Of a stretch of DNA of 64,000 bases, positions 1 to 64,000 are shown one piece after another; position 1 is the stretch's first letter; each line of letters opens with the position of its first letter. Where the stretch lies: contig JAOARN010000047.1 of the NCBI GenBank assembly GCA_025210485.1, forward strand, positions 1 through 64,000, written 5' to 3'. The position numbers and the translations under genes were made by a program. The notes beneath the pieces are model-generated. The model saw only the letters and a program-made list of their open reading frames with translations, was not told the origin of the DNA and did no database searches. Origin of the DNA: Marinifilaceae bacterium (GTDB lineage Bacteria; Bacteroidota; Bacteroidia; Bacteroidales; Marinifilaceae).

Positions 1-3000
1 GCTGGCTTGAATATTTAAAGTATATGATTTAGAATCTGAATTATTTTCATAATCAATGGTATTTTTTAATCGCAGTCTTCCTTGAGAATCTATCTTAAAT
101 TTATCAGCTTCATTGCCGCCGATAATTTCCCATGCTATTATCGAATTATCTATATCGGAATCACTTGCCGATAGATGAACCAACTCATAATCTACCAATT
201 CCGATTCTGACAAAATTATCTTCTCTGGAATTGATGATGTATTTATTGTACAAATATTATCATTCTCATTTATGATTTTTATCTGGAGTTCATAAATATC
301 AGAAACTAGGTAAGAAGATTCATCTGAATCACTTACTCGTAACTGGACTCCAAGTGTATAAAGTTGTTTGATTTCATAATCCAAACTAGAGACAAGGCTC
401 AATTCACCAGTTTTATCATTCAACATAAATTTAGAGGCATCATTCCCAGACACAATAATCCAACTAACTCCATCCAATAAGCTTGTCGAAGAACCATTAA
501 AAGTTCCTTCGAATAGGTAAACATTTATATTTATAGGACTATTTTCTTCTATTTCAATAGAACCTTTATCCGTAATCTCAGGATTTACAGAACCACTTGA
601 TTGAATATTCAATTTAACAACTTCTTCTTTTTTGTTATATAAATCGAACAGCTCTAATTTAACATAAATAGCCTCAGGAGGATTTATTGAATTTAATTTC
701 TTTTTTAAGACAAGTTTAGAATTTTCCTCAATCGAGAAAAATTCAGCACCTTCCAGAACAGTAATACTAAGATCCTCCAAATTATCATCTTGAACATTCA
801 AACTACAAATAATATCTCCAATTTCAGAATTTAAATTCATATCAAATTCCTTAACACTAAGACTTGGGGTAGAATCGTCATCTTTAATTGTAATTATTTT
901 CTCAGTAATGGGACAACTAACATAATTAATTCCAGATAGAACTATTTTAAAATCCTCATCAGCCTCATCAAATTGATCAGCCTTAATTATAATATTTTTT
1001 CTCAGCTCTAGCTCCCCAGCAGGAATAGTAACTAAATTATCATTAATCTGATAATCATCATCAACATTAGCTAATATATCAACCGTTGACAAATTCAAGC
1101 TAATATCAACAGTTGTTGTTTCATTAAGCCTAAAAATCACCTCATGATTTTGGTCACTATCAGTTTCATAAACCGCTTCATCAGTAATAATGTCTAAAAT
1201 TGGCCTAGTTCGATAATTAAGTTTGATTTTATGATCAATTGATTCACCTATATAATTTTCAACTTTAAAACAAAGCTGATCCGAACCAAAAGACACAGCA
1301 GTTAAAAACTTTAATGTATTATCTTTCAGATTGGAAATACTGACTTTATCATTTTGCTTTATCTTTTGTTCATTAAAATCGATAATTGAATTCTTATTTT
1401 GATCTATCCAAAATTGCCCCTCCGTTGGAGTACTAATAATATTAATACTAGTAACTGGAAATAAATTCTCAGATAGTTTCTTAATATCATTTGAATTTAT
1501 AGTATACACAGTATTAGGATACAAATCACTATACTCAGCATCTGAAGCAATAGGCATTATAGAATAGCAACCTAAATCATTAATACGCCATGATCTGGAT
1601 TCCAAAACATCCACAGAAGGACAGGAATGAATAGAATGGTAACTATCTACAAAATCAAGTTGAACATTTGCCTTCAAATTTATTTTCTTAGCCCAGGCAA
1701 TTAATATCTTATCATAATTCTGAATTGACAAGCCAGAGTAAGAAAAAATATCTCTCATATTTCCAACATTTGATATATCCCAATTTCCAATATTCTGATT
1801 AAATGCCGTGGCATTTTGAAACATACCAGACATATCATTAACCTGAGACATATTCCAATTAGAGATATTAAAATTGACAGAAGAAGCTGAATTAAAACAA
1901 TTTTTTAAAGATTGAACATCATTTAAATTTGGTGTCTCAGAAGAATTTACATTAAGATTTGTACAATTTATAAAAGCATTTTCAAAAGATTTCCATTTTA
2001 TATCACCCCAAGAATTTATTGATAAAATAGCATCAGAATTGGTTTGTGAAGAAGAATTAGAAAAATCTATAGCTGGAAAGGTCCCACAGATTTTTATTGT
2101 ATATTGCCCTGCTACTCCATAGTTGTGGCTTAAATTTTCGTTTGTGTTAATGTGTTCGGTTTGTCCATCACCCCAATCAATATAATAGCTATATTCATAT
2201 TTTGGAGAAACTTGTATTACTACTTGTTTACTCGAATTAGGTACTAACCAACGAGTCGAAAAAGCTTTAAACTCTCCCTTATCTACAATTACAATGTTTT
2301 TTCCGGAAAATTCACTTACAGCACTCGATGCATAAGGGTAATGTTTTAAATTTACGGTTATATTAACCCTAGAGTTTTGTCTTTTTAATTTGGACTTCCA
2401 TGCACTAATTATATTCGAATAATTTTTAATATCTAAAGAGCTAGTATTCTGAAATATCTCTTTTATTGAAATACAACTAGACATGTCCCAGTTTGAAATA
2501 TCTTGATTAAAAGAACTAGCTCCTTTAAAACAATATGTAAACCACTGACAGTTACTTAAATTCCATCCACTAATATCCTGATTAAAAGCTTTGGCATCGA
2601 TAAAAGTATAATACAGACTTGTTACATTTGATAAATCCCAAGTACTTATATCCTGATTAAATGCTGTGGCGCCATTAAACATGGATCTCAAATTGGTAGC
2701 TTTAAAATTATCCCACTTATCGAGAGGTTGATTGAACGATTTAGCATACATGAAACAATATCTTATATCTGTAAGATTAGATACATTCCAATGATTAATA
2801 TTTTGATTAAAATCATGAGCGCTGTAAAAAGCATATCTCAAACATTGAATAGATTGAAGATTCCATGTTGAAAGATCCCTGTTAAATCGGTATGCTCTAT
2901 TAAAGGCTGATCTTAATTCAATAAGCTTTTCTAAACCCCAACCAGAAACACTTCCATTAAAAGTTTCAGCATACCAAAATATATTTCCTAAATTAAGTGC

Positions 3001-3747
3001 CTCAGGCATTCTCCAATTATTGAGGTCTTGATTAAAACATGTTGCTCCATAAAACATAAAGCTAAAATCCTTACCACCAGAAACATCCCAATTATTTATT
3101 TTACTTGAATTAAATTTACTTAAGAATATAGTTTTATTTTGGCTATCCTTTACGGTGGATGATCCAAATGCTAATTTATAAGATTCGACCTTACTCGTAT
3201 TTGGTACATCATTTGCACTAAACTCAACAATATTAGTATGTGAAAAAGCACAATACATACTTTCCCACTCAATATCACCCCACTGAAGTACATCAATTAA
3301 TTTAGAACCATAATTCTTAGCTTGATCCATCATACTCTTTTGATTTGAGTCCAAATCAGCGGCTTTCACACCTACAAAATTCAAATGCATTAATCCAGGA
3401 AAAGTTCCACGTATTCTAACAATATGTTCTCCTGGACTTGCATAACTATGCAAGGCATCATCATTTACATACCTAGAATCGTAAATTCCATCATTATTCC
3501 AATCAACCTCATAATTATAGGCGCTCACAACCCCTATCCTATATTGGCTTGGAGATAAGTTAGATTCATAATAATTATCCGACGTAATCCCCTTATTAAT
3601 AAGTATTTTAACATCCTCGTTGTTTCTAGTAGTTTTATACTTTAATATTAGAGGTCTTTGCTCTGGTTCAGGCATATTTTTAGCATAACTAAATCCTAAA
3701 TTAGTTAAGAAACAAAACAGCAAAAATTGAAAACTAATCCATTTCAT
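1..3747 (-). CDS. Giant BspA-like (DUF285) surface protein with Calx-beta/cadherin-like domains, partial
   Basis: This is an open frame of 1249 codons without a stop. It starts at ATG 3747 and runs off the left edge, so the C-terminus is missing. Residues 1-22 form a signal peptide. Residues about 70-115 contain a PKD-like stretch (VDWNNDGIYD). About 150-450 hold BspA/DUF285 repeats of roughly 24 residues with the pattern FNQDISxWDxSNVxxL. A second PKD-like unit (YYIDWGDGQTEH) lies near 510, and a second, shorter DUF285 block spans about 580-680. About 860-960 resembles Calx-beta (ending ITIKDDD), and 1030-1249 resembles cadherin repeats (IEIEENSPI, LDYEIKQLYTLGVQL). DUF285 proteins are secreted or surface-attached, and binding or adhesion is the usual proposal. 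The export signal, perhaps a T9SS tail, would be in the missing part. No partner gene is visible. Confidence 0.85.
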   Translation of the reverse strand, partial: MKWISFQFLLFCFLTNLGFSYAKNMPEPEQRPLILKYKTTRNNEDVKILINKGITSDNYYESNLSPSQYRIGVVSAYNYEVDWNNDGIYDSRYVNDDALHSYASPGEHIVRIRGTFPGLMHLNFVGVKAADLDSNQKSMMDQAKNYGSKLIDVLQWGDIEWESMYCAFSHTNIVEFSANDVPNTSKVESYKLAFGSSTVKDSQNKTIFLSKFNSSKINNWDVSGGKDFSFMFYGATCFNQDLNNWRMPEALNLGNIFWYAETFNGSVSGWGLEKLIELRSAFNRAYRFNRDLSTWNLQSIQCLRYAFYSAHDFNQNINHWNVSNLTDIRYCFMYAKSFNQPLDKWDNFKATNLRSMFNGATAFNQDISTWDLSNVTSLYYTFIDAKAFNQDISGWNLSNCQWFTYCFKGASSFNQDISNWDMSSCISIKEIFQNTSSLDIKNYSNIISAWKSKLKRQNSRVNITVNLKHYPYASSAVSEFSGKNIVIVDKGEFKAFSTRWLVPNSSKQVVIQVSPKYEYSYYIDWGDGQTEHINTNENLSHNYGVAGQYTIKICGTFPAIDFSNSSSQTNSDAILSINSWGDIKWKSFENAFINCTNLNVNSSETPNLNDVQSLKNCFNSASSVNFNISNWNMSQVNDMSGMFQNATAFNQNIGNWDISNVGNMRDIFSYSGLSIQNYDKILIAWAKKINLKANVQLDFVDSYHSIHSCPSVDVLESRSWRINDLGCYSIMPIASDAEYSDLYPNTVYTINSNDIKKLSENLFPVTSINIISTPTEGQFWIDQNKNSIIDFNEQKIKQNDKVSISNLKDNTLKFLTAVSFGSDQLCFKVENYIGESIDHKIKLNYRTRPILDIITDEAVYETDSDQNHEVIFRLNETTTVDISLNLSTVDILANVDDDYQINDNLVTIPAGELELRKNIIIKADQFDEADEDFKIVLSGINYVSCPITEKIITIKDDDSTPSLSVKEFDMNLNSEIGDIICSLNVQDDNLEDLSITVLEGAEFFSIEENSKLVLKKKLNSINPPEAIYVKLELFDLYNKKEEVVKLNIQSSGSVNPEITDKGSIEIEENSPININVYLFEGTFNGSSTSLLDGVSWIIVSGNDASKFMLNDKTGELSLVSSLDYEIKQLYTLGVQLRVSDSDESSYLVSDIYELQIKIINENDNICTINTSSIPEKIILSESELVDYELVHLSASDSDIDNSIIAWEIIGGNEADKFKIDSQGRLRLKNTIDYENNSDSKSYTLNIQAS

Positions 3748-4069
3748 ACACTTGATTTAAGTCAAAATAAATATCTCTATTATAAAGTTGATTTTGAAAA
3801 CTTCTTTTACTTAAGTATACGCTGCACTTCTAAAAATGTTTCATTTTAGTTTCCTGTATAAGCCTGTTTTTTTCGGCTTTTTTTAATTCTTAAATAATTT
3901 AGTGTAATCTTCTAGTAATCTAATTTTACTTTAACTCCAGCAAGGTACCAGCTTACTAATATGTAAATAGAATTTTATTAACAAAAAAAAAGTGAATTTT
4001 GCGTATAAAATACACAAAATCCACTTTTAAAAAAATTTCAACTATTAAGCCCTATATATAAAAGTCTAT
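3748..4069. other. Intergenic region between two minus-strand genes
   Basis: AT-rich, no gene seen. It contains the terminator of the EamA transporter (3988-4028). A short AAGCC/GGCTT stem followed by T residues near 3860 points along the plus strand, where no gene ends, so it is not called. The promoter of the BspA-like gene should lie here, but I could not fix it. Confidence 0.5.
3988..4028 (-). terminator. Intrinsic terminator after EamA transporter gene
   Basis: A 14-bp stem (3988-4001 with 4015-4028, one mismatch) is flanked by an A-run on one side and a T-run on the other. On the minus strand it ends in a run of T just downstream of the transporter stop at 4070. The symmetry would let it act in both directions. 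Confidence 0.75.
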
Positions 4070-4975
4070 TTATTTTTTCACAAAAAACCGTTTAAGATAT
4101 TCATCCTTTATCTGAGATATAAATAATCCTATCACAACTAAAGCAATCCCTAATACTTTTTGACTTGAAAGAATTTCATTTAATACATAATAGGCTTCAA
4201 TAGCTGTAAAAACAGGGATAGCATTCGTAAAAGCACTAGCCTGTGAAACAGTCAAAAATCTCATTCCATATGTAAATAACATAAAAGCAAAAGTAGATGC
4301 AAAAACAGCTAAACCAACCAAGGTTAAAATATGAATTAAATTAGGATTTGAATTTAACACAGCATCCCATTCGAAGATAAAAAACAAAGGTGAGAACATT
4401 ATCAATCCAATAAGATTTTGATAGCCAATAATAGTTACAGCATTATATTTTGAAGATAATCTTTTAATCAATAATGAATAACCAACAGCCGAGAACACAG
4501 CGAGAGCCATTAACATCAAACCAGTTGTAGAAGCAGCAAGTTCAAGGTTCTTATTCAATATGATCGTGGCAACACCAATAAATGAAACTATTATTCCCAC
4601 AACACATAAACGATTTAAACGCTCTTTAAATATTATCAAAACTCCCAAAGGAACAAAAAGTGGAATGGTAGATGCAATCACGGCTCCAAGAGTGGATGAA
4701 AGGTATTTCAAACCAATACTTTCACCTATAAAATATAGAAACGGTTCGAAAAGAGCTAATAGAAGAAACCATAAACGATCCTCTTTCCTTATCTTTTCAA
4801 TTTTATTTAACAATTTACCAATAATAAAAATTAATGGCACAGAAATTAATAGTCGCAAAAATACAGTTGCAATTGGATTAAAAACTTCATAAACAATCTT
4901 AACCCAAACGTAAGAAAAACTCCAAAATACCATTGATAGTATCATGCAGAAATACACTAAAAGCTTTTTATTCAT
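4070..4975 (-). CDS. EamA/DMT-family inner-membrane transporter
   Basis: The 301-residue protein is almost entirely hydrophobic, with about ten predicted transmembrane helices in two halves. This is the usual layout and length of EamA (DMT superfamily) exporters. The N-terminal half has the typical WSFSYVWVK and FLRLLISVPLIF patterns, and the second half has FAFMLFTYGMRFLTVSQAS followed by an N-x-x-P segment. The family exports amino acids or other metabolites, and the substrate cannot be read from sequence. The gene stands alone, with its own terminator and a 365-bp upstream region shared with the divergent sensor kinase. The start is the ATG at 4975. Confidence 0.85.
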   Translation of the reverse strand: MNKKLLVYFCMILSMVFWSFSYVWVKIVYEVFNPIATVFLRLLISVPLIFIIGKLLNKIEKIRKEDRLWFLLLALFEPFLYFIGESIGLKYLSSTLGAVIASTIPLFVPLGVLIIFKERLNRLCVVGIIVSFIGVATIILNKNLELAASTTGLMLMALAVFSAVGYSLLIKRLSSKYNAVTIIGYQNLIGLIMFSPLFFIFEWDAVLNSNPNLIHILTLVGLAVFASTFAFMLFTYGMRFLTVSQASAFTNAIPVFTAIEAYYVLNEILSSQKVLGIALVVIGLFISQIKDEYLKRFFVKK

Positions 4976-5340
4976 TTTATATTCTATCTAAATTTATTCG
5001 GCGCAAACATAGTTATTTAAATTTCATTTTGGAATAGTTTTTTCATTTCCATAGAATTTTAATTATTTCTATTTTCTAAATAATATAATATTCTACATAT
5101 TATTAGACCCATTATACTATAAGTGTTTTATATTGTTATTAATCACATAATTATAAATTATCTTATTTTACTTAAAGCTAGAATCATTATCCAATAAAAC
5201 ATAATATATTTCTTATTTGATGAAATATATCTTAAATTAGTTGAAGTTTTATTTAAATACAAAACAGTTATTTAAACCATAGGTATTCAGCCTATCAATA
5301 TTTTAACTTATATATATCAATCAACTAATAGAAAATAGAA
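4976..5340. other. Divergent intergenic region, EamA transporter / sensor kinase
   Basis: AT-rich spacer of 365 bp between divergent genes. It must carry both promoters, but no -33/-7 pair or clear palindrome could be assigned with confidence. No small ORF or structured RNA was seen. Confidence 0.4.
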
Positions 5341-8300
5341 ATGAGGATTTTAATTTTCACATTACTAAGTTTCATTTGTTTCAATCATATAATTGAAGCT
5401 CAAACGATACACTTCAAGCAATATTCATTAGAAGAAGGCCTTCCTCAATCCGAAGCATTTACAATTATTCAAGATAGTTTAAAAAACATTTGGATAGGAA
5501 CTAATGGTGGCGGTCTTTGTCGCTTCAATGGAGTTAGTTTTTCGAGATATGGGATTAATCAAGGCCTGATTGACCAGCGAGTAAAGTCATTACATCAGGA
5601 CGAAAATTCTAATATTTGGATTGGTTGTGGTGAAGGTCTATCAAAATTTAACGGTAAAATTTTTAGAAATTTCCATCCCGAAGAAAATGTACCAAAGGCA
5701 AATTATTTCAAAATAGAATCAAATAATCAAATAGTATGGATAGCTGGCACAAAAAATAATAAAACATTTATTTTAAAATACGAAAATGGGAAATTCATAA
5801 ATTTTTCAAAACAAGAGGAAAAACTTAATAATAATACGATTTTCGATATCTGCAAGATTAATAATAAAATATTCTTTGTTAGCCTTAAAGGATTATATCA
5901 ATACACTAAAGATAGATTAGTATTATCTGACTATCAAAAACATAAAAACTTAAAAAACAAAGTATTATTCCCAATAAATTACAATTCACAAAATGATGAA
6001 ACACATATTTTAGCATACTCGGGATACAATAAAGCTAAATTATATAAAATAAAAGATGATAAGCTAACAAATATCAAATTAGGGAAGGGTAATATTTGTG
6101 AAAATATAAATAAAGTATTCATTGACAGCAAGAATAGAATATGGGTAATACTTAGATCCAAGGGCTTATTAATGATTAATGAAAAAGGAGAAGAAGAGTT
6201 TATGGATCAACACAATGGCTTGCCTACAGTATTCATAAATGACATTTTCGAAGATTCCGAACATAATATTTGGCTTGCTACTAGTGGTAATGGAATCCTA
6301 AGATATTCGAACAGTAAATTTCTATCATACAATTTCACAGATATTGCTGGTGGTAATATGATATGGGAAATTTTCGTTGATTCAAAATCTAATAAATATT
6401 TTGGTATTTCTGGAAAAGGACTTTTAAAAATAAATTCAAAGGGGAAAAGAAAATTTTACAGTGCAAAAAACACAGCTGGCTTATTCAATATTAAGGCAAT
6501 AACGGAGATAGAAAACAATAAATTATTAATCGGCGGTCACCAAGGAGTCCTAGAATATAACAACGGGATTTTCAAAAATAAATCTGATAAATACGGAATA
6601 CCAGCAAACACAAGGATAAACGATATCTGTCAATCAGAAAAAAAGATATATTTTGCAACAGCAAGAAAAGGAGTTATTATTTTTGACAAAACACATAAAG
6701 AAACGAAGGCAGCTCCTACCTACAGCATTTATAAAGGTGAGATAAACGATATATTTCTTGATTCAAAAAACAATTTATGGATGGTTTATGAACAAGGGAT
6801 TTCTGTTTATGATAATGAATCTATAAGTCATTATAATTACAATTATGGCTACCCTATTTCGTCAATAATGCAAATTACAGAAGACAAAAAAGGAAGAATA
6901 TGGGCTGTCAGTTTTAATCAAGGCTTATTTGTTTTTGATGGATTCAATTGGAATAATATTAATTATAAAGATGGGCTTAGCTCCGAAATAGCATACTCAA
7001 TCCTATCAGATTCGATAGGAAGACTATGGGTAGGGATGCAAAATGGAGTGGATATAATATCTTTCAATAAAGAAGGTGAAATATATAAGATTTACAATTA
7101 TGATAAAAATGATGGTTTTCTCGGCATTGAGAATAATAGTTCCTGTAACTTTATTGATGCCAAATCGGACTTATGGTTCGGAACGATTAACGGAGCATAC
7201 AAACATCATTTCCAGGAGGACGAATTAAACACCGAAGCTCCCGTAATACAAATAGTTGATATTGATTTGTTTTACGAAGACATAGACTGGACAAGCGAAG
7301 AATTCAACGAGTGCACAGAAGAATCATACGGATGGTTTTGCGTTCCTAATCATCTTGAGCTTCCTTATTACAACAATCACATTAGCATAAAATTTGAGGC
7401 ACTAAGTTATAGATCTCCAGAAAAAATAAGATACAAATGGATGCTAGATGGATTTGATAAAAACTGGTCCCCTGAAACCAATAATAATAAAGCTGTATAC
7501 CAAAACATACCTCCTGGAAAATACAAATTACAAATAAAGGCTTGTAATAGCGATGGAATATGGACAAAAGAACCTTACTCGTACAATTTCACAATCCTCC
7601 CTCCTTGGTGGAAAACAACTTGGGCTACTGCCATATTCTTATTAATTATTTCAGGAATCATCTATCTGATTTCAAGTTTCAGATACAGACAAATCAAGGT
7701 AAAGAAAAAGAGACTTGAAACAATAGTGAGAAAAAAAACTAAGGAAATACGACTACAAAACAATATAATCGAAAATAAAAATAAAGAACTAGAGGCTCAA
7801 AAAAATGAAATACTTAAACAAGCAAAAAAAATTCAGAAATCATATATTAACCTAATTCATCTAAATGACATCGGGAAAGCCATTACAGCAAACCTGTCAG
7901 CTGAAAAAATAATCGACATTGTTTATGATTCATTGAATGAATTACTAGGTGCAGATATTTTTGGAATAGGTATAATTGATGATTCAAATAAACTATTTTT
8001 CCCCCGTATCAAACAAAATGGGGAAAACATCGACGCCTACAAGTACAATACAGAAACTGACAATAATTATTTGAAAAAAGTACTTGAAAACAACAAGCAA
8101 ATAATAAAGAATAAATTAAATGGAAACGAAAGCGATAATATTTTTCTAAAAGGGATAAAATCACTGGCCTACATTCCACTCAAGACTCAAGATACGACTA
8201 ATGCAATATTAATTATTGGGAATAAAAAACAAGATTCCTATAAAGATTATCATATCGTAATACTTCAAAATATTGCAGTATATGCAGGTATTGCTCTTGA

Positions 8301-9111
8301 AAATGCCCAAAGCTACAGAAGATTAAAATCTCAGAGTATCAGATTAGAAAGAGCTAATTTTAATATTGTTAGACAAAAAGAAGAAATAGAAACAAAAAAT
8401 CTAGAACTAACAGATTTAAATAACGAAAAAAATCATCTAATAGGAATTATTGCACACGACTTAAAAAACCCACTATCTTCATCCATAAGTATAGCAAATT
8501 ATATTAAGAATATACTAAAAGAAAACAAGCTTGAAGAGGAATACGAAAGTGTATCATTTATGATTAACTCACTAATGAGAATGAATGCTATGATACTGAA
8601 AATTCTTGATGTAAGTAAAATAGAATCAAAAAAAATAGACCTAAAACTTGAAAAGATACATCTATCAAGCCTGATAAATGATATTACAAAAGAATTTGAA
8701 GAAAGGCTTCAAATTAAAAAAATTAGAATTTATAAAGATATTATTGATAGCTATATTTATGCTGACATAAATTTTCTTACCCAGATATATGAAAACTTAA
8801 TTTCAAACGCTATCAAATTTTCAGCTTATGGGAAAAAAATAAATATTAATATTTTTGAAAGTGAAACGGAAATAATTTCAATTATAGAAGACCAAGGACC
8901 TGGAATAAAGGATGAAGACATGAACCGATTATTTGGAAAATTCCAAATTCTTTCCGCAAAACCAACTGGTGGGGAATCATCTACGGGACTAGGTTTATCA
9001 ATCGTAAAAAAGTTTGTCGAGGCAATGAATGGTAAAGTATGGTGTGAAAGCACAGAGGGTAAAGGCTCTAAATTCTTTATTAGTCTGAAAAAGCAAAAGC
9101 TCAAAAAATAA
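5341..9111 (+). CDS. Reg_prop/Y_Y_Y sensor histidine kinase
   Basis: A 1256-residue sensor kinase. Residues 1-20 form a signal peptide. About 25-650 is a periplasmic beta-propeller with repeated Reg_prop units (IWIGTNGGGLCRFNG, IWLATSGNGILRYSN, LWVGMQNGVD). About 680-755 is a Y_Y_Y domain (YKWMLDGFDKNWSP, IPPGKYKLQIKA). One membrane helix follows at about 760-780, then a coiled coil, a GAF-like domain at about 840-990 and a second coiled coil. HisKA has phospho-accepting His1039 (IAHDLKNP), and HATPase_c has an N-box (ENLISNAIKFS) and G-boxes (DQGPGIKDED, GLGLSIV). Unlike the hybrid systems of Bacteroides, the protein ends after the ATPase, with no receiver or AraC domain. No response regulator is adjacent. 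The ligand is unknown. In Bacteroidota such propellers often sense oligosaccharides, but nothing here supports that directly. Confidence 0.93.
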   Translation: MRILIFTLLSFICFNHIIEAQTIHFKQYSLEEGLPQSEAFTIIQDSLKNIWIGTNGGGLCRFNGVSFSRYGINQGLIDQRVKSLHQDENSNIWIGCGEGLSKFNGKIFRNFHPEENVPKANYFKIESNNQIVWIAGTKNNKTFILKYENGKFINFSKQEEKLNNNTIFDICKINNKIFFVSLKGLYQYTKDRLVLSDYQKHKNLKNKVLFPINYNSQNDETHILAYSGYNKAKLYKIKDDKLTNIKLGKGNICENINKVFIDSKNRIWVILRSKGLLMINEKGEEEFMDQHNGLPTVFINDIFEDSEHNIWLATSGNGILRYSNSKFLSYNFTDIAGGNMIWEIFVDSKSNKYFGISGKGLLKINSKGKRKFYSAKNTAGLFNIKAITEIENNKLLIGGHQGVLEYNNGIFKNKSDKYGIPANTRINDICQSEKKIYFATARKGVIIFDKTHKETKAAPTYSIYKGEINDIFLDSKNNLWMVYEQGISVYDNESISHYNYNYGYPISSIMQITEDKKGRIWAVSFNQGLFVFDGFNWNNINYKDGLSSEIAYSILSDSIGRLWVGMQNGVDIISFNKEGEIYKIYNYDKNDGFLGIENNSSCNFIDAKSDLWFGTINGAYKHHFQEDELNTEAPVIQIVDIDLFYEDIDWTSEEFNECTEESYGWFCVPNHLELPYYNNHISIKFEALSYRSPEKIRYKWMLDGFDKNWSPETNNNKAVYQNIPPGKYKLQIKACNSDGIWTKEPYSYNFTILPPWWKTTWATAIFLLIISGIIYLISSFRYRQIKVKKKRLETIVRKKTKEIRLQNNIIENKNKELEAQKNEILKQAKKIQKSYINLIHLNDIGKAITANLSAEKIIDIVYDSLNELLGADIFGIGIIDDSNKLFFPRIKQNGENIDAYKYNTETDNNYLKKVLENNKQIIKNKLNGNESDNIFLKGIKSLAYIPLKTQDTTNAILIIGNKKQDSYKDYHIVILQNIAVYAGIALENAQSYRRLKSQSIRLERANFNIVRQKEEIETKNLELTDLNNEKNHLIGIIAHDLKNPLSSSISIANYIKNILKENKLEEEYESVSFMINSLMRMNAMILKILDVSKIESKKIDLKLEKIHLSSLINDITKEFEERLQIKKIRIYKDIIDSYIYADINFLTQIYENLISNAIKFSAYGKKININIFESETEIISIIEDQGPGIKDEDMNRLFGKFQILSAKPTGGESSTGLGLSIVKKFVEAMNGKVWCESTEGKGSKFFISLKKQKLKK

Positions 9112-9288
9112 AACATCTAACCGATAGTCTAACCTAAACTCTGTCTACTATGTTAACCAAAGCTTGATTAAGTCACTTTACAGATGGTACTAAATCAAAC
9201 TCAGGTATATTCAAATTAAAAAATTTGGTTACAATAGAAGCTCCTAGATTAAAGACTAAGGATTTGAGAGTTCTATCTGTTAAAATAA

Positions 9289-10488
9289 CTATAATGAAAC
9301 CATAGAAGTATAATAAACATCAGACTTGGTAAATATTACAACCAAGCTCGCATTATCCGAATCGACATCCTTGGGTTTAAATTCGAAACTCAAAGCTTTT
9401 CCTTTTTTCAGATTTCCTAAATCCTCGGATTTCAAATCTGTAAAATTATCAACAACTACATTATAGTGAATATGATCGACTAACAATCCTGGTTTTTGAT
9501 AATAAAAAGAAGATTCGTCTTTTGAGGAGAAATTTTTTTGATCCAATTTTAGTTTATTCTTAATCAATAAGGCAATATACTTTATATTATCCATATCTTC
9601 ATAAGAATACAAATCAAGCTTAAACACAAGCTGATTATCAACAATCTTCTTTAAAATAGAGATTTTCAAATCTATAGTTTTCTGAATATTATCATCCAAG
9701 ACCTGAGCGCTTATATCTTCTGATTCGAAATTCAATATCGCCGTGGGGTAAGTTATAATATTATACTTATCTATCATATAATCAATATTACTAAACTCAA
9801 TTGCATCTTCATAATGATAAGATAATACTAGACTATGAGCATTATTTCTTTGTAATATCCTCATCTTATATATCTTATCAGGACAATAGCCACACCATGC
9901 ACCTGTAAAAATTTCGATTAATTGTTGTTGCCTTGCCTTTTCTGCTGACAGATAGAACAGATTGCTCTGCACTCCGTCCTTTTCGGCTCGAATTTCAACC
10001 CATTCATGCGAATCAAGCAAGTATTTATTACTTGACATTCGTTGATCATTAGAATAAAAATGACTTGTACTTGTTATATTTTCTCCATCTTGAGTGATGG
10101 CATATAAATTTATGATATCTCCAATTTGTCCTGTATTTGAATCAGATTTTATCAATATATATCTATCATCTTCTTTAGCAATAAATTCTGATATTAGCTT
10201 TTGATCATTATATTTTACCTCTACAATATACTTCTTAGGTAAAACAGTCACAAAAGCAGCACCCACAACATCTTTACCTTCTACGACAATCTGCGATTTC
10301 TCTGTAACATCCTCTCCCATATAGGTTTTAACTGTAAATCTAAGAATATCCTCACCATTGGCTATTATATATTGTTTATCCATATACAGTTTTATACCAA
10401 TACTCGTTTTTTCATTATGCCTAGAGCATGAACACATAATAAAAACAATAAAAAGCAAATACAGACTTAAGCAAATTTTTATTTTCAT
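9289..10488 (-). CDS. Omp28-related outer-membrane lipoprotein with thioredoxin-like motif
   Basis: A 399-residue lipoprotein. The N-terminal hydrophobic segment ends in FIMCSCS, with Cys21 the likely lipidated residue. Residues about 30-180 look like beta-rich Ig-type modules. Residues about 190-290 carry IEIFTGAWCGYCPD, a thioredoxin-fold signature with the CxxC at Cys199/Cys202. That architecture (Ig-like modules, thioredoxin-like domain, C-terminal beta domain) is the Omp28 family of Bacteroidota outer-membrane proteins, whose role is poorly defined. It faces the sensor kinase gene convergently across a 177-bp gap and is not part of an operon. Any redox function is inference from the CxxC motif. 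Confidence 0.85.
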   Translation of the reverse strand: MKIKICLSLYLLFIVFIMCSCSRHNEKTSIGIKLYMDKQYIIANGEDILRFTVKTYMGEDVTEKSQIVVEGKDVVGAAFVTVLPKKYIVEVKYNDQKLISEFIAKEDDRYILIKSDSNTGQIGDIINLYAITQDGENITSTSHFYSNDQRMSSNKYLLDSHEWVEIRAEKDGVQSNLFYLSAEKARQQQLIEIFTGAWCGYCPDKIYKMRILQRNNAHSLVLSYHYEDAIEFSNIDYMIDKYNIITYPTAILNFESEDISAQVLDDNIQKTIDLKISILKKIVDNQLVFKLDLYSYEDMDNIKYIALLIKNKLKLDQKNFSSKDESSFYYQKPGLLVDHIHYNVVVDNFTDLKSEDLGNLKKGKALSFEFKPKDVDSDNASLVVIFTKSDVYYTSMVSL

Positions 10489-10727
10489 TCCAATAAATTA
10501 AATACAACAAAACACAAGTTCCCAAGTATTTAGAAAAGTTTTATCCTAAATATTTGATTCGTATATTTAATTTATAACATTTTTAGAGTATATAAATATT
10601 GTTTTGGACAAAACAATATTATCGATTGATAAAAGCAATATTAAAGCTTATAGGATTCTGAATAAAATTACTGAAATATAAATTTCAAACATCTAATAAT
10701 TCATTAGTAATAAAACAGATGCAATAC

Positions 10728-11792
10728 TTAATTCTTTTTTCTTTTTATTTTCTTAAATAACAGAAGAATTGGCAGATGATCACTAAAACCCCCATTATAT
10801 TTCATACCCTTATAAGTCCGAAATGGTTTAACTCCCGAGTAATTTGGGTCATCTTCAAGTAAAAAACTCTTATTATAAACAATTGCTGAAGAATTAAGAT
10901 CCAAGACAAGCCTTGTATTCTTCAATAGCATACTTCCACTTACAATGAATTGATCAAGCATTCCCCACTTGCCCTTGTATTTATATGATCCAATATTAGT
11001 CTTACTAAACATATGGTAAGAAATATTATATAAACTTGAAGCTTCAATATTATTAAAGTTCAGCTTTGCACCCAACACTTTCCTTAATGATATATCTTCA
11101 GGATAATCATTAAAATCGCCCATTACAACTATCTGAGCTTCTTTATTATAATTCTGAATACTATCTATTTTAGATTTTAACAGCTTGGCCGCTGCAATAC
11201 GTTTAAACTCTGAACTTTTTGTACCACCCCATCTAGATGGCCAGTGATTAACAAAAACATGCAATGTGTCATTGTATCTATTAGATAATTTAGCATATAT
11301 TATTTCTCGTGTAGAAGATGTTTTTCGCCCTGGGTAAATTAAACCTAGAAACTCAGCATCTATCAATCTCACAGTTTCTGAATTATAAACTAAAGCCAGA
11401 TCAATTCCTCTATGATCTGGAGATTCCTGATGAATTATTTTATAAGAATGAGGTTTAAAGAGTTCCTTTGCGAATAATTGTTGCACAACTGTTTTATTTT
11501 CAATCTCGCAAAGGCCAATAATATCATTTGCAGACCAAGAACCTGCTGCTTTAATACATTGCCTTAGTTTATTTAATTTATCAAAATAGCGTTTTGCATT
11601 CCAATTCCTTTCCGAACTAGGTAAAAATTCAGAATCATCATTTTCTAAATCATCATTATAATCAAAAAGGTTTTCTAGATTATAAAACATAATTCGGAAT
11701 TTCACTTTGTTTGAGTATGCATGCTTATATTGCGAAAACAATACATTCGAACACAATAGAAACAATGCAAAACAACAAACAATTCTTTTCAT
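10728..11792 (-). CDS. Secreted endonuclease/exonuclease/phosphatase-family hydrolase
   Basis: A 354-residue EEP-superfamily enzyme with an N-terminal signal peptide (residues 1-20). The family motifs occur in order: MFYNLENLFD, GLCEIEN (metal-binding Glu), DHRGIDLALVYN, VFVNHWPSRWGG (catalytic His), VMGDFNDYPED and FSDHLPILL (catalytic Asp-His). This is the Bacteroidota EEP subgroup with the NLENLFD signature. Members cleave phosphodiesters in nucleic acids or phospholipid-like substrates. It is the last gene of a three-gene operon, starting 2 bp after the stop of the SdiA-regulated-like gene. Secreted nuclease activity on extracellular DNA is plausible but not shown. Confidence 0.87.
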   Translation of the reverse strand: MKRIVCCFALFLLCSNVLFSQYKHAYSNKVKFRIMFYNLENLFDYNDDLENDDSEFLPSSERNWNAKRYFDKLNKLRQCIKAAGSWSANDIIGLCEIENKTVVQQLFAKELFKPHSYKIIHQESPDHRGIDLALVYNSETVRLIDAEFLGLIYPGRKTSSTREIIYAKLSNRYNDTLHVFVNHWPSRWGGTKSSEFKRIAAAKLLKSKIDSIQNYNKEAQIVVMGDFNDYPEDISLRKVLGAKLNFNNIEASSLYNISYHMFSKTNIGSYKYKGKWGMLDQFIVSGSMLLKNTRLVLDLNSSAIVYNKSFLLEDDPNYSGVKPFRTYKGMKYNGGFSDHLPILLLFKKIKRKKN

Positions 11793-11794
11793 AA

Positions 11795-12721
11795 TTATAA
11801 ATTAGGTTTAAACTCTAATATATTTGCCTTTCTAGATTTTGCCTCGTTAGAAATATACATAATACCATTAGGAGAAAAACAGATTCCCTCTGGTTGACCA
11901 AATATTTTTCGACTTAGCTTTACAACAGATAAAATTCTTGAATCTTGATCTAAAACCAGTAAAGTCTTACCAACAGAACCAAGAACATAGATATTATTGG
12001 TAATAGGATGAACCGCAATAGCTGAAGGCTGAAAACTGATATCACCTCCCCAAGGACTTAGTGTTTTCAATAAATCTATAGAAAATCGTGTATAGGAATT
12101 GTAATTTTTCAATTTTTTGATTTCATCCAAAGAAATGATAAGTTTTGGAGACTCATTAATTAGACCATCATTCAATGAATACTCATATGCTGTTCGCACA
12201 GCCTTATTGTGAACTGTGCCATCGATATTAGGATTTTCCTTACATGCAAAAATCAATGACTTAGAAATAGGATTATAGCCCAATCCTTCAATATTATTGG
12301 AAGCTCCAAATACAGTTCTTATTTTTTTAGCCTTTACTTTATCAATTGATTCTTTATACAAAGTTCTATATAATTTTCCGTCAGATCTGACTGCATAGAT
12401 AGTGTCCCCTACCAACTCTACCCCCTCGTAATCTCCAGCTTTGGCAAATTTAAATTTATGCTCCAACTCGGCTGTATTAATATTATATTGATATATAATT
12501 CCCTTTTCGTCATTTAAACATAACAACTTACCATTTTTATAATATGTTAAAGCTGATATTTCATTTAAATCATGATGCATTACAAACTGTTGATTAGGAG
12601 CAGTTATATTGTAAGGGAAAACGTAGGATTCTACAGAGACAATAGTTTTCTTGTCCTTTGAAGAACAAGAAAACAAGAATAAAACAATAGATAAAGATAT
12701 CAGTAATTTGTTATTCTGCAT
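11795..12721 (-). CDS. SdiA-regulated-domain lipoprotein (beta-propeller)
   Basis: A 308-residue lipoprotein with lipobox LFLFSCSS (Cys19). The rest is a six-bladed propeller of the SdiA-regulated / phytase-like type, shown by ISALTYYKNGKLLCLND, GDYEGVELVGDTIYAVRSDG, NIEGLGYNPISKSLIFACK and GQPEGICFSPNGIMYISNEA. Members bind or hydrolyse small substrates in the periplasm, and no catalytic function is firmly known. It is the middle gene of the ArsR-propeller-nuclease operon, starting 5 bp after the ArsR gene. Its pairing with an EEP hydrolase suggests both act on one extracellular phosphorylated substrate, which is inference. Confidence 0.82.
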   Translation of the reverse strand: MQNNKLLISLSIVLFLFSCSSKDKKTIVSVESYVFPYNITAPNQQFVMHHDLNEISALTYYKNGKLLCLNDEKGIIYQYNINTAELEHKFKFAKAGDYEGVELVGDTIYAVRSDGKLYRTLYKESIDKVKAKKIRTVFGASNNIEGLGYNPISKSLIFACKENPNIDGTVHNKAVRTAYEYSLNDGLINESPKLIISLDEIKKLKNYNSYTRFSIDLLKTLSPWGGDISFQPSAIAVHPITNNIYVLGSVGKTLLVLDQDSRILSVVKLSRKIFGQPEGICFSPNGIMYISNEAKSRKANILEFKPNL

Positions 12722-12726
12722 ACTTC

Positions 12727-13038
12727 TTATTTTTTTAGAATTTCAGAATTAAAAAAACCAGAAAAATAATGTCGTGCCAACTCCCAATTTTCTTTATTTA
12801 TGCAGTATTTAATCTTGGGTGCTTCGATAGTTCCTTGAATCAAACCTGCTGTTTTCAGCTCCTTTAAGTGTTGTGATAATGTCGATTTAGCAATTTTTAA
12901 ATCCTCTGTTAAATCACCACTATAACAGCATGATTGTTTAAGTAATAATTCTAAAACATAAACTCTTACTGGATGTGAAAGAGCTTTAGCAAACCTAGCT
13001 AGTTTTCTTTGGCGCTCTTCTATTTCTTTTGATTGCAT
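12727..13038 (-). CDS. ArsR-family winged-helix transcriptional regulator
   Basis: A 103-residue protein with one winged helix. LARFAKALSHPVRVYVLELL is the typical ArsR start, and IAKSTLSQHLKELKTAGLI is the recognition helix. The CCYSGDL stretch lies where ArsR/SmtB proteins carry the ELCVCDL metal site, so thiol- or metal-sensing through the adjacent Cys pair is possible. As the first gene of a tight operon with a propeller lipoprotein and a secreted hydrolase, it probably controls its own operon. Confidence 0.88.
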   Translation of the reverse strand: MQSKEIEERQRKLARFAKALSHPVRVYVLELLLKQSCCYSGDLTEDLKIAKSTLSQHLKELKTAGLIQGTIEAPKIKYCINKENWELARHYFSGFFNSEILKK

Positions 13039-13273
13039 ATTAATTATTTATTTTTCATAACAAACCTACTAAAAATTAATAATACTACAAGATAAAATTA
13101 TGGACATAATATAAATACCAAATATCTTTTCAATGTATAATATATTACAAGCAGGATAGTTACAAACATTCAAATCTGTAACACTTCACTTTTATATGGT
13201 TTTAGTTTTCTATTATTTAAAATTCAATAATAAAATAGGTCAAAACTTCGGTAAATTATTTTTTTTAATGGCA

Positions 13274-14161
13274 TTATAAAACCAAGATATTATCAAACAA
13301 AACAATCAACATTATCAATAAGGAAAAAACATTCAACATATTAAACAGTTTAGAATAATTTGAATAAACCAAACAATATATCGAAGAAATAAAGAAAACA
13401 AATACAACTAAAAATATAGAAGCTATAAAAACTAAACTTCCAACAAGACCAAAAACAACTAATAAAAGACTTAAAATCAGACTAGAAATTATCCAAACTG
13501 CAATAATAGTTTTTATTTGAATATTGGAAAAAATATTATTCAGAATTTGAAATCCAGCATTCTTATAATCAGAACTATACTTTTGTTGAATCAGCCAAAA
13601 ATGCGGTATTTGCAAAAACAAAAACAACATACATATTATAAAAATATCATAAGAAAAATACTGTCCTGAAGCATATTGCCAAAATATATATATTGGCATT
13701 ATTCCACAGACTGCACCTGGCACAACAGCAAAGGCAGTAATTTTTTTTAACCAAGTATAAATAGATATATACCATATCAAACCCAAATATGAGAAACACA
13801 AACTGATAATGCCTGATTGATAATATATCAAAAACGTGGATATTAGAATTAACATACTTGCATACAATAAAGCTACCCTATACCCTATTCGTCTGGACAC
13901 CAAAGGCCTTTCACAAGTTCTAAACATCAAAGAATCATTTGATCGTTCAATAATTTGATTTATCACGGACCCACTCATAACCAAAAAAAGAACACCCAAG
14001 AATAAAATTAAAGGAAACGAAGACAAGCTTTTTGTATACACAACATATCCCAACACACCAGTAGCACTAGTAGATAAAGATATTAATGGCTTGCTCATGA
14101 TTTTGATATCTGAAAATAACAGCTTGTAATTTTTGTTAAAATAGAAAGGAGATGTTGGCAT
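13274..14161 (-). CDS. UbiA-superfamily prenyltransferase, protoheme IX farnesyltransferase-like (CtaB-like)
   Basis: A 295-residue integral membrane protein with eight or nine helices. The first metal-diphosphate motif is NQIIERSNDSLMFRTCERPL, a variant of the CtaB signature N-x3-D-x3-D, with Glu for the first Asp. The second region, IPHFWLIQQKYSSDYKNAGF, resembles CtaB's PPHFW...DYKNAG. This favours heme O synthase over quinone or chlorophyll prenyltransferases. It starts 33 bp downstream of the CCG-type Fe-S protein, likely in one transcript. No cytochrome oxidase subunits or heme A synthase lie in the window, so its usual context is missing. Confidence 0.75.
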   Translation of the reverse strand: MPTSPFYFNKNYKLLFSDIKIMSKPLISLSTSATGVLGYVVYTKSLSSFPLILFLGVLFLVMSGSVINQIIERSNDSLMFRTCERPLVSRRIGYRVALLYASMLILISTFLIYYQSGIISLCFSYLGLIWYISIYTWLKKITAFAVVPGAVCGIMPIYIFWQYASGQYFSYDIFIICMLFLFLQIPHFWLIQQKYSSDYKNAGFQILNNIFSNIQIKTIIAVWIISSLILSLLLVVFGLVGSLVFIASIFLVVFVFFISSIYCLVYSNYSKLFNMLNVFSLLIMLIVLFDNILVL

Positions 14162-14194
14162 GCTATAAAAATTTAATATTTTTCTTTAATTTAT

Positions 14195-15001
14195 TTAATT
14201 AGACTGATTTACAAGAGTCATTTCTAATAGCTCTGCTATATCATAAATATTCTGCTCTTTACTATCTGATTTTTTTATAGCATCTGACAACATAAGCATA
14301 CAAAAGGGACATGCTGTAGCAATATACTTGGATTTAGTTTTGCTTAATTGTTTATAACGAAGTTTACTTATCTCTATCTCACCAGGCTCCGATTCTTTAA
14401 AAAACTGTCCCCCGCCAGCTCCACAACATAATGCTTTTGACTTATTATCACTTGCTTCTCTAAAATCTTGAAAAATAAATTTTAATAAATTTCTTGGAGA
14501 ATCATAAATCCCATTTGCCCGACCTAAATAACAGGGATCATGGTAACAAACCGAATCGTTTTTAAAATAATTTGTATCAAAAATATGTTGATGACTCTTT
14601 ACTATTTCGGACAAAATTTGAATATAACTAACAACCTGTGCCTTTAATCCCATTTCAGGATAATCATTCTTGAATGAATTATAACAATGAGGACAAATAC
14701 AAATTATTTTTTTGATTTCATATTTCTCAAACACACTAATATTAGCTAAAGCCTGTGTTTGAAAAATAAAATCATTTCCTAATCTTTTGGCAGCATCACC
14801 CGTACAAGACTCCTCCTCACCTAAAATTGCAAAAGACAACTGTGACAAATTAAGTATACGCACAAAGGAACGAACCACCTGCTGATAGCGCTTATCATAA
14901 GCCCCTACACAGCCAACCCACAAAAGGTAGTCAACAGACAATGATTTGCTTTTTAATTCAGAAAAAATGGAGATTTCAACTTTATTTTCAATATTTATCA
15001 T
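14195..15001 (-). CDS. CCG-domain (Fe-S)-binding protein, HdrB/HdrD-like
   Basis: A 268-residue soluble protein with two cysteine-rich CCG-type modules. The first includes WVGCVG, ESCTGDAAKRLG (Ser-Cys where Cys-Cys is usual) and CICPHCYNSF. The second has CYHDPCYLGR, ALCCGAGGGQFF and ATACPFCMLML. Such modules bind noncanonical [4Fe-4S] clusters in heterodisulfide reductase HdrB/D and in glycolate or lactate oxidase Fe-S subunits. In Bacteroidota this roughly 265-residue protein normally sits next to a membrane 4Fe-4S protein like the one at 36264-37493. Here the two are about 22 kb apart, and the companion is a CtaB-like gene. Transfer of electrons between ETF-type flavoproteins and quinone or thiols is the inferred role. 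Confidence 0.82.
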   Translation of the reverse strand: MINIENKVEISIFSELKSKSLSVDYLLWVGCVGAYDKRYQQVVRSFVRILNLSQLSFAILGEEESCTGDAAKRLGNDFIFQTQALANISVFEKYEIKKIICICPHCYNSFKNDYPEMGLKAQVVSYIQILSEIVKSHQHIFDTNYFKNDSVCYHDPCYLGRANGIYDSPRNLLKFIFQDFREASDNKSKALCCGAGGGQFFKESEPGEIEISKLRYKQLSKTKSKYIATACPFCMLMLSDAIKKSDSKEQNIYDIAELLEMTLVNQSN

Positions 15002-15265
15002 AGTTTAATTACATAAAATATTATTTTAAATATAAATATACTAAAAGATAATTAAACTAAATATTAATTAATTAGGGATTTTTTAAAAACTAAAACAATA
15101 TAAAAAGACCTATATCAATTGCAAAAATGAATAGATTCAGTATATTTATTAGGTGAATTTATTGTATGGGAATTGCTTATAAAACCCCTACTTCTAATTC
15201 ACATAAAAGAGATTAAAACTAAAAGATTCATCAATATATTATATCAATAAAACTTCAAAACAAAC

Positions 15266-17269
15266 ATGATTATTTTCAAACATCCAAATATACTATGGTT
15301 TTTACTTGCCAATATCATCCCTGTAATTCTTCATTTGTTAAACTACAGAACCCACACAACTATATACTTTAGCAATGTAAAAATGATAAATAAGCTTTAT
15401 GAAAAATCCAAGAATTTCAGCAATCTAAAAAAATGGATTTTACTAATTATAAGAATATTAATCATAAGCTTAATTGTACTGGCATTTTCTCAAGTAAGCA
15501 TCTCTAATCATAAAAACCAATACAACACAAAGCAAATATCTTACAATAATGTATTTCTAATTTTTGATAATACTATAAGCTCGAGTCTTAATACAAAAGG
15601 AGAAACGAGTCTCGACAAACTAAAAAAAACTGCTATATCGGTAGTTAAAAAGCTTGACTCTCACACCAATATATCTATAATTGATATTAACAACAAATAC
15701 TTCAATATACAAAAAGCTAATCATGCAATTAGTTATATCAACAAAATTAAACATAGCACAAAATCTAAGGGATTAATCAATAGAATAAATTCAATCAAAG
15801 ACAGGCTAAATGAAAATTCGATTGTTTATATATTTTCAGATTACCAAAAAACAAGCATTGATATCAAGAATCTTCTAAACTTAAATTCACCAATCGTTTT
15901 ATCAAACACAGAGATAAAAAATCTTGAAAATATAAGCATTGACAGCTGCTATATAAAAACAGAAAATATAATTGAAGCTATTATAACAAACCATTCCGAA
16001 AAAGAAAGAACTAATCTCAGTATTAAGCTTGAAGTGAACAAACAAACCAAAGAAATTAAAAATATAAATTTGAAAGCAAATGAAAAAAAACAGATAAGAT
16101 ATAAGTTAAACACAAAAAATTCATCAAAAGCCAATATTAGTTTTAATGACAGCAATTGCAGTTTCGACAATAAATTATATTTTTCGATTAACAACAGCAA
16201 ACCAACCGAAATATTATGTGTAAATCAGTCATCTGAAAATAAATTTATACATAAATTGTTAAACTTAGACAAACAGACAAATATCACAGAGGTAAATATA
16301 AATCAATTGTCTGGAATAGAAATCTCAAACTATGATATGATTATTCTCAACTCATTAGAGAAAATGAGCGATAATGATATCGGTAGGATTAAAAAATACT
16401 GCACAAAACAAAAACATATAAGTATTATTCCATCGGAAAATAACAACACAGACATCAATAGACTTCTCTCAGAAATGAATCTTTCCCAATATTCAGAAAA
16501 ACTGGATATAAACGAATATATATCAAAAGCTGAGAAAAATTCAATTTTATACAAGAATGCATATAAGATAAAGAATAGGAACATTCAATGGCCCATAATA
16601 AATCGTATTTTCAAACTAAAGACACAAAATAAAGTAAATAGCGAGAACATACTTAAAACCAACACTGACAGAACTGTTATAGCAAGGGAAAAATACAAAA
16701 ACAGCTACATAAATATATTTACAACCAGAATAGATAGCTCCTGGACTAAACTAATGTTCCATCCGCTTTTTATTCCAAGCATTAAAAATTTGAATAAAGA
16801 AAGCCAGAATCAAACAAAATTATATTATTTAGTCGAAGACAAAATAAAAATCAAACTAGACAAAAGACTCAAAAACTATAATAACTTATATTTTAGTTTT
16901 GATAAAGATAACAGCCAATTTAAGGCAGATAAGAATCAAATTAATGAAAACCAAGAGATAAATATATCTGCATCAAATATTAAAAATTTCGGTAACTATA
17001 GTTTATTTTCAAATAATGCCAAAATACTACAGCTATCATTCAACCATCCTAGCAACGAATCAATCATGGATTTCTACAAATCTAATGAGCTATCAGAATT
17101 TGCTAGAGAAAACAAAATGATAAAATATTTAAACCCTGATTTACTTATCGACAACAAACAAAAACAGGATAAGAATTCTATAGAATTGTGGCAGATTCTG
17201 CTATTAACTTCTCTTGTTCTTTTAATTATAGAAAAATCATACTTCAAACATAATCTAAACTTAAAATAA
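15266..17269 (+). CDS. BatA N-terminal-domain membrane protein
   Basis: A 667-residue protein. Residues 1-80 match the BatA/aerotolerance N-terminal domain: a first helix around LWFLLANIIPVILHLLN, then YFSNVKMI, basic residues, and a second helix (IRILIISLIVLAFSQ). A degenerate von Willebrand-like region follows, in which the MIDAS start reads DNTISSS instead of DxSxS. The rest is a long Lys/Asn-rich extracytoplasmic part, ending in a C-terminal helix (IELWQILLLTSLVLLIIEKS). This matches the common standalone BatA-like protein of Bacteroidota, not a Bat-operon member. No MoxR ATPase or BatB/C/D gene is nearby. The function is unknown. Confidence 0.8.
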   Translation: MIIFKHPNILWFLLANIIPVILHLLNYRTHTTIYFSNVKMINKLYEKSKNFSNLKKWILLIIRILIISLIVLAFSQVSISNHKNQYNTKQISYNNVFLIFDNTISSSLNTKGETSLDKLKKTAISVVKKLDSHTNISIIDINNKYFNIQKANHAISYINKIKHSTKSKGLINRINSIKDRLNENSIVYIFSDYQKTSIDIKNLLNLNSPIVLSNTEIKNLENISIDSCYIKTENIIEAIITNHSEKERTNLSIKLEVNKQTKEIKNINLKANEKKQIRYKLNTKNSSKANISFNDSNCSFDNKLYFSINNSKPTEILCVNQSSENKFIHKLLNLDKQTNITEVNINQLSGIEISNYDMIILNSLEKMSDNDIGRIKKYCTKQKHISIIPSENNNTDINRLLSEMNLSQYSEKLDINEYISKAEKNSILYKNAYKIKNRNIQWPIINRIFKLKTQNKVNSENILKTNTDRTVIAREKYKNSYINIFTTRIDSSWTKLMFHPLFIPSIKNLNKESQNQTKLYYLVEDKIKIKLDKRLKNYNNLYFSFDKDNSQFKADKNQINENQEINISASNIKNFGNYSLFSNNAKILQLSFNHPSNESIMDFYKSNELSEFARENKMIKYLNPDLLIDNKQKQDKNSIELWQILLLTSLVLLIIEKSYFKHNLNLK

Positions 17270-17648
17270 AAATCAATAAATTCACAAACAACTACTTAAA
17301 TATTTTTTAATTAACATATTATCATTACAAACACTCCTAAAATAAGATAAACATTCTCGATATTTAAAAAATAAAATTCAATTTTAATTTATTTGCAAAA
17401 CATGACTTTTGTCATACCGAACTATATATCAACAATATAAACTCCTACACTTACAGCCTATACATTTATTTATTTATGCACTGGATACTAAATAAATAGA
17501 TTTGTCTTTTTACTAAACTACATACTTATGTTCAATATTACAAATATCTTTTTTGAAAAAAAACTGGCTAATTCTATTGATTATTCAAAAATAAATCCCA
17601 TATTGCTAAAGAAATTTTAAGCATATAAACTTCTTTAATTTTATAATT
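17270..17648. other. Intergenic region upstream of rocD, with weak promoter candidate
   Basis: AT-rich, no ORF. TTTG at 17501-17504, an 18-bp gap and TACTTATG at 17523-17530 resemble the Bacteroidota -33 TTTG / -7 TAnnTTTG promoter with one mismatch. That would leave a leader of about 110 nt before rocD. This is the only candidate I could see. Confidence 0.3.
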
Positions 17649-18878
17649 ATGACAAATACAACAACTATCTCAGCCCAAGATTACATGAACAAGGAAGCTA
17701 AATATGGAGCTCACAACTACCACCCACTTCCTGTTGTTTTAGACAGAGGCGAAGGTGTGCACGTATGGGATACCGATGGTAAAAAATATTATGATTTCTT
17801 ATCAGCATATTCAGCTGTCAACCAAGGACACTGCCACCCAAAAATAATTAACGCTATGGTAGAACAGGCTAAAAAACTAACCCTTACCTCTAGAGCCTTC
17901 TACAATAGCTCACTTGGCGATTATGAAGAGTTTGTTGCAAAATATTTTGGCTATGACAAAGTACTTCCAATGAACACTGGTGCCGAAGCTGATGAAACAG
18001 CCCTAAAACTTGCTAGAAAATGGGGATATACCAAAAAGGGAATCCCTGAAAACCAAGCAAAAATAATTGTTTGTGATGGAAATTTCCATGGTCGTACAAT
18101 TACCATTGTTTCAATGTCAACTGATCCTGAATCTTATGCTGGTTTTGGTCCTTTTACTCCTGGATTTACAGTAATACCATATAACGACACCCAAGCCCTT
18201 GAAAAAGAACTTCAAGATCCTAATGTAGCTGCATTTCTTGTTGAACCAATACAAGGAGAAGCTGGTGTATATGTACCTGAACATGGTTATCTAAAAAAAG
18301 CATCGGAACTTTGTAAAAAACACAATGTATTATTTATAGCTGACGAGGTGCAAACAGGTATTGCTAGAACAGGTAAATTATTAGCTGTAGACCACGAAGA
18401 TGTTAGACCTGACATACTAATTCTAGGTAAAGCTATTTCGGGTGGAGCAATGCCTATTTCGGCTGTTTTGGCTGATGATGATATAATGCTATGTATCAAA
18501 CCAGGAGAACATGGGTCTACATTTGGTGGCAATCCATTAGCTTGCAAAGTTGCTCAAGCTGCGCTAGAGGTTGTTAGAGATGAAAAACTTGCTGAAAACG
18601 CAGAAGAAATGGGTGAAATTTTCAGAAACGAACTAAAAGCTATTGACTCCGACATGATTGAGTTGGTTAGAGGTAAAGGCCTACTGAATGCTGTGGTAAT
18701 AAAACCTAAAAATGGAAAAACAGCTTGGGATGTATGTATGGCTTTGCGCGACAATGGTCTATTAGCTAAACCTACCCATAGTCATATTATTCGCTTTGCT
18801 CCTCCATTGGTTATCAACAAAGAACAAATACTGGAAGCTGCTGAAATAATCAAGAAAACAATGACTGAATTCCAATAG
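17649..18878 (+). CDS. rocD: Ornithine--oxo-acid aminotransferase
   Basis: A 409-residue class-III PLP aminotransferase, full length for OAT. It converts L-ornithine plus 2-oxoglutarate to glutamate-5-semialdehyde plus glutamate, linking arginine and proline metabolism in the cytoplasm. Signature segments are the N-terminal [83 protein letters not shown] and [14 protein letters not shown]. Lys261 in that last segment is the PLP-binding lysine. [14 protein letters not shown] near 290 is also typical. It is monocistronic, ended by a strong terminator at 18895. Confidence 0.95.
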
Positions 18879-18894
18879 CCAAAAATACAATAAG

Positions 18895-18933
18895 AAAAAA
18901 GACACTAATCATTTCTGAATTAGTGTCTTTTTT
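18895..18933 (+). terminator. Intrinsic terminator after rocD
   Basis: A stem GACACTAAT (18901-18909) / ATTAGTGTC (18919-18927), extended by A/T pairs, ends in a T-run on the plus strand 17 bp after the rocD stop. Its A/T flanks make it potentially bidirectional. Confidence 0.85.
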
Positions 18934-19046
18934 ATGAGAATAAAAATCAAGATGAATAATCAGAGAATCAACAATCATAAGCTATGCATTTAAAAATATC
19001 CAAAATCACTATCAATAATATCATCAACCTCTGGTCAAAAAACGCC

Positions 19047-21518
19047 CTACAACTTAACTGGACCTCCCTCCGAATCTGTGTTCCAAATATATTTATAAGG
19101 TTCATATCCATAATTAACCAAATCTGAAAAACTACGACTTAAATCTATACTGTCATCCTGTTGTTCCATTAGATTCTTTTGTTGTTTAAGTTGAGAATCA
19201 TTATCAGGTAGCTGCTGGAGCTTATTACCTTCTTCTTGCTCAACCACTTCATATGTGCGCTGAGACACTAGAAAAGCCCTCAAAGAATCATATCCGTCAC
19301 CTTTGATTTTATCTTCATCTCTAATAGTATAGCCTAAACGACAGTATTTTATGAATTTTTTATACACATCAACAGGCTTCAAACCTATTATATTTAATTC
19401 AGCAACAACATTAACGCCTTCACCAAACTGGAAATTATGTTCCTTAATCTTGGACAATATCCATTTTACATCCTGAGTTTTGTATTTAATTTCTGTAGAT
19501 TTAGAAGATTCTATAGCTAAAATCAACTTCCTTATTAAATATTTTACAACCTCCCTATATTTAATTTGATCTTCACTTTCATAAAACCCTATTAATGAAA
19601 TCATTAAACCCATACAGGCATCCATATGTTTAAATCCATATTGCTTTTCACCGAACTTGAATTTTACTTCATCATCTTGATTAGCTGCGAGCCCATCAAC
19701 TAAATTTTCTATAAACAACAGTGCTATATTACTCAACCTATATCCTCCCTGAACACTACAGCCAAATAAGAAATAATCTAAATAACTAATTTCATTAGTT
19801 ATTTGAAAAAAATCTTCATTAATCAATTTCATCGAAAGAAGAGTATTTTGATCCCATTTGCGAAAACGGGTATAAAACTTTCTAATATTAAGAATAAGCA
19901 ACATTACTTCTGAAAACTTACCTCTCTCTTCTTCCGACATGAAATTAATACTATCTGGTACTATTCCACTATATTCTTCAAATTCTTTTTTAAGACTTTT
20001 ATTCATATTCATGAATAAATCATATAATACAAAAAACACAACCTCTGCGATCCCATATTGAGAGCTCCTACTCACTATGTTCAAATCCCCTATAAAAGCT
20101 CTCACACTTTTCAGAACCTCAAAATTTATTACTTTGTTGATTTCGTACTCTTTAAATTGATCACATTGCTTACTTAATCGTATTATCGACTCAATCCACC
20201 TAAAACCCTTTTCCGCTCCAATCTCATTATGAAATTTTAATTTTAAATTTTCAAATTCATCCTTTTCTTTTTGTGGTTCTTTTTTGTGTTCCAGTTTTAG
20301 ATTACCAAAATAATCAGTTATTCTATTTTCAATTAAAGGAAATAAGTATAACAAACTCCCATATATCGCCTTATCAGGTCTTAATACGCCAGCATTTTTT
20401 TCTGCTATTGTTTTAGCAAAACCCTGTTCTACTGAAGTTTCCATGAAATCACAGCACATAGTTGGTTTATTCAGAAATTCCAAAACCTCAGAAGACTTAA
20501 CTAAAGTCATAATTCCACCACTCACATTTATAGTATACAAAACCTCACAACTATCAGGCAAAACTCTTAAATTAAAACTAGTTTCTTTATTATGAAAAAA
20601 TACATAATAATACTCGCCTTTACCTATATCATTAACTTGATTTTGCCCCAACGGAATTTGTTGTAAGCCTTGTTCTTTTGGCATACCGGGATCTATCATG
20701 AGGTTTTTATTGATTCCTACACCCGACTTAGCTACTCCCACCTTCCCTTCTCCATTTATATTTCTTCTAGAGGAAGCAGCAGCTGGACTTTGGAGCATTT
20801 GAACCTCTGTATCAATTTTTCCACCAGGACCTTCTCCTTGTTTTTGTTCTTTATTCTCTTCGTAAGTTTTACCTAGCTTTTGTTTCACCCAACCTAAAAC
20901 CCTACCTACATAAGAAATAGGATAATAACATCTGAATAAATCAAACATCTTTTGACAACACAATTTATTAGTCTTAACAAATAACTCGTTACTCCAATTA
21001 TATTGATCCTTTTTTCCATTAGAATCATTCAACGAAATATCGATCCATGTCAAAAGAACAACACCAGGAGATACTTTCCCTTTATCATCCTTGAGCTTAT
21101 ATTCGTTCTTGATAAACTCATCAATAATTCCACTTAACAAGCTATAAAAGACAAAATGGTCAGCTTTGGAAATAATTCTTCGAATAAGCAATGAAACATA
21201 CACAAAACAATCTCCGTCCATTACATTATCCACAAAGCTGCTTATAGCACCTTCTAAAAACTCCGTATAATCCCTATAACCAATGACAATTTGAGGTTCT
21301 ATTTTTTTTTGTGCGCTTATACCCTTACCATCCTTTAGGTCATCTTTAACATCACCTCCTTCAATTTTATTTGAAACTAAAGATTCAGGCTTTTTATTTT
21401 GCAATAAACTCGATTTTCCTCCACTCACACCTGACACACTAACCAGATCACCACCTTTTTCTTGAATTCTATTATTAACTGAGCCTTTAATTTGCTTTTG
21501 TTTTTCCTGTTGATTCAT
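19047..21518 (-). CDS. Orphan 823-residue protein of unknown function
   Basis: I recognise no family. The protein has no signal peptide, lipobox or membrane helix and is probably cytoplasmic. Residues 1-70 are polar and low-complexity (Gln/Lys/Gly/Ser-rich). About 75-210 is a predicted helical block (FLEGAISSFVDNVMDGD to VKQKLGKTY). About 215-300 is another disordered Gly/Gln/Pro-rich linker. About 300-345 looks beta-rich (EYYYVFFHNKETSFNLRVL), and about 390-740 is mostly helical. The last 70 residues are again Gln/acidic and end in GGPVKL. The alternation of helical blocks and disordered linkers resembles scaffold or secreted-effector proteins, but that is only an analogy. It is flanked by the rocD terminator and a 421-bp AT-rich gap, with no operon partner. 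Confidence 0.7.
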   Translation of the reverse strand: MNQQEKQKQIKGSVNNRIQEKGGDLVSVSGVSGGKSSLLQNKKPESLVSNKIEGGDVKDDLKDGKGISAQKKIEPQIVIGYRDYTEFLEGAISSFVDNVMDGDCFVYVSLLIRRIISKADHFVFYSLLSGIIDEFIKNEYKLKDDKGKVSPGVVLLTWIDISLNDSNGKKDQYNWSNELFVKTNKLCCQKMFDLFRCYYPISYVGRVLGWVKQKLGKTYEENKEQKQGEGPGGKIDTEVQMLQSPAAASSRRNINGEGKVGVAKSGVGINKNLMIDPGMPKEQGLQQIPLGQNQVNDIGKGEYYYVFFHNKETSFNLRVLPDSCEVLYTINVSGGIMTLVKSSEVLEFLNKPTMCCDFMETSVEQGFAKTIAEKNAGVLRPDKAIYGSLLYLFPLIENRITDYFGNLKLEHKKEPQKEKDEFENLKLKFHNEIGAEKGFRWIESIIRLSKQCDQFKEYEINKVINFEVLKSVRAFIGDLNIVSRSSQYGIAEVVFFVLYDLFMNMNKSLKKEFEEYSGIVPDSINFMSEEERGKFSEVMLLILNIRKFYTRFRKWDQNTLLSMKLINEDFFQITNEISYLDYFLFGCSVQGGYRLSNIALLFIENLVDGLAANQDDEVKFKFGEKQYGFKHMDACMGLMISLIGFYESEDQIKYREVVKYLIRKLILAIESSKSTEIKYKTQDVKWILSKIKEHNFQFGEGVNVVAELNIIGLKPVDVYKKFIKYCRLGYTIRDEDKIKGDGYDSLRAFLVSQRTYEVVEQEEGNKLQQLPDNDSQLKQQKNLMEQQDDSIDLSRSFSDLVNYGYEPYKYIWNTDSEGGPVKL

Positions 21519-21939
21519 ATTTTTTTATTTTTTATTCATACTGATTTTTATCTCACATAATAAAATTAAGACAAAAAAAAATCCGAACACATAAGAAATA
21601 TTGCCTTTCATATAAAACACTATTCACAACAGATTAAAAACATGAACAATAGAGCTAATGAATAGAATTTATTAAATATTATAACAACCACACATACAAA
21701 CAATAAACAAGAAACTAAAACACAATTAGTTAAAGTATCTAAAAATAAACAACAGCTACTAAAAAATACAATCACATCTACATTTAAAAATAAACATATC
21801 AGTTTAAAAAGAATAAGCTATTTTAAACTACGGAAAAAACAGGAACAGAACTGAAATCAAATCCAAAAGATAAATTATTATATTAATCGAAAAAATAATA
21901 GCTTTACAAGCTAATAATAAAATCGAAATTTATTTTAAA
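21519..21939. other. Divergent intergenic region, orphan gene / M3 peptidase
   Basis: A 421-bp, very AT-rich spacer between divergently transcribed genes. I see no ORF, palindrome or convincing promoter pair in it. Confidence 0.4.
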
Positions 21940-23970
21940 ATGAAAAATATACTATTAAATACAGAAGTAATTAAACAAGAAATACTTGATTTCAATAAAC
22001 TTCAAATTTCAGACTATCAAGAAGCGATAACCCACTATATAAGCAATGCAGAAAAGGAAATAGAGATGATTTGCTCAAATAAGGAAGAGCCAAATTTCTC
22101 AAACACTATTGAGGGAATCGAAAACATAGGATTAAATCTAGATAAAGTAACCGCTTATTTTTTTAATCTAAATTATGCCAACACAAGTACAGAATTACAA
22201 AAAGCAAGTCAAGAGATATCACCAGCATTATCAGATTTTTCAAATAGTATATATCTAAACTCTGAACTATTCGAAAAAGTCAAGAAAGTTTATGCAGAAA
22301 AAGAATCACTTGACTTAAATACAGAACAAAACAGTCTTTTAGAGAATTGCTATCAGGCTTTTATCAGAACAGGCATAGGACTTTCAGATAAAGACAAAGC
22401 AGAATATAAAGAAATATCCAAGAAACTATCAAAACTAAGTCTACAGTTTCAAGAAAACGTACTAGCAACAACTAATGATTTTCAATTACACTTAACAAAT
22501 GAAGCTGATATATCAGGAATCCCATCAACAGCTTTAGATCAAGCTTCCAAATTAGCTAAGGAAAACAACAAAGAAGGTTGGATTTTCACCCTTCATTTTC
22601 CTAGTTATATGCCTTTTATAAAATATGCAGACAATCGAGAATTAAGAAAGGTAATGCATATTGCATACAGCTCTCGATGCTTCGATGATAAATACTGCAA
22701 CAAGAACAATATAAAAGAAATAGTCAATTTAAGACTTCGAAAAGCACAGTTACTCGGGTACAAAAACTATGCTGACTACGTGTTAGAAATGCGAATGGCA
22801 AAAAGCTCAAAAAATGTTAACGAGTTTTTGGAAGAATTACTAAACTCATCTATTGAATTTGCAAAACAAGACTTAAAAGAAGTTCAAGAATTTGCAAAAA
22901 GCATAGGATTTAAAGACGAAATACAAAAATGGGATTGGGCTTATTTTTCAGAAAAACTACTAAAAGAAAAATATTCAATCGATGATGAGCTTACTCGACC
23001 ATACTTCAAACTAGAAAATGTAATTGCTGGTGTTTTTGATTTAGCGAATAAGCTATATGATATTAGATTTGAAATTGACACGAGCCTTCCTAAATACCAC
23101 AGGGATGTTTTAACTTATAGAGTATACGACAAGGAAAATAATTTCTTATCATATTTCTATGCAGATTTTCATCCCCGACCAGAAAAACAAGGAGGTGCAT
23201 GGATGACATCATTCACAGAGCAATACATTAACAATGGCACCGACCATAGACCTCATGTATCTATAGTATGTAATTTTATCGAAGCTAGTGACAATAGACC
23301 TTCACTATTATCATTCTCTGAATTTACGACCCTGCTTCACGAATTCGGTCATGCTCTACATGGTATGCTTACTCGCTGCACCTACCGCAGTCTATCGGGG
23401 ACAAATGTATTTAGAGATTTTGTTGAGTTACCTTCGCAGTTTATGGAGAATTTTGCCTTCGAAAAACAATGGATTGTAAATATTGCAAAACATTATCAGA
23501 CAGAAAAAGCTATGCCTTCAGACATGATAGATAATATCATTAAAAGTGCAAATTTCCAGAGCGGATATCAATTTACCCGACAAATTAGCTTTGGATTAAA
23601 TGACATGGCATGGCATAGTATAGAAGCAGAACAGGATTTTGATATTATCAAATTTGAAAATGATGCCATGGCTAAAACCGACTTATTCGAAAGCGTAGAA
23701 AACACTTGCATGAGCACAGCTTTTTCACATATTTTTGGAGGTGGATATGCAGCTGGATACTATGGCTACAAATGGGCAGAAGTGTTGGATGCCGACGCAT
23801 TTGAAGCTTTTAAAGAAAATGGAATTTTTGATAAGAAAACTGCTGATTTATTCAGAGAAAACATACTTGAAACTGGCAGCACTGAATCACCTGAAATACT
23901 TTATAGAAAATTTAGAGGGCGAGATGCAAAAATTGATGCTTTGCTAAAAAGGAGTGGGCTTGTAAAATAA
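21940..23970 (+). CDS. M3-family zinc metallopeptidase (oligopeptidase A / Dcp-like)
   Basis: A 676-residue M3 peptidase, the normal length for the Dcp/oligopeptidase A group. The zinc site is HEFGH at residues 467-471 within LLHEFGHALHGMLTRCTY, and the third zinc-ligand region (FRDFVELPSQFMENF) follows 25 residues later. The substrate-binding Tyr/Gly loop is present near the C-terminus (GGGYAAGYYGYKWAEVLDAD). There is no signal peptide, so it should act in the cytoplasm, trimming short peptides. It is monocistronic, with a shared terminator before the convergent cold-shock gene. Confidence 0.93.
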   Translation: MKNILLNTEVIKQEILDFNKLQISDYQEAITHYISNAEKEIEMICSNKEEPNFSNTIEGIENIGLNLDKVTAYFFNLNYANTSTELQKASQEISPALSDFSNSIYLNSELFEKVKKVYAEKESLDLNTEQNSLLENCYQAFIRTGIGLSDKDKAEYKEISKKLSKLSLQFQENVLATTNDFQLHLTNEADISGIPSTALDQASKLAKENNKEGWIFTLHFPSYMPFIKYADNRELRKVMHIAYSSRCFDDKYCNKNNIKEIVNLRLRKAQLLGYKNYADYVLEMRMAKSSKNVNEFLEELLNSSIEFAKQDLKEVQEFAKSIGFKDEIQKWDWAYFSEKLLKEKYSIDDELTRPYFKLENVIAGVFDLANKLYDIRFEIDTSLPKYHRDVLTYRVYDKENNFLSYFYADFHPRPEKQGGAWMTSFTEQYINNGTDHRPHVSIVCNFIEASDNRPSLLSFSEFTTLLHEFGHALHGMLTRCTYRSLSGTNVFRDFVELPSQFMENFAFEKQWIVNIAKHYQTEKAMPSDMIDNIIKSANFQSGYQFTRQISFGLNDMAWHSIEAEQDFDIIKFENDAMAKTDLFESVENTCMSTAFSHIFGGGYAAGYYGYKWAEVLDADAFEAFKENGIFDKKTADLFRENILETGSTESPEILYRKFRGRDAKIDALLKRSGLVK

Positions 23971-23976
23971 GATAAT

Positions 23977-24037
23977 AAAAAAGGGAGGTTATAAGTTGTA
24001 AAAGATGACTTGGTAATATCTCCCTCCCTTTTCTTTT
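23977..24037. terminator. Bidirectional terminator between M3 peptidase and cold-shock gene
   Basis: AAAAAAGGGAGG (23977-23988) pairs with CCTCCCTTTT (24023-24032) across a 34-nt loop. A-runs and T-runs lie on the outer sides. It lies between two convergent genes and would serve both. Confidence 0.75.
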
Positions 24038-24051
24038 TAAAACAATAATAA

Positions 24052-24321
24052 TTAAACTGAAACTTCTGAATTTGTGTATACTGATCTAGCATTATCATGA
24101 TTTGATTCTGCTTCACCTGTTATTTCAATTTTAATTGCTTTCAATTGTCCTTCTTTTTTACCTTGAACTGTTTCATAAGAAACTAAATCATTCTCCGAAG
24201 GTACATTCTCACGATTATTCAATCCAGTACAATGAAAGAAAATATCCGATGCTGTTTCATTCTCGATAATAAATCCGAATCCTTTTTCTTTGTTGTAAAA
24301 CTTAATTTTTCCAGTTGGCAT
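24052..24321 (-). CDS. Cold-shock-domain protein (CspA-like)
   Basis: An 89-residue protein, most of it one cold-shock OB fold. The RNP1-like motif is KGFGFIIENE, and RNP2 is DIFFHCTGL (usual form DVFVH). GKIKFYNKEKGFGF is the canonical start. The last 20 residues form a polar tail (ESNHDNARSVYTNSEVSV), longer than in minimal CspA. Proteins of this family bind single-stranded RNA and DNA and act as RNA chaperones. It is monocistronic. Confidence 0.92.
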   Translation of the reverse strand: MPTGKIKFYNKEKGFGFIIENETASDIFFHCTGLNNRENVPSENDLVSYETVQGKKEGQLKAIKIEITGEAESNHDNARSVYTNSEVSV

Positions 24322-24858
24322 TTTCTAATTTTTTAAAAGTTATTATTAATTAAATTTAGCGAATAATAATTAATTATGAAAAAAAAATATTTCACAGACA
24401 AATTACGAAAATCAGCTTAATAATTAACTTACAACAACATAACAATAGATACTTATTACCAAGATTAAACAAGCTAGCGTAATTTTATATATTTATGTTT
24501 ATGTATTTTTAACAAAACAGCATTTTGGATATTATAAAATACCACATCGTTTAAAACTATATCACAGGTATAATAAATTACATTATGCATAGCGCTATTT
24601 TTTTGCTAATCTATACATCTACTTATAGAAGAAATTCAATATGATTCGCATAAATCTAGCTCTGCCAAATTTCAACTCTTGTTTTCCCTTGGGATAATCA
24701 AAAGTTCTAGTATTTTAAACACACTAATCACACAACAACATTGCTCGCAGATAAACTTTAGCTAAGTATACAACAGGGACTTTTTATTAAAAAAAAATCT
24801 TCCGCTTAGAATAGACATTCATAAACAGAAGATAGTATAATTATAATATGACAGCAGA
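24322..24858. other. Long intergenic region upstream of cold-shock gene
   Basis: 537 bp with no ORF. The left part must carry the cold-shock gene's promoter and probably a long leader, as is common for csp genes, but no clear fold was seen. The right end carries the terminator of the zinc-ribbon gene (24788-24833). Confidence 0.4.
24788..24833 (-). terminator. Intrinsic terminator of the ABC/GTPase operon
   Basis: On the minus strand an 8-bp stem (24826-24833 with 24797-24804, one G-U pair) is followed directly by a run of T. It lies 26 bp after the zinc-ribbon gene's stop, marking the end of the four-gene operon. Confidence 0.7.
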
Positions 24859-25101
24859 TTAATAATCAATACCTGCTGACATTACATTATTGGGATCAAA
24901 GGCATGGCAAGGGGTCACTCCATGAACCATTCCGCAACTGGGACAACTTGCCTCGAACTCTTCCATCACAAACTCTTTTTCACAAGAGTGACAATTAATC
25001 TCTAATGGTACTGGAATTAACTGATCCGAGAAGCCCATCATTCTAATTTTGTCAACAATTTGTTTTCCGTTGGTAAACCCACCTGTACATCCATCATGCA
25101 T
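24859..25101 (-). CDS. Small zinc-ribbon protein, last gene of the ABC/GTPase operon
   Basis: 80 residues. A conserved-looking N-terminus (DGCTGGFTNGKQIVDKIRMM) precedes a zinc ribbon with Cys pairs in INCHSCEKEF and EASCPSCGMVHG, then TPCHAFDP. I recall similar small proteins beside comparable ABC/GTPase genes in anaerobes, but no function is known to me. It lies 110 bp downstream of the ABC ATPase, just before the terminator. The gap is long enough for an extra promoter. It probably binds Zn or Fe and interacts with the operon's other Cys-rich member, the GTPase; that is inference. Confidence 0.75.
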   Translation of the reverse strand: MHDGCTGGFTNGKQIVDKIRMMGFSDQLIPVPLEINCHSCEKEFVMEEFEASCPSCGMVHGVTPCHAFDPNNVMSAGIDY

Positions 25102-25211
25102 ATCAATATCTCCTATATGTTTTATTTATTTTTGTAATCTGTTTTAAACAACCAATAATATTTTATTGTTTATGAATTATTTCTGAAATTTAAGAAGTGG
25201 TTTATCGCAAT

Positions 25212-26249
25212 TCAGAAATCCAAATCAGATTTTTGAATTTCTGAACCATTTCTGATTCTATGTCTTAAACCTTGAATCATATCATCTATCCTATGAAGAT
25301 CCTTCAATAAATTTCGTTCTGACTCCTTGGTATTAATAATCTTATCAATCCCTCCATTTTTAATAACTATTCTTCTATCACCCATCAATGCCAAAATAGG
25401 ATCATGAGTTGCCATAAGTACAATTTTTTCTTCATTTATTAAAAGATCCAAGGCTTTTTTTCTATCGATACCAGCATTTTCTATTTCATCGATTAATATT
25501 ATTGGAGATTTACTCAATATAGCTGTATCGGCTATCATTAAAGCCCGAGATTGACCTCCACTCAAACCTGTTATTTGGCTATTTTTATCAAACTTCTCGC
25601 CTGACAATATATTTGCCTGTTCAATTATTCTATCAATAATATTCTCTGGATTCTCCACCATTCGGCTCTGAGCATGCAATTCCAAAAACTCATATACAGA
25701 CAAATCCATTATAAAATTCATATTCTGAGATAATTGAGCAACTAACTTATTACCTGCATATTTCTGTCTTTGAGAATTTGAATCATCATCATTAATCAAT
25801 ATTTTTCTGTTAGTAGGTGTATCACAATTAGCTATCCATTCTATATCCGCTAATAGTCTACTCTTACCCGAACCTGTTGGTCCAACTATACAGATGATTT
25901 CACTTTTTTTTATCTCTATTTTATCAAACTTTTCAGCTTCTCCCAATTTATTATTTCCTGCTATAATGCTTATTGACTGAATATCATCCCGACCATCCTC
26001 GCCCATAAACTCAAGAACTTGAGAAATATGAAGAGCAAGATCAGATAAAAGATCCGCCTTAGAAATACCATAATTCTCCTGCTCTATATCATCATCAAGA
26101 AACGAAAATAAATCAGAAAACTTCTTATCCCTATTTTTAGTTAGGTCAACTGGAAATCTAGATAAAAAATCTTCAATAAAACTATATCTGTCAATTAAAT
26201 CCCCAAGCGTATCGTTATTAAGTTGAGAGAGTATATTATTCTTATTCAT
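25212..26249 (-). CDS. ABC-type ATPase with N-terminal DUF1858-like domain
   Basis: 345 residues. The first 80 are a small helical domain (LGDLIDRYSFIEDFLSRF) resembling the DUF1858 fold at the start of the operon's binding protein. An ABC nucleotide-binding domain follows: Walker A GPTGSGKS (123-130), signature LSGGQ (229-233), Walker B ILIDE (251-255) and switch His282 (MATHDP). No membrane-spanning subunit is fused or encoded nearby, so transport is unlikely unless a distant permease is used. It starts 25 bp after the GTPase gene. Permease-less ABC ATPases such as SufC or PhnK/L act in cofactor assembly or as scaffolds, which is a plausible analogy here. Confidence 0.85.
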   Translation of the reverse strand: MNKNNILSQLNNDTLGDLIDRYSFIEDFLSRFPVDLTKNRDKKFSDLFSFLDDDIEQENYGISKADLLSDLALHISQVLEFMGEDGRDDIQSISIIAGNNKLGEAEKFDKIEIKKSEIICIVGPTGSGKSRLLADIEWIANCDTPTNRKILINDDDSNSQRQKYAGNKLVAQLSQNMNFIMDLSVYEFLELHAQSRMVENPENIIDRIIEQANILSGEKFDKNSQITGLSGGQSRALMIADTAILSKSPIILIDEIENAGIDRKKALDLLINEEKIVLMATHDPILALMGDRRIVIKNGGIDKIINTKESERNLLKDLHRIDDMIQGLRHRIRNGSEIQKSDLDF

Positions 26250-26274
26250 TTTGTTTGATTTATTAAATTAAGGA

Positions 26275-26958
26275 CTAATCTAAATCTATTTTTCTAACAT
26301 TGCCCATTTGAAAGGATTTCCCTATTCTAGTTTCGCCCAAACAATATGAACACATAGCTGAAGGCATTGAAAAACGGAGTTTAGAACCAATAAGTGTCTC
26401 AGTATGGACTGATTCCTGCTCCAACAAATTAGCTAATTCGGCAGCACCCTGACCTGTTAGACCATTAATATGCATAACAAATGCATTAGGATTTACAGCA
26501 CTTACCCTTGAAGAAAACACCTCTCTCTCGGCTTGAGAAACTATATCCCCCTTAGTAATAACTACAGCATCAGCTGTTTTAAGCATTGGTCCTATTTTTT
26601 TGGGAGTATTGATACCACTTAAATTATCGATGACACATATAGCCTTAACTTCTTTAATATAAGGAGAACAACGATTACATAAGCCAGCACTCTCTGTAAT
26701 TAAGATATCTAAATTATTCTTCTTACCCCAAGTCACAACCTCTTCAATATTACTAACAAAATAATGATCGGGACAAAGAGAACCAGACAATCCTTTCTTT
26801 ACAAGCACACCTGCTTTTTCATATAATTTATCATCGTCGGTGTAAAGACAATCAAATTTCACCACACCTATCTTTTCACTTTTAAAAGACTTAATCAACT
26901 TTAATATCACGGATGTTTTCCCTGATGAAGGAGGTCCTGAAAATGTATATAATTTCAT
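26275..26958 (-). CDS. HypB/UreG-like P-loop GTPase with CxxC motifs
   Basis: 227 residues of SIMIBI-class P-loop GTPase. It has a Walker A-type loop GPPSSGKTS (8-16), a switch region around DCLYTDDD, Walker B-like ILITESAG (about 85-92) and a guanine-specificity motif VITKGD (about 133-138). HypB, UreG and CobW deliver metals using GTP. This one carries CNRC (94-97), CSYC (203-206) and Cys62, so it could hold a metal or Fe-S centre. It sits between the binding-protein gene (46 bp) and the ABC ATPase gene (25 bp). No hydrogenase or urease genes are nearby, so the client is a different, unknown enzyme or cofactor. Confidence 0.82.
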   Translation of the reverse strand: MKLYTFSGPPSSGKTSVILKLIKSFKSEKIGVVKFDCLYTDDDKLYEKAGVLVKKGLSGSLCPDHYFVSNIEEVVTWGKKNNLDILITESAGLCNRCSPYIKEVKAICVIDNLSGINTPKKIGPMLKTADAVVITKGDIVSQAEREVFSSRVSAVNPNAFVMHINGLTGQGAAELANLLEQESVHTETLIGSKLRFSMPSAMCSYCLGETRIGKSFQMGNVRKIDLD

Positions 26959-27004
26959 ACGAATAACATATTACAAAATAAAACTTATAAAAAACAACTT
27001 GATC

Positions 27005-28261
27005 TTATTTAAACCCAAACTTTAGATTTTTGAGAAAATTAGACTTTCTATCCTCAATCTCCGTTTTAAATATCTCATCACATTTTAAAATTAAGTCTCC
27101 TATATTATTATTGTTAATGTACTCCCAACCCATCCACATAAATTTATTCTGTTTAGGAATATTATTGTCAACATTTGGATTTACACTAGGAAATAAGCCT
27201 TGATGCGAAAGAATTTCTCCTATTTCGGTTGAAGACATAAAATCTATTAGTTTTTGAGTCTTCTCAAGACTAGATTTTTTAGTCAACATAAATATCGGAC
27301 TAATAATTGCACCATCCTCTGGCCATACGACTTTCATTTTACCACCAGGCTTAATCATTTTTGTAAAAAAGTATGGCATAATACTCACCAAAGGTCTATT
27401 TTGCTTTCTGCTTTCCGTTTTTATCATCTGTGAAGGATGTAAATCCTCTTGCATACAAGATGCTAATTTCTTAACAGCTTTCTCGCCATACTCTTTATTA
27501 ATGTGTAATAAAATAGAATTAAACAAATCAAAGTCACCTACAGGAAGACTAATACTATTTTCATATTCGGGCTTAAGAATATCTGCCCATGAATTTGGTA
27601 TCTCTCTACCATTCAGTTCATCTGTATTAACCAAAAACACTGCTGGAACAACTGCCAATAAAGAATATTGATTATTAGGATCTTTCAACTGAATATAGTC
27701 GTTATTGAAATCTGTATTATATGACTCATAAGCTAAAGAAGAAGAAAATCCATTACTGAATTTACGAATCATTTTTTCGTCAAAAAACAAATCAAAACCT
27801 GCTGAGACAAAAACATCAGGCATATTATCAATAGATTCCCAAATCTGTTTATTCTCAACCAACCAATCAACTCCCATTGATGCAGCCTTTAATTCAGCAA
27901 GTATTTTATGATTATTTTCACTTTCATAATCGGAGATAAATTCAGACAGCTTCTCCTGTAATGGAATTCGAACAGGACATGGCAAAAGTCCTTTTATACT
28001 TATATCGGATGAACTTTGAACTAGTTGATTATTCTCCAACTCATTCTCTATATATGATTCCAACTGCTTACAAAACTGAATCGTATCATATTTTTTTATT
28101 TTAATCGCATTTTCTAAACTTAAGCTTTTCCCTACACTTTCAAGTTTTGACTTATCAGATAAATTAGGGAAGCCATTTTTAGATAAAAATATAATTAAAA
28201 AAGGATACTTAGTACAAATATCATATAATGATTCGCTTAGCTTAAAATATTTATTTTCCAT
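27005..28261 (-). CDS. Cytosolic substrate-binding-like protein with N-terminal DUF1858-like domain
   Basis: 418 residues. Residues 1-70 (SLYDICTKYPFLIIFLSKNG) resemble DUF1858. About 90-400 resembles a type-II periplasmic binding protein of the ferric-iron/polyamine group (DVFVSAGFDLFFDEKM, NSWADILKPEYENSISLPVGD, LIDFMSSTEIGEILSHQGLFP). There is no signal peptide or lipobox, although true solute-binding proteins are exported, so this one should be cytosolic. It is the first gene of the operon. Its promoter carries a Bacteroidota -7 box and a Crp/Fnr-type palindrome. It may sense or hold a small ligand for the GTPase/ABC pair; that is inference. Confidence 0.75.
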   Translation of the reverse strand: MENKYFKLSESLYDICTKYPFLIIFLSKNGFPNLSDKSKLESVGKSLSLENAIKIKKYDTIQFCKQLESYIENELENNQLVQSSSDISIKGLLPCPVRIPLQEKLSEFISDYESENNHKILAELKAASMGVDWLVENKQIWESIDNMPDVFVSAGFDLFFDEKMIRKFSNGFSSSLAYESYNTDFNNDYIQLKDPNNQYSLLAVVPAVFLVNTDELNGREIPNSWADILKPEYENSISLPVGDFDLFNSILLHINKEYGEKAVKKLASCMQEDLHPSQMIKTESRKQNRPLVSIMPYFFTKMIKPGGKMKVVWPEDGAIISPIFMLTKKSSLEKTQKLIDFMSSTEIGEILSHQGLFPSVNPNVDNNIPKQNKFMWMGWEYINNNNIGDLILKCDEIFKTEIEDRKSNFLKNLKFGFK

Positions 28262-28282
28262 CTTTTTAAAATTTATTTATGA

Positions 28283-28290
28283 CAAAACTA
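28283..28290 (-). promoter_or_regulatory. -7 promoter box of the ABC/GTPase operon
   Basis: On the minus strand this reads TAGTTTTG, an exact match to the Bacteroidota -7 consensus TAnnTTTG, 22 bp before the first gene's ATG. There is no TTTG at the expected -33 position. Instead a palindrome sits there, as expected for an activator-dependent promoter. Confidence 0.5.
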
Positions 28291-28311
28291 TAATAAGATT
28301 AGCTTATAAAA

Positions 28312-28327
28312 TGTAACATTAGTTACA
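28312..28327. promoter_or_regulatory. Crp/Fnr-type palindromic operator
   Basis: The 16-bp sequence TGTAACATTAGTTACA has perfect 6-bp arms (TGTAAC/GTTACA) around a 4-bp spacer. Its centre is about 58 bp upstream of the first ATG and about 40-41 bp upstream of the start predicted from the -7 box, the classic class-II activator position. The geometry fits a Crp/Fnr-family regulator, with the HcpR nitrosative-stress type one candidate. The regulator itself is not in the window. Confidence 0.5.
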
Positions 28328-28407
28328 ATACGATATTTTTAATCTTATATTTCAACATAAGGTCTATACACCTACTAATCTGTATTTTACAAATCTAAAT
28401 AAGGCTT

Positions 28408-28424
28408 TGTGTGAAATTAACACA
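28408..28424. promoter_or_regulatory. NrtR-type operator 1 upstream of NAD operon
   Basis: 17-bp palindrome TGTGTGAAATTAACACA, arms TGTGT/ACACA with further inner A/T symmetry. Its centre is 54 bp (about five helical turns) from operator 2. It lies just upstream of the -33 candidate TTTG at 28432-28435. Confidence 0.6.
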
Positions 28425-28431
28425 TAAAAAA

Positions 28432-28463
28432 TTTGCAAAATAAAAAAACTTAAACTTGCTTTG
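28432..28463 (+). promoter_or_regulatory. Candidate promoter of NAD operon
   Basis: TTTG (28432-28435), a 20-bp spacer and TTGCTTTG (28456-28463) match the Bacteroidota -33 TTTG / -7 TAnnTTTG promoter with one mismatch. Transcription would start around 28470, inside operator 2, giving a leader of only about 15 nt. The second operator would then block initiation directly. Confidence 0.45.
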
Positions 28464-28478
28464 TGTAAAAATAACACA
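28462..28478. promoter_or_regulatory. NrtR-type operator 2 overlapping NAD operon start
   Basis: 17-bp sequence TGTGTAAAAATAACACA with the same TGTGT(N7)ACACA arms as operator 1. It overlaps the -7 candidate and ends 6 bp before the nicotinamidase ATG, so it also covers the ribosome-binding region. The linked NrtR gene at 31244 is the obvious regulator. Confidence 0.6.
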
Positions 28479-28484
28479 TTAACT

Positions 28485-29270
28485 ATGAAAAACCACAACC
28501 TACTTTTAATAATTGATGTTCAAAATGATTTTTGCACATCAGATGGAGCTCTTTTTATAGATGGAGCAGAAAAGGACTTAGACAGATTATGCGATTTCGT
28601 GAATCGAAACAGCTCTAAGTTTTCGGAAATAATACTAAGCATGGACACACATAATGTAGTCGACATAGCACACCCTTGCTTTTGGGAAAAACAAGAAGGA
28701 GAACAAATAGAAGAATTTACTAATATAAAATACAAAGATATAATAGATGGAAAATACCTACCCCGATATTTCAAATCTGAAGCGATTGAATACATTCAGA
28801 AACTTGAAAACAAAGCTGAATACAGTCATATAATTTGGCCCGAACACTGCATTAATGGATCGTACGGAGCAGCAATTCCAGAAAAACTTATGCATGAAAT
28901 AAAAAACTGGGCAAGATTAGGAAAAAATTATGAAATAATTCAGAAAGGATTAAATCCACTAACCGAACATTTTGGTATATTGCGCGCCAATATTCCAAAT
29001 CCAGCTGATGAATCCACAAAATTAAATATGGATTTAATAAAAAAACTAAAATCAGCAGACAGAATATTTATAAGTGGACAAGCAAAAAGTCATTGCGTAG
29101 CCAATACTGTTAAACAAATATGCGAGCAAGATTCAATAATATCAAAAACAATATTACTTGAAGATACAATGTCTGATGCACCAGGCTGTAAGGATATGGC
29201 AAAAAAAATATACGACAAAGCAGTGGAGCAAGGTATGAGGATTTGCAAGAGCACAGAATTTAAATTTTAA
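28485..29270 (+). CDS. pncA: Nicotinamidase (isochorismatase-fold)
   Basis: 261 residues from ATG 28485. An in-frame TTG at 28461 is rejected because it lies in the operator. It hydrolyses nicotinamide to nicotinate, the entry step of NAD salvage, in the cytoplasm. Family features are the catalytic Asp region LLIIDVQNDFC, a metal-binding stretch with Asp and two His (SMDTHNVVDIAHP), IIWPEHCINGSYGAAIP, the catalytic Lys in IIQKGLNPLTEHFG, and nucleophile Cys in ISGQAKSHCVANTV. It is longer than E. coli PncA (about 213), with an insertion between the metal and WPEHC motifs. First gene of a tight four-gene NAD operon (3 bp before pncB). Confidence 0.9.
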   Translation: MKNHNLLLIIDVQNDFCTSDGALFIDGAEKDLDRLCDFVNRNSSKFSEIILSMDTHNVVDIAHPCFWEKQEGEQIEEFTNIKYKDIIDGKYLPRYFKSEAIEYIQKLENKAEYSHIIWPEHCINGSYGAAIPEKLMHEIKNWARLGKNYEIIQKGLNPLTEHFGILRANIPNPADESTKLNMDLIKKLKSADRIFISGQAKSHCVANTVKQICEQDSIISKTILLEDTMSDAPGCKDMAKKIYDKAVEQGMRICKSTEFKF

Positions 29271-29273
29271 ATT

Positions 29274-30434
29274 ATGATTATCAAACATTTTACCGACAAC
29301 GACTTATATAAGTTTACAACAATGTATGCGGTTCAGAAACTGTATCCATTTACTAAGGTGAAATATAAATTTATAAACAGAGCAAAAACCAAATTTCCAG
29401 AAGGTTTTGCTACTGCACTTAGATCTGAAATAAATTCGATGGCAGCTCTAAGTCTCAGTCAAGAAGAACAAAAATTTATTGAAGAAAAATGTTATTTCTT
29501 CGACCCTGTATTTATTGATTTTCTGAGAGGTTATAGATACAACCCCAATGAAATAAAACTAAGTCAAAAAGATGGAGATTTAAGCATTGAAATAGAAGGA
29601 TATTGGTACCGAACTGTACTATGGGAGGTTCCACTAATGGCACTGATTAGCGAGCTTTATTTCAAAATGACGGAGCAAAGTCCAAACAATATAGAATCAA
29701 ATGCAAAATACAAAGCTGAACAACTTGTTGATTTGGAAGCCAAATTTGCTGATTTTGGAACTAGACGCAGATTTTCATTCGATGTACACGACAAGGTTAT
29801 AGATGTGTTAATTAAAAAATCAGGAGAATATTTTACCGGAACAAGTAATGTGTATTTAGCCATGAAATACGACACCACTCCTATTGGAACTCATCCTCAC
29901 GAATGGTTTATGTATCACGCAGTAAACTACGGATACAGAAAAGCAAATAGAGAAGCTCTAAAAGCGTGGACTGAAGTATACAATGGAGCTTTAGGAATTG
30001 CCCTTACTGACACATTTACAACAGAGAACTTTTTCGATAATTTTGATTTACAATATGCAAAATTATTCGATGGATTACGTTGGGATAGTGGCGACCCTAT
30101 TGAATTTACGAAAAAAGCACTTGATTTTTATAATCAGAAACACATAGATGCTAGATCTAAAACTATAGTTTACAGCGATTCTTTAAATATAGCTACTATA
30201 AAAAAAATAAAATCATTTGCTCAAGGCAGAATTATGGATGCCTACGGTGTTGGAACCTATCTAACGAATGATGTAGGGGTTAAACCATTAAATATGGTAA
30301 TAAAACTGACTCATGCCACAGCAGGAAAATCAGAAAAATATTTTCCAACCGTAAAACTTTCTGATGTAGAAGGCAAGAACACTGGAACTGAATCAGAAAT
30401 TGAAATTTGTAAAAAAGTACTAAATATAAAATAA
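29274..30434 (+). CDS. pncB: Nicotinate phosphoribosyltransferase
   Basis: 386 residues, normal for bacterial PncB. It makes nicotinate mononucleotide from nicotinate, PRPP and ATP. Motifs are HFTDNDLYKFTTMYAVQKL at the start, FGTRRRFSFDVHDKVIDVL, FTGTSNVYLAMKYDTTPIGT followed by HPHEWFMYHA (the phosphorylated-His region), LTDTFTTENFF, and FDGLRWDSGDP near 265. It starts 3 bp after the nicotinamidase stop and ends 1 bp before nadE, so the genes are translationally coupled. Confidence 0.95.
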   Translation: MIIKHFTDNDLYKFTTMYAVQKLYPFTKVKYKFINRAKTKFPEGFATALRSEINSMAALSLSQEEQKFIEEKCYFFDPVFIDFLRGYRYNPNEIKLSQKDGDLSIEIEGYWYRTVLWEVPLMALISELYFKMTEQSPNNIESNAKYKAEQLVDLEAKFADFGTRRRFSFDVHDKVIDVLIKKSGEYFTGTSNVYLAMKYDTTPIGTHPHEWFMYHAVNYGYRKANREALKAWTEVYNGALGIALTDTFTTENFFDNFDLQYAKLFDGLRWDSGDPIEFTKKALDFYNQKHIDARSKTIVYSDSLNIATIKKIKSFAQGRIMDAYGVGTYLTNDVGVKPLNMVIKLTHATAGKSEKYFPTVKLSDVEGKNTGTESEIEICKKVLNIK

Positions 30435-30435
30435 A

Positions 30436-31239
30436 ATGGAACACATAGATTACAAACTTTTGGTCGAAAACATTAGAAATGAACTAAGATCATATTTAAA
30501 AAAGTATAATCTAAAGGCGCTGATTATTGGGGAATCAGGAGGGATTGATAGTGCAGTATGCACTGCTCTTGCAAAACCAGTATGTGATGAATTAAATGTA
30601 GAACTAATAGGAAGGTATATATTTATTGAAACTAACAAACAGGACGAGACTGACAGAGCTGGTCAAATTGGAAAAGCATTCTGTTCGAATTTCAAAGATG
30701 TGGATTTAACTGAGGAATACCTAATTATGCGCAAATCGGTTGAAGAAGACATCGAGTCTGATGAGTTTAAAGTAAAACTACGACGAGGAAATATAAAGGC
30801 AAGAATGCGCATGATATATCTTTACAATTTAGCTCAATACGCTGGAGGCATAGTAATTTCAACAGATAACTACACTGAATTCTTGCAAGGGTTTTGGACT
30901 CTTCATGGCGATGTTGGAGACTATGGACCAATAGCTGAATTATGGAAAACTGAAGTATACAATATGTCGAAGTGGCTGGTAGAGAACGAGCTTACAAATC
31001 CAGATCAGAAGCAAGCACTACAAGCTTGTATTGATGCTGTTCCTACAGATGGATTAGGAATTTCAAGCTCCGACCTAGAACAATTAGGTGTTAAAACTTA
31101 TGACGAGGTAGATGAAATCCTACAGCAGCATAAAGATAAAACTGAATATGCTGACAATCCTGTTGTTAAAAGATACAAGGCATCAGCTTATAAAAGAACT
31201 AATCCTTACAATTTAAAACGTAAAGATTTAATCAAATAA
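30436..31239 (+). CDS. nadE: NH3-dependent NAD(+) synthetase
   Basis: 267 residues, the short ammonia-dependent form without a glutaminase domain. It amidates deamido-NAD to NAD using ATP. The PP-loop reads GESGGIDSAVCTAL (SGGxDS), and the NaAD-binding stretch is STDNYTEFLQGFWTLHGDVG then DYGPIAELWKTEVYNM. The C-terminal AYKRTNPYNLKRKDL also fits. It starts 1 bp after pncB. No nadD is visible in the operon, so nicotinate-mononucleotide adenylylation is encoded elsewhere. Confidence 0.95.
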   Translation: MEHIDYKLLVENIRNELRSYLKKYNLKALIIGESGGIDSAVCTALAKPVCDELNVELIGRYIFIETNKQDETDRAGQIGKAFCSNFKDVDLTEEYLIMRKSVEEDIESDEFKVKLRRGNIKARMRMIYLYNLAQYAGGIVISTDNYTEFLQGFWTLHGDVGDYGPIAELWKTEVYNMSKWLVENELTNPDQKQALQACIDAVPTDGLGISSSDLEQLGVKTYDEVDEILQQHKDKTEYADNPVVKRYKASAYKRTNPYNLKRKDLIK

Positions 31240-31243
31240 GAAG

Positions 31244-31936
31244 ATGGGTAAATATTGTTACGAATATCCAAGACCATCGCTAACTACGGATTGCGTAATT
31301 TTTGGATTTGATGGTCTCAATATTAATATTTTACTTATTCAAAGAGGAGGAGAACCATTCAAAGGGAAATGGGCTTTCCCTGGTGGTTTTGTAGATATGA
31401 ATGAATCTACAGAAGAGGGTGCAAAGCGAGAGCTTTTTGAGGAAACAGGAATAGATAATGTTTTTATTGAGCAATTATACACCTTTAGCGATGTAAACAG
31501 AGATCCTAGAGGAAGGGTTATATCGGTTGCTTATTATGCACTTGTAAAAAGTTCGGATTATAATTTAATAGCTGGTGATGACGCAGCAAAAGCAAAATGG
31601 TTTAAATTAGATGAAGTTCCTAGCTTGGCTTTTGATCATGATATGATTTTGAGAGTTGCTCATAGCAGATTAAAATCAAAAATCAGATATCAACCTATAG
31701 GTTTTGAACTTTTGAATGAAAAATTCACTATGCCTGAATTACAATTATTATATGAATCTATTCTGGGAATAAAATTCGACAGAAGAAATTTCAGTAATAA
31801 GATAATGAAAACAGGATTGCTTCTTCCTTTAGAAGAAAAAAAACAAGGAACGCCTTATAGAGCACCTCGCTTGTATATGTTTGACAAAATCAAATACAAG
31901 GAATTGAGCTATAATGGATTTAATTTTGAAATATAA
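31244..31936 (+). CDS. nrtR: NrtR-type Nudix transcriptional regulator of NAD metabolism
   Basis: 230 residues: an N-terminal Nudix domain (about 10-145) and a C-terminal winged helix (about 155-225, MPELQLLYESILGIKFDRRN then APRLYMFD). This is the NrtR architecture. NrtR represses NAD genes and is released by ADP-ribose. The Nudix box, GFVDMNESTEEGAKRELFEE then TGI, matches G-x5-E-x7-RELxEE-TGI fully. Many NrtR proteins have a degraded box, so hydrolase activity may be retained here. It is the last gene of the operon, 4 bp after nadE, and very likely autoregulatory through the two upstream operators. Confidence 0.9.
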   Translation: MGKYCYEYPRPSLTTDCVIFGFDGLNINILLIQRGGEPFKGKWAFPGGFVDMNESTEEGAKRELFEETGIDNVFIEQLYTFSDVNRDPRGRVISVAYYALVKSSDYNLIAGDDAAKAKWFKLDEVPSLAFDHDMILRVAHSRLKSKIRYQPIGFELLNEKFTMPELQLLYESILGIKFDRRNFSNKIMKTGLLLPLEEKKQGTPYRAPRLYMFDKIKYKELSYNGFNFEI

Positions 31937-31937
31937 T

Positions 31938-31979
31938 AAACAGCCACATAATTATTTTCAGATTATGTGGCTGTTTTTA
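31938..31979 (+). terminator. Intrinsic terminator of NAD operon
   Basis: A perfect 15-bp stem (31938-31952 with 31962-31976) with core CAGCCACATAAT / ATTATGTGGCTG, a 9-nt loop and a T-run. It lies directly after the nrtR stop. Confidence 0.92.
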
Positions 31980-32029
31980 TGAATCGGTATAACTACAGAC
32001 TGATTTATTTTAAACTTATTTCAGGCTTA

Positions 32030-32625
32030 CAGCCTTCTTATTTCTAAATCTTTTTAACCCAATGCCTTGCATTGGGCTATGCTATAGATGCCTTTCAGGC
32101 AAGGTAAATTAATTTCTAATAGAACATTGTATCCAACTTTGTTCTTATGTCTTTTTAGTCAAGGTGAATCTATTTCAATTAAACAATGTATTGAACTGGG
32201 TTGCTTATGCTTTTCAGGAAAGACAATTTAATTTCAAATTAAACAATCTATTGGATTCTATTTCTTTTTTCCTTTTAGGCTAGGTATTTATTATGCTTGT
32301 TCCTTTTTTTAATGCAAATTTTCCTGAAAGGCTCTTATTGCATAACATCAGGCATAGCCTGATGTTGTATAACACCATATTTAAAACAAGCCTGTAGGGC
32401 TGACAATTAATATATTACAAAACAATACTTCGAACTTTGGCGCATATGGCTTTTAGGCAAGCTAATGAATTATTATTTTCAGATTGAAAAAATGATATTC
32501 GCAGAAAATGATACATCGTCATGACTTCTTTTGGACATAATTTATTATTTCAACCTTTTTTATTTATTCGTATTCAACCCAATGCCTTGCATTGGGCTTT
32601 GCTGTGTATACCTTTCAGACAAGAA
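32030..32625. repeat. REP-like palindrome and tandem-repeat island
   Basis: Two copies of the 19-bp palindrome CCCAATGCCTTGCATTGGG (8-bp arms) lie at 32058-32076 and 32578-32596. Each is followed by GCT-T/A-TGCT and CCTTTCAGRCAAG. Between them, four degenerate units about 60 bp long end in CCTTTCAGGCAAGG-like cores (near 32091, 32151, 32210 and 32271). A perfect palindrome with AACATCAGGC/GCCTGATGTT arms sits at 32344-32366, and AGCCTGTAGGGCT at 32389-32401. This looks like decayed REP-type mobile repeats. No transposase gene is present in the island. Confidence 0.75.
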
Positions 32626-33042
32626 TTTTACACTTGCAGTATTATTATTTGTGGAATTTTTCAACAATAATATCTTATCCTTTTTTACTTTTATCATAAA
32701 TATTCCTCACGTAATATGACTTATATCTTTTCCTATACAGCTTAAATATACGATATGCATAATCTTATGCAGGCGACCTATAATTTAAACTGAGCTGTTT
32801 TTATATAACCTAAATACCAAACAGGTATAAACAACACAGCTCTTCCATAAATATCATTTCTTCACAAATAAAATATCTATCATAAGCTTATTGAACATAT
32901 AAAAAACTTATCCTTACAGCATCTATCAAACACAAATATGCAAGTAATTGAAATAGGCAAAAAAAATTTTCATTAATAAAACTCACCCTATAACCAAGAT
33001 ATAAATTAGACTATTCTTTAAAATAATCTTAAATTTACATTT
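32626..33042. other. Intergenic region upstream of DUF457 gene
   Basis: AT-rich. It contains only a chance-length ORF at 32531-32719, inside repeat-like sequence, which I do not call. The promoter of the DUF457 gene is presumably in the right half. No clear signal was seen. Confidence 0.4.
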
Positions 33043-34053
33043 ATGGACATAGTTACACAAACATTATTAGGAGCTGCCGTAGGCGAATATACACTTGGGC
33101 GGAAAGCTGGTAATAAAGCTATATTGTGGGGTGCTATTGCAGGAATTATACCAGATTTAGACACAGTATTCACTGGTTTTTTCTCGGATGTGGATGGCTT
33201 ATTCATACATCGAGGTTTTTCACACAGCTTAATATTCGCCATCTTGCTTTCACCTCCCCTTAGTTGGCTTATATTCTTTATTCATAAAAAAAATAAATCT
33301 GTAAGTCACAAAAATTGGGCTAATCTAGTTTTCTGGGCTGCTTTCACACATCCATTTATAGATTATCTGACCACATATGGAACTGGAGCTTTTTTGCCTT
33401 TTTCAGAATACAGAATTGAATTTAGCACCATCGGAATTATTGATATATTCTATAGTATTCCTTTACTGATAGGATTAATTATTATTCTATTTTACAATAA
33501 AAGAGCAAATACAAGACGAATACTCTCAATCAGTATTTTAATTATAAGTACTAGCTACTTAGTATTTACAATTGCCAATAAATTTTATATAAACAGTGTA
33601 TTTAAAAAAAGCTTTAAATCCGAAAATATTGATTATATTGATTTTAGAACAAGCCCCCTACCTCTGACAAATTTTTTATGGATGGGAATTGCAAAAACAG
33701 ATTCTGCATATTACATAGGCTATTATTCTGTATTTGACAAAAACTATCCCAACACATTCAATTACATAAAAAGGAACGATGATAAAATAGATTTATATAA
33801 ACAAGATAAAGAATTAACAAAACTTATAAAATTCACAAAAGGATATTATCATATCAATCGAGATAAAAACGGGCTATATCTTGTAGATTTAAGATTTGGA
33901 AAAATGGGATTTGATGAAAATTCGGCATCCGTATTTCATTTCAAACTAATTGAATCAGATGGAAAAATTAAAATCAAACAATCTGATAGAGGTAATACAA
34001 ATGATAATCCAATTAGTATTACTCAATTTTGGGAACGGCTGAAAGGAATATAG
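33043..34053 (+). CDS. DUF457/YdjM-family membrane-bound metal-dependent hydrolase
   Basis: 336 residues. The N-terminal half is the YdjM/DUF457 domain, with MDIVTQTLLGAAVGEYTLGR, the metal motif IIPDLDTVF, HRGFSHSLIF (His pair) and THPFIDYLTTYGTG. It holds about five membrane helices. The C-terminal third (from about 195) is soluble, with aromatic and charged residues. The family is predicted to be metal-dependent hydrolases in the inner membrane, with unknown substrate. The gene stands alone, with a repeat island upstream and a convergent flavodoxin-family gene downstream. Confidence 0.85.
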   Translation: MDIVTQTLLGAAVGEYTLGRKAGNKAILWGAIAGIIPDLDTVFTGFFSDVDGLFIHRGFSHSLIFAILLSPPLSWLIFFIHKKNKSVSHKNWANLVFWAAFTHPFIDYLTTYGTGAFLPFSEYRIEFSTIGIIDIFYSIPLLIGLIIILFYNKRANTRRILSISILIISTSYLVFTIANKFYINSVFKKSFKSENIDYIDFRTSPLPLTNFLWMGIAKTDSAYYIGYYSVFDKNYPNTFNYIKRNDDKIDLYKQDKELTKLIKFTKGYYHINRDKNGLYLVDLRFGKMGFDENSASVFHFKLIESDGKIKIKQSDRGNTNDNPISITQFWERLKGI

Positions 34054-34115
34054 GCAAATGGATATTCTCTCTCTGAAAAAGATAAACACTTTAATGACTA
34101 GCTAATATTCAATTG

Positions 34116-34144
34116 AAAAAAGGGGAATAATCAAATATTCCCCT
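34116..34144 (-). terminator. Intrinsic terminator of flavodoxin-family gene
   Basis: AGGGGAATA (34121-34129) pairs with TATTCCCCT (34136-34144) across a 6-nt loop. On the minus strand a T-run follows. It lies 20 bp after the stop of the 34164 gene, between convergent genes. Confidence 0.8.
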
Positions 34145-34163
34145 GAATATAATTTATTAGATT

Positions 34164-34799
34164 TCATCTTACGAAATGCATAAATTCTTTTTCCTCCATC
34201 TCAGGAGCCTCAACCATATTCTTTCCATTTTCAATAAGCCTTAACAGATATGCCATATTTTTACCTAAAATCCTCATTATCTGCACTCCTTCCTTGTCAA
34301 ATTTCACTTCTCCTGGGCTTAAACCATGAATTACATTCCAGTAGTTAGAAGTAGGCATCATCATTTCGGAATAGGTAATATAGTTATTCATATCGTGAAT
34401 AGCTGGTAAACCTCCCGACCTTCTAACGGCTGCAATACTAGTTCCAACCTTATGTCTAAACAGAGAACCATTCGAACCAGCAACATAGAACGCTCTATCA
34501 AGAAAAGACTTCATACTTCCCGAAATAGAAGCATAGTAAACAGGGGAAGCTAATATAATACCATCAGCTTCTTTCATCTTTTGCACCCAAACATTTAAAT
34601 CATCACCTTTTATAATACATTTTTCATCTTTGTTCTCAGCACATTTACCACATGCTAAACATCCTCGTAAGGTCTTATTTCCAATACATATAATTTCAGT
34701 TTCTATGGATTGTTTTTCCAACTCCTGACATACTAGTCTAAGAGCATGATATGTATTGCCTTCTTTTTTGGGACTACCATTAATTGCTACAACCTTCAT
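34164..34799 (-). CDS. Flavodoxin-family NAD(P)H-dependent FMN reductase
   Basis: 211 residues. The N-terminus reads VVAINGSPKKEGNTYHAL, the FMN-phosphate loop of the NADPH-dependent FMN reductase group. CLACGKCAENKDEKC (about 48-62) is the Cys cluster seen in iron-sulfur flavoproteins. ILASPVYYASISGSMKSFLD lines the FMN isoalloxazine. It is cytoplasmic and reduces flavin, quinone or small electrophiles. It stands alone, ended by the terminator at 34116. The physiological substrate is unknown. Confidence 0.87.
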   Translation of the reverse strand: MKVVAINGSPKKEGNTYHALRLVCQELEKQSIETEIICIGNKTLRGCLACGKCAENKDEKCIIKGDDLNVWVQKMKEADGIILASPVYYASISGSMKSFLDRAFYVAGSNGSLFRHKVGTSIAAVRRSGGLPAIHDMNNYITYSEMMMPTSNYWNVIHGLSPGEVKFDKEGVQIMRILGKNMAYLLRLIENGKNMVEAPEMEEKEFMHFVR

Positions 34800-35317
34800 T
34801 TATTTAATAATTTTATTATGTTTTTATGTCAATATAAAAATTACTATTTACAAACAATAATAAATAAACGAATAAATACAACTTATCCTCCCAACACACT
34901 ATAGTTTAATATATTACGACAAAGCCAAATTTCACAACATAATACTATACAATAATTTTTCCATTATTTAATTAACTTATCATAAATAACATAAAAGGAT
35001 TTTAAAATCGATACAACAGATATTGCGTACAATAACTTTCACTAAATCCGAAAAGCTCATAAATACAACAAAAAGGAAAAGTACCCAAAATAGCCTTAAT
35101 ATAATTTTTATAATCACGAATTATAGCATTCAAAGATTATTTAACTCATTGAACAAATAACGGAAAACAATAGTTAAAATAAGCTACTAAATCTAAAACC
35201 GCAAGATTCCAAATACTACTTTGTTATAATTAACAATATACTCACCCCTATATATATAAAAGTCCGTGTAATCATAAAAATTATTATTACACGGACTTTT
35301 TTTATTCGAAATGAATT
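34800..35317. other. Intergenic region upstream of flavodoxin-family gene
   Basis: 518 bp, AT-rich, without an ORF. It should carry the promoter of the flavodoxin-family gene. The only recognisable element is the terminator of the PKD lipoprotein gene at 35258-35304. Confidence 0.4.
35258..35304 (-). terminator. Terminator after PKD lipoprotein gene
   Basis: A perfect 15-bp stem (35258-35272 with 35286-35300; core AGTCCGTGTAAT), with A/T runs outside both arms. On the minus strand it lies about 18 bp after the lipoprotein gene's stop. It could work in both directions. Confidence 0.8.
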
Positions 35318-36100
35318 TTAATATTTTTGGATTTTAATATCCACTAAAATTCTTTCACTATTTACTTCTTTTGTGTGAATTAGACCTTTTTTGCCTGAAG
35401 CTAATTCAAATAATACTATTCCTGGAATATTAGAATTCCCAAAACTATCATCAGCATTTTCGATCTTAAGGTCTATCAGAGAACTTTCATTATTCAAAGC
35501 TTCAAATGCTGAAACTGTAAAAGTCGGAGTGTCCTCATAATTAATCACTTTAGTAACAGTTGCATTTGGGACATTATAATCTTGCGCCGAAGCTGATTCA
35601 AAAAAGTACATAGTGCCTCCCATATGTCCAAAAGCAAGATGCATTTTAGAACCATTATCCTCGCTTATTTCACTATCTTTATATATAATTCCATCATCAA
35701 AAGAGAAAATTCTACCATAGGATGAATTTGCTTCAAGACCAAACTCCACATCCTTGTAAGTTTGAATAGCGCTAACACCTTCCACTTTGACAGTTTTCTC
35801 TATTTCCTTACTATCAAGACCACTTTGAACAGTAAGTTTAATAGTTATTTCACCAGCCTTGTCAACTTTTATCGCTGTGGGTGTTTGCTCAGTTGTTTCT
35901 TTAATATTAGCCCCCTCACCAAAAGTCCAACTATAACTTGCTGCCCCAGAAGACATATTAGAAATTAAGATTTCAGCATCAGGAGCTTCACCTTTCACTT
36001 CAACAGAGAAGTCAGCAAGCAAATTTACATCATCATCCTCATCAGAACACGAATAAAGAACAACTGAAATAAAAAATAGATAATAAAAAAAATTTTTCAT
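35318..36100 (-). CDS. PKD-domain lipoprotein
   Basis: 260 residues. The lipobox VVLYSC places the lipid Cys at residue 18, followed by an acidic DEDDD stretch typical of outer-membrane or surface-exported Bacteroidota lipoproteins. About 27-105 is a PKD domain (SYSWTFGEGANIKETTEQTP). The rest is beta-rich and unrecognised (FSFDDGIIYKDSEISEDNG). No enzyme motif is visible. It stands alone between two terminator-bearing gaps. A binding or adhesion role is a guess. Confidence 0.78.
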   Translation of the reverse strand: MKNFFYYLFFISVVLYSCSDEDDDVNLLADFSVEVKGEAPDAEILISNMSSGAASYSWTFGEGANIKETTEQTPTAIKVDKAGEITIKLTVQSGLDSKEIEKTVKVEGVSAIQTYKDVEFGLEANSSYGRIFSFDDGIIYKDSEISEDNGSKMHLAFGHMGGTMYFFESASAQDYNVPNATVTKVINYEDTPTFTVSAFEALNNESSLIDLKIENADDSFGNSNIPGIVLFELASGKKGLIHTKEVNSERILVDIKIQKY

Positions 36101-36263
36101 AAAGTTTTTATTTTATTGTTTAAAATCACATCAATAATTATTGAAATTTTCAATCAAAATCAATCTTAAAAACCATAAGATTATCATTTAATTAAGTTTA
36201 ATAATCTGATGTATTATTTATTTAATTATTACATAATACGAGGCAAATATTTATTCTAAAACA

Positions 36264-37493
36264 TTATTTAAACCAACTTAATCGTTGTTCAGGAGACATA
36301 TCCCAAGGACATTGCTTAGTCTCCATATTTCTCATAAATAAATTTATATCAGAACCTATCTCTGCTCTATCCATAACATAATTTCTTCTCATATTCATAA
36401 TTAAATTGGCATGCCTTATATTTACAGGGCAAACTTCAGAACATGCATTACATGTAGTACAGGCCCAAATTTCCTCTGAAGTAATATAATTATCGACCAG
36501 AGTATTTTCCGAATCTTTATTCTTATAATATTCATTCATACGATACCTTACATCTATAAATATTTTTCTTGGAGATAACTTCTTACCTGTTCTCACAGCT
36601 GGACAAACCTGAGAGCATCTACCACATTGAGTACAGCTTAAAGAATCAAGATAATTTTTCTTACTAATATCTGAAACATCAAAAACGCCAAAACGTTCAG
36701 GCATAACATCCTCCGATTGAATCTCAGTTTCAAAGCCTAAACTTTGCCTAACATAAGCTCTTATGGATTTCAAACTAGGATAATAAGCATATGAATTAGT
36801 AGAATCAGAAAAAACATTAAATAAAGAAAGATACACATGAAAATGTTTGGAAAAAGGTAGATACAAAGCAAAAAGAAACAATCCTAAAATATGTGCCCAC
36901 CAAATTATTTTATAATGATAATATTGAATATCAAAAGAGAACAAACCACTAACTGGATAATAATCATATAATTGAGAATGATAGATATTTACATAAATCA
37001 AACTAGAACATAAAAAAACTATCATCAACAAACAAAATATTGCATCGAACTTCTCTTTTATGCCTATATAATAAGCCTGAAATCTTTTAGGAGAATTTAT
37101 TAATCTACGAACCAAAAAGACAGAACAAGCAATGATTACGATATATGACATAATATCGACAGAATAACTTATGGCATAATAGAAACCTCCAAGCTCCGAG
37201 AAAGAAAGTTCACTTCCAAATACTCCATCTATAATAATCTCGATACTAGCAATACTAATAACAAGAAAACCCCAAAACACCAATGCATGTGAAAATCCGC
37301 TCAAAGGCTTATTCAAAATTCTAGACTGAAAAATACCCACAACTAATAAATTCCTAAGCCGCTGAAAAAAACCAGTTGAGCTTTGTTGATTAGCCATTGT
37401 TAAGTTGTATTTCTTTTTATAAGACAATAATATTAAACATAAAGCTAATATCCATATAATAGAAATAGAAATAAATACGATTTGTTCTAACAT
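36264..37493 (-). CDS. Membrane Fe-S protein of ETF/HdrE-NarI type
   Basis: 409 residues from ATG 37493, 4 bp after the etfA stop. The longer frame to 37553 would overlap etfA and is rejected. Five or six helices occupy about 1-240, like NarI/HdrE cytochrome b domains, with His residues in them. Two 4Fe-4S clusters follow (CTQCGRCSQVCPAV and CTTCNACSEVCPVNIRHA). The C-terminal CCG modules normally fused in the full-length HdrDE-like flavoenzyme partner are missing. A separate CCG protein is encoded at 14195-15001. The likely role is passing electrons from ETF to menaquinone. It is the last gene of the acyl-CoA dehydrogenase/ETF operon. Confidence 0.88.
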   Translation of the reverse strand: MLEQIVFISISIIWILALCLILLSYKKKYNLTMANQQSSTGFFQRLRNLLVVGIFQSRILNKPLSGFSHALVFWGFLVISIASIEIIIDGVFGSELSFSELGGFYYAISYSVDIMSYIVIIACSVFLVRRLINSPKRFQAYYIGIKEKFDAIFCLLMIVFLCSSLIYVNIYHSQLYDYYPVSGLFSFDIQYYHYKIIWWAHILGLFLFALYLPFSKHFHVYLSLFNVFSDSTNSYAYYPSLKSIRAYVRQSLGFETEIQSEDVMPERFGVFDVSDISKKNYLDSLSCTQCGRCSQVCPAVRTGKKLSPRKIFIDVRYRMNEYYKNKDSENTLVDNYITSEEIWACTTCNACSEVCPVNIRHANLIMNMRRNYVMDRAEIGSDINLFMRNMETKQCPWDMSPEQRLSWFK

Positions 37494-37497
37494 AAAA

Positions 37498-38439
37498 CTA
37501 TTTAGAATTAAGCTTATTAATAATTTCAGGAAGTAGTTCAAGAGCATCGGCAACTATACCATAATCTGAATATTCAAATATTGGAGCTTTCTCATCAATA
37601 TTTATAGAAATAATTGTTTTACTAGAAGAAACTCCAGCAATATGCTGAGTTGCACCAGAAATACCAATAGCTACATAACAATCAGGGGAAATAAACTTAC
37701 CTGTTTGTCCCACATGCTCCTCCTCAGGTCTCCACCCAAGGTCGGATATTGGACGAGAACAAGCCTTAGCTGCACCAATTAATTCAGCCAAATCATCAAT
37801 CATATACCAATTATCTTTGCTTTGCATACCTCGCCCCCCTGATAACACAAAATTGGCATCGGAAAGATTTATTCTGGTATCTTTAGCTTCAATTTTCATA
37901 TCAACGTTCTGCTCAGACACCAAATTGTATTCAATATTTTCCGAATTTATATTATAAGTATCATTTATTTTAAAATCCGTTTTTACACAAAAGAAATTTA
38001 TACTATTTGATAATTTATAGCTAGCCAATAGCTTGGATGAGAAAATTGATTTCTGTATTATTAATGGCGAATAAGAAAGAGGTAAACTTGTTATCCCTGT
38101 TAATACAGCTGCTTTATGAATTACAGATAATCGAGCTGCAAGATTTTGGGAAGTACTAATATTCTCAAATAATATAAACTTTGAATTCTCCCTAATAATA
38201 ATGTCCGACAAAGCGAGTTTTATCGTATTCAACTCACACATATCCGAATGAGTTAAAGCTATTGTTTTATTACATCCATATAATCCAAAATCAAAAGACT
38301 TTACATCTTCCGATTGGTGTAAGCATAATATTAACTGTAATTTATTATACTCAGCAATTTGTTTAGCATAAGATATTAAACTAAACTGAACTTTCCCTAA
38401 TTCAGAATAGGAATTATTTATATATACAAGTACAGACAT
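37498..38439 (-). CDS. etfA: Electron transfer flavoprotein, alpha subunit
   Basis: 313 residues. The C-terminal FAD domain has the family signature VLSGGRGMQSKDNWYMIDDL, then GAAKACSRPISDLGW, VGQTGKFISPDCYVAIGISG and GATQHIAGVSSSKTIISIN. The N-terminal half is a less conserved nucleotide-binding-like domain. With EtfB it takes electrons from acyl-CoA dehydrogenase. It starts 44 bp after etfB and is translationally coupled to the membrane Fe-S gene. The plain ACAD-ETF context suggests a conventional, non-bifurcating ETF; this was not tested. Confidence 0.92.
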   Translation of the reverse strand: MSVLVYINNSYSELGKVQFSLISYAKQIAEYNKLQLILCLHQSEDVKSFDFGLYGCNKTIALTHSDMCELNTIKLALSDIIIRENSKFILFENISTSQNLAARLSVIHKAAVLTGITSLPLSYSPLIIQKSIFSSKLLASYKLSNSINFFCVKTDFKINDTYNINSENIEYNLVSEQNVDMKIEAKDTRINLSDANFVLSGGRGMQSKDNWYMIDDLAELIGAAKACSRPISDLGWRPEEEHVGQTGKFISPDCYVAIGISGATQHIAGVSSSKTIISINIDEKAPIFEYSDYGIVADALELLPEIINKLNSK

Positions 38440-38483
38440 ATGAGTGTTATATTAGTTCATGTTTAACAATAATTCTAACAGAA

Positions 38484-39218
38484 TTATTTATTTTGTTCAA
38501 TTAAATCAATAATCTTATCCAAATCATTTTTATCTATAAATTCACATGTTTTATTTCTATCGACCATTTTATAATCGACTAATTCGACACTAGTATCAAA
38601 ATTAAAAGCAGGAATCTGCTCGATCTTCTTACTTGCCGACATCATAATACTTCTCATATTAGGTAAGCGAGGCTCGGAGGCAATTCCTTTTGCTACTGAC
38701 ACTGCAAAACGTTCATTTACAATAGCTGTTTTTTGATATTTTTCATAATTCGATAATATTATCGATTCCGAATCCTTTACATTTAGTTTTGTAACCGAAT
38801 TAAAGTATCTAATTTTAAGTATTTCAGAAACCATTGCTCCTACAACAGATCCATTATAATCCCATGATTCAGAACCAAAAAATAAAATATCATATTCAAC
38901 AGTTCTCAAAAATTCGGCAATTTGTTTAGCTACTATATCTGAACTTATGGGTTCTGTATTTATCCTATATACTTTATCAACACCTAATGCATATGCTTTC
39001 TTTAAAGTAGATTCAATATTATCCAAACCTACAGAAACAAGCTCAAGCTGATCTATCTGATTTGATTCATCCTCTTTCAGTTCTATGGCTCTTGTTAAAG
39101 CCAATTCGTCCCAAGGATTCATTACCATTGTTAAGTTTGAGTAATCAACTTTATTTCCGTCTAGCTTTATATTTGAACTAGTATCAGGCACTATACTCAC
39201 ACAAACAAGTATTTTCAT
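38484..39218 (-). CDS. etfB: Electron transfer flavoprotein, beta subunit
   Basis: 244 residues from ATG 39218 (MKILVCVSIVPDT, the canonical EtfB start). An upstream in-frame ATG at 39251 would overlap the acyl-CoA dehydrogenase stop and adds an uncharacteristic leader. Family features are MVMNPWDELALTRAIELKE, LVSVGLDNIESTLKKAYALG, ILFFGSESWDYNGSVVGAMV and ASEPRLPNMRSIM. It pairs with EtfA encoded directly downstream. Confidence 0.9.
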   Translation of the reverse strand: MKILVCVSIVPDTSSNIKLDGNKVDYSNLTMVMNPWDELALTRAIELKEDESNQIDQLELVSVGLDNIESTLKKAYALGVDKVYRINTEPISSDIVAKQIAEFLRTVEYDILFFGSESWDYNGSVVGAMVSEILKIRYFNSVTKLNVKDSESIILSNYEKYQKTAIVNERFAVSVAKGIASEPRLPNMRSIMMSASKKIEQIPAFNFDTSVELVDYKMVDRNKTCEFIDKNDLDKIIDLIEQNK

Positions 39219-39250
39219 ATTTATTAAATTTTGATTATGTATAGTCAGCA

Positions 39251-40390
39251 TTAATTCTGCTTTAAATGTTTTGCTATAATTAATTTCTGAATTTCTGAAC
39301 TTCCTTCATAAATTTGAGTGATTTTTGCATCTCTCATCATTCGTTCGACATGATAATCGGCAACATAACCATAACCTCCTAATATCTGCACGGCATTGGT
39401 TGTGGTTTTCATTGCAACTTGAGATGCGAATAATTTTGCCATTGATGATTGCATTCCATATGATTTTCCAGAATCCTTAAGACATGCTACTTGGTAACAC
39501 AATAATTTAACAGCTTCTATTTCTGTCCTCATTTCGGAAAGCATAAAAGCAATAGCTTGGTGATCAATTAATTTTTTCCCAAATGTTTTTCTGTGATGAG
39601 CATAATCCAATGCTATTTGAAACGCACCCGACGCAATACCATAGGCCTGAGCTGCAATTCCAATTCTACCTGCTTCCAAAACCTTCATTACAAAACTAAA
39701 GCCCTCTCCAGGTGGAGATATCAGATTCTCTTTCGAAACTTTTAATTTATTGAAACTTACTGATCTAGTATCCGATGATTTTAAGCCCATTTTTTGTTCT
39801 TTTTTGCCAAGCTCAATTCCTGGCGAGTCAGAATCAACCAACAAAACCACTACGCCTTTATCACGCTTGGCAACATCTGTTTGAGCTACAAGAATAAATA
39901 CCTGAGAATTCTTTGCATTACTAATCCAATTTTTTGTTCCACTAATTTCATAATAATCTCCTTTATCCTTAGCATTACAACTTATAGCCCTAGCATCAGA
40001 TCCTGCTTGAGGTTCAGACAAGAGAAATGAACCTATTTTATTTCCATTACACAAACTTGTCAAATATTTGTTTTTCAAAAATTCGGATTTTGAATTTTCA
40101 ATACTCCCACAAACCAATGAATTATTTATAGACATAGTAACTGCAACGGACGCATCAATTTTAGCAATTTCGGAAATAGCCAATACATATGAAAGACTAT
40201 CCATACCACCTCCCCCATAATCAGTAGAAACCATCATTCCCATATACCCTAATTGTCCAAGTTTTTTCACAATCTCTTTTGGGAATGTTTGAGTTTTATC
40301 ACGCTGAATAGCTTCAGGCAAAATTTCAGATTTTGCAAACTGCCTACTAGTATACATAACAAGCTTATGCTCTTCACTTAGATTTATCAT
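39251..40390 (-). CDS. Acyl-CoA dehydrogenase
   Basis: 379 residues, the normal length for soluble FAD acyl-CoA dehydrogenases (short/branched-chain type). Motifs: MMVSTDYGGGGMDSLSYVLA, LSEPQAGSDARAISCNAKDK, ISGTKNWISNAKNSQVFILV, AHHRKTFGKKLIDHQAIAFM, QILGGYGYVADYHVERMMRD and QIYEGSSEIQKLIIAKHL. Glu362 in the last motif is the expected catalytic base. It makes enoyl-CoA and hands electrons to ETF. Chain-length specificity cannot be read from sequence. The branched-chain keto-acid dehydrogenase genes 4.5 kb away make isobutyryl/2-methylbutyryl-CoA plausible. It starts 21 bp after the 40412 gene. Confidence 0.92.
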   Translation of the reverse strand: MINLSEEHKLVMYTSRQFAKSEILPEAIQRDKTQTFPKEIVKKLGQLGYMGMMVSTDYGGGGMDSLSYVLAISEIAKIDASVAVTMSINNSLVCGSIENSKSEFLKNKYLTSLCNGNKIGSFLLSEPQAGSDARAISCNAKDKGDYYEISGTKNWISNAKNSQVFILVAQTDVAKRDKGVVVLLVDSDSPGIELGKKEQKMGLKSSDTRSVSFNKLKVSKENLISPPGEGFSFVMKVLEAGRIGIAAQAYGIASGAFQIALDYAHHRKTFGKKLIDHQAIAFMLSEMRTEIEAVKLLCYQVACLKDSGKSYGMQSSMAKLFASQVAMKTTTNAVQILGGYGYVADYHVERMMRDAKITQIYEGSSEIQKLIIAKHLKQN

Positions 40391-40411
40391 AGCAGATTAT
40401 CTTAAAATGAT

Positions 40412-40966
40412 TTACTTTCCCTTTATAATCTTATAATGATGTTTTGAATTCTTAAAATCGTACTTAATATATATAAAATTATCTCGATAGTCTTTCAAGA
40501 AATCTATATCAAAATGACCAATATTAATATATGTTTTGCCTTTTAATGATTTTGGTTCGAACAAATATTTGCTTCGTTTTATTCTACAATCTATGTTCGC
40601 ATATTTCTTTAATCGGTTCGAAAACTGTTTTGCTGATTCAATGTTTGAAAATTGAGCCAAAGGCAATTTTTCTGTTTTCAGAAAAACAGTATAAAATTTA
40701 TTTTCCGTTACAGTAGCTCCCGCGCCAAACAAATTATACTTTTCAAACAGCTGATTGGACAATCCAAAGAAGTTATTTATTATTAATAGAAGAAAAAGTA
40801 TTGATAAACTAATAAGGAATATCTTTAACTTTTTTGCACTAGCTTTTATTCTCTCGAAACTATCCTTTAGCCGACTATACTCTTTAGCTAAAACATCTTT
40901 TCTGATCTGACTTTTGTCAATTTCAATTTGCTCGACTAATTCTTCTTGTATCTGAGTGTGTTCCAT
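40412..40966 (-). CDS. Membrane-anchored protein of unknown function leading the ACAD/ETF operon
   Basis: 184 residues. About 1-48 is a charged, probably coiled-coil cytoplasmic segment (EYSRLKDSFERIKASAKKL). About 48-68 is a single membrane helix (FLISLSILFLLLIINNFFGL). The extracytoplasmic remainder is basic, with a segment (FSNIESAKQFSNRLKKYANI) faintly like the amphipathic helix of SPOR domains. I do not recognise the family. It lies 21 bp upstream of the acyl-CoA dehydrogenase gene, apparently the first gene of that operon. Confidence 0.7.
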   Translation of the reverse strand: MEHTQIQEELVEQIEIDKSQIRKDVLAKEYSRLKDSFERIKASAKKLKIFLISLSILFLLLIINNFFGLSNQLFEKYNLFGAGATVTENKFYTVFLKTEKLPLAQFSNIESAKQFSNRLKKYANIDCRIKRSKYLFEPKSLKGKTYINIGHFDIDFLKDYRDNFIYIKYDFKNSKHHYKIIKGK

Positions 40967-41489
40967 ATGTGTATATTATTTATTATATAAAACATCAATT
41001 TTACACCAATGTCATATATATTAAAAATTAGATTCAATAGAAGTACTGATAAAATTTAAACATTGAATTATTATCCTCTCACATGCTTGTACGCAAAAAA
41101 TTTAAAATAGGTTTTAATTTTCACTATATTTTTTGAACTATTTTCTTCAGTATTAAATATAATAAAAATTAAAAGTTTACGGAAGTTAATAAGGTCATAT
41201 TTATATCGTTTGAGATAATTCCAACAGCATCATTGTTTGTGTAAATTTGGTGTTCTCCTTGGTATCCGCAAAACACAGGGATTTACCCTAAAAAAAATAT
41301 GTGTTTTTCATTCCACACTTTTCTAACTAAAGTTTAAAATTTAACACTTGTATGCTAATTTTTTTTAACTATATTTGACTCCAGTGATATTTAATATTTC
41401 ATTATAAACAATTTTACAATCCTCTTCCCAATATTTTAAGTTCATTAATATCTAATAATTATAAAATACTGTAAACACTACTTAAAATC
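40967..41489. other. Divergent intergenic region with a small inverted repeat
   Basis: 523 bp between the ACAD/ETF operon and the clostripain gene. It is mostly AT-rich, but a more GC-balanced block at about 41230-41300 contains ATCCGCAAAACACAGG followed by AGGGATTTACCCT (arms AGGG/CCCT) and an A-run. It has no ORF. I do not recognise it as a known riboswitch or operator. Confidence 0.4.
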
Positions 41490-44153
41490 ATGAACAAAAA
41501 CACAATGCAAGTTCTGTTTTTACTAATTAGCTTTTATTTGTCACCAACTAATATCTATGCTAAAAAAACTGGAAACATCGAGACTGGTCGATTATCGGAA
41601 ATTTCGATAATTTATAAGGAACATGAACTAAATTCAGGAGATAAAATAACACTAGCGAAGACAGCTCCTAATATCAGTAGGGAATTTCAAATTACAATAA
41701 AAAATAATTCTGATTCGAATATTGAAATAGAAAAATTAGAACTAGACAATCCTTTATTTCAAATCGTAACAGACATTAACACAATAAAAATTAATGCTGA
41801 CTCGAAATCAGATATTATATTAAGTTATAATCCCAAACTATCAACAGAAAGTCCAGATATAAGCAATCTAGACATTAAATTCAAAACTATAGACAATTCG
41901 TTCAAACTGCTAATCGAGGCTGAATCGGCTTTAGCTAAATGGACCTATATGGTATACCTATACGAGGACGGAACCGATCTTGATGGGAATAAAGACATTA
42001 ACGAATGGGAATTTCAAGGATCTATTGATGGAGTATTAAATTACATTGTTCTTTATGATTCGGACTACAACCACAAAGATGGTATATATTATATATCAAA
42101 AGATGAAAATGGTCAGGATAGCAAGATCATCTCTAAACGAATAAGCACCCACCTAAACTATGGCTTAGACATGAATGATGCCAACACTTTCAAAGAATTC
42201 AGCATTTGGTGTAAAGAAAATTTTCCTGCCGAACATTACGGTATAAATCTTTGGGATCATGGAAGTGGTATATTTCGAAAAACAGGTACTGAATTAGTTC
42301 GTGCAGCCTGCGGATCTATGACTCTTTGGGATTTATCAAAAGCTGCCAAAAGCTTCAAGGATATTGATGGCAAAGGATTTGATATTATCGGTTTTGACGT
42401 TTGCTTATTAGGACAAGTAGAAACGGTATATGAATTAAAAGATTTAACCGATATCGTAATTGCTTCTGAAAGAACAGAACCTGGAGATGGATGGGATTAT
42501 AATACACAGTTTTCAGCTTTAAATAATAATCCCAATATCAACAAGTATGATTTTGCCGAACATATAGTAGATGAATTTGCTAATTCTTATAATAGAGGAA
42601 GCCAAGGTCATGCAGCCATAACTCAAGCTGCTATTCGAACAGATGTTTTTAAGTCCGAATTTATACCAAAGCTAAATGCTCTTTCGGATAGAATGATTAA
42701 TGAAATGCCTTCTATAAAATTCGACCTTACTAATACCGTTGACAATAGCACCACAACTGATGGTTACAGATACATTGAGCATAAAGATATTGGAGATTTT
42801 CTTTCTTTACTAAAAGAGAAAACAAGTATTTCAGCAGAATTACTACAAGATATCACTAATCTTCAAAAAGCTTATAATAACAGCATTGTTAAGTTTAGAG
42901 AATTATATATGAAAGGAACAACTGGCTTGAAAATATGGATTCCAAAAGCAATTTCAAAAAACTATAATCGTTATTATTACGAAAACAAAGAGAGATACTT
43001 GAAAATCTCAGAAACGAAATGGGATGAATTTTTACATAATTTCGAATCGAATAAAAACACAGTCCCTCAACCAAATTTCCAAGCATTAGACATTGAGAAT
43101 ATATATATAGGGAAAACTGTTAGTATAGTTGATATTACCAAAACAAAACCTGAAGCTAATTATAGAGAATGGACAATAAGCCCTAATAGTTATGAATTTG
43201 TAGATGGCTGCGATTCAAAATCAAAAAGCTTGAAAGTAAGATTTCTTAGTAAGGGTAATTACTCAATAGGACTCAAACTAGAGAATGAACTTGGAGAAGC
43301 AAGCGAATATAAGCAAAATTACATCGATGTAAGAGTTCCAATATACTACGCACCTAAAAAACTTAAATATAAAAAGCATGCCAAAAACCTAGATGTATTT
43401 CTTTCATGGGAACACAATAAATATGGTTCTGATGGTGATTTTTCACATTATGCTATATTTAGGAATGACGAATTTCTTGATATGATAAATTCTCCTGAAT
43501 ACAAGGATGTTATAGAAAACAAAACAGATAATTACACTTATTCGGTACAAGCAGCATATTTTGATTATAAAGATAATATACAATATTCGGTAAATTCTAA
43601 TACAATCAATATTCAACATTCTGAATTAAAAGCTGGCGCACCTGAACTAATTAGCTGTGAATACGATATTTACAATAATCAAATACATGTAAATTGGAAA
43701 GAATCAGAAGAGTCTAATATTAACTTAGATTATTACCAAATATATAGAAACAATGTATTATATCAAGATAATTATAGAGATACAAAATTTATTGACAAAT
43801 CAATAGACAAGGAAGAGATTTATAACTATTTTATAAAAGCTGTCTACCCTGAACCTATTGGCATTTCAGAGCCATCGGAGTCTAGTTTTGTAAATCCCAA
43901 AACTTTGGGCATAGAAAACATAGAAATAAATGAGGTTTCAATATATCCTAATCCATGTAAATCTAAATTTTATATTCGCTCGAAATCGCCACAAAAATTA
44001 AGATACAAGATTTATAATATTAAAGGGAATTATATAAGAGAAGGTGAATTGACAAAAAGCGAAACCGAATTAAGCATCTATAAACCTGGAATGTATATCA
44101 TTAGAATCTTATCCAACAAACAGAATAGCGACTATAAACTAATAGTTGAATAG
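41490..44153 (+). CDS. Clostripain-family (C11) cysteine peptidase with T9SS sorting domain
   Basis: 887 residues with a signal peptide (1-24). A beta module follows at about 30-150, then the C11 domain (about 150-510). It includes WTYMVYLYEDGTDLDG, catalytic His257 in NLWDHGSG, and catalytic Cys305 in GFDVCLLGQVE, where FDACLMG is usual. About 515-620 is a PKD-like module. About 625-800 is a pair of FN3-like modules (HYAIFRNDEFLDM, YYQIYRNNVLYQD). The last 75 residues (SIYPNPCKSKFYIR, MYIIRILSNKQ) are a type A T9SS sorting domain, so the protein is secreted or anchored on the cell surface. C11 enzymes cleave after Arg or Lys. It stands alone. Confidence 0.92.
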   Translation: MNKNTMQVLFLLISFYLSPTNIYAKKTGNIETGRLSEISIIYKEHELNSGDKITLAKTAPNISREFQITIKNNSDSNIEIEKLELDNPLFQIVTDINTIKINADSKSDIILSYNPKLSTESPDISNLDIKFKTIDNSFKLLIEAESALAKWTYMVYLYEDGTDLDGNKDINEWEFQGSIDGVLNYIVLYDSDYNHKDGIYYISKDENGQDSKIISKRISTHLNYGLDMNDANTFKEFSIWCKENFPAEHYGINLWDHGSGIFRKTGTELVRAACGSMTLWDLSKAAKSFKDIDGKGFDIIGFDVCLLGQVETVYELKDLTDIVIASERTEPGDGWDYNTQFSALNNNPNINKYDFAEHIVDEFANSYNRGSQGHAAITQAAIRTDVFKSEFIPKLNALSDRMINEMPSIKFDLTNTVDNSTTTDGYRYIEHKDIGDFLSLLKEKTSISAELLQDITNLQKAYNNSIVKFRELYMKGTTGLKIWIPKAISKNYNRYYYENKERYLKISETKWDEFLHNFESNKNTVPQPNFQALDIENIYIGKTVSIVDITKTKPEANYREWTISPNSYEFVDGCDSKSKSLKVRFLSKGNYSIGLKLENELGEASEYKQNYIDVRVPIYYAPKKLKYKKHAKNLDVFLSWEHNKYGSDGDFSHYAIFRNDEFLDMINSPEYKDVIENKTDNYTYSVQAAYFDYKDNIQYSVNSNTINIQHSELKAGAPELISCEYDIYNNQIHVNWKESEESNINLDYYQIYRNNVLYQDNYRDTKFIDKSIDKEEIYNYFIKAVYPEPIGISEPSESSFVNPKTLGIENIEINEVSIYPNPCKSKFYIRSKSPQKLRYKIYNIKGNYIREGELTKSETELSIYKPGMYIIRILSNKQNSDYKLIVE

Positions 44154-44866
44154 CGAAATTTAAAAATCTACTTCTCATTACACTATAGATTATTGTTAAA
44201 TCGAATAAACTATGGTGTAATGATTTTATAAAGACTACTCCTTACAGCCCAATAGTAGAAAAATAATCCAATTATATTGCTGAAAATCGACAATGTAAGA
44301 ATCTAATTAAAAATTTACACAATAATACCAATCTCTATTAAAGTATACTACAATAGCTACAAGATTCTATGTAGCTTTCTTTTACACCCTAGGCTAGAAA
44401 TTAAATCTATGCCTTTTTTACAAGCTTTAAGAATACAAGCACATAACAGATCTATTCAAAATCGACCTCATTTACAAGCGTGAAGTTTAATATTTTATAA
44501 TTTAGGATAATTCAATTGAAAACTTTAAACTTATTAGCCTGATAAAATATAAAAAAACATAATCAAGCAAAATATATTTTATACCATAAGATTGAAATAC
44601 TATTAGAACAATGTTCTCACTATAGAATTGAACAAATATCCAAAAGGCTTATAAAAAGGAAATTGATTAACAAAATATATTTAATCTATACTCAATTAAA
44701 TAAATACAATCTAGAATTATTATAAATTAGCTCAAAAACTCCAACTAAATATCTATCTTTTCCGTATAAAAATTCGAATAGAAATTAAACCATCTCAAAC
44801 ATACCATTAAGCCGAATGAGAGCAATCCTAATTTCTTTTCACCAAAAAAATTTAAAGCTAGATATT
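44154..44866. other. Long intergenic region upstream of keto-acid dehydrogenase operon
   Basis: About 700 bp without a supported gene. It holds the terminator after the clostripain gene (44176-44230). It also holds a small hairpin, AGCTACA (44355-44361) / TGTAGCT (44370-44376) followed by TTCTTTT, which could be a second, weak terminator or the end of a small RNA. Nothing else recognisable. Confidence 0.4.
44176..44230 (+). terminator. Probable terminator after clostripain gene
   Basis: CATTACACTATAG (44176-44188) pairs with CTATGGTGTAATG (44210-44222), one G-U pair, across a 21-nt loop. A weak ATTTTATA tract follows. It lies about 20 bp after the stop. The poor T-run lowers confidence. Confidence 0.55.
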
Positions 44867-46174
44867 ATGTCAAAATATGAAATCAAAATGCCTAAAATGG
44901 GCGAAAGTGTGCAAGACGCGAAAATCACAAAAATATTCGTAAATATAGGTCAGGAAATTATAGAAGACGATATACTTTTCGAAATCGCTACAGACAAGGT
45001 TGATTCCGAAATCCCATCAGCTTATGAAGGTATAGTCGAAAAAATTTTATTTGAAGAAGGAGATATTGTAAACGTAGGAGAAACAATAGCTATAATTAAT
45101 TCCGAAAAAGACAGTGATATTTCAAAATCAAACAGTTCTATATCTGACAATCTCCAAGAAGAGAATGATCAGATAAAGAATAATATTCAATATACGAATC
45201 CAAAACCACAAAATTTAGAATCTAATTACTCTGGATTTTTATCACCCTTGGTTAAGAAAATAATAAAAGAGGAAAACATTAGTGAATCCGAACTTGAAAA
45301 TATAATACCCACAGGGAAAAACAACAGAATACAAAAAGATGATATTCTTAATTATATCAGAACAAGAGGCAGCCAAAAAGAAATCATTGTAACAGATAAA
45401 AAAACAGTGTCAGAGAAGATAAAAAAAACAACAATAGATAGCCCACCTATAAAAACAAATACAGGGGACCAAATTTTGGAGATGGATAGGGTTCGCAAAA
45501 TAATCGCTGACAGAATGTTAGATTCGAAAAGCACAATGGCTCATGTAACGGCTGTTGTAGAAGCCGATCTTACAAATCTTGTTAATTGGAGAAATAAACA
45601 TAAAAACTCTTTCTTAGCAAAGAACAGAACAAAATTAACATATATGCCAATGGTAGTTCAGGCTTGCACGAAAGCTTTACATGATTATCCTGAACTAAAC
45701 TCATGGGTTGATAATTATAAAATAATACGCAAACCAGATATAAATATTGGAATTGCAGTAGCCTTGGAGGATAATAATTTAATTGTTCCAGTTGTAAAAA
45801 ACACTAATCATAAAAGCATCTCAGGATTGGCAGTTGAGATAAATGAACTTGCTGATAAGGCTAGAAACTCAAAGCTCGATATTGCCGATTTAGAGAATGG
45901 TAGCTTTACAATATCCAATTTTGGATCATTCGGAAATCTTATTGGAACTCCAATAATCAACAAACCTCAAGTTGCAATTCTAGCTATAGGTACAATTGAG
46001 AAAAAACCTGCTGTGATTGAGACAGAACATGGCGATGCTATTGCAATTAGACATAAAATGTACTTATCTCTTTCTTATGACCATAGGGTAATAGATGGAG
46101 CTTTAGGAGGTAAATTCCTTTCCAAAATAAAAGAGTATTTAGAAAATTTCAATACAAACCAAACACCTGCTTGA
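44867..46174 (+). CDS. Branched-chain 2-oxo acid dehydrogenase E2 (dihydrolipoyl acyltransferase)
   Basis: 435 residues from ATG 44867 (MSKYEIKMPKMGESV, the canonical E2 start). The upstream ATG at 44816 adds an unrelated leader. The lipoyl domain is about 1-80, with lipoyl-Lys44 in EIATDKVDSE. A linker and a peripheral-subunit-binding domain (LSPLVKKIIKEENISESELE) lie at about 125-165. The catalytic acyltransferase domain runs from about 205 to the end, with active-site His406 in SYDHRVIDG. It transfers acyl groups to CoA. One base separates it from the E1 gene. Assignment to the branched-chain rather than the pyruvate complex rests on the fused E1 type. Confidence 0.88.
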   Translation: MSKYEIKMPKMGESVQDAKITKIFVNIGQEIIEDDILFEIATDKVDSEIPSAYEGIVEKILFEEGDIVNVGETIAIINSEKDSDISKSNSSISDNLQEENDQIKNNIQYTNPKPQNLESNYSGFLSPLVKKIIKEENISESELENIIPTGKNNRIQKDDILNYIRTRGSQKEIIVTDKKTVSEKIKKTTIDSPPIKTNTGDQILEMDRVRKIIADRMLDSKSTMAHVTAVVEADLTNLVNWRNKHKNSFLAKNRTKLTYMPMVVQACTKALHDYPELNSWVDNYKIIRKPDINIGIAVALEDNNLIVPVVKNTNHKSISGLAVEINELADKARNSKLDIADLENGSFTISNFGSFGNLIGTPIINKPQVAILAIGTIEKKPAVIETEHGDAIAIRHKMYLSLSYDHRVIDGALGGKFLSKIKEYLENFNTNQTPA

Positions 46175-46175
46175 T

Positions 46176-48200
46176 ATGACTAAAAAATATTCAATAACAA
46201 AAACAGCTAAAGAAAGCCTAAAGAATTGGTTTTACTTATTAGATTTAGGAAGGAAACTAGACCAAAAAGCACCTAATTACCTCAAACAAGCAATAGGATG
46301 GTCCTATCACGCACCATATGCTGGTCATGATGGAATACAGTTAGCCATAGGTTATCATTTCAAGAAACAACAAGATCATTTTTTCCCATATTACAGAGAC
46401 ATGCTAAGCTGCTTGGCTGCAGGACTCAATGCCAAAGAAATAATTCTGAATGGTATTTCCAAAAAAGATGATATAGCCAGCGGAGGAAGACATATGTCTA
46501 ATCATTTTGCAAAACCTGAATGGAATATACATAATGTGTCATCATGTACTGGAAACCACACATTACATGCAGTCGGTGTGGCTAGAGCAATGAAAACCTA
46601 TAAGCGCAAAGCAGTTGTTTTTTCCTCTCAGGGCGAATCTTCCGTATCCGAAGGATATGTATACGAAGCTATAAATGGTGCATCTAAAGAAGGATTACCA
46701 GTGATGTTTGTCATACAGGATAATGGCTATGGTATATCGGTTCCTAAATCGGATCAAACTGGAAATAGAAAAGTTGCTGATAATTTCAGAGGATTCAAAG
46801 ATTTAAAGATAATATACTGCAATGGTAAAGATGTTATTGATTCAATGAATGCTGTTTATGAAGCATACGAATATATAAAGAAAACATCTTGTCCTGTAAT
46901 CGTTTATTCTAATTGTGTAAGGATAGAATCGCACTCTAATTCGGACAAGCACGAACTATATAGAGACCAAAATGAGCTAAACTATGTAAAAACTAATGAC
47001 CCTTACGAAAAGTTTAAGCGCATGTTGTTAAGATACAAGAGGCTTAGCAGCGATGAAATTGAGGAAATATCCAAAAAGGTAGATCAAGAAATTAGCCAAG
47101 CACACAAGTTTGCAATATCTCAAGATGACCCTGATCCGAAATCGATACATGATTTTGTAATTCCCGAACCATATAAAATAGAAACTAGTAAATTAGTAAT
47201 TAGCAAACCTGAGAAAATTAAATTTATTCAAGCTCTTAATACTACTCTCAAGGAGGAATTTGAACACAATGAACATACATTTATTTGGGGTCAAGATATA
47301 GCTAATAAAGATAAAGGTGGTATATTCAATGTTACCAAAGGTATGCAAGAAAAGTTTGGCAAAGAAAGGGTTTTCAATGCCCCTATTGCTGAAGATTTTA
47401 TACTGGGCACAGCCAATGGCATGAGCAGGTTTGATGAAAAGATAAGAATTGTTGTAGAAGGAGCTGAATTTGCAGATTATTTTTGGCCAGCAATGGAACA
47501 ATTTGTTGATAGTTCTCATGATTATTGGAGATCCAATGGTAAGTTTAGTCCTAATATAACAATTCGCCTTGCATCAGGGGGATATATAGGTGGAGGTTTG
47601 TATCATAGTCAGACTATAGAAACTGTTTTAGCAAGCTTCCCAGGGGTAAGAGTTGTTTATCCTAGCTATGCTGATGATGCCGCTGGACTACTGCGAATGT
47701 CAATTAGATCAAGAGGTATCACTGTTTTTTTAGAGCCAAAATATTTATACAACCATCAGGCAGCCGAGGCAGTCGTTCCTGATAATCATATTGTAGAATT
47801 CGGTAAAGCACGAATAAGAAACAAAGGAGATAAATTAAGCATAGTAACATATGGAAATACAACACATATGTGTGAAATGGCAATCAATAATCTTAACATG
47901 AAAGAACAGATTGAATTGATTGATCTTCGCTCCCTTCTCCCTATGGATACTGACACTATAATCAAATCTTTAAAGAAAACATCTAAGCTATTAATCGTTC
48001 ATGAGGATAGAGTATTGAATGGTTTTGGAGCTGAAATTTCAGCTCAAATCTCAGAAAAGGCATTTGAATATTTAGATGCTCCTATAATGAGACTTGGTGC
48101 TGAATTTACTCCAGTAGGATTTAATCCAATTTTGGAGAAAGCTATACTTCCGAATACTGAAAAGATTGAGAAAAAGATTAAAGAAATTATGGCGTTCTAA
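46176..48200 (+). CDS. 2-oxo acid dehydrogenase E1, alpha-beta fusion (BCKDH-type)
   Basis: 674 residues. About 1-335 is the TPP-binding alpha part (APYAGHDGIQLAIGYHFKKQ, SCTGNHTLHAVGVARAM, FSSQGESSVSEGYVYEAING, IQDNGYGISVPKSDQTGN). About 345-674 is the beta part (WGQDIANKDKGGIFNVTKGM, NAPIAEDFILGTANG, ASGGYIGGGLYHSQTIE, EPKYLYN, VHEDRVLNGFGAEI). Fused E1 of this type is common in Bacteroidota and is annotated as branched-chain alpha-keto acid dehydrogenase. It decarboxylates the keto acids of Val, Leu and Ile. E3 (lipoamide dehydrogenase) is not in the window. Confidence 0.9.
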   Translation: MTKKYSITKTAKESLKNWFYLLDLGRKLDQKAPNYLKQAIGWSYHAPYAGHDGIQLAIGYHFKKQQDHFFPYYRDMLSCLAAGLNAKEIILNGISKKDDIASGGRHMSNHFAKPEWNIHNVSSCTGNHTLHAVGVARAMKTYKRKAVVFSSQGESSVSEGYVYEAINGASKEGLPVMFVIQDNGYGISVPKSDQTGNRKVADNFRGFKDLKIIYCNGKDVIDSMNAVYEAYEYIKKTSCPVIVYSNCVRIESHSNSDKHELYRDQNELNYVKTNDPYEKFKRMLLRYKRLSSDEIEEISKKVDQEISQAHKFAISQDDPDPKSIHDFVIPEPYKIETSKLVISKPEKIKFIQALNTTLKEEFEHNEHTFIWGQDIANKDKGGIFNVTKGMQEKFGKERVFNAPIAEDFILGTANGMSRFDEKIRIVVEGAEFADYFWPAMEQFVDSSHDYWRSNGKFSPNITIRLASGGYIGGGLYHSQTIETVLASFPGVRVVYPSYADDAAGLLRMSIRSRGITVFLEPKYLYNHQAAEAVVPDNHIVEFGKARIRNKGDKLSIVTYGNTTHMCEMAINNLNMKEQIELIDLRSLLPMDTDTIIKSLKKTSKLLIVHEDRVLNGFGAEISAQISEKAFEYLDAPIMRLGAEFTPVGFNPILEKAILPNTEKIEKKIKEIMAF

Positions 48201-48226
48201 AAAAACTCTTTACTAAAAATTTAAAT

Positions 48227-48742
48227 ATGAAAAACATTGCAATATTATATAGTTTTAACACAAATAAAACAAAAAAAATAGCACAAGTAATCTCTCATGA
48301 ACTTGAACGAAGTTCAAATATCAATATTAAACATATTGATATTGACTTTGCTTCAAAGGATGATATTCTTGGGTTTGACAATTATATATTAGGAGTCCCA
48401 ACATGGTTTGATGGCGAGCTCCCAATTGCCTGGGACGAATTCCTCCCTTCGATAGATGATACTGATTTTACTGGTAAAAAAATCGCGATTTTTGGACTTG
48501 CGGATCAAAAAGGATATCCTGATAATTTTGCGGATGGGATTGGACTGATTGCTAAAATATTTGAAGAAAAATCAGCGACTATAATTGGTCATACTAGTAC
48601 CGATACATATATTTACAATAAATCACTTGCAGAAAAAAATAAAATGTTTCAAGGTTTGGTCATTGATATTGAAAATCAAAATAGTATGACCAATAACAGA
48701 ATTGAAAAATGGGCGGAATCCATACAAAAAGAAATAATCTAA
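48227..48742 (+). CDS. Flavodoxin
   Basis: 171 residues, a long-chain flavodoxin. The FMN-phosphate loop is LYSFNTNKTKKIAQVI. LGVPTWFDGELPIAWDEFLP carries the Trp that stacks on FMN, and AIFGLADQKGYPDNFADGIG the Tyr-side loop. It is a low-potential cytoplasmic electron carrier. It starts 27 bp after the E1 gene and is followed by a strong terminator, so it is probably co-transcribed with the keto-acid dehydrogenase. The functional link is not obvious, since that complex reduces NAD rather than flavodoxin. Confidence 0.92.
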   Translation: MKNIAILYSFNTNKTKKIAQVISHELERSSNINIKHIDIDFASKDDILGFDNYILGVPTWFDGELPIAWDEFLPSIDDTDFTGKKIAIFGLADQKGYPDNFADGIGLIAKIFEEKSATIIGHTSTDTYIYNKSLAEKNKMFQGLVIDIENQNSMTNNRIEKWAESIQKEII

Positions 48743-48753
48743 TATTGGTAGAA

Positions 48754-48795
48754 AAAAATCCTCAAATGATCAATATTTTCATTTGAGGATTTTTC
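48754..48795 (+). terminator. Intrinsic terminator of E2-E1-flavodoxin operon
   Basis: A 16-bp stem (48754-48769 with 48779-48794, core ATCCTCAAATGA) has a 9-nt loop and a T-run on the plus strand, 11 bp after the flavodoxin stop. Confidence 0.9.
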
Positions 48796-48905
48796 ATAAA
48801 GCTAATTCACAAACTTTTAGTTCTAAACATGCCTTTAACATAGCTTGTATTTTACATAAATATACTTAGATGAAAAATATGTAAAATACTTTTTTCGACA
48901 AAAAA

Positions 48906-49301
48906 TTAAAAATGAACTCCTTTTGTGTAATACCACTGACCATCCTCATTTATAAAATCTGACAATTCATGAATTCTTTCTAATTGACCATCTAAAATAT
49001 AGCTTGCTATAAATTCTACTTTCCCACTTGTAGAATACTTATCTCCTTTTTTTGTTTTTTTTATCTCTAATCCTTGCCAATCTGCTTTCTTAAGATAATT
49101 AACGGATTCTAGAACATCCATTATATTGCGACTTGAATGGTGATGGGTTTTTATTAGATAATCAGCATTGGATAATGTAAATGCGGTATATCGTGATCGC
49201 ATTAGTTGTTCGGCTGTTGCTGCTGGTCTTTCTCCTTTTATTATTGATATACAACATGATGATGCTTCTAAATTGGAACCACATGGGCATTTTTCTTTCA
49301 T
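48906..49301 (-). CDS. YchJ-family (UPF0225) SEC-C-motif protein
   Basis: 131 residues. The N-terminal SEC-C zinc motif CPCGSNLEASSCC is followed by the UPF0225/YchJ body (TAEQLMRSRYTAFTLSNADYL, TADW-like KKADWQGLEI, VEFIASYILDG, GQWYYTKG). The function of YchJ proteins is not established. A zinc-binding adaptor role is only suggested by the SEC-C motif. It stands alone. A longer overlapping frame on the same strand (49162-49449) is in a different phase and not real. Confidence 0.9.
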   Translation of the reverse strand: MKEKCPCGSNLEASSCCISIIKGERPAATAEQLMRSRYTAFTLSNADYLIKTHHHSSRNIMDVLESVNYLKKADWQGLEIKKTKKGDKYSTSGKVEFIASYILDGQLERIHELSDFINEDGQWYYTKGVHF

Positions 49302-49758
49302 TTTTTAATTTTATAAAATTAATAGAATGAGCTTCATTCCTAGTGAGCATTGTCACATAGTTGAGATAGCTACTTTTACCAATGCAAATAAATGTATTTT
49401 TATGGAAAAACAAGAAAGCTCGATGGGTTTGATTTGTATTCTTAGCCACACACAGTGAACCCCGATGGGGTTCATTTGTATTTTTAGCTTGTATTTTCGA
49501 TCCATATACAGGAAACCCCGATGGGGTTTATATTATTATTGTTTCTTAAAATATAAACATTAATCTATTTTACTTATTCATAATCGTTTCGCACCTACGG
49601 TGCTAGAGACAGGGAAGCCCGATGGGCTTGATATGTATTCTTAGCTTTTTTTTATATACAGGAAACCCCGATGGGGTTCATTTGTATTCTTAGCTTATCT
49701 TTTGTGCCATAGACGGAAAGCCCGATGGGCTTTATATTATTGCTATGCGAATTTTTGT
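49302..49758. repeat. Left arm of the RAYT hairpin-repeat array (6 units)
   Basis: Six direct repeats, all in the same orientation, with hairpin cores near 49415-49430, 49458-49472, 49514-49528, 49615-49629, 49664-49678 and 49718-49732. The core alternates between AAGCCCGATGGGCTT and AACCCCGATGGGGTT, so both stem sides change together. Each is usually preceded by ATACAGG and followed by TTGTATTCTTAGC. A separate small palindrome GCACCTACGGTGC lies at about 49591. No gene in this stretch. Confidence 0.85.
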
Positions 49759-50220
49759 TTATTCGATCCAGTCAAATAAATATCTTTCTTCGTATTCTAC
49801 CTGAAATTTGTGTAATATTAAAAGATATTCATCTTTAAATGTGCGTTTTCTATGATGTTCTTCTTGATTTAATATATAATTAACTACATTCTTGATGTGG
49901 CTCTGTGAATACGAAAATGCTCCAAATCCTCCTTGCCATCGAAATAAGCTTTTAATCCATTTTTTATCATTTATATATTTGGAGGAAGCTATTTTTATAT
50001 CATGTACTAAATCTGATATTGAAATATTGGGTTTCATTCCTACAAATAAATGAATATGGTCTGGCATTGCAAATATGGCTAGTAATTTTTGTCCTCTATT
50101 GCTTACAATACCTGTTATAAATTTATGTAATTCTTCTCTATGTTCTCTAGGGATTAAACTTTCTCTATATTTTACTGTAAATACAATTTGAATATGTATT
50201 TGAGAATATGTATTTGCCAT
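49759..50220 (-). CDS. IS200/IS605-type Y1 transposase (REP-associated, RAYT-like)
   Basis: 153 residues, full length for IS200-type TnpA. The HUH metal motif is in MPDHIHLFVGM, the N-terminal strand is IHIQIVFTVKYRESLI, and the catalytic Tyr region is WQGGFGAFSYSQSHIKNVV. These enzymes cut and rejoin single-stranded DNA at hairpins. The gene stands inside a 13-copy array of imperfect palindromes, the arrangement seen for REP-associated tyrosine transposases. It appears intact, starting at ATG 50220. No TnpB gene accompanies it. Confidence 0.92.
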   Translation of the reverse strand: MANTYSQIHIQIVFTVKYRESLIPREHREELHKFITGIVSNRGQKLLAIFAMPDHIHLFVGMKPNISISDLVHDIKIASSKYINDKKWIKSLFRWQGGFGAFSYSQSHIKNVVNYILNQEEHHRKRTFKDEYLLILHKFQVEYEERYLFDWIE

Positions 50221-50580
50221 AATATTATTTTTTTTGTTTATGTACAGGAAAGCCCGAGGGGCTTGATTTGTGTTCTTATTTTTTCTTTTTATATACAGGA
50301 AAGCCCCATGGGCTTGATCTGTGTTCTTATTTTTTCTTTTTATATACAGGAAAGCCCCATGGGCTTGATCTGTGTTCTTATTTTTTCTTCTTATATACAG
50401 GAAAGCCCGATGGGCTTGATTTGTATTCTTATTTTTTCTTATTATATACAGGGAAGCCCGATGGGCTTGATTTGTATACTTGCATTATATACAGGGAAGC
50501 ACGATGGGCTTGATTAGCATTTCTACCCTGTTTTTTCCTGCCATATACAGGATAGCCCGAGGGGCTTGATTTGTATTTAT
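50221..50580. repeat. Right arm of the RAYT hairpin-repeat array (7 units)
   Basis: Seven direct units with cores starting near 50250, 50301, 50352, 50403, 50454, 50497 and 50553. The first five are spaced exactly 51 bp apart and the last two intervals are 43 and 56 bp. The unit is ATACAGGAAAGCCCGATGGG, then CTTGATTTGTATTCTTATTT and a T-rich tail. Variants (GCCCGAGGGGC, GCCCCATGGGC) keep the stem. ORFs read through the repeats only because 51 is a multiple of three. Confidence 0.88.
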
Positions 50581-50829
50581 TTTAATCTATTCTATTCTTA
50601 CGGATTTATTTACAGATTGGTTACACTTACGAATTCTTATTTTCTATTTGTATCTATTTCAATATTGTTAATACATATACTTAGAAATATTTTGTTTTTG
50701 CAGTTTCCGTATGCTGTTAACATAAATTCCAAACATTTAATTATATAGAATTTAAAATTTAGGCAAAAAATAAAGAATCGCAACATAAAATATGTATATT
50801 GTGCAACAAACACCAAAATAGTACACAAG
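50581..50829. other. Region between repeat array and ECF sigma gene
   Basis: 249 bp, AT-rich. It should contain the promoter of the sigma-factor gene; TATATTGTG around 50796-50804 is a loose -7 candidate without a clear -33. Short frames here are not supported. Confidence 0.3.
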
Positions 50830-51402
50830 TTGAACGCACAAATAAGTATAAATAAAACATCTCTAAGCCAAAAAGAATATCAAAATCTATTTAATGAACA
50901 GTACCCACCTCTATGTTTTTTTGCTAATAAGTTTATTAACGATATGTCCGTAAGTAAGGATATAGTTCAGGACATATTTGTAAAAATATGGGAAGGTAAA
51001 ATAAACATAAATAAAACTAAATCTGTAAAATCATTTTTATACACTATAGTCAAAAATGAATGTGTCGACTATATAAAATTCAAGATCAAAGAGAAAGATA
51101 GTCTAAAATATATTGCAGAGTTGACCAATGATCTATCTTTCGATAAAGCTATGATTGAAGAAGAAATACATTTTCAAATTCATTTAGCAATTAAAAAACT
51201 CTCCATTAAATCTCAAGAGATAATTATATTAACACTGGGGGGAATGACTAATCCTGAAATTGCTGAAGAACTCGAAATTTCTATTAACACGGTGAAGACG
51301 ATAAAGAAAAGAGCCTATAAAAACTTGAGAGAAGAAATAAGAACAAAAAATATTGATACAAATAAAGCAAATTATATTCTTATGCTTTTGTTTGGAGAAT
51401 AG
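50830..51402 (+). CDS. ECF-type RNA polymerase sigma factor
   Basis: 190 residues. Sigma region 2 lies at about 17-85 (YQNLFNEQYPPLCFFANKFI, SKDIVQDIFVKIWE, SFLYTIVKNECVDYIK). Region 4 is at about 125-185 (AIKKLSIKSQEIIILTLGGM, TNPEIAEELEISINTVKTIK). This is the ECF layout of the FecI/SusR-linked group in Bacteroidota. The start is taken as TTG 50830. The frame is open further upstream without an ATG, and the first internal ATG (residue 39) would cut region 2. No anti-sigma FecR gene is adjacent, and the next gene is convergent. The FecR at 63298 belongs to a different locus. Confidence 0.87.
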   Translation: MNAQISINKTSLSQKEYQNLFNEQYPPLCFFANKFINDMSVSKDIVQDIFVKIWEGKININKTKSVKSFLYTIVKNECVDYIKFKIKEKDSLKYIAELTNDLSFDKAMIEEEIHFQIHLAIKKLSIKSQEIIILTLGGMTNPEIAEELEISINTVKTIKKRAYKNLREEIRTKNIDTNKANYILMLLFGE

Positions 51403-51437
51403 CAATACCAATATATTTTGATATAGAAAAATCTTAA

Positions 51438-51501
51438 AAAAGAAACTGTATAATATTTAGCACATGATTATTATATAAAAACCCAATCATACAGTTTCTT
51501 T
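51438..51501. terminator. Terminator between ECF sigma and phosphoesterase genes
   Basis: AAAGAAACTGTAT (51439-51451) pairs perfectly with ATACAGTTTCTTT (51489-51501) across a 37-nt AT-rich loop. It lies between two convergent genes and has A/T-rich flanks on both sides, so it may serve both. T-runs are short. Confidence 0.6.
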
Positions 51502-51585
51502 AATACAGACTATAAGCAGTTGTTTCAGTGATTTGTGAGCTAACAACCGATACTATTTATGCTCATAATATAGTTCAACAACTAA

Positions 51586-53076
51586 TTATGGTTTAATAAT
51601 AAAAGATTGTTTTATATTCAAACCATACTTATCATAAGCTATAAAATTTATACGAGATGTTTTACTTAATAAATTCTCATCCAAATTTAATTTCCATATA
51701 TGATTCGATTTTGATTTACGTAAAACAGCCTTATTGCTATTCCCAGAAGGATATAATTTATTTTTATTCAAATACACAATTCTTCTAACAAAGGGATCGG
51801 TTACTTTAATTTTTTGACATTTTATTTTTTTATTTCCAATATACGCATATAGCTGAGTACTATCGCTTGCTGCATATAGATTCACTAGTAGGGTCTTATT
51901 ATCATAAACATCAAAATCTTCAATCTTTAAATTCAAACTATCTTGATTTTTATACCAAATGCTCATCTGCCTTATTTTGTCTCCATTTACCATTTTATAT
52001 TTAAAATCGTAAACTCCATTTGCTTTTATATTTAAAACAAGATATCCTCTAGGACTCCCGCACTGCATAATTGAAGCAGGTACACCGAAAATATTTTTCT
52101 CACCTCTCCAAAAATTTCCACAAGTAGCACCACAATTAATCTCATGAATAATTTTACCATTTGGGCAAGCATGAAAATTCCTACTAAAAGTATGCATATG
52201 AGCACTTATGACTAAAATATTTTTACAATTCTGCAATACAGTTAACAATAAATCCTTATTTTTTGAATACTTCAGAGGTGCATGCATACATAAAATTAAA
52301 TTTTGATTAGGATATAATTTTGCTAATTGTTCAATAAGCCTTATTTGAAATTCTGAAATTTGGGCTTTATATCCTTTCTTTGATTCAGGAAAAATATTAT
52401 TAATCCCTACAATCAAATTATTTGAAACATTATAGGCGAAATTCTGACTCCCGAAACAATCTTCAAACTTGTTCACTTGATTATCAGAATTAAGATTACG
52501 ATCATGATTTCCAAATATACAGGAATATTTACGACCGATTTGTTCAATTATATCCTTTTGACCTTGAATTAAATTAGGATTTTCATTTACCAAATCACCC
52601 ATATAAATATCCAAATCTGAATTCGAATTAGCTAATTCACTATAAATGGAAGATATTGCATATTTTGTTTCAATAGAGTCATTTACTTGTACATCACCAA
52701 TAAAATTTAGCCTCATTTCTTTATCAATATCATAATCAGAACGCACAAAACCTATATAAACACTGTCAGAATCCTTTGATAGTTCAACTTTGGAATTGAT
52801 CAATTTAGATTTAGGATTAAATGCCTGAAATTTAGGAGGTGCAACAGCAGAAATAAATCTATCCGATTCATCTTCCAATACAAAAAAGGCCTTCTTGTTA
52901 CTTATAGTAAAATTAGATTTTCCAAACACCAATACATTTTTCAGGAGTTTATCCTTCTTATCAAATTTACCATTGCGATTAACGTCCTCATAGGTATAGC
53001 CTGATATTTTTTTGGCATACAAGAGGCTTATCGAACTTATAAAAACAAGAACAATTAATAATATTTTTTTATTCAT
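51586..53076 (-). CDS. Secreted calcineurin-like metallophosphoesterase
   Basis: 496 residues from ATG 53076 (MNKKILLIVLVFISSISLLY, a signal peptide). The ATG at 53100 gives an 8-residue leader without purpose. About 25-110 is an SdrD-B/MetallophosN-like module (GYTYEDVNRNGKFDKKD). The catalytic domain spans about 120-340, with GDVQVND (metal Asp), YMGDLVNEN, IFGNHDRNLN, LILCMHAPLK and ILVISAHMHTFSR. The C-terminal 150 residues are a beta-rich MetallophosC-like domain. It hydrolyses phosphomono- or diesters outside the cytoplasm, and the substrate is not known. Confidence 0.88.
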   Translation of the reverse strand: MNKKILLIVLVFISSISLLYAKKISGYTYEDVNRNGKFDKKDKLLKNVLVFGKSNFTISNKKAFFVLEDESDRFISAVAPPKFQAFNPKSKLINSKVELSKDSDSVYIGFVRSDYDIDKEMRLNFIGDVQVNDSIETKYAISSIYSELANSNSDLDIYMGDLVNENPNLIQGQKDIIEQIGRKYSCIFGNHDRNLNSDNQVNKFEDCFGSQNFAYNVSNNLIVGINNIFPESKKGYKAQISEFQIRLIEQLAKLYPNQNLILCMHAPLKYSKNKDLLLTVLQNCKNILVISAHMHTFSRNFHACPNGKIIHEINCGATCGNFWRGEKNIFGVPASIMQCGSPRGYLVLNIKANGVYDFKYKMVNGDKIRQMSIWYKNQDSLNLKIEDFDVYDNKTLLVNLYAASDSTQLYAYIGNKKIKCQKIKVTDPFVRRIVYLNKNKLYPSGNSNKAVLRKSKSNHIWKLNLDENLLSKTSRINFIAYDKYGLNIKQSFIIKP

Positions 53077-53156
53077 AAGTAAGCTATTAAAAACAATCAA
53101 AATAGAAACTTTTTATTAGAACAAAATAAGTCTATAAACAAAGCTCCAAAACACTC

Positions 53157-53202
53157 AAAAAAACAAAACCGGAAGATAATAAAATCAACCGGCATTGTTT
53201 TA
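53157..53202 (-). terminator. Terminator of M16/lipoprotein operon
   Basis: On the minus strand AAAACAA..GCCGG pairs with CCGG..TTTTGTTTT across an AT-rich loop, with a T-run following. It lies about 35 bp after the lipoprotein stop at 53237. Confidence 0.6.
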
Positions 53203-53236
53203 ATATAATTCAAATCTATCTTACAGTATACAGGGA

Positions 53237-54703
53237 CTATACAGCAGGGGTGAATTTTTTTACCTTAGTAATATCATTCGCCTCATAGATAACAAAAAAT
53301 TCATTATTCTTATTCGAAACAATCTTAATATTACTAGCCTCAACACTTTCTAACTCAACAGCCTCAGACCAAACATTAAGTTCAGTATCAAAATACATAT
53401 ACATAGGAGTCTTAATATCATTCAAGTAAACTAACATAATCTCACCATTAGGACTTACAGATAAATCATAATATCTTGAACTAGCGTCAACGATATCAGC
53501 ACCAATTTTGGACCATTGTTGCTTAGCAGCGTTATACTTTTTAACCTTAAGAATATATTCTTTATTTCCATCAGTATCTTGAGCAATAACTACAACCACA
53601 TTACCATTTTGGTCAGCACCAATTTTTGGAGCACCTCGAGTATAAACAACGCTACTTTCGCCATCTTTAAGTTTGTCGCCTAAAACAGTCCAAACATTAT
53701 TTTCAAGTTTACTTACCGAAATATCCATAGGGTCGCTAACGTCCATAGAAGAAAGATATGTAATACCATTAATAGTTTTTGTATCAATAGCAAAAGAAGT
53801 TAAATCATCAGCTCTACCAGTAATAGGTGAATTAGTCCAAACTGAATTAAATGATTTAATATTCAGTGCTCTTTTAATATAAGCACCATCAGTAGCAGCA
53901 TTTATACTAGCCACAACAGGAGTATTTCCAGAAAACACCATATTAATATTAGAGGTTTTAACACCAGAAAAAGCCTTTTGACCAACAACAGACCAAGAAC
54001 CTGACTCATATTTCATAGCTGTTGTTTTGTAGGCAGAACTACCAGTATTTGGATCCTCTTCGTAATCAAGATAAGCCACATATGGAATCCCTTCATCAGA
54101 AATATTAAAATTAGAATATCTAGCACGTGCAGCCGAAAAACCATCTTTACCAACCTGATCCCAAGAAGTTCCGTTTAATTTCACCATAGCGGCTAAATAT
54201 CCATCATCGCTTGATTTTTCGTAACCCAAATAAGGAGTTCCCGTTTTTGGGTCAGTTGTTATATTTACAGAATATACAGGATATGTAAAATCAGGTAAAT
54301 TAGACCATTCACCCAATACCGATTTCACAATCTTAACAGTATATTTCTTATTTGTATCTCCATTTTTCACAATAAAATCAACAGGAGCTTCGTAATTGTT
54401 CGCAGTTTCTTTTGAAACCTGAACTGTGCCATTAAGCTCTACAGTAGCGCCATCTGTTATTGTAAATCTGGCCTTTAGAGCTGCCTTCGATATTTCATCT
54501 GACATATTAATAATAATATTATCAGTAATATTCTCTACTATATAGTCTTTGTGAAGAACATCAGCATTATCTTCCGCATAAAATCCAAAACTAAGAATTT
54601 CGGCTTTAAGCTCAATTTTTTCGACTTCATCATCATCAGAACATGAGCACAGAATGCTTACTAGACATAAAATAAGACCAAGGTTTTTTAGAATTTTTTT
54701 CAT
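53237..54703 (-). CDS. Lipoprotein with Ig-like (DUF5018-like) and beta-propeller regions
   Basis: 488 residues. The lipobox SILCSCSDDDE gives a lipidated Cys (about residue 21) followed by an acidic export tract. About 35-130 is a DUF5018-like Ig module (MSDEISKAALKARFTITDGA, VDFIVKNGDTNKKYTVKI). About 135-480 is a propeller of units built around WxxVG (SWDQVGKDGFSAARARYSNF, SWSVVGQKAFSG, VWTVLGDKLKDGESS, QWSKIGADIVDASSR). It probably sits on the outer membrane and binds a ligand. It starts 30 bp after the M16 peptidase stop and is likely co-transcribed with it. Confidence 0.8.
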   Translation of the reverse strand: MKKILKNLGLILCLVSILCSCSDDDEVEKIELKAEILSFGFYAEDNADVLHKDYIVENITDNIIINMSDEISKAALKARFTITDGATVELNGTVQVSKETANNYEAPVDFIVKNGDTNKKYTVKIVKSVLGEWSNLPDFTYPVYSVNITTDPKTGTPYLGYEKSSDDGYLAAMVKLNGTSWDQVGKDGFSAARARYSNFNISDEGIPYVAYLDYEEDPNTGSSAYKTTAMKYESGSWSVVGQKAFSGVKTSNINMVFSGNTPVVASINAATDGAYIKRALNIKSFNSVWTNSPITGRADDLTSFAIDTKTINGITYLSSMDVSDPMDISVSKLENNVWTVLGDKLKDGESSVVYTRGAPKIGADQNGNVVVVIAQDTDGNKEYILKVKKYNAAKQQWSKIGADIVDASSRYYDLSVSPNGEIMLVYLNDIKTPMYMYFDTELNVWSEAVELESVEASNIKIVSNKNNEFFVIYEANDITKVKKFTPAV

Positions 54704-54733
54704 AACTAATTTTTTTAATAAATTTTATTTGAG

Positions 54734-57556
54734 TTACTTTTTTGGGTATAGAATTGAAATTAATTTTTCATTCTTTAAGAAATTGTTTTTTATAAATGCA
54801 GCCAATTCCTGGGCTGTTACTTCCTCTATGTGTTTTTGATAATTTACAACATATTCCCAATCAGAATTTTGATTAAATATTGTATTTCTTAAAGCAGCAC
54901 TCCAAAAGATATTTTTTTTCTTTTTGGTTAGATAAGAATTTGTCATATTCAACTTTATATTTTCGAGATACTGGCTTAATGATTCAGGATTTTTGGTATA
55001 CTTTTGCAATTCGGACTCACAGACTTCGACTAATTCCTCAGCCCTTTGGTCATCACAGTAAAACTGAATAGTGTTTCTTTGATAAGCATCTGGGTATTTT
55101 GCAAGCCCAGAACTAGCGCCAACACTATAAACAGCTCCCATTTCCTCTCTTATCTTTTTCAGTAGAATACTTCGGACTACATTCTTAGACATCTCACATA
55201 ATATTCTATCTTTTCTCAGATCCGAATTTTCCTTAGCAGATTGAGTAATAATAGAAACTAAAGCTTTTGGAGAATCAGAGACATTTCCTGCGAAGACAGT
55301 ATCCAAATCGAAGTTCATTTTTTTGTGATACTTATAATTAGAGCTATAATCCCCCGAAGGAAGAGAGCCTATATATTTTTTAATATATGATTTCAGTTCA
55401 GATAATCTTAGATCTGAGATTATTACAAAATTATAATCTTGAGCAGTTCCAAAGGATTTATTGAAGATATTTAAAATTTCAGATTTATGAAGTTCTTTTT
55501 CGATGAGTTGCTCATCCATACGCCTATTAGTATAATCCATTCCATTAACCATATAGGCAAGTTCACGAGAGAATTTATCTTTCTCTGTTTCAATCTTATT
55601 TTTTATCTTAGTAATCGATTTTTCCTTTATTTTCTCAAATTCTTTATCATTAAATTTGGCATGAGTCCACTTCAAATTCAAAAGTTCAAATAATGTTTTA
55701 AGTTCAGAATTATCAGCTTGACCAGCTACTCCAGTTCTAGACTTGTCAATAAGGAATCTAACTTTTGCAGATTTACCAATCAAGTAGTTACTAATTTCAT
55801 CTCGGGTGTAGTTACCTGCACCGCTCATAGCAACAGTTGCCTGAGTATACAATCCTGTCAGATACAAACTCGAATCCAAACTATACAGACCACCTGCTCT
55901 AAATCCATTTATGCTTGTTGAATTATTTTCTTTTTCCGATTTTCTATAATATATATTTGCACCATTTGACAGGACTAATTTTGTCACATTTATCTCAGGA
56001 ATTAGTTTTTCTGAGACAATTTCACCAGCCTTTATCTTATAGTTGATCAATCTCTTAGGGATTTTCTCTTTTTTATTAAATCTATCAATTTTCGATTTAC
56101 GAATTTCATCTACAATTGAATAAAACTCATTCGAATCAGGAAGTGATTTTTTAAGACTATCAGGACAGGTAATCAGATAACGTGTTTGCTTAGGGATAAA
56201 AGTCGATTTTATATAATTGAGAACACTCAATGAATCTTGTTTCTTAATACTTTTTTTAATCAATTTAAACTTTTCATATTTATCGATTAATGTATTATTA
56301 TAATAGAAATCTGTTTTCATAGCATTGATTGCAGCTACAGGATCTTTTTCCTTATTTTGCTTTAAACTACGTTCCCAGGATTTCAGATACTCAATCTTAA
56401 GTTTATTTATCTCTGCATTAGTAAAGCCAAATCGAAGAATCCTTTCATACTCTGTCAGATAATCAATCAATGCTTGTTTAGCTTCATTATTATTTAACTC
56501 GCAGGCAGACATAACTACAGCTTTGGTATTCATAAAATTACCGATATTTGTTTTAGCTGAAGAATACTTAGTATTCTCTTTCATTAAAGTTCTCATGCGA
56601 GCATTGAACAGAGAAGGAATCATTTTTCTTTTAAAGTCTGTTATAAATGCCTCTCTGGTTCTGATATTTGCAGACATTTCAGCTAATTGTATTGTGCTAA
56701 ATTCAATCTCTTTGAAGGCATCATTAGCCAAAAGCTGATAATCTGTATTAGAGAAGTTATTGATATGATAATTTTTTGGTTTGTTTTTATTTGAAGCATT
56801 CAGAGAACCAAACCATTTTTTTATTTTATTTCTCACATCATCCACATCTATATCTCCACTTACAGCCACCGCCATTAGATTAGGACTATAATAATCTTTA
56901 TAGAAATTACGTAATCTATCATAACTACATCTTAGAATTACTGATGTATCTCCAATTACCTTTCTTTTTGAATATCGAGAATCGTTGAGTAATATATTCA
57001 AAAATGCTTGCGAGGCTTCATTCTTAGGCCCTTGCTTAGATCTCCATTCCGAAAAAATCACACCTCTCTCACTATCAATTTCTTTAGCCTCTAACTTCAA
57101 TCTTCCCGCCCAATCGGATAAGATACAAATTGCCGAATCGAGAAGCTGATTATTATTAGAAGAAAGACTTAACTTATAAATAGTCTCATTATAAGAAGTG
57201 TGAGCATTAATGTCTTTTCCAAATTTTGCTCCATTTGATTCCAAATATTTAATTAAACCATTAGCTGGAAAATGCTCAGTACCATTAAAAGCCATATGTT
57301 CAAGAAAATGAGCAAGCCCTCTCTGTTCTTCATTTTCATACACAGATCCAACTTTAAGAAACAATCGAAGTACTACTTTATTTTCTGTATTTTTGGTTGG
57401 ATATATATAATATCTCATACCATTAGACAAACTGTCCTTTACTAAATTTTTATCTTGTTTTAAATTTTGCGCATACAATGAACTATGCAAAACCAAGAAT
57501 AAAAAACTATATTTTATTAGTTTTAAAATCATCTCCCTCAGTATTTTAACCATCAT
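54734..57556 (-). CDS. M16-family (insulinase-type) zinc peptidase, exported
   Basis: 940 residues, a full two-half M16 enzyme. An N-terminal hydrophobic segment (about 10-29, ending SSLYAQ) is a signal peptide. Either M1 or M9 (57532) may be the true start. The active site HFLEH at 83-87 (inverted zinc motif HxxEH) lies in LAHFLEHMAFNGTEHF. The third ligand region with the downstream Glu is near ERGVIFSEW. The C-terminal half is the inactive M16_C domain (RTGVAGQADNSELKTLFELL). It would cleave peptides in the periplasm. It lies 0.3 kb downstream of the SusCD/FecR operon on the same strand. Confidence 0.92.
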   Translation of the reverse strand: MMVKILREMILKLIKYSFLFLVLHSSLYAQNLKQDKNLVKDSLSNGMRYYIYPTKNTENKVVLRLFLKVGSVYENEEQRGLAHFLEHMAFNGTEHFPANGLIKYLESNGAKFGKDINAHTSYNETIYKLSLSSNNNQLLDSAICILSDWAGRLKLEAKEIDSERGVIFSEWRSKQGPKNEASQAFLNILLNDSRYSKRKVIGDTSVILRCSYDRLRNFYKDYYSPNLMAVAVSGDIDVDDVRNKIKKWFGSLNASNKNKPKNYHINNFSNTDYQLLANDAFKEIEFSTIQLAEMSANIRTREAFITDFKRKMIPSLFNARMRTLMKENTKYSSAKTNIGNFMNTKAVVMSACELNNNEAKQALIDYLTEYERILRFGFTNAEINKLKIEYLKSWERSLKQNKEKDPVAAINAMKTDFYYNNTLIDKYEKFKLIKKSIKKQDSLSVLNYIKSTFIPKQTRYLITCPDSLKKSLPDSNEFYSIVDEIRKSKIDRFNKKEKIPKRLINYKIKAGEIVSEKLIPEINVTKLVLSNGANIYYRKSEKENNSTSINGFRAGGLYSLDSSLYLTGLYTQATVAMSGAGNYTRDEISNYLIGKSAKVRFLIDKSRTGVAGQADNSELKTLFELLNLKWTHAKFNDKEFEKIKEKSITKIKNKIETEKDKFSRELAYMVNGMDYTNRRMDEQLIEKELHKSEILNIFNKSFGTAQDYNFVIISDLRLSELKSYIKKYIGSLPSGDYSSNYKYHKKMNFDLDTVFAGNVSDSPKALVSIITQSAKENSDLRKDRILCEMSKNVVRSILLKKIREEMGAVYSVGASSGLAKYPDAYQRNTIQFYCDDQRAEELVEVCESELQKYTKNPESLSQYLENIKLNMTNSYLTKKKKNIFWSAALRNTIFNQNSDWEYVVNYQKHIEEVTAQELAAFIKNNFLKNEKLISILYPKK

Positions 57557-57887
57557 TTCAATCTATCAAAATTGAATTTATAAATGATAGTTTTTATTAA
57601 TGAATCAAATACAGCATTAACAATATACAACACCACAAACTCAAAGCCAAGCAATTGTTTTTCTGCATTTTAACCTAAATTACATATCAATTATCAAGAA
57701 AAATAAATATATAATTACCCTATTTGGCAGAACAACTCACACTAAAAATATGATTCTCCACCAAGTATTTATTGCTTAGAATTTGAAATTGTAAATAATT
57801 ATTATTTAGAAAATACAATTTTCATATTCTACATCATTAAAAGCTGTTTTTAATTCATTTTATTTTCGTTATGAAATCTAAATAGAC
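57557..57887. other. Intergenic region between SusCD operon and M16 peptidase gene
   Basis: 331 bp, AT-rich, no ORF. It must carry the M16 gene's promoter unless transcription continues from the SusCD operon. I saw no strong terminator, so read-through is possible. Confidence 0.35.
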
Positions 57888-58355
57888 TTATTCAGATACT
57901 TTTTCAATTATAAGTTCACTATAATTTTTATCAGGTCCAGGCCTTCCAATGTTTATATAAGCAGGATCAACCGATTCAATTTTAATTCTGATAGTGTTAT
58001 CCAAATCATTATTTAGTTCATTTTCCAACCATTTGATTCGTATTGGCATTTCATAGATTCCTTTAGGAATAACAATTTGCGACCCGTTAGTTACTTTCTG
58101 AAAATCTATACCTTCTGTCAGCCCATCACCAACAATAATTGAGTAGTTAACCGTAACATCTTGCTTAAAAGAAGAACCTCCAAGTGAAAAATTATATTCA
58201 GCAATATCTTTTCGATTCCAAACAACCTCAGTCTTACTTAAATTATTATCCATAATGGTGACAAAAGCATTATTGTATGGTTCCTTCTCCTGCTTATTAC
58301 ATGAAGATAGGATTGAAATAAAGACCAAACAGAATGCGAAGCTTATATTTTTCAT
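57888..58355 (-). CDS. Calx-beta/DUF1735-like lipoprotein following SusD
   Basis: 155 residues from ATG 58355, 7 bp after the SusD stop. The longer frame from 58436 overlaps susD and lacks a signal sequence. The lipobox SILSSCNKQ gives lipid Cys18. The body resembles the DUF1735/DUF4843-type immunoglobulin module of SusD-linked lipoproteins (VNYSIIVGDGLTEGIDFQKV, IVIPKGIYEMPIRIKWLENE). Such proteins usually bind the locus's substrate at the cell surface. The substrate is not evident. Confidence 0.78.
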   Translation of the reverse strand: MKNISFAFCLVFISILSSCNKQEKEPYNNAFVTIMDNNLSKTEVVWNRKDIAEYNFSLGGSSFKQDVTVNYSIIVGDGLTEGIDFQKVTNGSQIVIPKGIYEMPIRIKWLENELNNDLDNTIRIKIESVDPAYINIGRPGPDKNYSELIIEKVSE

Positions 58356-58362
58356 AATTCGT

Positions 58363-59820
58363 TTATTTATTTGAACTAGGATTTTGTTCAATATTCCTAT
58401 TTGCATTAGTTTCTTTTTCAGAAATTTGTAAAACATACCTATAATCAGGATAAGTAAGTTCCTTAGTCGAAGAATTAGACTTATTATCTCTGACTAAATT
58501 TTGGTGATGGCGAGAAATGTCAAAAAATCTATGCCCTTCAGCAAAAAATTCAATAGATTTTTGTTCATCAATTAAACTTAACAAAGCTGTTTTATCATCC
58601 GAGATATTAATCTTTGCAGGATCTAAATCATAATTTCGAGAAATTAATTTCGCTATATCCTTTTTTGCAAGTGTTATATTAGGAGTTTCAAGACTTAAAT
58701 AAGCCTCTGCTCTATTGAAGTATATTTCTGACATACGAGAAACAATTGGATTTATTATCTCTTGTTCTCCATCAGAATACTCATACTTATTTGAATATTT
58801 CAATGATTCTATTGCCTTAATAAAATTATTTCTAATATCAGGATACTCATTTGTAACAGGATCACCAGCTAAGTTAGTTTCATTTACAGAAATCGTTTTT
58901 GAAATAAGATTGATAAATTTATCAGAACAGACAACATTTCCTTCATGGAAGGTTCCATAAAGTGTAGAACCCTTATCTTCACCGCTAAATTTGAAAATCA
59001 CCTCATTAGTGTTATTAGCCAAAGAGAATATATTCAAGTATTCATCACCATAACTTATATCCCTATCAGCGATTAATTCTGATGAAATATCAATACAATT
59101 CTGCCACTCGCCTTTATACAAATATACTCTTGACAACAAAGCCTTTACAGCATCTGAACTAATATAGAAACTGCTCACATCATCTATAAGATCGAATAAC
59201 TGGATAGCTTTCTTAAGATCTGCAATAACCTGAACATAAACCTCCTTCGCTGTGTTTCTTTTTGGATTATCATTTACTGTAGCAGGTTTTGTAATTACAG
59301 GTATTCCCATGTGCGATGCATCATCAGTATAAGAGTAATTTTGCGCATAAACAAGGTTTAAAGCAAAATGACAAAAAGCACGGGTATACAATGCTTCAGC
59401 ATAACATCTATTTATCTCATTCTTTTCCTCAGGGAATTTATTCAATAAACTAGTAACATTATCAATAATATTATTTGCATTAGCTATTGATTCATATCCT
59501 TTTCTCCAAATAAACCCAACTGGGCCCGAAGCATCATATCTAGTCAGATCAAAATTAAATAGTGCATAATTCGAATCATTGGTTTTTGTAATATCGACCA
59601 TATCAGCTGTCAAATCTCCATATTTCGAAAATTGACTATCATAAAAACTAAAAAGAGCACTATACATTCCATTTACAGTAGCTTTCATACTTGGAACATC
59701 GGCAAATATTGTAGGAATATCAACCTTTCCTTGATTTCCTACCTCTAAAAAATCCTCACAAGAACAGAAAATGCTAATTGATGCTGCAAGTATTATTATA
59801 TATTTTCTAAAAAATTTCAT
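58363..59820 (-). CDS. RagB/SusD-family outer-membrane substrate-binding lipoprotein
   Basis: 485 residues. The lipobox SIFCSCEDFLEVG gives a lipid Cys at 19 or 21, and EDFLEVGNQG is a typical SusD start. The SusD body is helical (TPR-like): MKATVNGMYSALFSFYDSQF, EALYTRAFCHFALNLVYAQN, GIPVITKPATVNDNPKRNTA, EVYVQVIADLKKAIQLF, then the C-terminal EIYFNRAEAYLSLETPN and SIEFFAEGHRFFDISRHHQN. It caps the SusC barrel and captures substrate. It starts 19 bp after susC. Confidence 0.95.
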   Translation of the reverse strand: MKFFRKYIIILAASISIFCSCEDFLEVGNQGKVDIPTIFADVPSMKATVNGMYSALFSFYDSQFSKYGDLTADMVDITKTNDSNYALFNFDLTRYDASGPVGFIWRKGYESIANANNIIDNVTSLLNKFPEEKNEINRCYAEALYTRAFCHFALNLVYAQNYSYTDDASHMGIPVITKPATVNDNPKRNTAKEVYVQVIADLKKAIQLFDLIDDVSSFYISSDAVKALLSRVYLYKGEWQNCIDISSELIADRDISYGDEYLNIFSLANNTNEVIFKFSGEDKGSTLYGTFHEGNVVCSDKFINLISKTISVNETNLAGDPVTNEYPDIRNNFIKAIESLKYSNKYEYSDGEQEIINPIVSRMSEIYFNRAEAYLSLETPNITLAKKDIAKLISRNYDLDPAKINISDDKTALLSLIDEQKSIEFFAEGHRFFDISRHHQNLVRDNKSNSSTKELTYPDYRYVLQISEKETNANRNIEQNPSSNK

Positions 59821-59839
59821 AGCAATTTATTTATAAAAT

Positions 59840-62800
59840 TTAAAATCTTATACTACTACCAAACACAAAACTAGTTTGCATTGGATATCCATTCATTCCT
59901 GTTTTATATGAATTGGTATCTTTGTCATCATAAGGAGTCCAAACTGCAACATTGTCAACAGTAAGAGAAAGATTACAAGACTTAATGGCTAGTTTTTTCA
60001 ACCACTTGCTGTCTAGTTCATAATTTAGACTTATATTTTTAAGTTTAAAATGAGTTTTCTTTCTCAAAAATCGTGTTGAATTCATAACCGATTTTGTAGA
60101 CACCCCCCATATTGGTTTAGGATTAGAAGCTATATCTCCAGGCTTTTGCCATCTATCAAGCTGATTTACACTTTGATTTTCGGATTCAATTCCATATCCA
60201 TCAGAAGAAACAGCTCTTTCAAATGAGCTAAAACCATATCCTCCATAAACAAATGTTGACATAATACGAAGTGAGAAGTTTTTATATTCAAAAGTATTTG
60301 TCATACCACCTTGAAAAATCGGATTTGCAGATTTATCAGCTATTCTATCATCATAGGAGTATATTTTGGTAATATTTCCATCTTTGTCATACCACATAGG
60401 CATACCGTCAGCAGGATCAACACCAGCCCATCGCACCAAATAATATGTAGACATATCTTTACCAGGCTTTAAAATAGTTGAACCCATAACTTTTTCAGTA
60501 TCATTATACAGCTCCTCCAATCTATTTCTATTATGAGAGATATTAAAATCTGTAGTCCATCTCAATTTTTTATTGATATTTAAAGAATTCACAGAAAGTT
60601 CAATACCCTTATTTGTAACCACGCCAATATTTCTATACACTCTAGTTTGTCCTGTAGTTCTCGAAATATCCATTTTTGTTAACAGGTCCGATGTTTTGTA
60701 AGAATATGCTTCTAGTTCAAAATCAAATCTTTTCATTAATCGAACTCTAATACCAGTATTTAACATACGAGTAGTCTCCCAGCTCAATTTTTCATTTGGC
60801 AAATCACTCATAGAGGCACCAAACGAATTATTATAATTATCACTTTCGTGATATGAGTATCTTCCTTTAGGGTGATGATTATCCATAGAAGAATTACCAC
60901 TTGTTCCTAATGTAAGCTTCAGCTTTAGGACATCAACTAATTCCGAATTATAAAAACCTTCATTGTGAATATTCCAAGAACCACCGATAGAAGCAAAGTT
61001 TGCCCATTTTACCTTTTTACCGAAACGAGAATCCCCATCCTTTCTTAAATTTACGCTTAAGTAATACCTTCTACCATATGAATATTTCATATTTAAGACA
61101 TATGAAAGAGATTTTTTTTCAGAATAACTTCCAGTTCCCTTATTTTCGTCGGCATAGGTAATTTCACGTATATTATCATTTAAGAATCCATAACCTGTTG
61201 CACCTAAGCTCTCACGCTCATGAGACTTAGCTTCAAATACCGCTAAAGCAGACATCTTATGATCACCAATTGTTTTTTTGAAATTCAATTTATTGATAGA
61301 AATCCATCCTAAGAAAAACGAGCCATTTTTATATGAATAAGGCACAGGTTTAGAACCATCTAACTTATATCCACCAGACCAGTTTTTACCAGAGCTATAT
61401 CTGCGTTCCATAATTGAATTATAATCCAAGGCAATCATAGAATTAAAGCTTAAGTAATCTGTTATCTTATAATCAATATCAAAAGAAGATTTTAATGAAA
61501 GAGCTGATTGCTTATTTTCATTTTGTTCTCTTACAGCCATATTATTATAAAACTTAGACAAAGAATAATTTAAACCTGATAAATCTTTTCCACTTACCTT
61601 CTTATTAATCAATCGAAAACTACCATCCTCTGAATAAGGAGATATAATAGGGAGATTAGTATAATAATCATCTCCAGGATTAAATATATCATTCTTGTTG
61701 TATGATGCATAAATATTAGCACCTATCGAAAATTTTTCAGAAAGATTAATTTTATTGGAAGTCCTCAGATTAAACCGTTCAGTCGTATTTCCCTTTATGG
61801 TTCCTTCTTCCTTAAAATAACCACCTGAAACTATAAAATTACCCCGATCATTTCCGCCTGAAGCTGAAATATTTAAAGCTAAATTCGAACCAATTCCATA
61901 AAATTCATCATACCAATCAGTATCTGTTTTAGAATACTGATTTAGATCATTATCTTGATAAGGAAACAATTCAATACTCTTACCCGAATTAACAAAAGCC
62001 TCCTTTGCCAATTCAAGGTATTGCTTAGAATTCAAAACTTTAAATTTTGTTTGTTCATTTATTTTAGAAACACCATATCTAGCATTTGCATTTAAAGAAA
62101 CCTTGCCTTTTTTTGCTTGTTTTGTAGTTATCAGAATAACACCATTAGCACCTTGCGCTCCATAGATAGAAGTAGCATCTGCATCTTTTAGCACAGTCAT
62201 TGTTTCGATATCCATGGGATCAATAAAACTTAAAGGACTAACTGATGTACTAAATCCGCCTGAAATTTGATTGGTTCTATCGCCAGTATAAATAGGCACG
62301 CCATCAATAATCCAAAGTGGCTCATTAGTTCCAGCCATAGAGGCCTCTCCTCTAAGTCTGACCTTCATTCGAGGTCGAGCACTAGATGGGTCGGCTGAAT
62401 TAGGGCTCACAGTCATTCCTGGAACAAGTCCATCCAACAACATATCGATTCGAGAAACAGGCAAACCCTTAAGCTTTTTACTATCAACTTGGAATGAGCT
62501 ACTAACAAGATCTTCTCTTTTCTGCACAGAACCGTAAGCACCACGAATCTGAACTTCATTCATTGAGAATGTTTGATCCTCAAGTTTTACATTTATGCTA
62601 TTAGACTTAGTTATTGCAACTTCTTTTGATTTCATACCAATAAAAGAGAATACTAATTTTAGCCCTGGCTTATCCTCAACCTGAATACTATAATTACCAT
62701 CAATACCAGTAGACACGCCCTTTACTGTACCTTTAACAACCACAGAAACTCCAGGCAAAGGCAGTTTTTTCATATCTGTAACAATACCTTTAATCAGTCT

Positions 62801-63163
62801 TTTTTTCTTTTGTTGATAAATATTAATCGTAGGTTTTGGAGCTATGATATAAATATCATTATCGAAAGTAAATTTCAGATCCTTGTCATCCAATATTGAA
62901 GCTAAAACGATATCCAACTCTCCTTCAGCTTCAACATTCAGGCTATCGAATTCCATAATGTCCTCAGGACAAAATACAAATTCATAACCAGTCATTTTTT
63001 GAATTTTCCAGATTAAATCAGTAAGAGCTATATCCCTTTCCTTGATTTTTATTTTTGATTTTTTCGATTGGTATTCCGCAAAACTATCATTTAATCCACA
63101 TTGTAGAATGAGTATAAAAGCTAGTAATAACTGAAAGACCTTCGGTTTAATTCGCCAATTCAT
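59840..63163 (-). CDS. SusC/RagA-family TonB-dependent transporter with STN domain
   Basis: 1107 residues. After the signal peptide (1-29), an STN domain at about 40-112 (IALTDLIWKIQKMTGYEFVF) marks it as a signal-transducing transporter that talks to FecR and an ECF sigma factor. A carboxypeptidase-D-like domain follows at about 122-205 (IKGIVTDMKKLPLPGVSVVV). The plug is about 205-345 (MTVLKDADATSIYGAQGANG), and the beta-barrel continues to the C-terminal Phe (SFVFGSSIRF). It imports SusD-captured substrate across the outer membrane. The FecR gene lies 134 bp upstream. Confidence 0.95.
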   Translation of the reverse strand: MNWRIKPKVFQLLLAFILILQCGLNDSFAEYQSKKSKIKIKERDIALTDLIWKIQKMTGYEFVFCPEDIMEFDSLNVEAEGELDIVLASILDDKDLKFTFDNDIYIIAPKPTINIYQQKKKRLIKGIVTDMKKLPLPGVSVVVKGTVKGVSTGIDGNYSIQVEDKPGLKLVFSFIGMKSKEVAITKSNSINVKLEDQTFSMNEVQIRGAYGSVQKREDLVSSSFQVDSKKLKGLPVSRIDMLLDGLVPGMTVSPNSADPSSARPRMKVRLRGEASMAGTNEPLWIIDGVPIYTGDRTNQISGGFSTSVSPLSFIDPMDIETMTVLKDADATSIYGAQGANGVILITTKQAKKGKVSLNANARYGVSKINEQTKFKVLNSKQYLELAKEAFVNSGKSIELFPYQDNDLNQYSKTDTDWYDEFYGIGSNLALNISASGGNDRGNFIVSGGYFKEEGTIKGNTTERFNLRTSNKINLSEKFSIGANIYASYNKNDIFNPGDDYYTNLPIISPYSEDGSFRLINKKVSGKDLSGLNYSLSKFYNNMAVREQNENKQSALSLKSSFDIDYKITDYLSFNSMIALDYNSIMERRYSSGKNWSGGYKLDGSKPVPYSYKNGSFFLGWISINKLNFKKTIGDHKMSALAVFEAKSHERESLGATGYGFLNDNIREITYADENKGTGSYSEKKSLSYVLNMKYSYGRRYYLSVNLRKDGDSRFGKKVKWANFASIGGSWNIHNEGFYNSELVDVLKLKLTLGTSGNSSMDNHHPKGRYSYHESDNYNNSFGASMSDLPNEKLSWETTRMLNTGIRVRLMKRFDFELEAYSYKTSDLLTKMDISRTTGQTRVYRNIGVVTNKGIELSVNSLNINKKLRWTTDFNISHNRNRLEELYNDTEKVMGSTILKPGKDMSTYYLVRWAGVDPADGMPMWYDKDGNITKIYSYDDRIADKSANPIFQGGMTNTFEYKNFSLRIMSTFVYGGYGFSSFERAVSSDGYGIESENQSVNQLDRWQKPGDIASNPKPIWGVSTKSVMNSTRFLRKKTHFKLKNISLNYELDSKWLKKLAIKSCNLSLTVDNVAVWTPYDDKDTNSYKTGMNGYPMQTSFVFGSSIRF

Positions 63164-63297
63164 ATTTTATTTATAATTAATCTTATATACTATTTTTCAT
63201 TTTCACAAAAAATCGCTTAGGTTTATTTTATGGGTTTGATTATGATGAATAATTACCTTTATATGGAGCTCCGTTTTTTAATTTTATATTTAGATAA

Positions 63298-64000
63298 TTA
63301 TTTTTTTGTTTTCACTATTATTTTATTTTTCTGTATCGTAAATTGAACCTTTCCTGTTAATTCAATTGCTTTTAGAATATCAGAAATCGAATCTCGATTC
63401 TTTACTGCTATAGAGAAATATTTATTTTTTAATTCATTATTTTCATATTCTAGGTCAAAGTCATAATATTTAGTCAGATCCTGAAAGATATCATCAAGTC
63501 TAACAGTTTTGTATATAAGCATCGAATTTACCCAAGAACAAATATCATTGGCATTCACTTTTATACTTGTAATATTATTCTCACTAACCACAGCTTGCAT
63601 ATTGGGAACCAGAATTTGTTTTTTATCTGATTTGCTCAGCTCTACACTCCCCTCTTTAAGAGTGATTTTCTTTTCTTTGAAATTTGAATATGCTCTAATA
63701 TTAAACTTTGTTCCTAAAACCTTCACCTGTATGGAGTCTGTCCAAACTATAAATTCACGATTAATATCTTTTTGAATTTCGAAATACGCCTCACCTTCCA
63801 AAAGATACACGATTCTTTTATTACCTGTAAATTTATCAGGAAACCTTAATTTTGTTCTAGAATTCAACCAAACAATCGATCCATCAGCTAATTCCACTTT
63901 ATACTTCTTTGCCCTAGGAGTAATCAACTTATTCCATTTCACAATAGTATCTGTTCTATGTCCAATGTAACTAATACTTCGTTTTGAAATATTAATTTTA
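63298..64000 (-). CDS. FecR-family anti-sigma factor, 5' end cut by window edge
   Basis: The frame stays open to the right edge (234 visible codons); an internal GTG at 63942 is not the true start. Visible residues show the FecR core (TPRAKKYKVELADGSIVWLN, LEGEAYFEIQKDINREFIVW, VKVLGTKFNIRAY, KKITLKEGSVELSK) and a C-terminal DUF4974 domain (DDIFQDLTKYYDFDLEYENN). The N-terminal cytoplasmic anti-sigma part and membrane helix are beyond the window. It senses the STN domain of SusC and controls an ECF sigma factor expected just outside the window. Confidence 0.92.
   Translation of the reverse strand, partial: KINISKRSISYIGHRTDTIVKWNKLITPRAKKYKVELADGSIVWLNSRTKLRFPDKFTGNKRIVYLLEGEAYFEIQKDINREFIVWTDSIQVKVLGTKFNIRAYSNFKEKKITLKEGSVELSKSDKKQILVPNMQAVVSENNITSIKVNANDICSWVNSMLIYKTVRLDDIFQDLTKYYDFDLEYENNELKNKYFSIAVKNRDSISDILKAIELTGKVQFTIQKNKIIVKTKK

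Follow-up and report, generated by a model that had tools for sequence, protein, structure and literature searches.

A short hairpin is repeated many times in one direction around a single transposase gene of a Marinifilaceae genome, and the locus raises the questions of what the hairpins are to the enzyme and how they came to be arrayed. The gene, tnpA, lies in the window (the whole stretch of 64,000 nucleotides that was analysed) at positions 49759–50220 on the minus strand. It is intergenic, placed between a gene for a YchJ-like protein (48906–49301, minus strand) and one for an ECF sigma factor (50830–51402, plus strand). The sigma factor is of the Bacteroidetes type (TIGR02985); its gene is followed by a convergent 504-aa ORF, phosphoesterase-like, with no same-strand partner such as an anti-sigma gene. 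A promoter scan of the locus gave no excess over chance.

Repeat finding in the window gives 13 same-orientation copies of the hairpin, six to the left of tnpA and seven to the right, and the coordinates and counts of the initial annotation are correct. A further hairpin, absent from that count, is located in the left block at 49591–49603. It reads GCACC-TAC-GGTGC, has the canonical loop of the family, is matched by the covariance model at 49574–49605 with 26.2 bits, and has a tail score of 6.1 on the tnpA strand. With this 14th hairpin there are seven on each side of tnpA, all 14 in the same orientation. The features are listed below.

49404–49748, no strand assigned: array on the left, which seems to be a three-hairpin block present twice (offsets, repeat D3)
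49417–49429, minus strand: hairpin unit 1, degenerate, AGCTC/GGGTT (repeat finding, tail profile)
49458–49472, minus strand: hairpin unit 2, AACCCC/GGGGTT (repeat finding, covariance model, tail profile)
49514–49528, minus strand: hairpin unit 3, AACCCC/GGGGTT (repeat finding, covariance model, tail profile)
49591–49603, minus strand: 14th hairpin, with the canonical GNA loop and the tail; reads GCACC-GTA-GGTGC along the tnpA strand
49615–49629, minus strand: hairpin unit 4, AAGCCC/GGGCTT (repeat finding, tail profile)
49664–49678, minus strand: hairpin unit 5, AACCCC/GGGGTT (covariance-model match of 32.8 bits, tail profile)
49718–49732, minus strand: hairpin unit 6, AAGCCC/GGGCTT, the closest to tnpA on its downstream side, with a weak tail
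49759–50220, minus strand: tnpA, 153-aa Y1 (HUH) transposase, subclass 1.2 type (Pfam, NCBIfam, AlphaFold2)
50225–50577, no strand assigned: tandem array on the right with a 51-bp period, about 7 copies (Tandem Repeats Finder: 4.9 copies at 94% match)
50250–50264, minus strand: hairpin unit 7, the closest to tnpA on its upstream side; starts the run of five at exactly 51 bp
50301–50315, minus strand: hairpin unit 8 (repeat finding, covariance model, Tandem Repeats Finder)
50352–50366, minus strand: hairpin unit 9 (same three methods as unit 8)
50403–50417, minus strand: hairpin unit 10 (same three methods)
50454–50468, minus strand: hairpin unit 11 (same three methods)
50497–50511, minus strand: hairpin unit 12, one stem mismatch (repeat finding, tail profile)
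50553–50567, minus strand: hairpin unit 13 (repeat finding, covariance model, tail profile)

The spacings of the numbered units are 42, 56, 101, 49 and 54 bp on the left, and 51, 51, 51, 51, 43 and 56 bp on the right. Five right-hand units therefore make four exact 51-bp steps, as had been claimed, and Tandem Repeats Finder returns the same period. On the left the two copies of the block (units 1–3 and 4–6) lie about 204 bp apart, with offsets of 199, 206 and 204 bp for units 1 and 4, 2 and 5, and 3 and 6 respectively. A degenerate 24-mer of the array unit (up to three mismatches) has 12 matches in the window, where 0.00 are expected from 100 shuffles.

Read on the tnpA strand, the window hairpins comprise a stem of 5–6 bp closed by a triloop (ATC-type), followed by the 3′ tail CCTGTATATAA. 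An outer stem ATACA/TGTAT, 83% paired, surrounds the hairpin at this locus. The idea drawn from it, that there is a functional tail on both sides of the hairpin, was rejected, the plus strand scoring −7 to −12 at all 14. With a tail profile built without the window locus, 14 of 14 hairpins score higher on the tnpA strand and 12 of 14 are positive there. Paired changes in the stems had also been pointed out by the initial annotation. The pairing itself is borne out, with 97% of cells paired and a single-unit covariation score equalled in 1 of 500 shuffles, but the compensatory changes come down essentially to one inner pair (G-C to C-G, in three distinct units) and one outer pair. Covariation inside the window is real but thin.

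Class and fold of the transposase

TnpA matches Pfam Y1_Tnp (1e-26) and the NCBIfam IS200 model NF033573 (73.7 bits, over the cut-off of 55). It carries the motifs DHIH, W95-Q96 and YILNQEEHH, the last of which fits neither the subclass 1.1 motif Y[IV]ENQ nor the class 2 motif Y---NP. Y---Q--HH is found at 109 of 109 loci, the window locus included, and Y115, Q119, H122 and H123 are invariant among 34 aligned sequences. The AlphaFold2 model (pLDDT 91.7) has its best fold matches in the ISDra2 and IS608 TnpA complexes with end-hairpin DNA, while the E. coli RAYT (4er8) is a weaker match by E-value.

By these defining motifs TnpA is a member of subclass 1.2 of the TnpA-Y1 superfamily; it is not a RAYT. 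The suggestion of a RAYT-like enzyme with REP-like hairpins holds for a Y1 enzyme and for hairpins whose structure is conserved and that are plausibly its substrates, but not for the RAYT assignment, the RAYT model NF047646 reaching 32.9 bits against a cut-off of 80 and Y---NP being absent. Subclass 1.2 is a little-studied transposase type, described in 2018 by Quentin et al. as near the IS200/IS605 TnpA and generally without typical terminal structures (PMC6006769). Its reference features are DH[IV]H, WQ, a length of about 148 aa and low copy number (PMC6006769). The subclass has also been reported from Cyanobacteria. Typical IS200 ends are indeed absent, but a short tailed hairpin of another kind, which has no place in the published description, is enriched about 27-fold near tnpA. 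No earlier description of a hairpin partner for this subclass was found in the open-licence literature, in which PMC6006769 was the sole relevant paper found.

The gene is under strong purifying selection. Over all computable pairs of close relatives dN/dS is 0.02–0.09, and it is 0.03–0.05 at orthologous loci with syntenic flanks in Dyadobacter (L055/L062) and Brumimicrobium (L079/L082, L080/L099 and L098/L102). The Dyadobacter orthologues differ in their units, with 12 in one versus 3 plus 4 opposite in the other.

Hairpin, tail and spacing in the family

Loci of relatives were taken from GTDB genomes and 393 order-level genomes. At 109 loci short hairpins were collected, with their orientation set by their flanks. 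The family consensus is A-[RYYCC]-loop-[GGRRY]-GAcATGwTTrTAGAAA, that is, a 5-bp stem with the conserved 3′ tail GAcATGwTTrTAG. The loop reads RNA in 414 of 598 hairpins, GNA in 333 and TNC in 8. The density of tailed hairpins is 2.72/kb up to 600 bp from tnpA and 0.10/kb at 2.2–2.8 kb, with 0 in shuffled flanks. The rows of the covariance model were picked for perfect stems, so its pair counts are no independent proof of structure; such proof comes from this contrast in density between near and far.

Between neighbouring hairpins of the same orientation the distance is 45–58 bp in 219 of 294 cases, and its distribution peaks at 51 and 52 bp. Upstream of tnpA the nearest hairpin is directed at the gene in 72 of 81 loci; downstream this holds for 82 of 94. 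The usual plan of the family is a pair, tnpA and a mirrored pair. In about 110 relatives the pairs are formed by hairpins of the same orientation 49–53 bp apart, often grown into phased arrays. The window departs from the mirrored plan, all 14 of its hairpins pointing one way. The dense phased array was considered unusual by the initial annotation, which is overstated. Phased runs of at least five units occur at 12 of 109 loci, the longest having 11 units at 51 bp (L119) and 10 (L055), and the literature already describes clusters next to RAYT genes (PMC3116915, PMC8266576). At one locus (L104) a truncated 3′ copy of tnpA and its downstream hairpins are duplicated upstream of the intact gene, within a hairpin array.

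Hairpin and enzyme go together. Searched with the covariance model among the 393 genomes, the hairpin is present in 87 of 108 with a close tnpA versus 23 of 158 without; for close tnpA against all other genomes the Fisher odds ratio is 13 (p = 4e-25, not corrected for phylogeny). Mapped on the TnpA tree the loop type requires 8 changes, compared with a shuffled mean of 28.7. No hairpin match was found at seven control tnpA loci, which are plasmid matches of at most 34% identity and non-Y---Q--HH where the motif was read. A Bernardetia plasmid copy of tnpA that is of subclass 1.2 (YVLNQPEHH) does have a hairpin match.

Counting the repeat genome-wide and in relatives, as had been suggested, gave a split answer to the initial annotation's refuting condition: the array-type repeat is absent elsewhere in the window genome, but the number of units varies between orthologous loci of relatives, and other genomes have the hairpin dispersed. 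The window genome (4.52 Mb, 94% complete, 156 contigs) has no detected second copy of tnpA. All 12 of the 12 places matching the array unit pattern with up to three mismatches are inside the array, although draft gaps could hide copies; the array-type repeat is therefore local and not dispersed. The sole strong family-type hairpin outside the array found with the covariance model is ATCCC-GAA-GGGAT, with a full tail and a different stem type. It is located at L124:2744–2775 (C44:13243–13274), about 230 bases before the end of contig C44. At the end of that contig (L124:2880–3002), words that contain CCATGG are densely repeated in inverted orientation, ccatggttcctccatcg... / ...ccatggaggaacc; they may be a palindrome at which the assembly broke, or belong to a different family of repeats. 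A comparison with four genomes of the family could show no empty site, as the neighbouring gene, YchJ, was not found in them.

Elsewhere the hairpins are found free of the gene, and only 2 of 49 dispersed places that were fetched hold tnpA. In one genome (G138) the end hairpins occur at many sites without tnpA as four-hairpin MITEs, in the hairpin order of the tnpA copy, and some of these elements retain an N-terminal remnant of the gene. Several of them (L127, L128, L135 and L138–L152) are enclosed by CCCGATAACTATCCATAGCCGTCAGG, an outer inverted repeat of 26 bp that may be part of the element or a separate repeat of the host. It was rejected as a general end, since the doublets of a second genome (G299) lack it and stop at the foot of the hairpin and at the tail. 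The latter are dispersed direct doublets of about 80 bp in total, with hairpins 53–55 bp apart. Identity is about 100% from the foot of the first hairpin and drops about 13 nt past the second stem. No Y1 transposase was detected in G299, G048, G316, G031 or G123, though these contain many tailed hairpins, and their orphan doublets seem to have outlived the enzyme. Back-to-back inverted hairpin pairs are seen in G287 and G090. A second architecture of tnpA-free element is present in G024 (L129, L155–L173), as dozens of near-identical dispersed repeats longer than 100 bp. Each has one GCCCC-GTA-GGGGC hairpin and tail, followed by the imperfect palindromic GCGATGCACGC ... TTGCATCGC.

Origin of the array

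The locus is probably a single-copy subclass 1.2 tnpA that lies within an array of its cognate ends, the hairpins being single-stranded DNA recognition sites. On the best reading the array arose when the end sequences belonging to the transposase were amplified in situ, and its 51-bp period reflects the distance within one functional pair of hairpins. In its geometry the dispersed doublet resembles the left and right ends of IS200/IS605 elements, and a two-hairpin end model is proposed on that basis, with the IS200/IS605 end mechanism as the comparison (PMC6006769, PMC8266576). TnpA, most likely an IS200/IS605-like HUH-tyrosine enzyme, would bind two hairpins about 51 nt apart on the same strand, and would cut in two places, close to the first hairpin's foot and past the second one's tail. 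The segment between the cuts would be moved in single-stranded form. If it reinserts next to a further hairpin, or if slippage and recombination act on the folded strand, the array would gain one 51-bp period at a time. Any two neighbouring hairpins about 51 nt apart could serve as left and right ends on one strand. An array that is a chain of overlapping doublets explains both the direct orientation and the constant period. The product stayed local in the window genome; in relatives such units have spread without the gene.

Several observations count against this explanation. The window's own repeat type is undispersed in its genome, all 14 hairpins point one way against the mirrored flanks of the family, and some genomes have hairpins with no detected Y1 transposase. 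Growth of the array may be due to TnpA or to slippage of the folded strand; we infer that TnpA drives it, yet slippage by itself could also produce near-identical units of 51 bp. It is possible, if rather doubtful, that the hairpins are ancestral ends and the dense array a passive VNTR, expanded by slippage or unequal recombination with no part played by TnpA. In favour of passive growth, the right-hand units hardly differ from one another across all 51 bp, linkers included, the left side resembles a duplication of a ~204-bp block, and each side keeps its own linker type. The ~51-bp spacing, however, recurs in unrelated sequences of the family and in dispersed doublets, so that the period is no accident of a single duplication, and arrays are present at many tnpA loci and rare 2 kb away.

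Could TnpA instead be a domesticated house-keeping protein, with the array as a fixed, non-mobile chromosomal landmark? The single copy, the low dN/dS and the syntenic flanks among relatives are in keeping with this, as is the published low copy number of the subclass (PMC6006769). It is nevertheless unlikely, given the tnpA-free derivatives scattered in several genomes and the varying unit numbers; near-identical TnpAs also occur in genomes assigned to different phyla, possibly a binning effect.

That the hairpins act as RNA, terminating or attenuating transcription so as to insulate tnpA or regulate its mRNA, is improbable. There are 11 terminator-like sites on the plus strand where 0.6 are expected, and the probable 5′ leader of tnpA contains several of the hairpins. 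This reading was rejected as terminators scored on the plus strand only, so that all the called sites are antisense to tnpA. Moreover the tail has no continuous run of T, the relatives' tail TGATTATAG is no terminator, an Rfam search of the locus gave no match, and hairpins are also dispersed away from tnpA. A true RAYT/REP system, with a class 2 TnpAREP and its REPs, is most improbable: a Y1 enzyme does lie between short palindromes with a conserved tetranucleotide-like tail, and REPtrons likewise cluster beside the gene (PMC8266576, PMC3116915), but Y---Q--HH replaces Y---NP, the RAYT model is under its cut-off, the conserved tail is 3′ of the hairpin with no GTAG 5′ of it, and the window genome has no dispersed copies.

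Returning to amplification of cognate ends as the preferred explanation, we advance a broader proposal more tentatively, as plausible but short of probable. Subclass 1.2 TnpAs may be the basis of an unrecognised REP-like system of the Bacteroidota, in which the mobile unit would be a direct doublet of GNA-loop hairpins at ~51 nt, and in-situ amplification by the enzyme of its own ends would give rise to hypervariable phased arrays at the gene and to free doublets elsewhere, some of which outlive the gene. The arrays look hypervariable, and would be useful for strain typing in Bacteroidota.

Relation to known systems

The window enzyme shares with subclass 1.2 (PMC6006769) the motifs Y---Q--HH and WQ, a length of about 150 aa, low copy number and its occurrence in Bacteroidota. 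That paper reports no terminal structures, whereas here tailed hairpin pairs or arrays are found at nearly every locus. What seems to be new is the DNA partner of the subclass, namely the hairpin, its tail, the 51-bp direct doublet and the in-situ arrays. This branch of single-strand transposases had been set aside as lacking any DNA partner; it now appears to have one, in which hairpin, tail and spacing form a clear consensus.

The HUH-Y1 fold and catalytic residues are those of IS200/IS605 elements (IS608, ISDra2). Also similar is the dispersed doublet bounded by two same-strand hairpins, with its right edge about 13 nt 3′ of the second. Unlike those elements, the locus has no tnpB, a single copy and shorter hairpins with GNA loops; where they have one subterminal hairpin per end there are seven on each side here, and most relatives carry mirrored hairpin pairs around tnpA. 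The PATEs of Haloquadratum (palindrome-associated transposable elements) are likewise non-autonomous, palindrome-bounded derivatives of IS200/IS605 type, but they are archaeal and tied to another element lineage. We know of no phased arrays of PATEs at a tnpA gene.

The system works like a hybrid of IS200 and REP. As in RAYT/REP and REPIN systems (PMC8266576, PMC3116915), a single-copy Y1 gene lies beside a cluster of its cognate palindrome, non-autonomous copies are dispersed in some genomes, and the type of hairpin tracks the lineage of the enzyme. In contrast to RAYT/REP, the enzyme is of class 1, the tail is 3′ of the hairpin and there is no 5′ GTAG. REPINs are inverted doublets, while the basic doublet here is direct at about 51 bp and the window hairpins are all direct. 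The subclass 1.2 system would thus be a counterpart of RAYT/REP with a class 1 enzyme and direct rather than inverted doublets, and as such it bears on the origin of REPs from the ends of insertion sequences.
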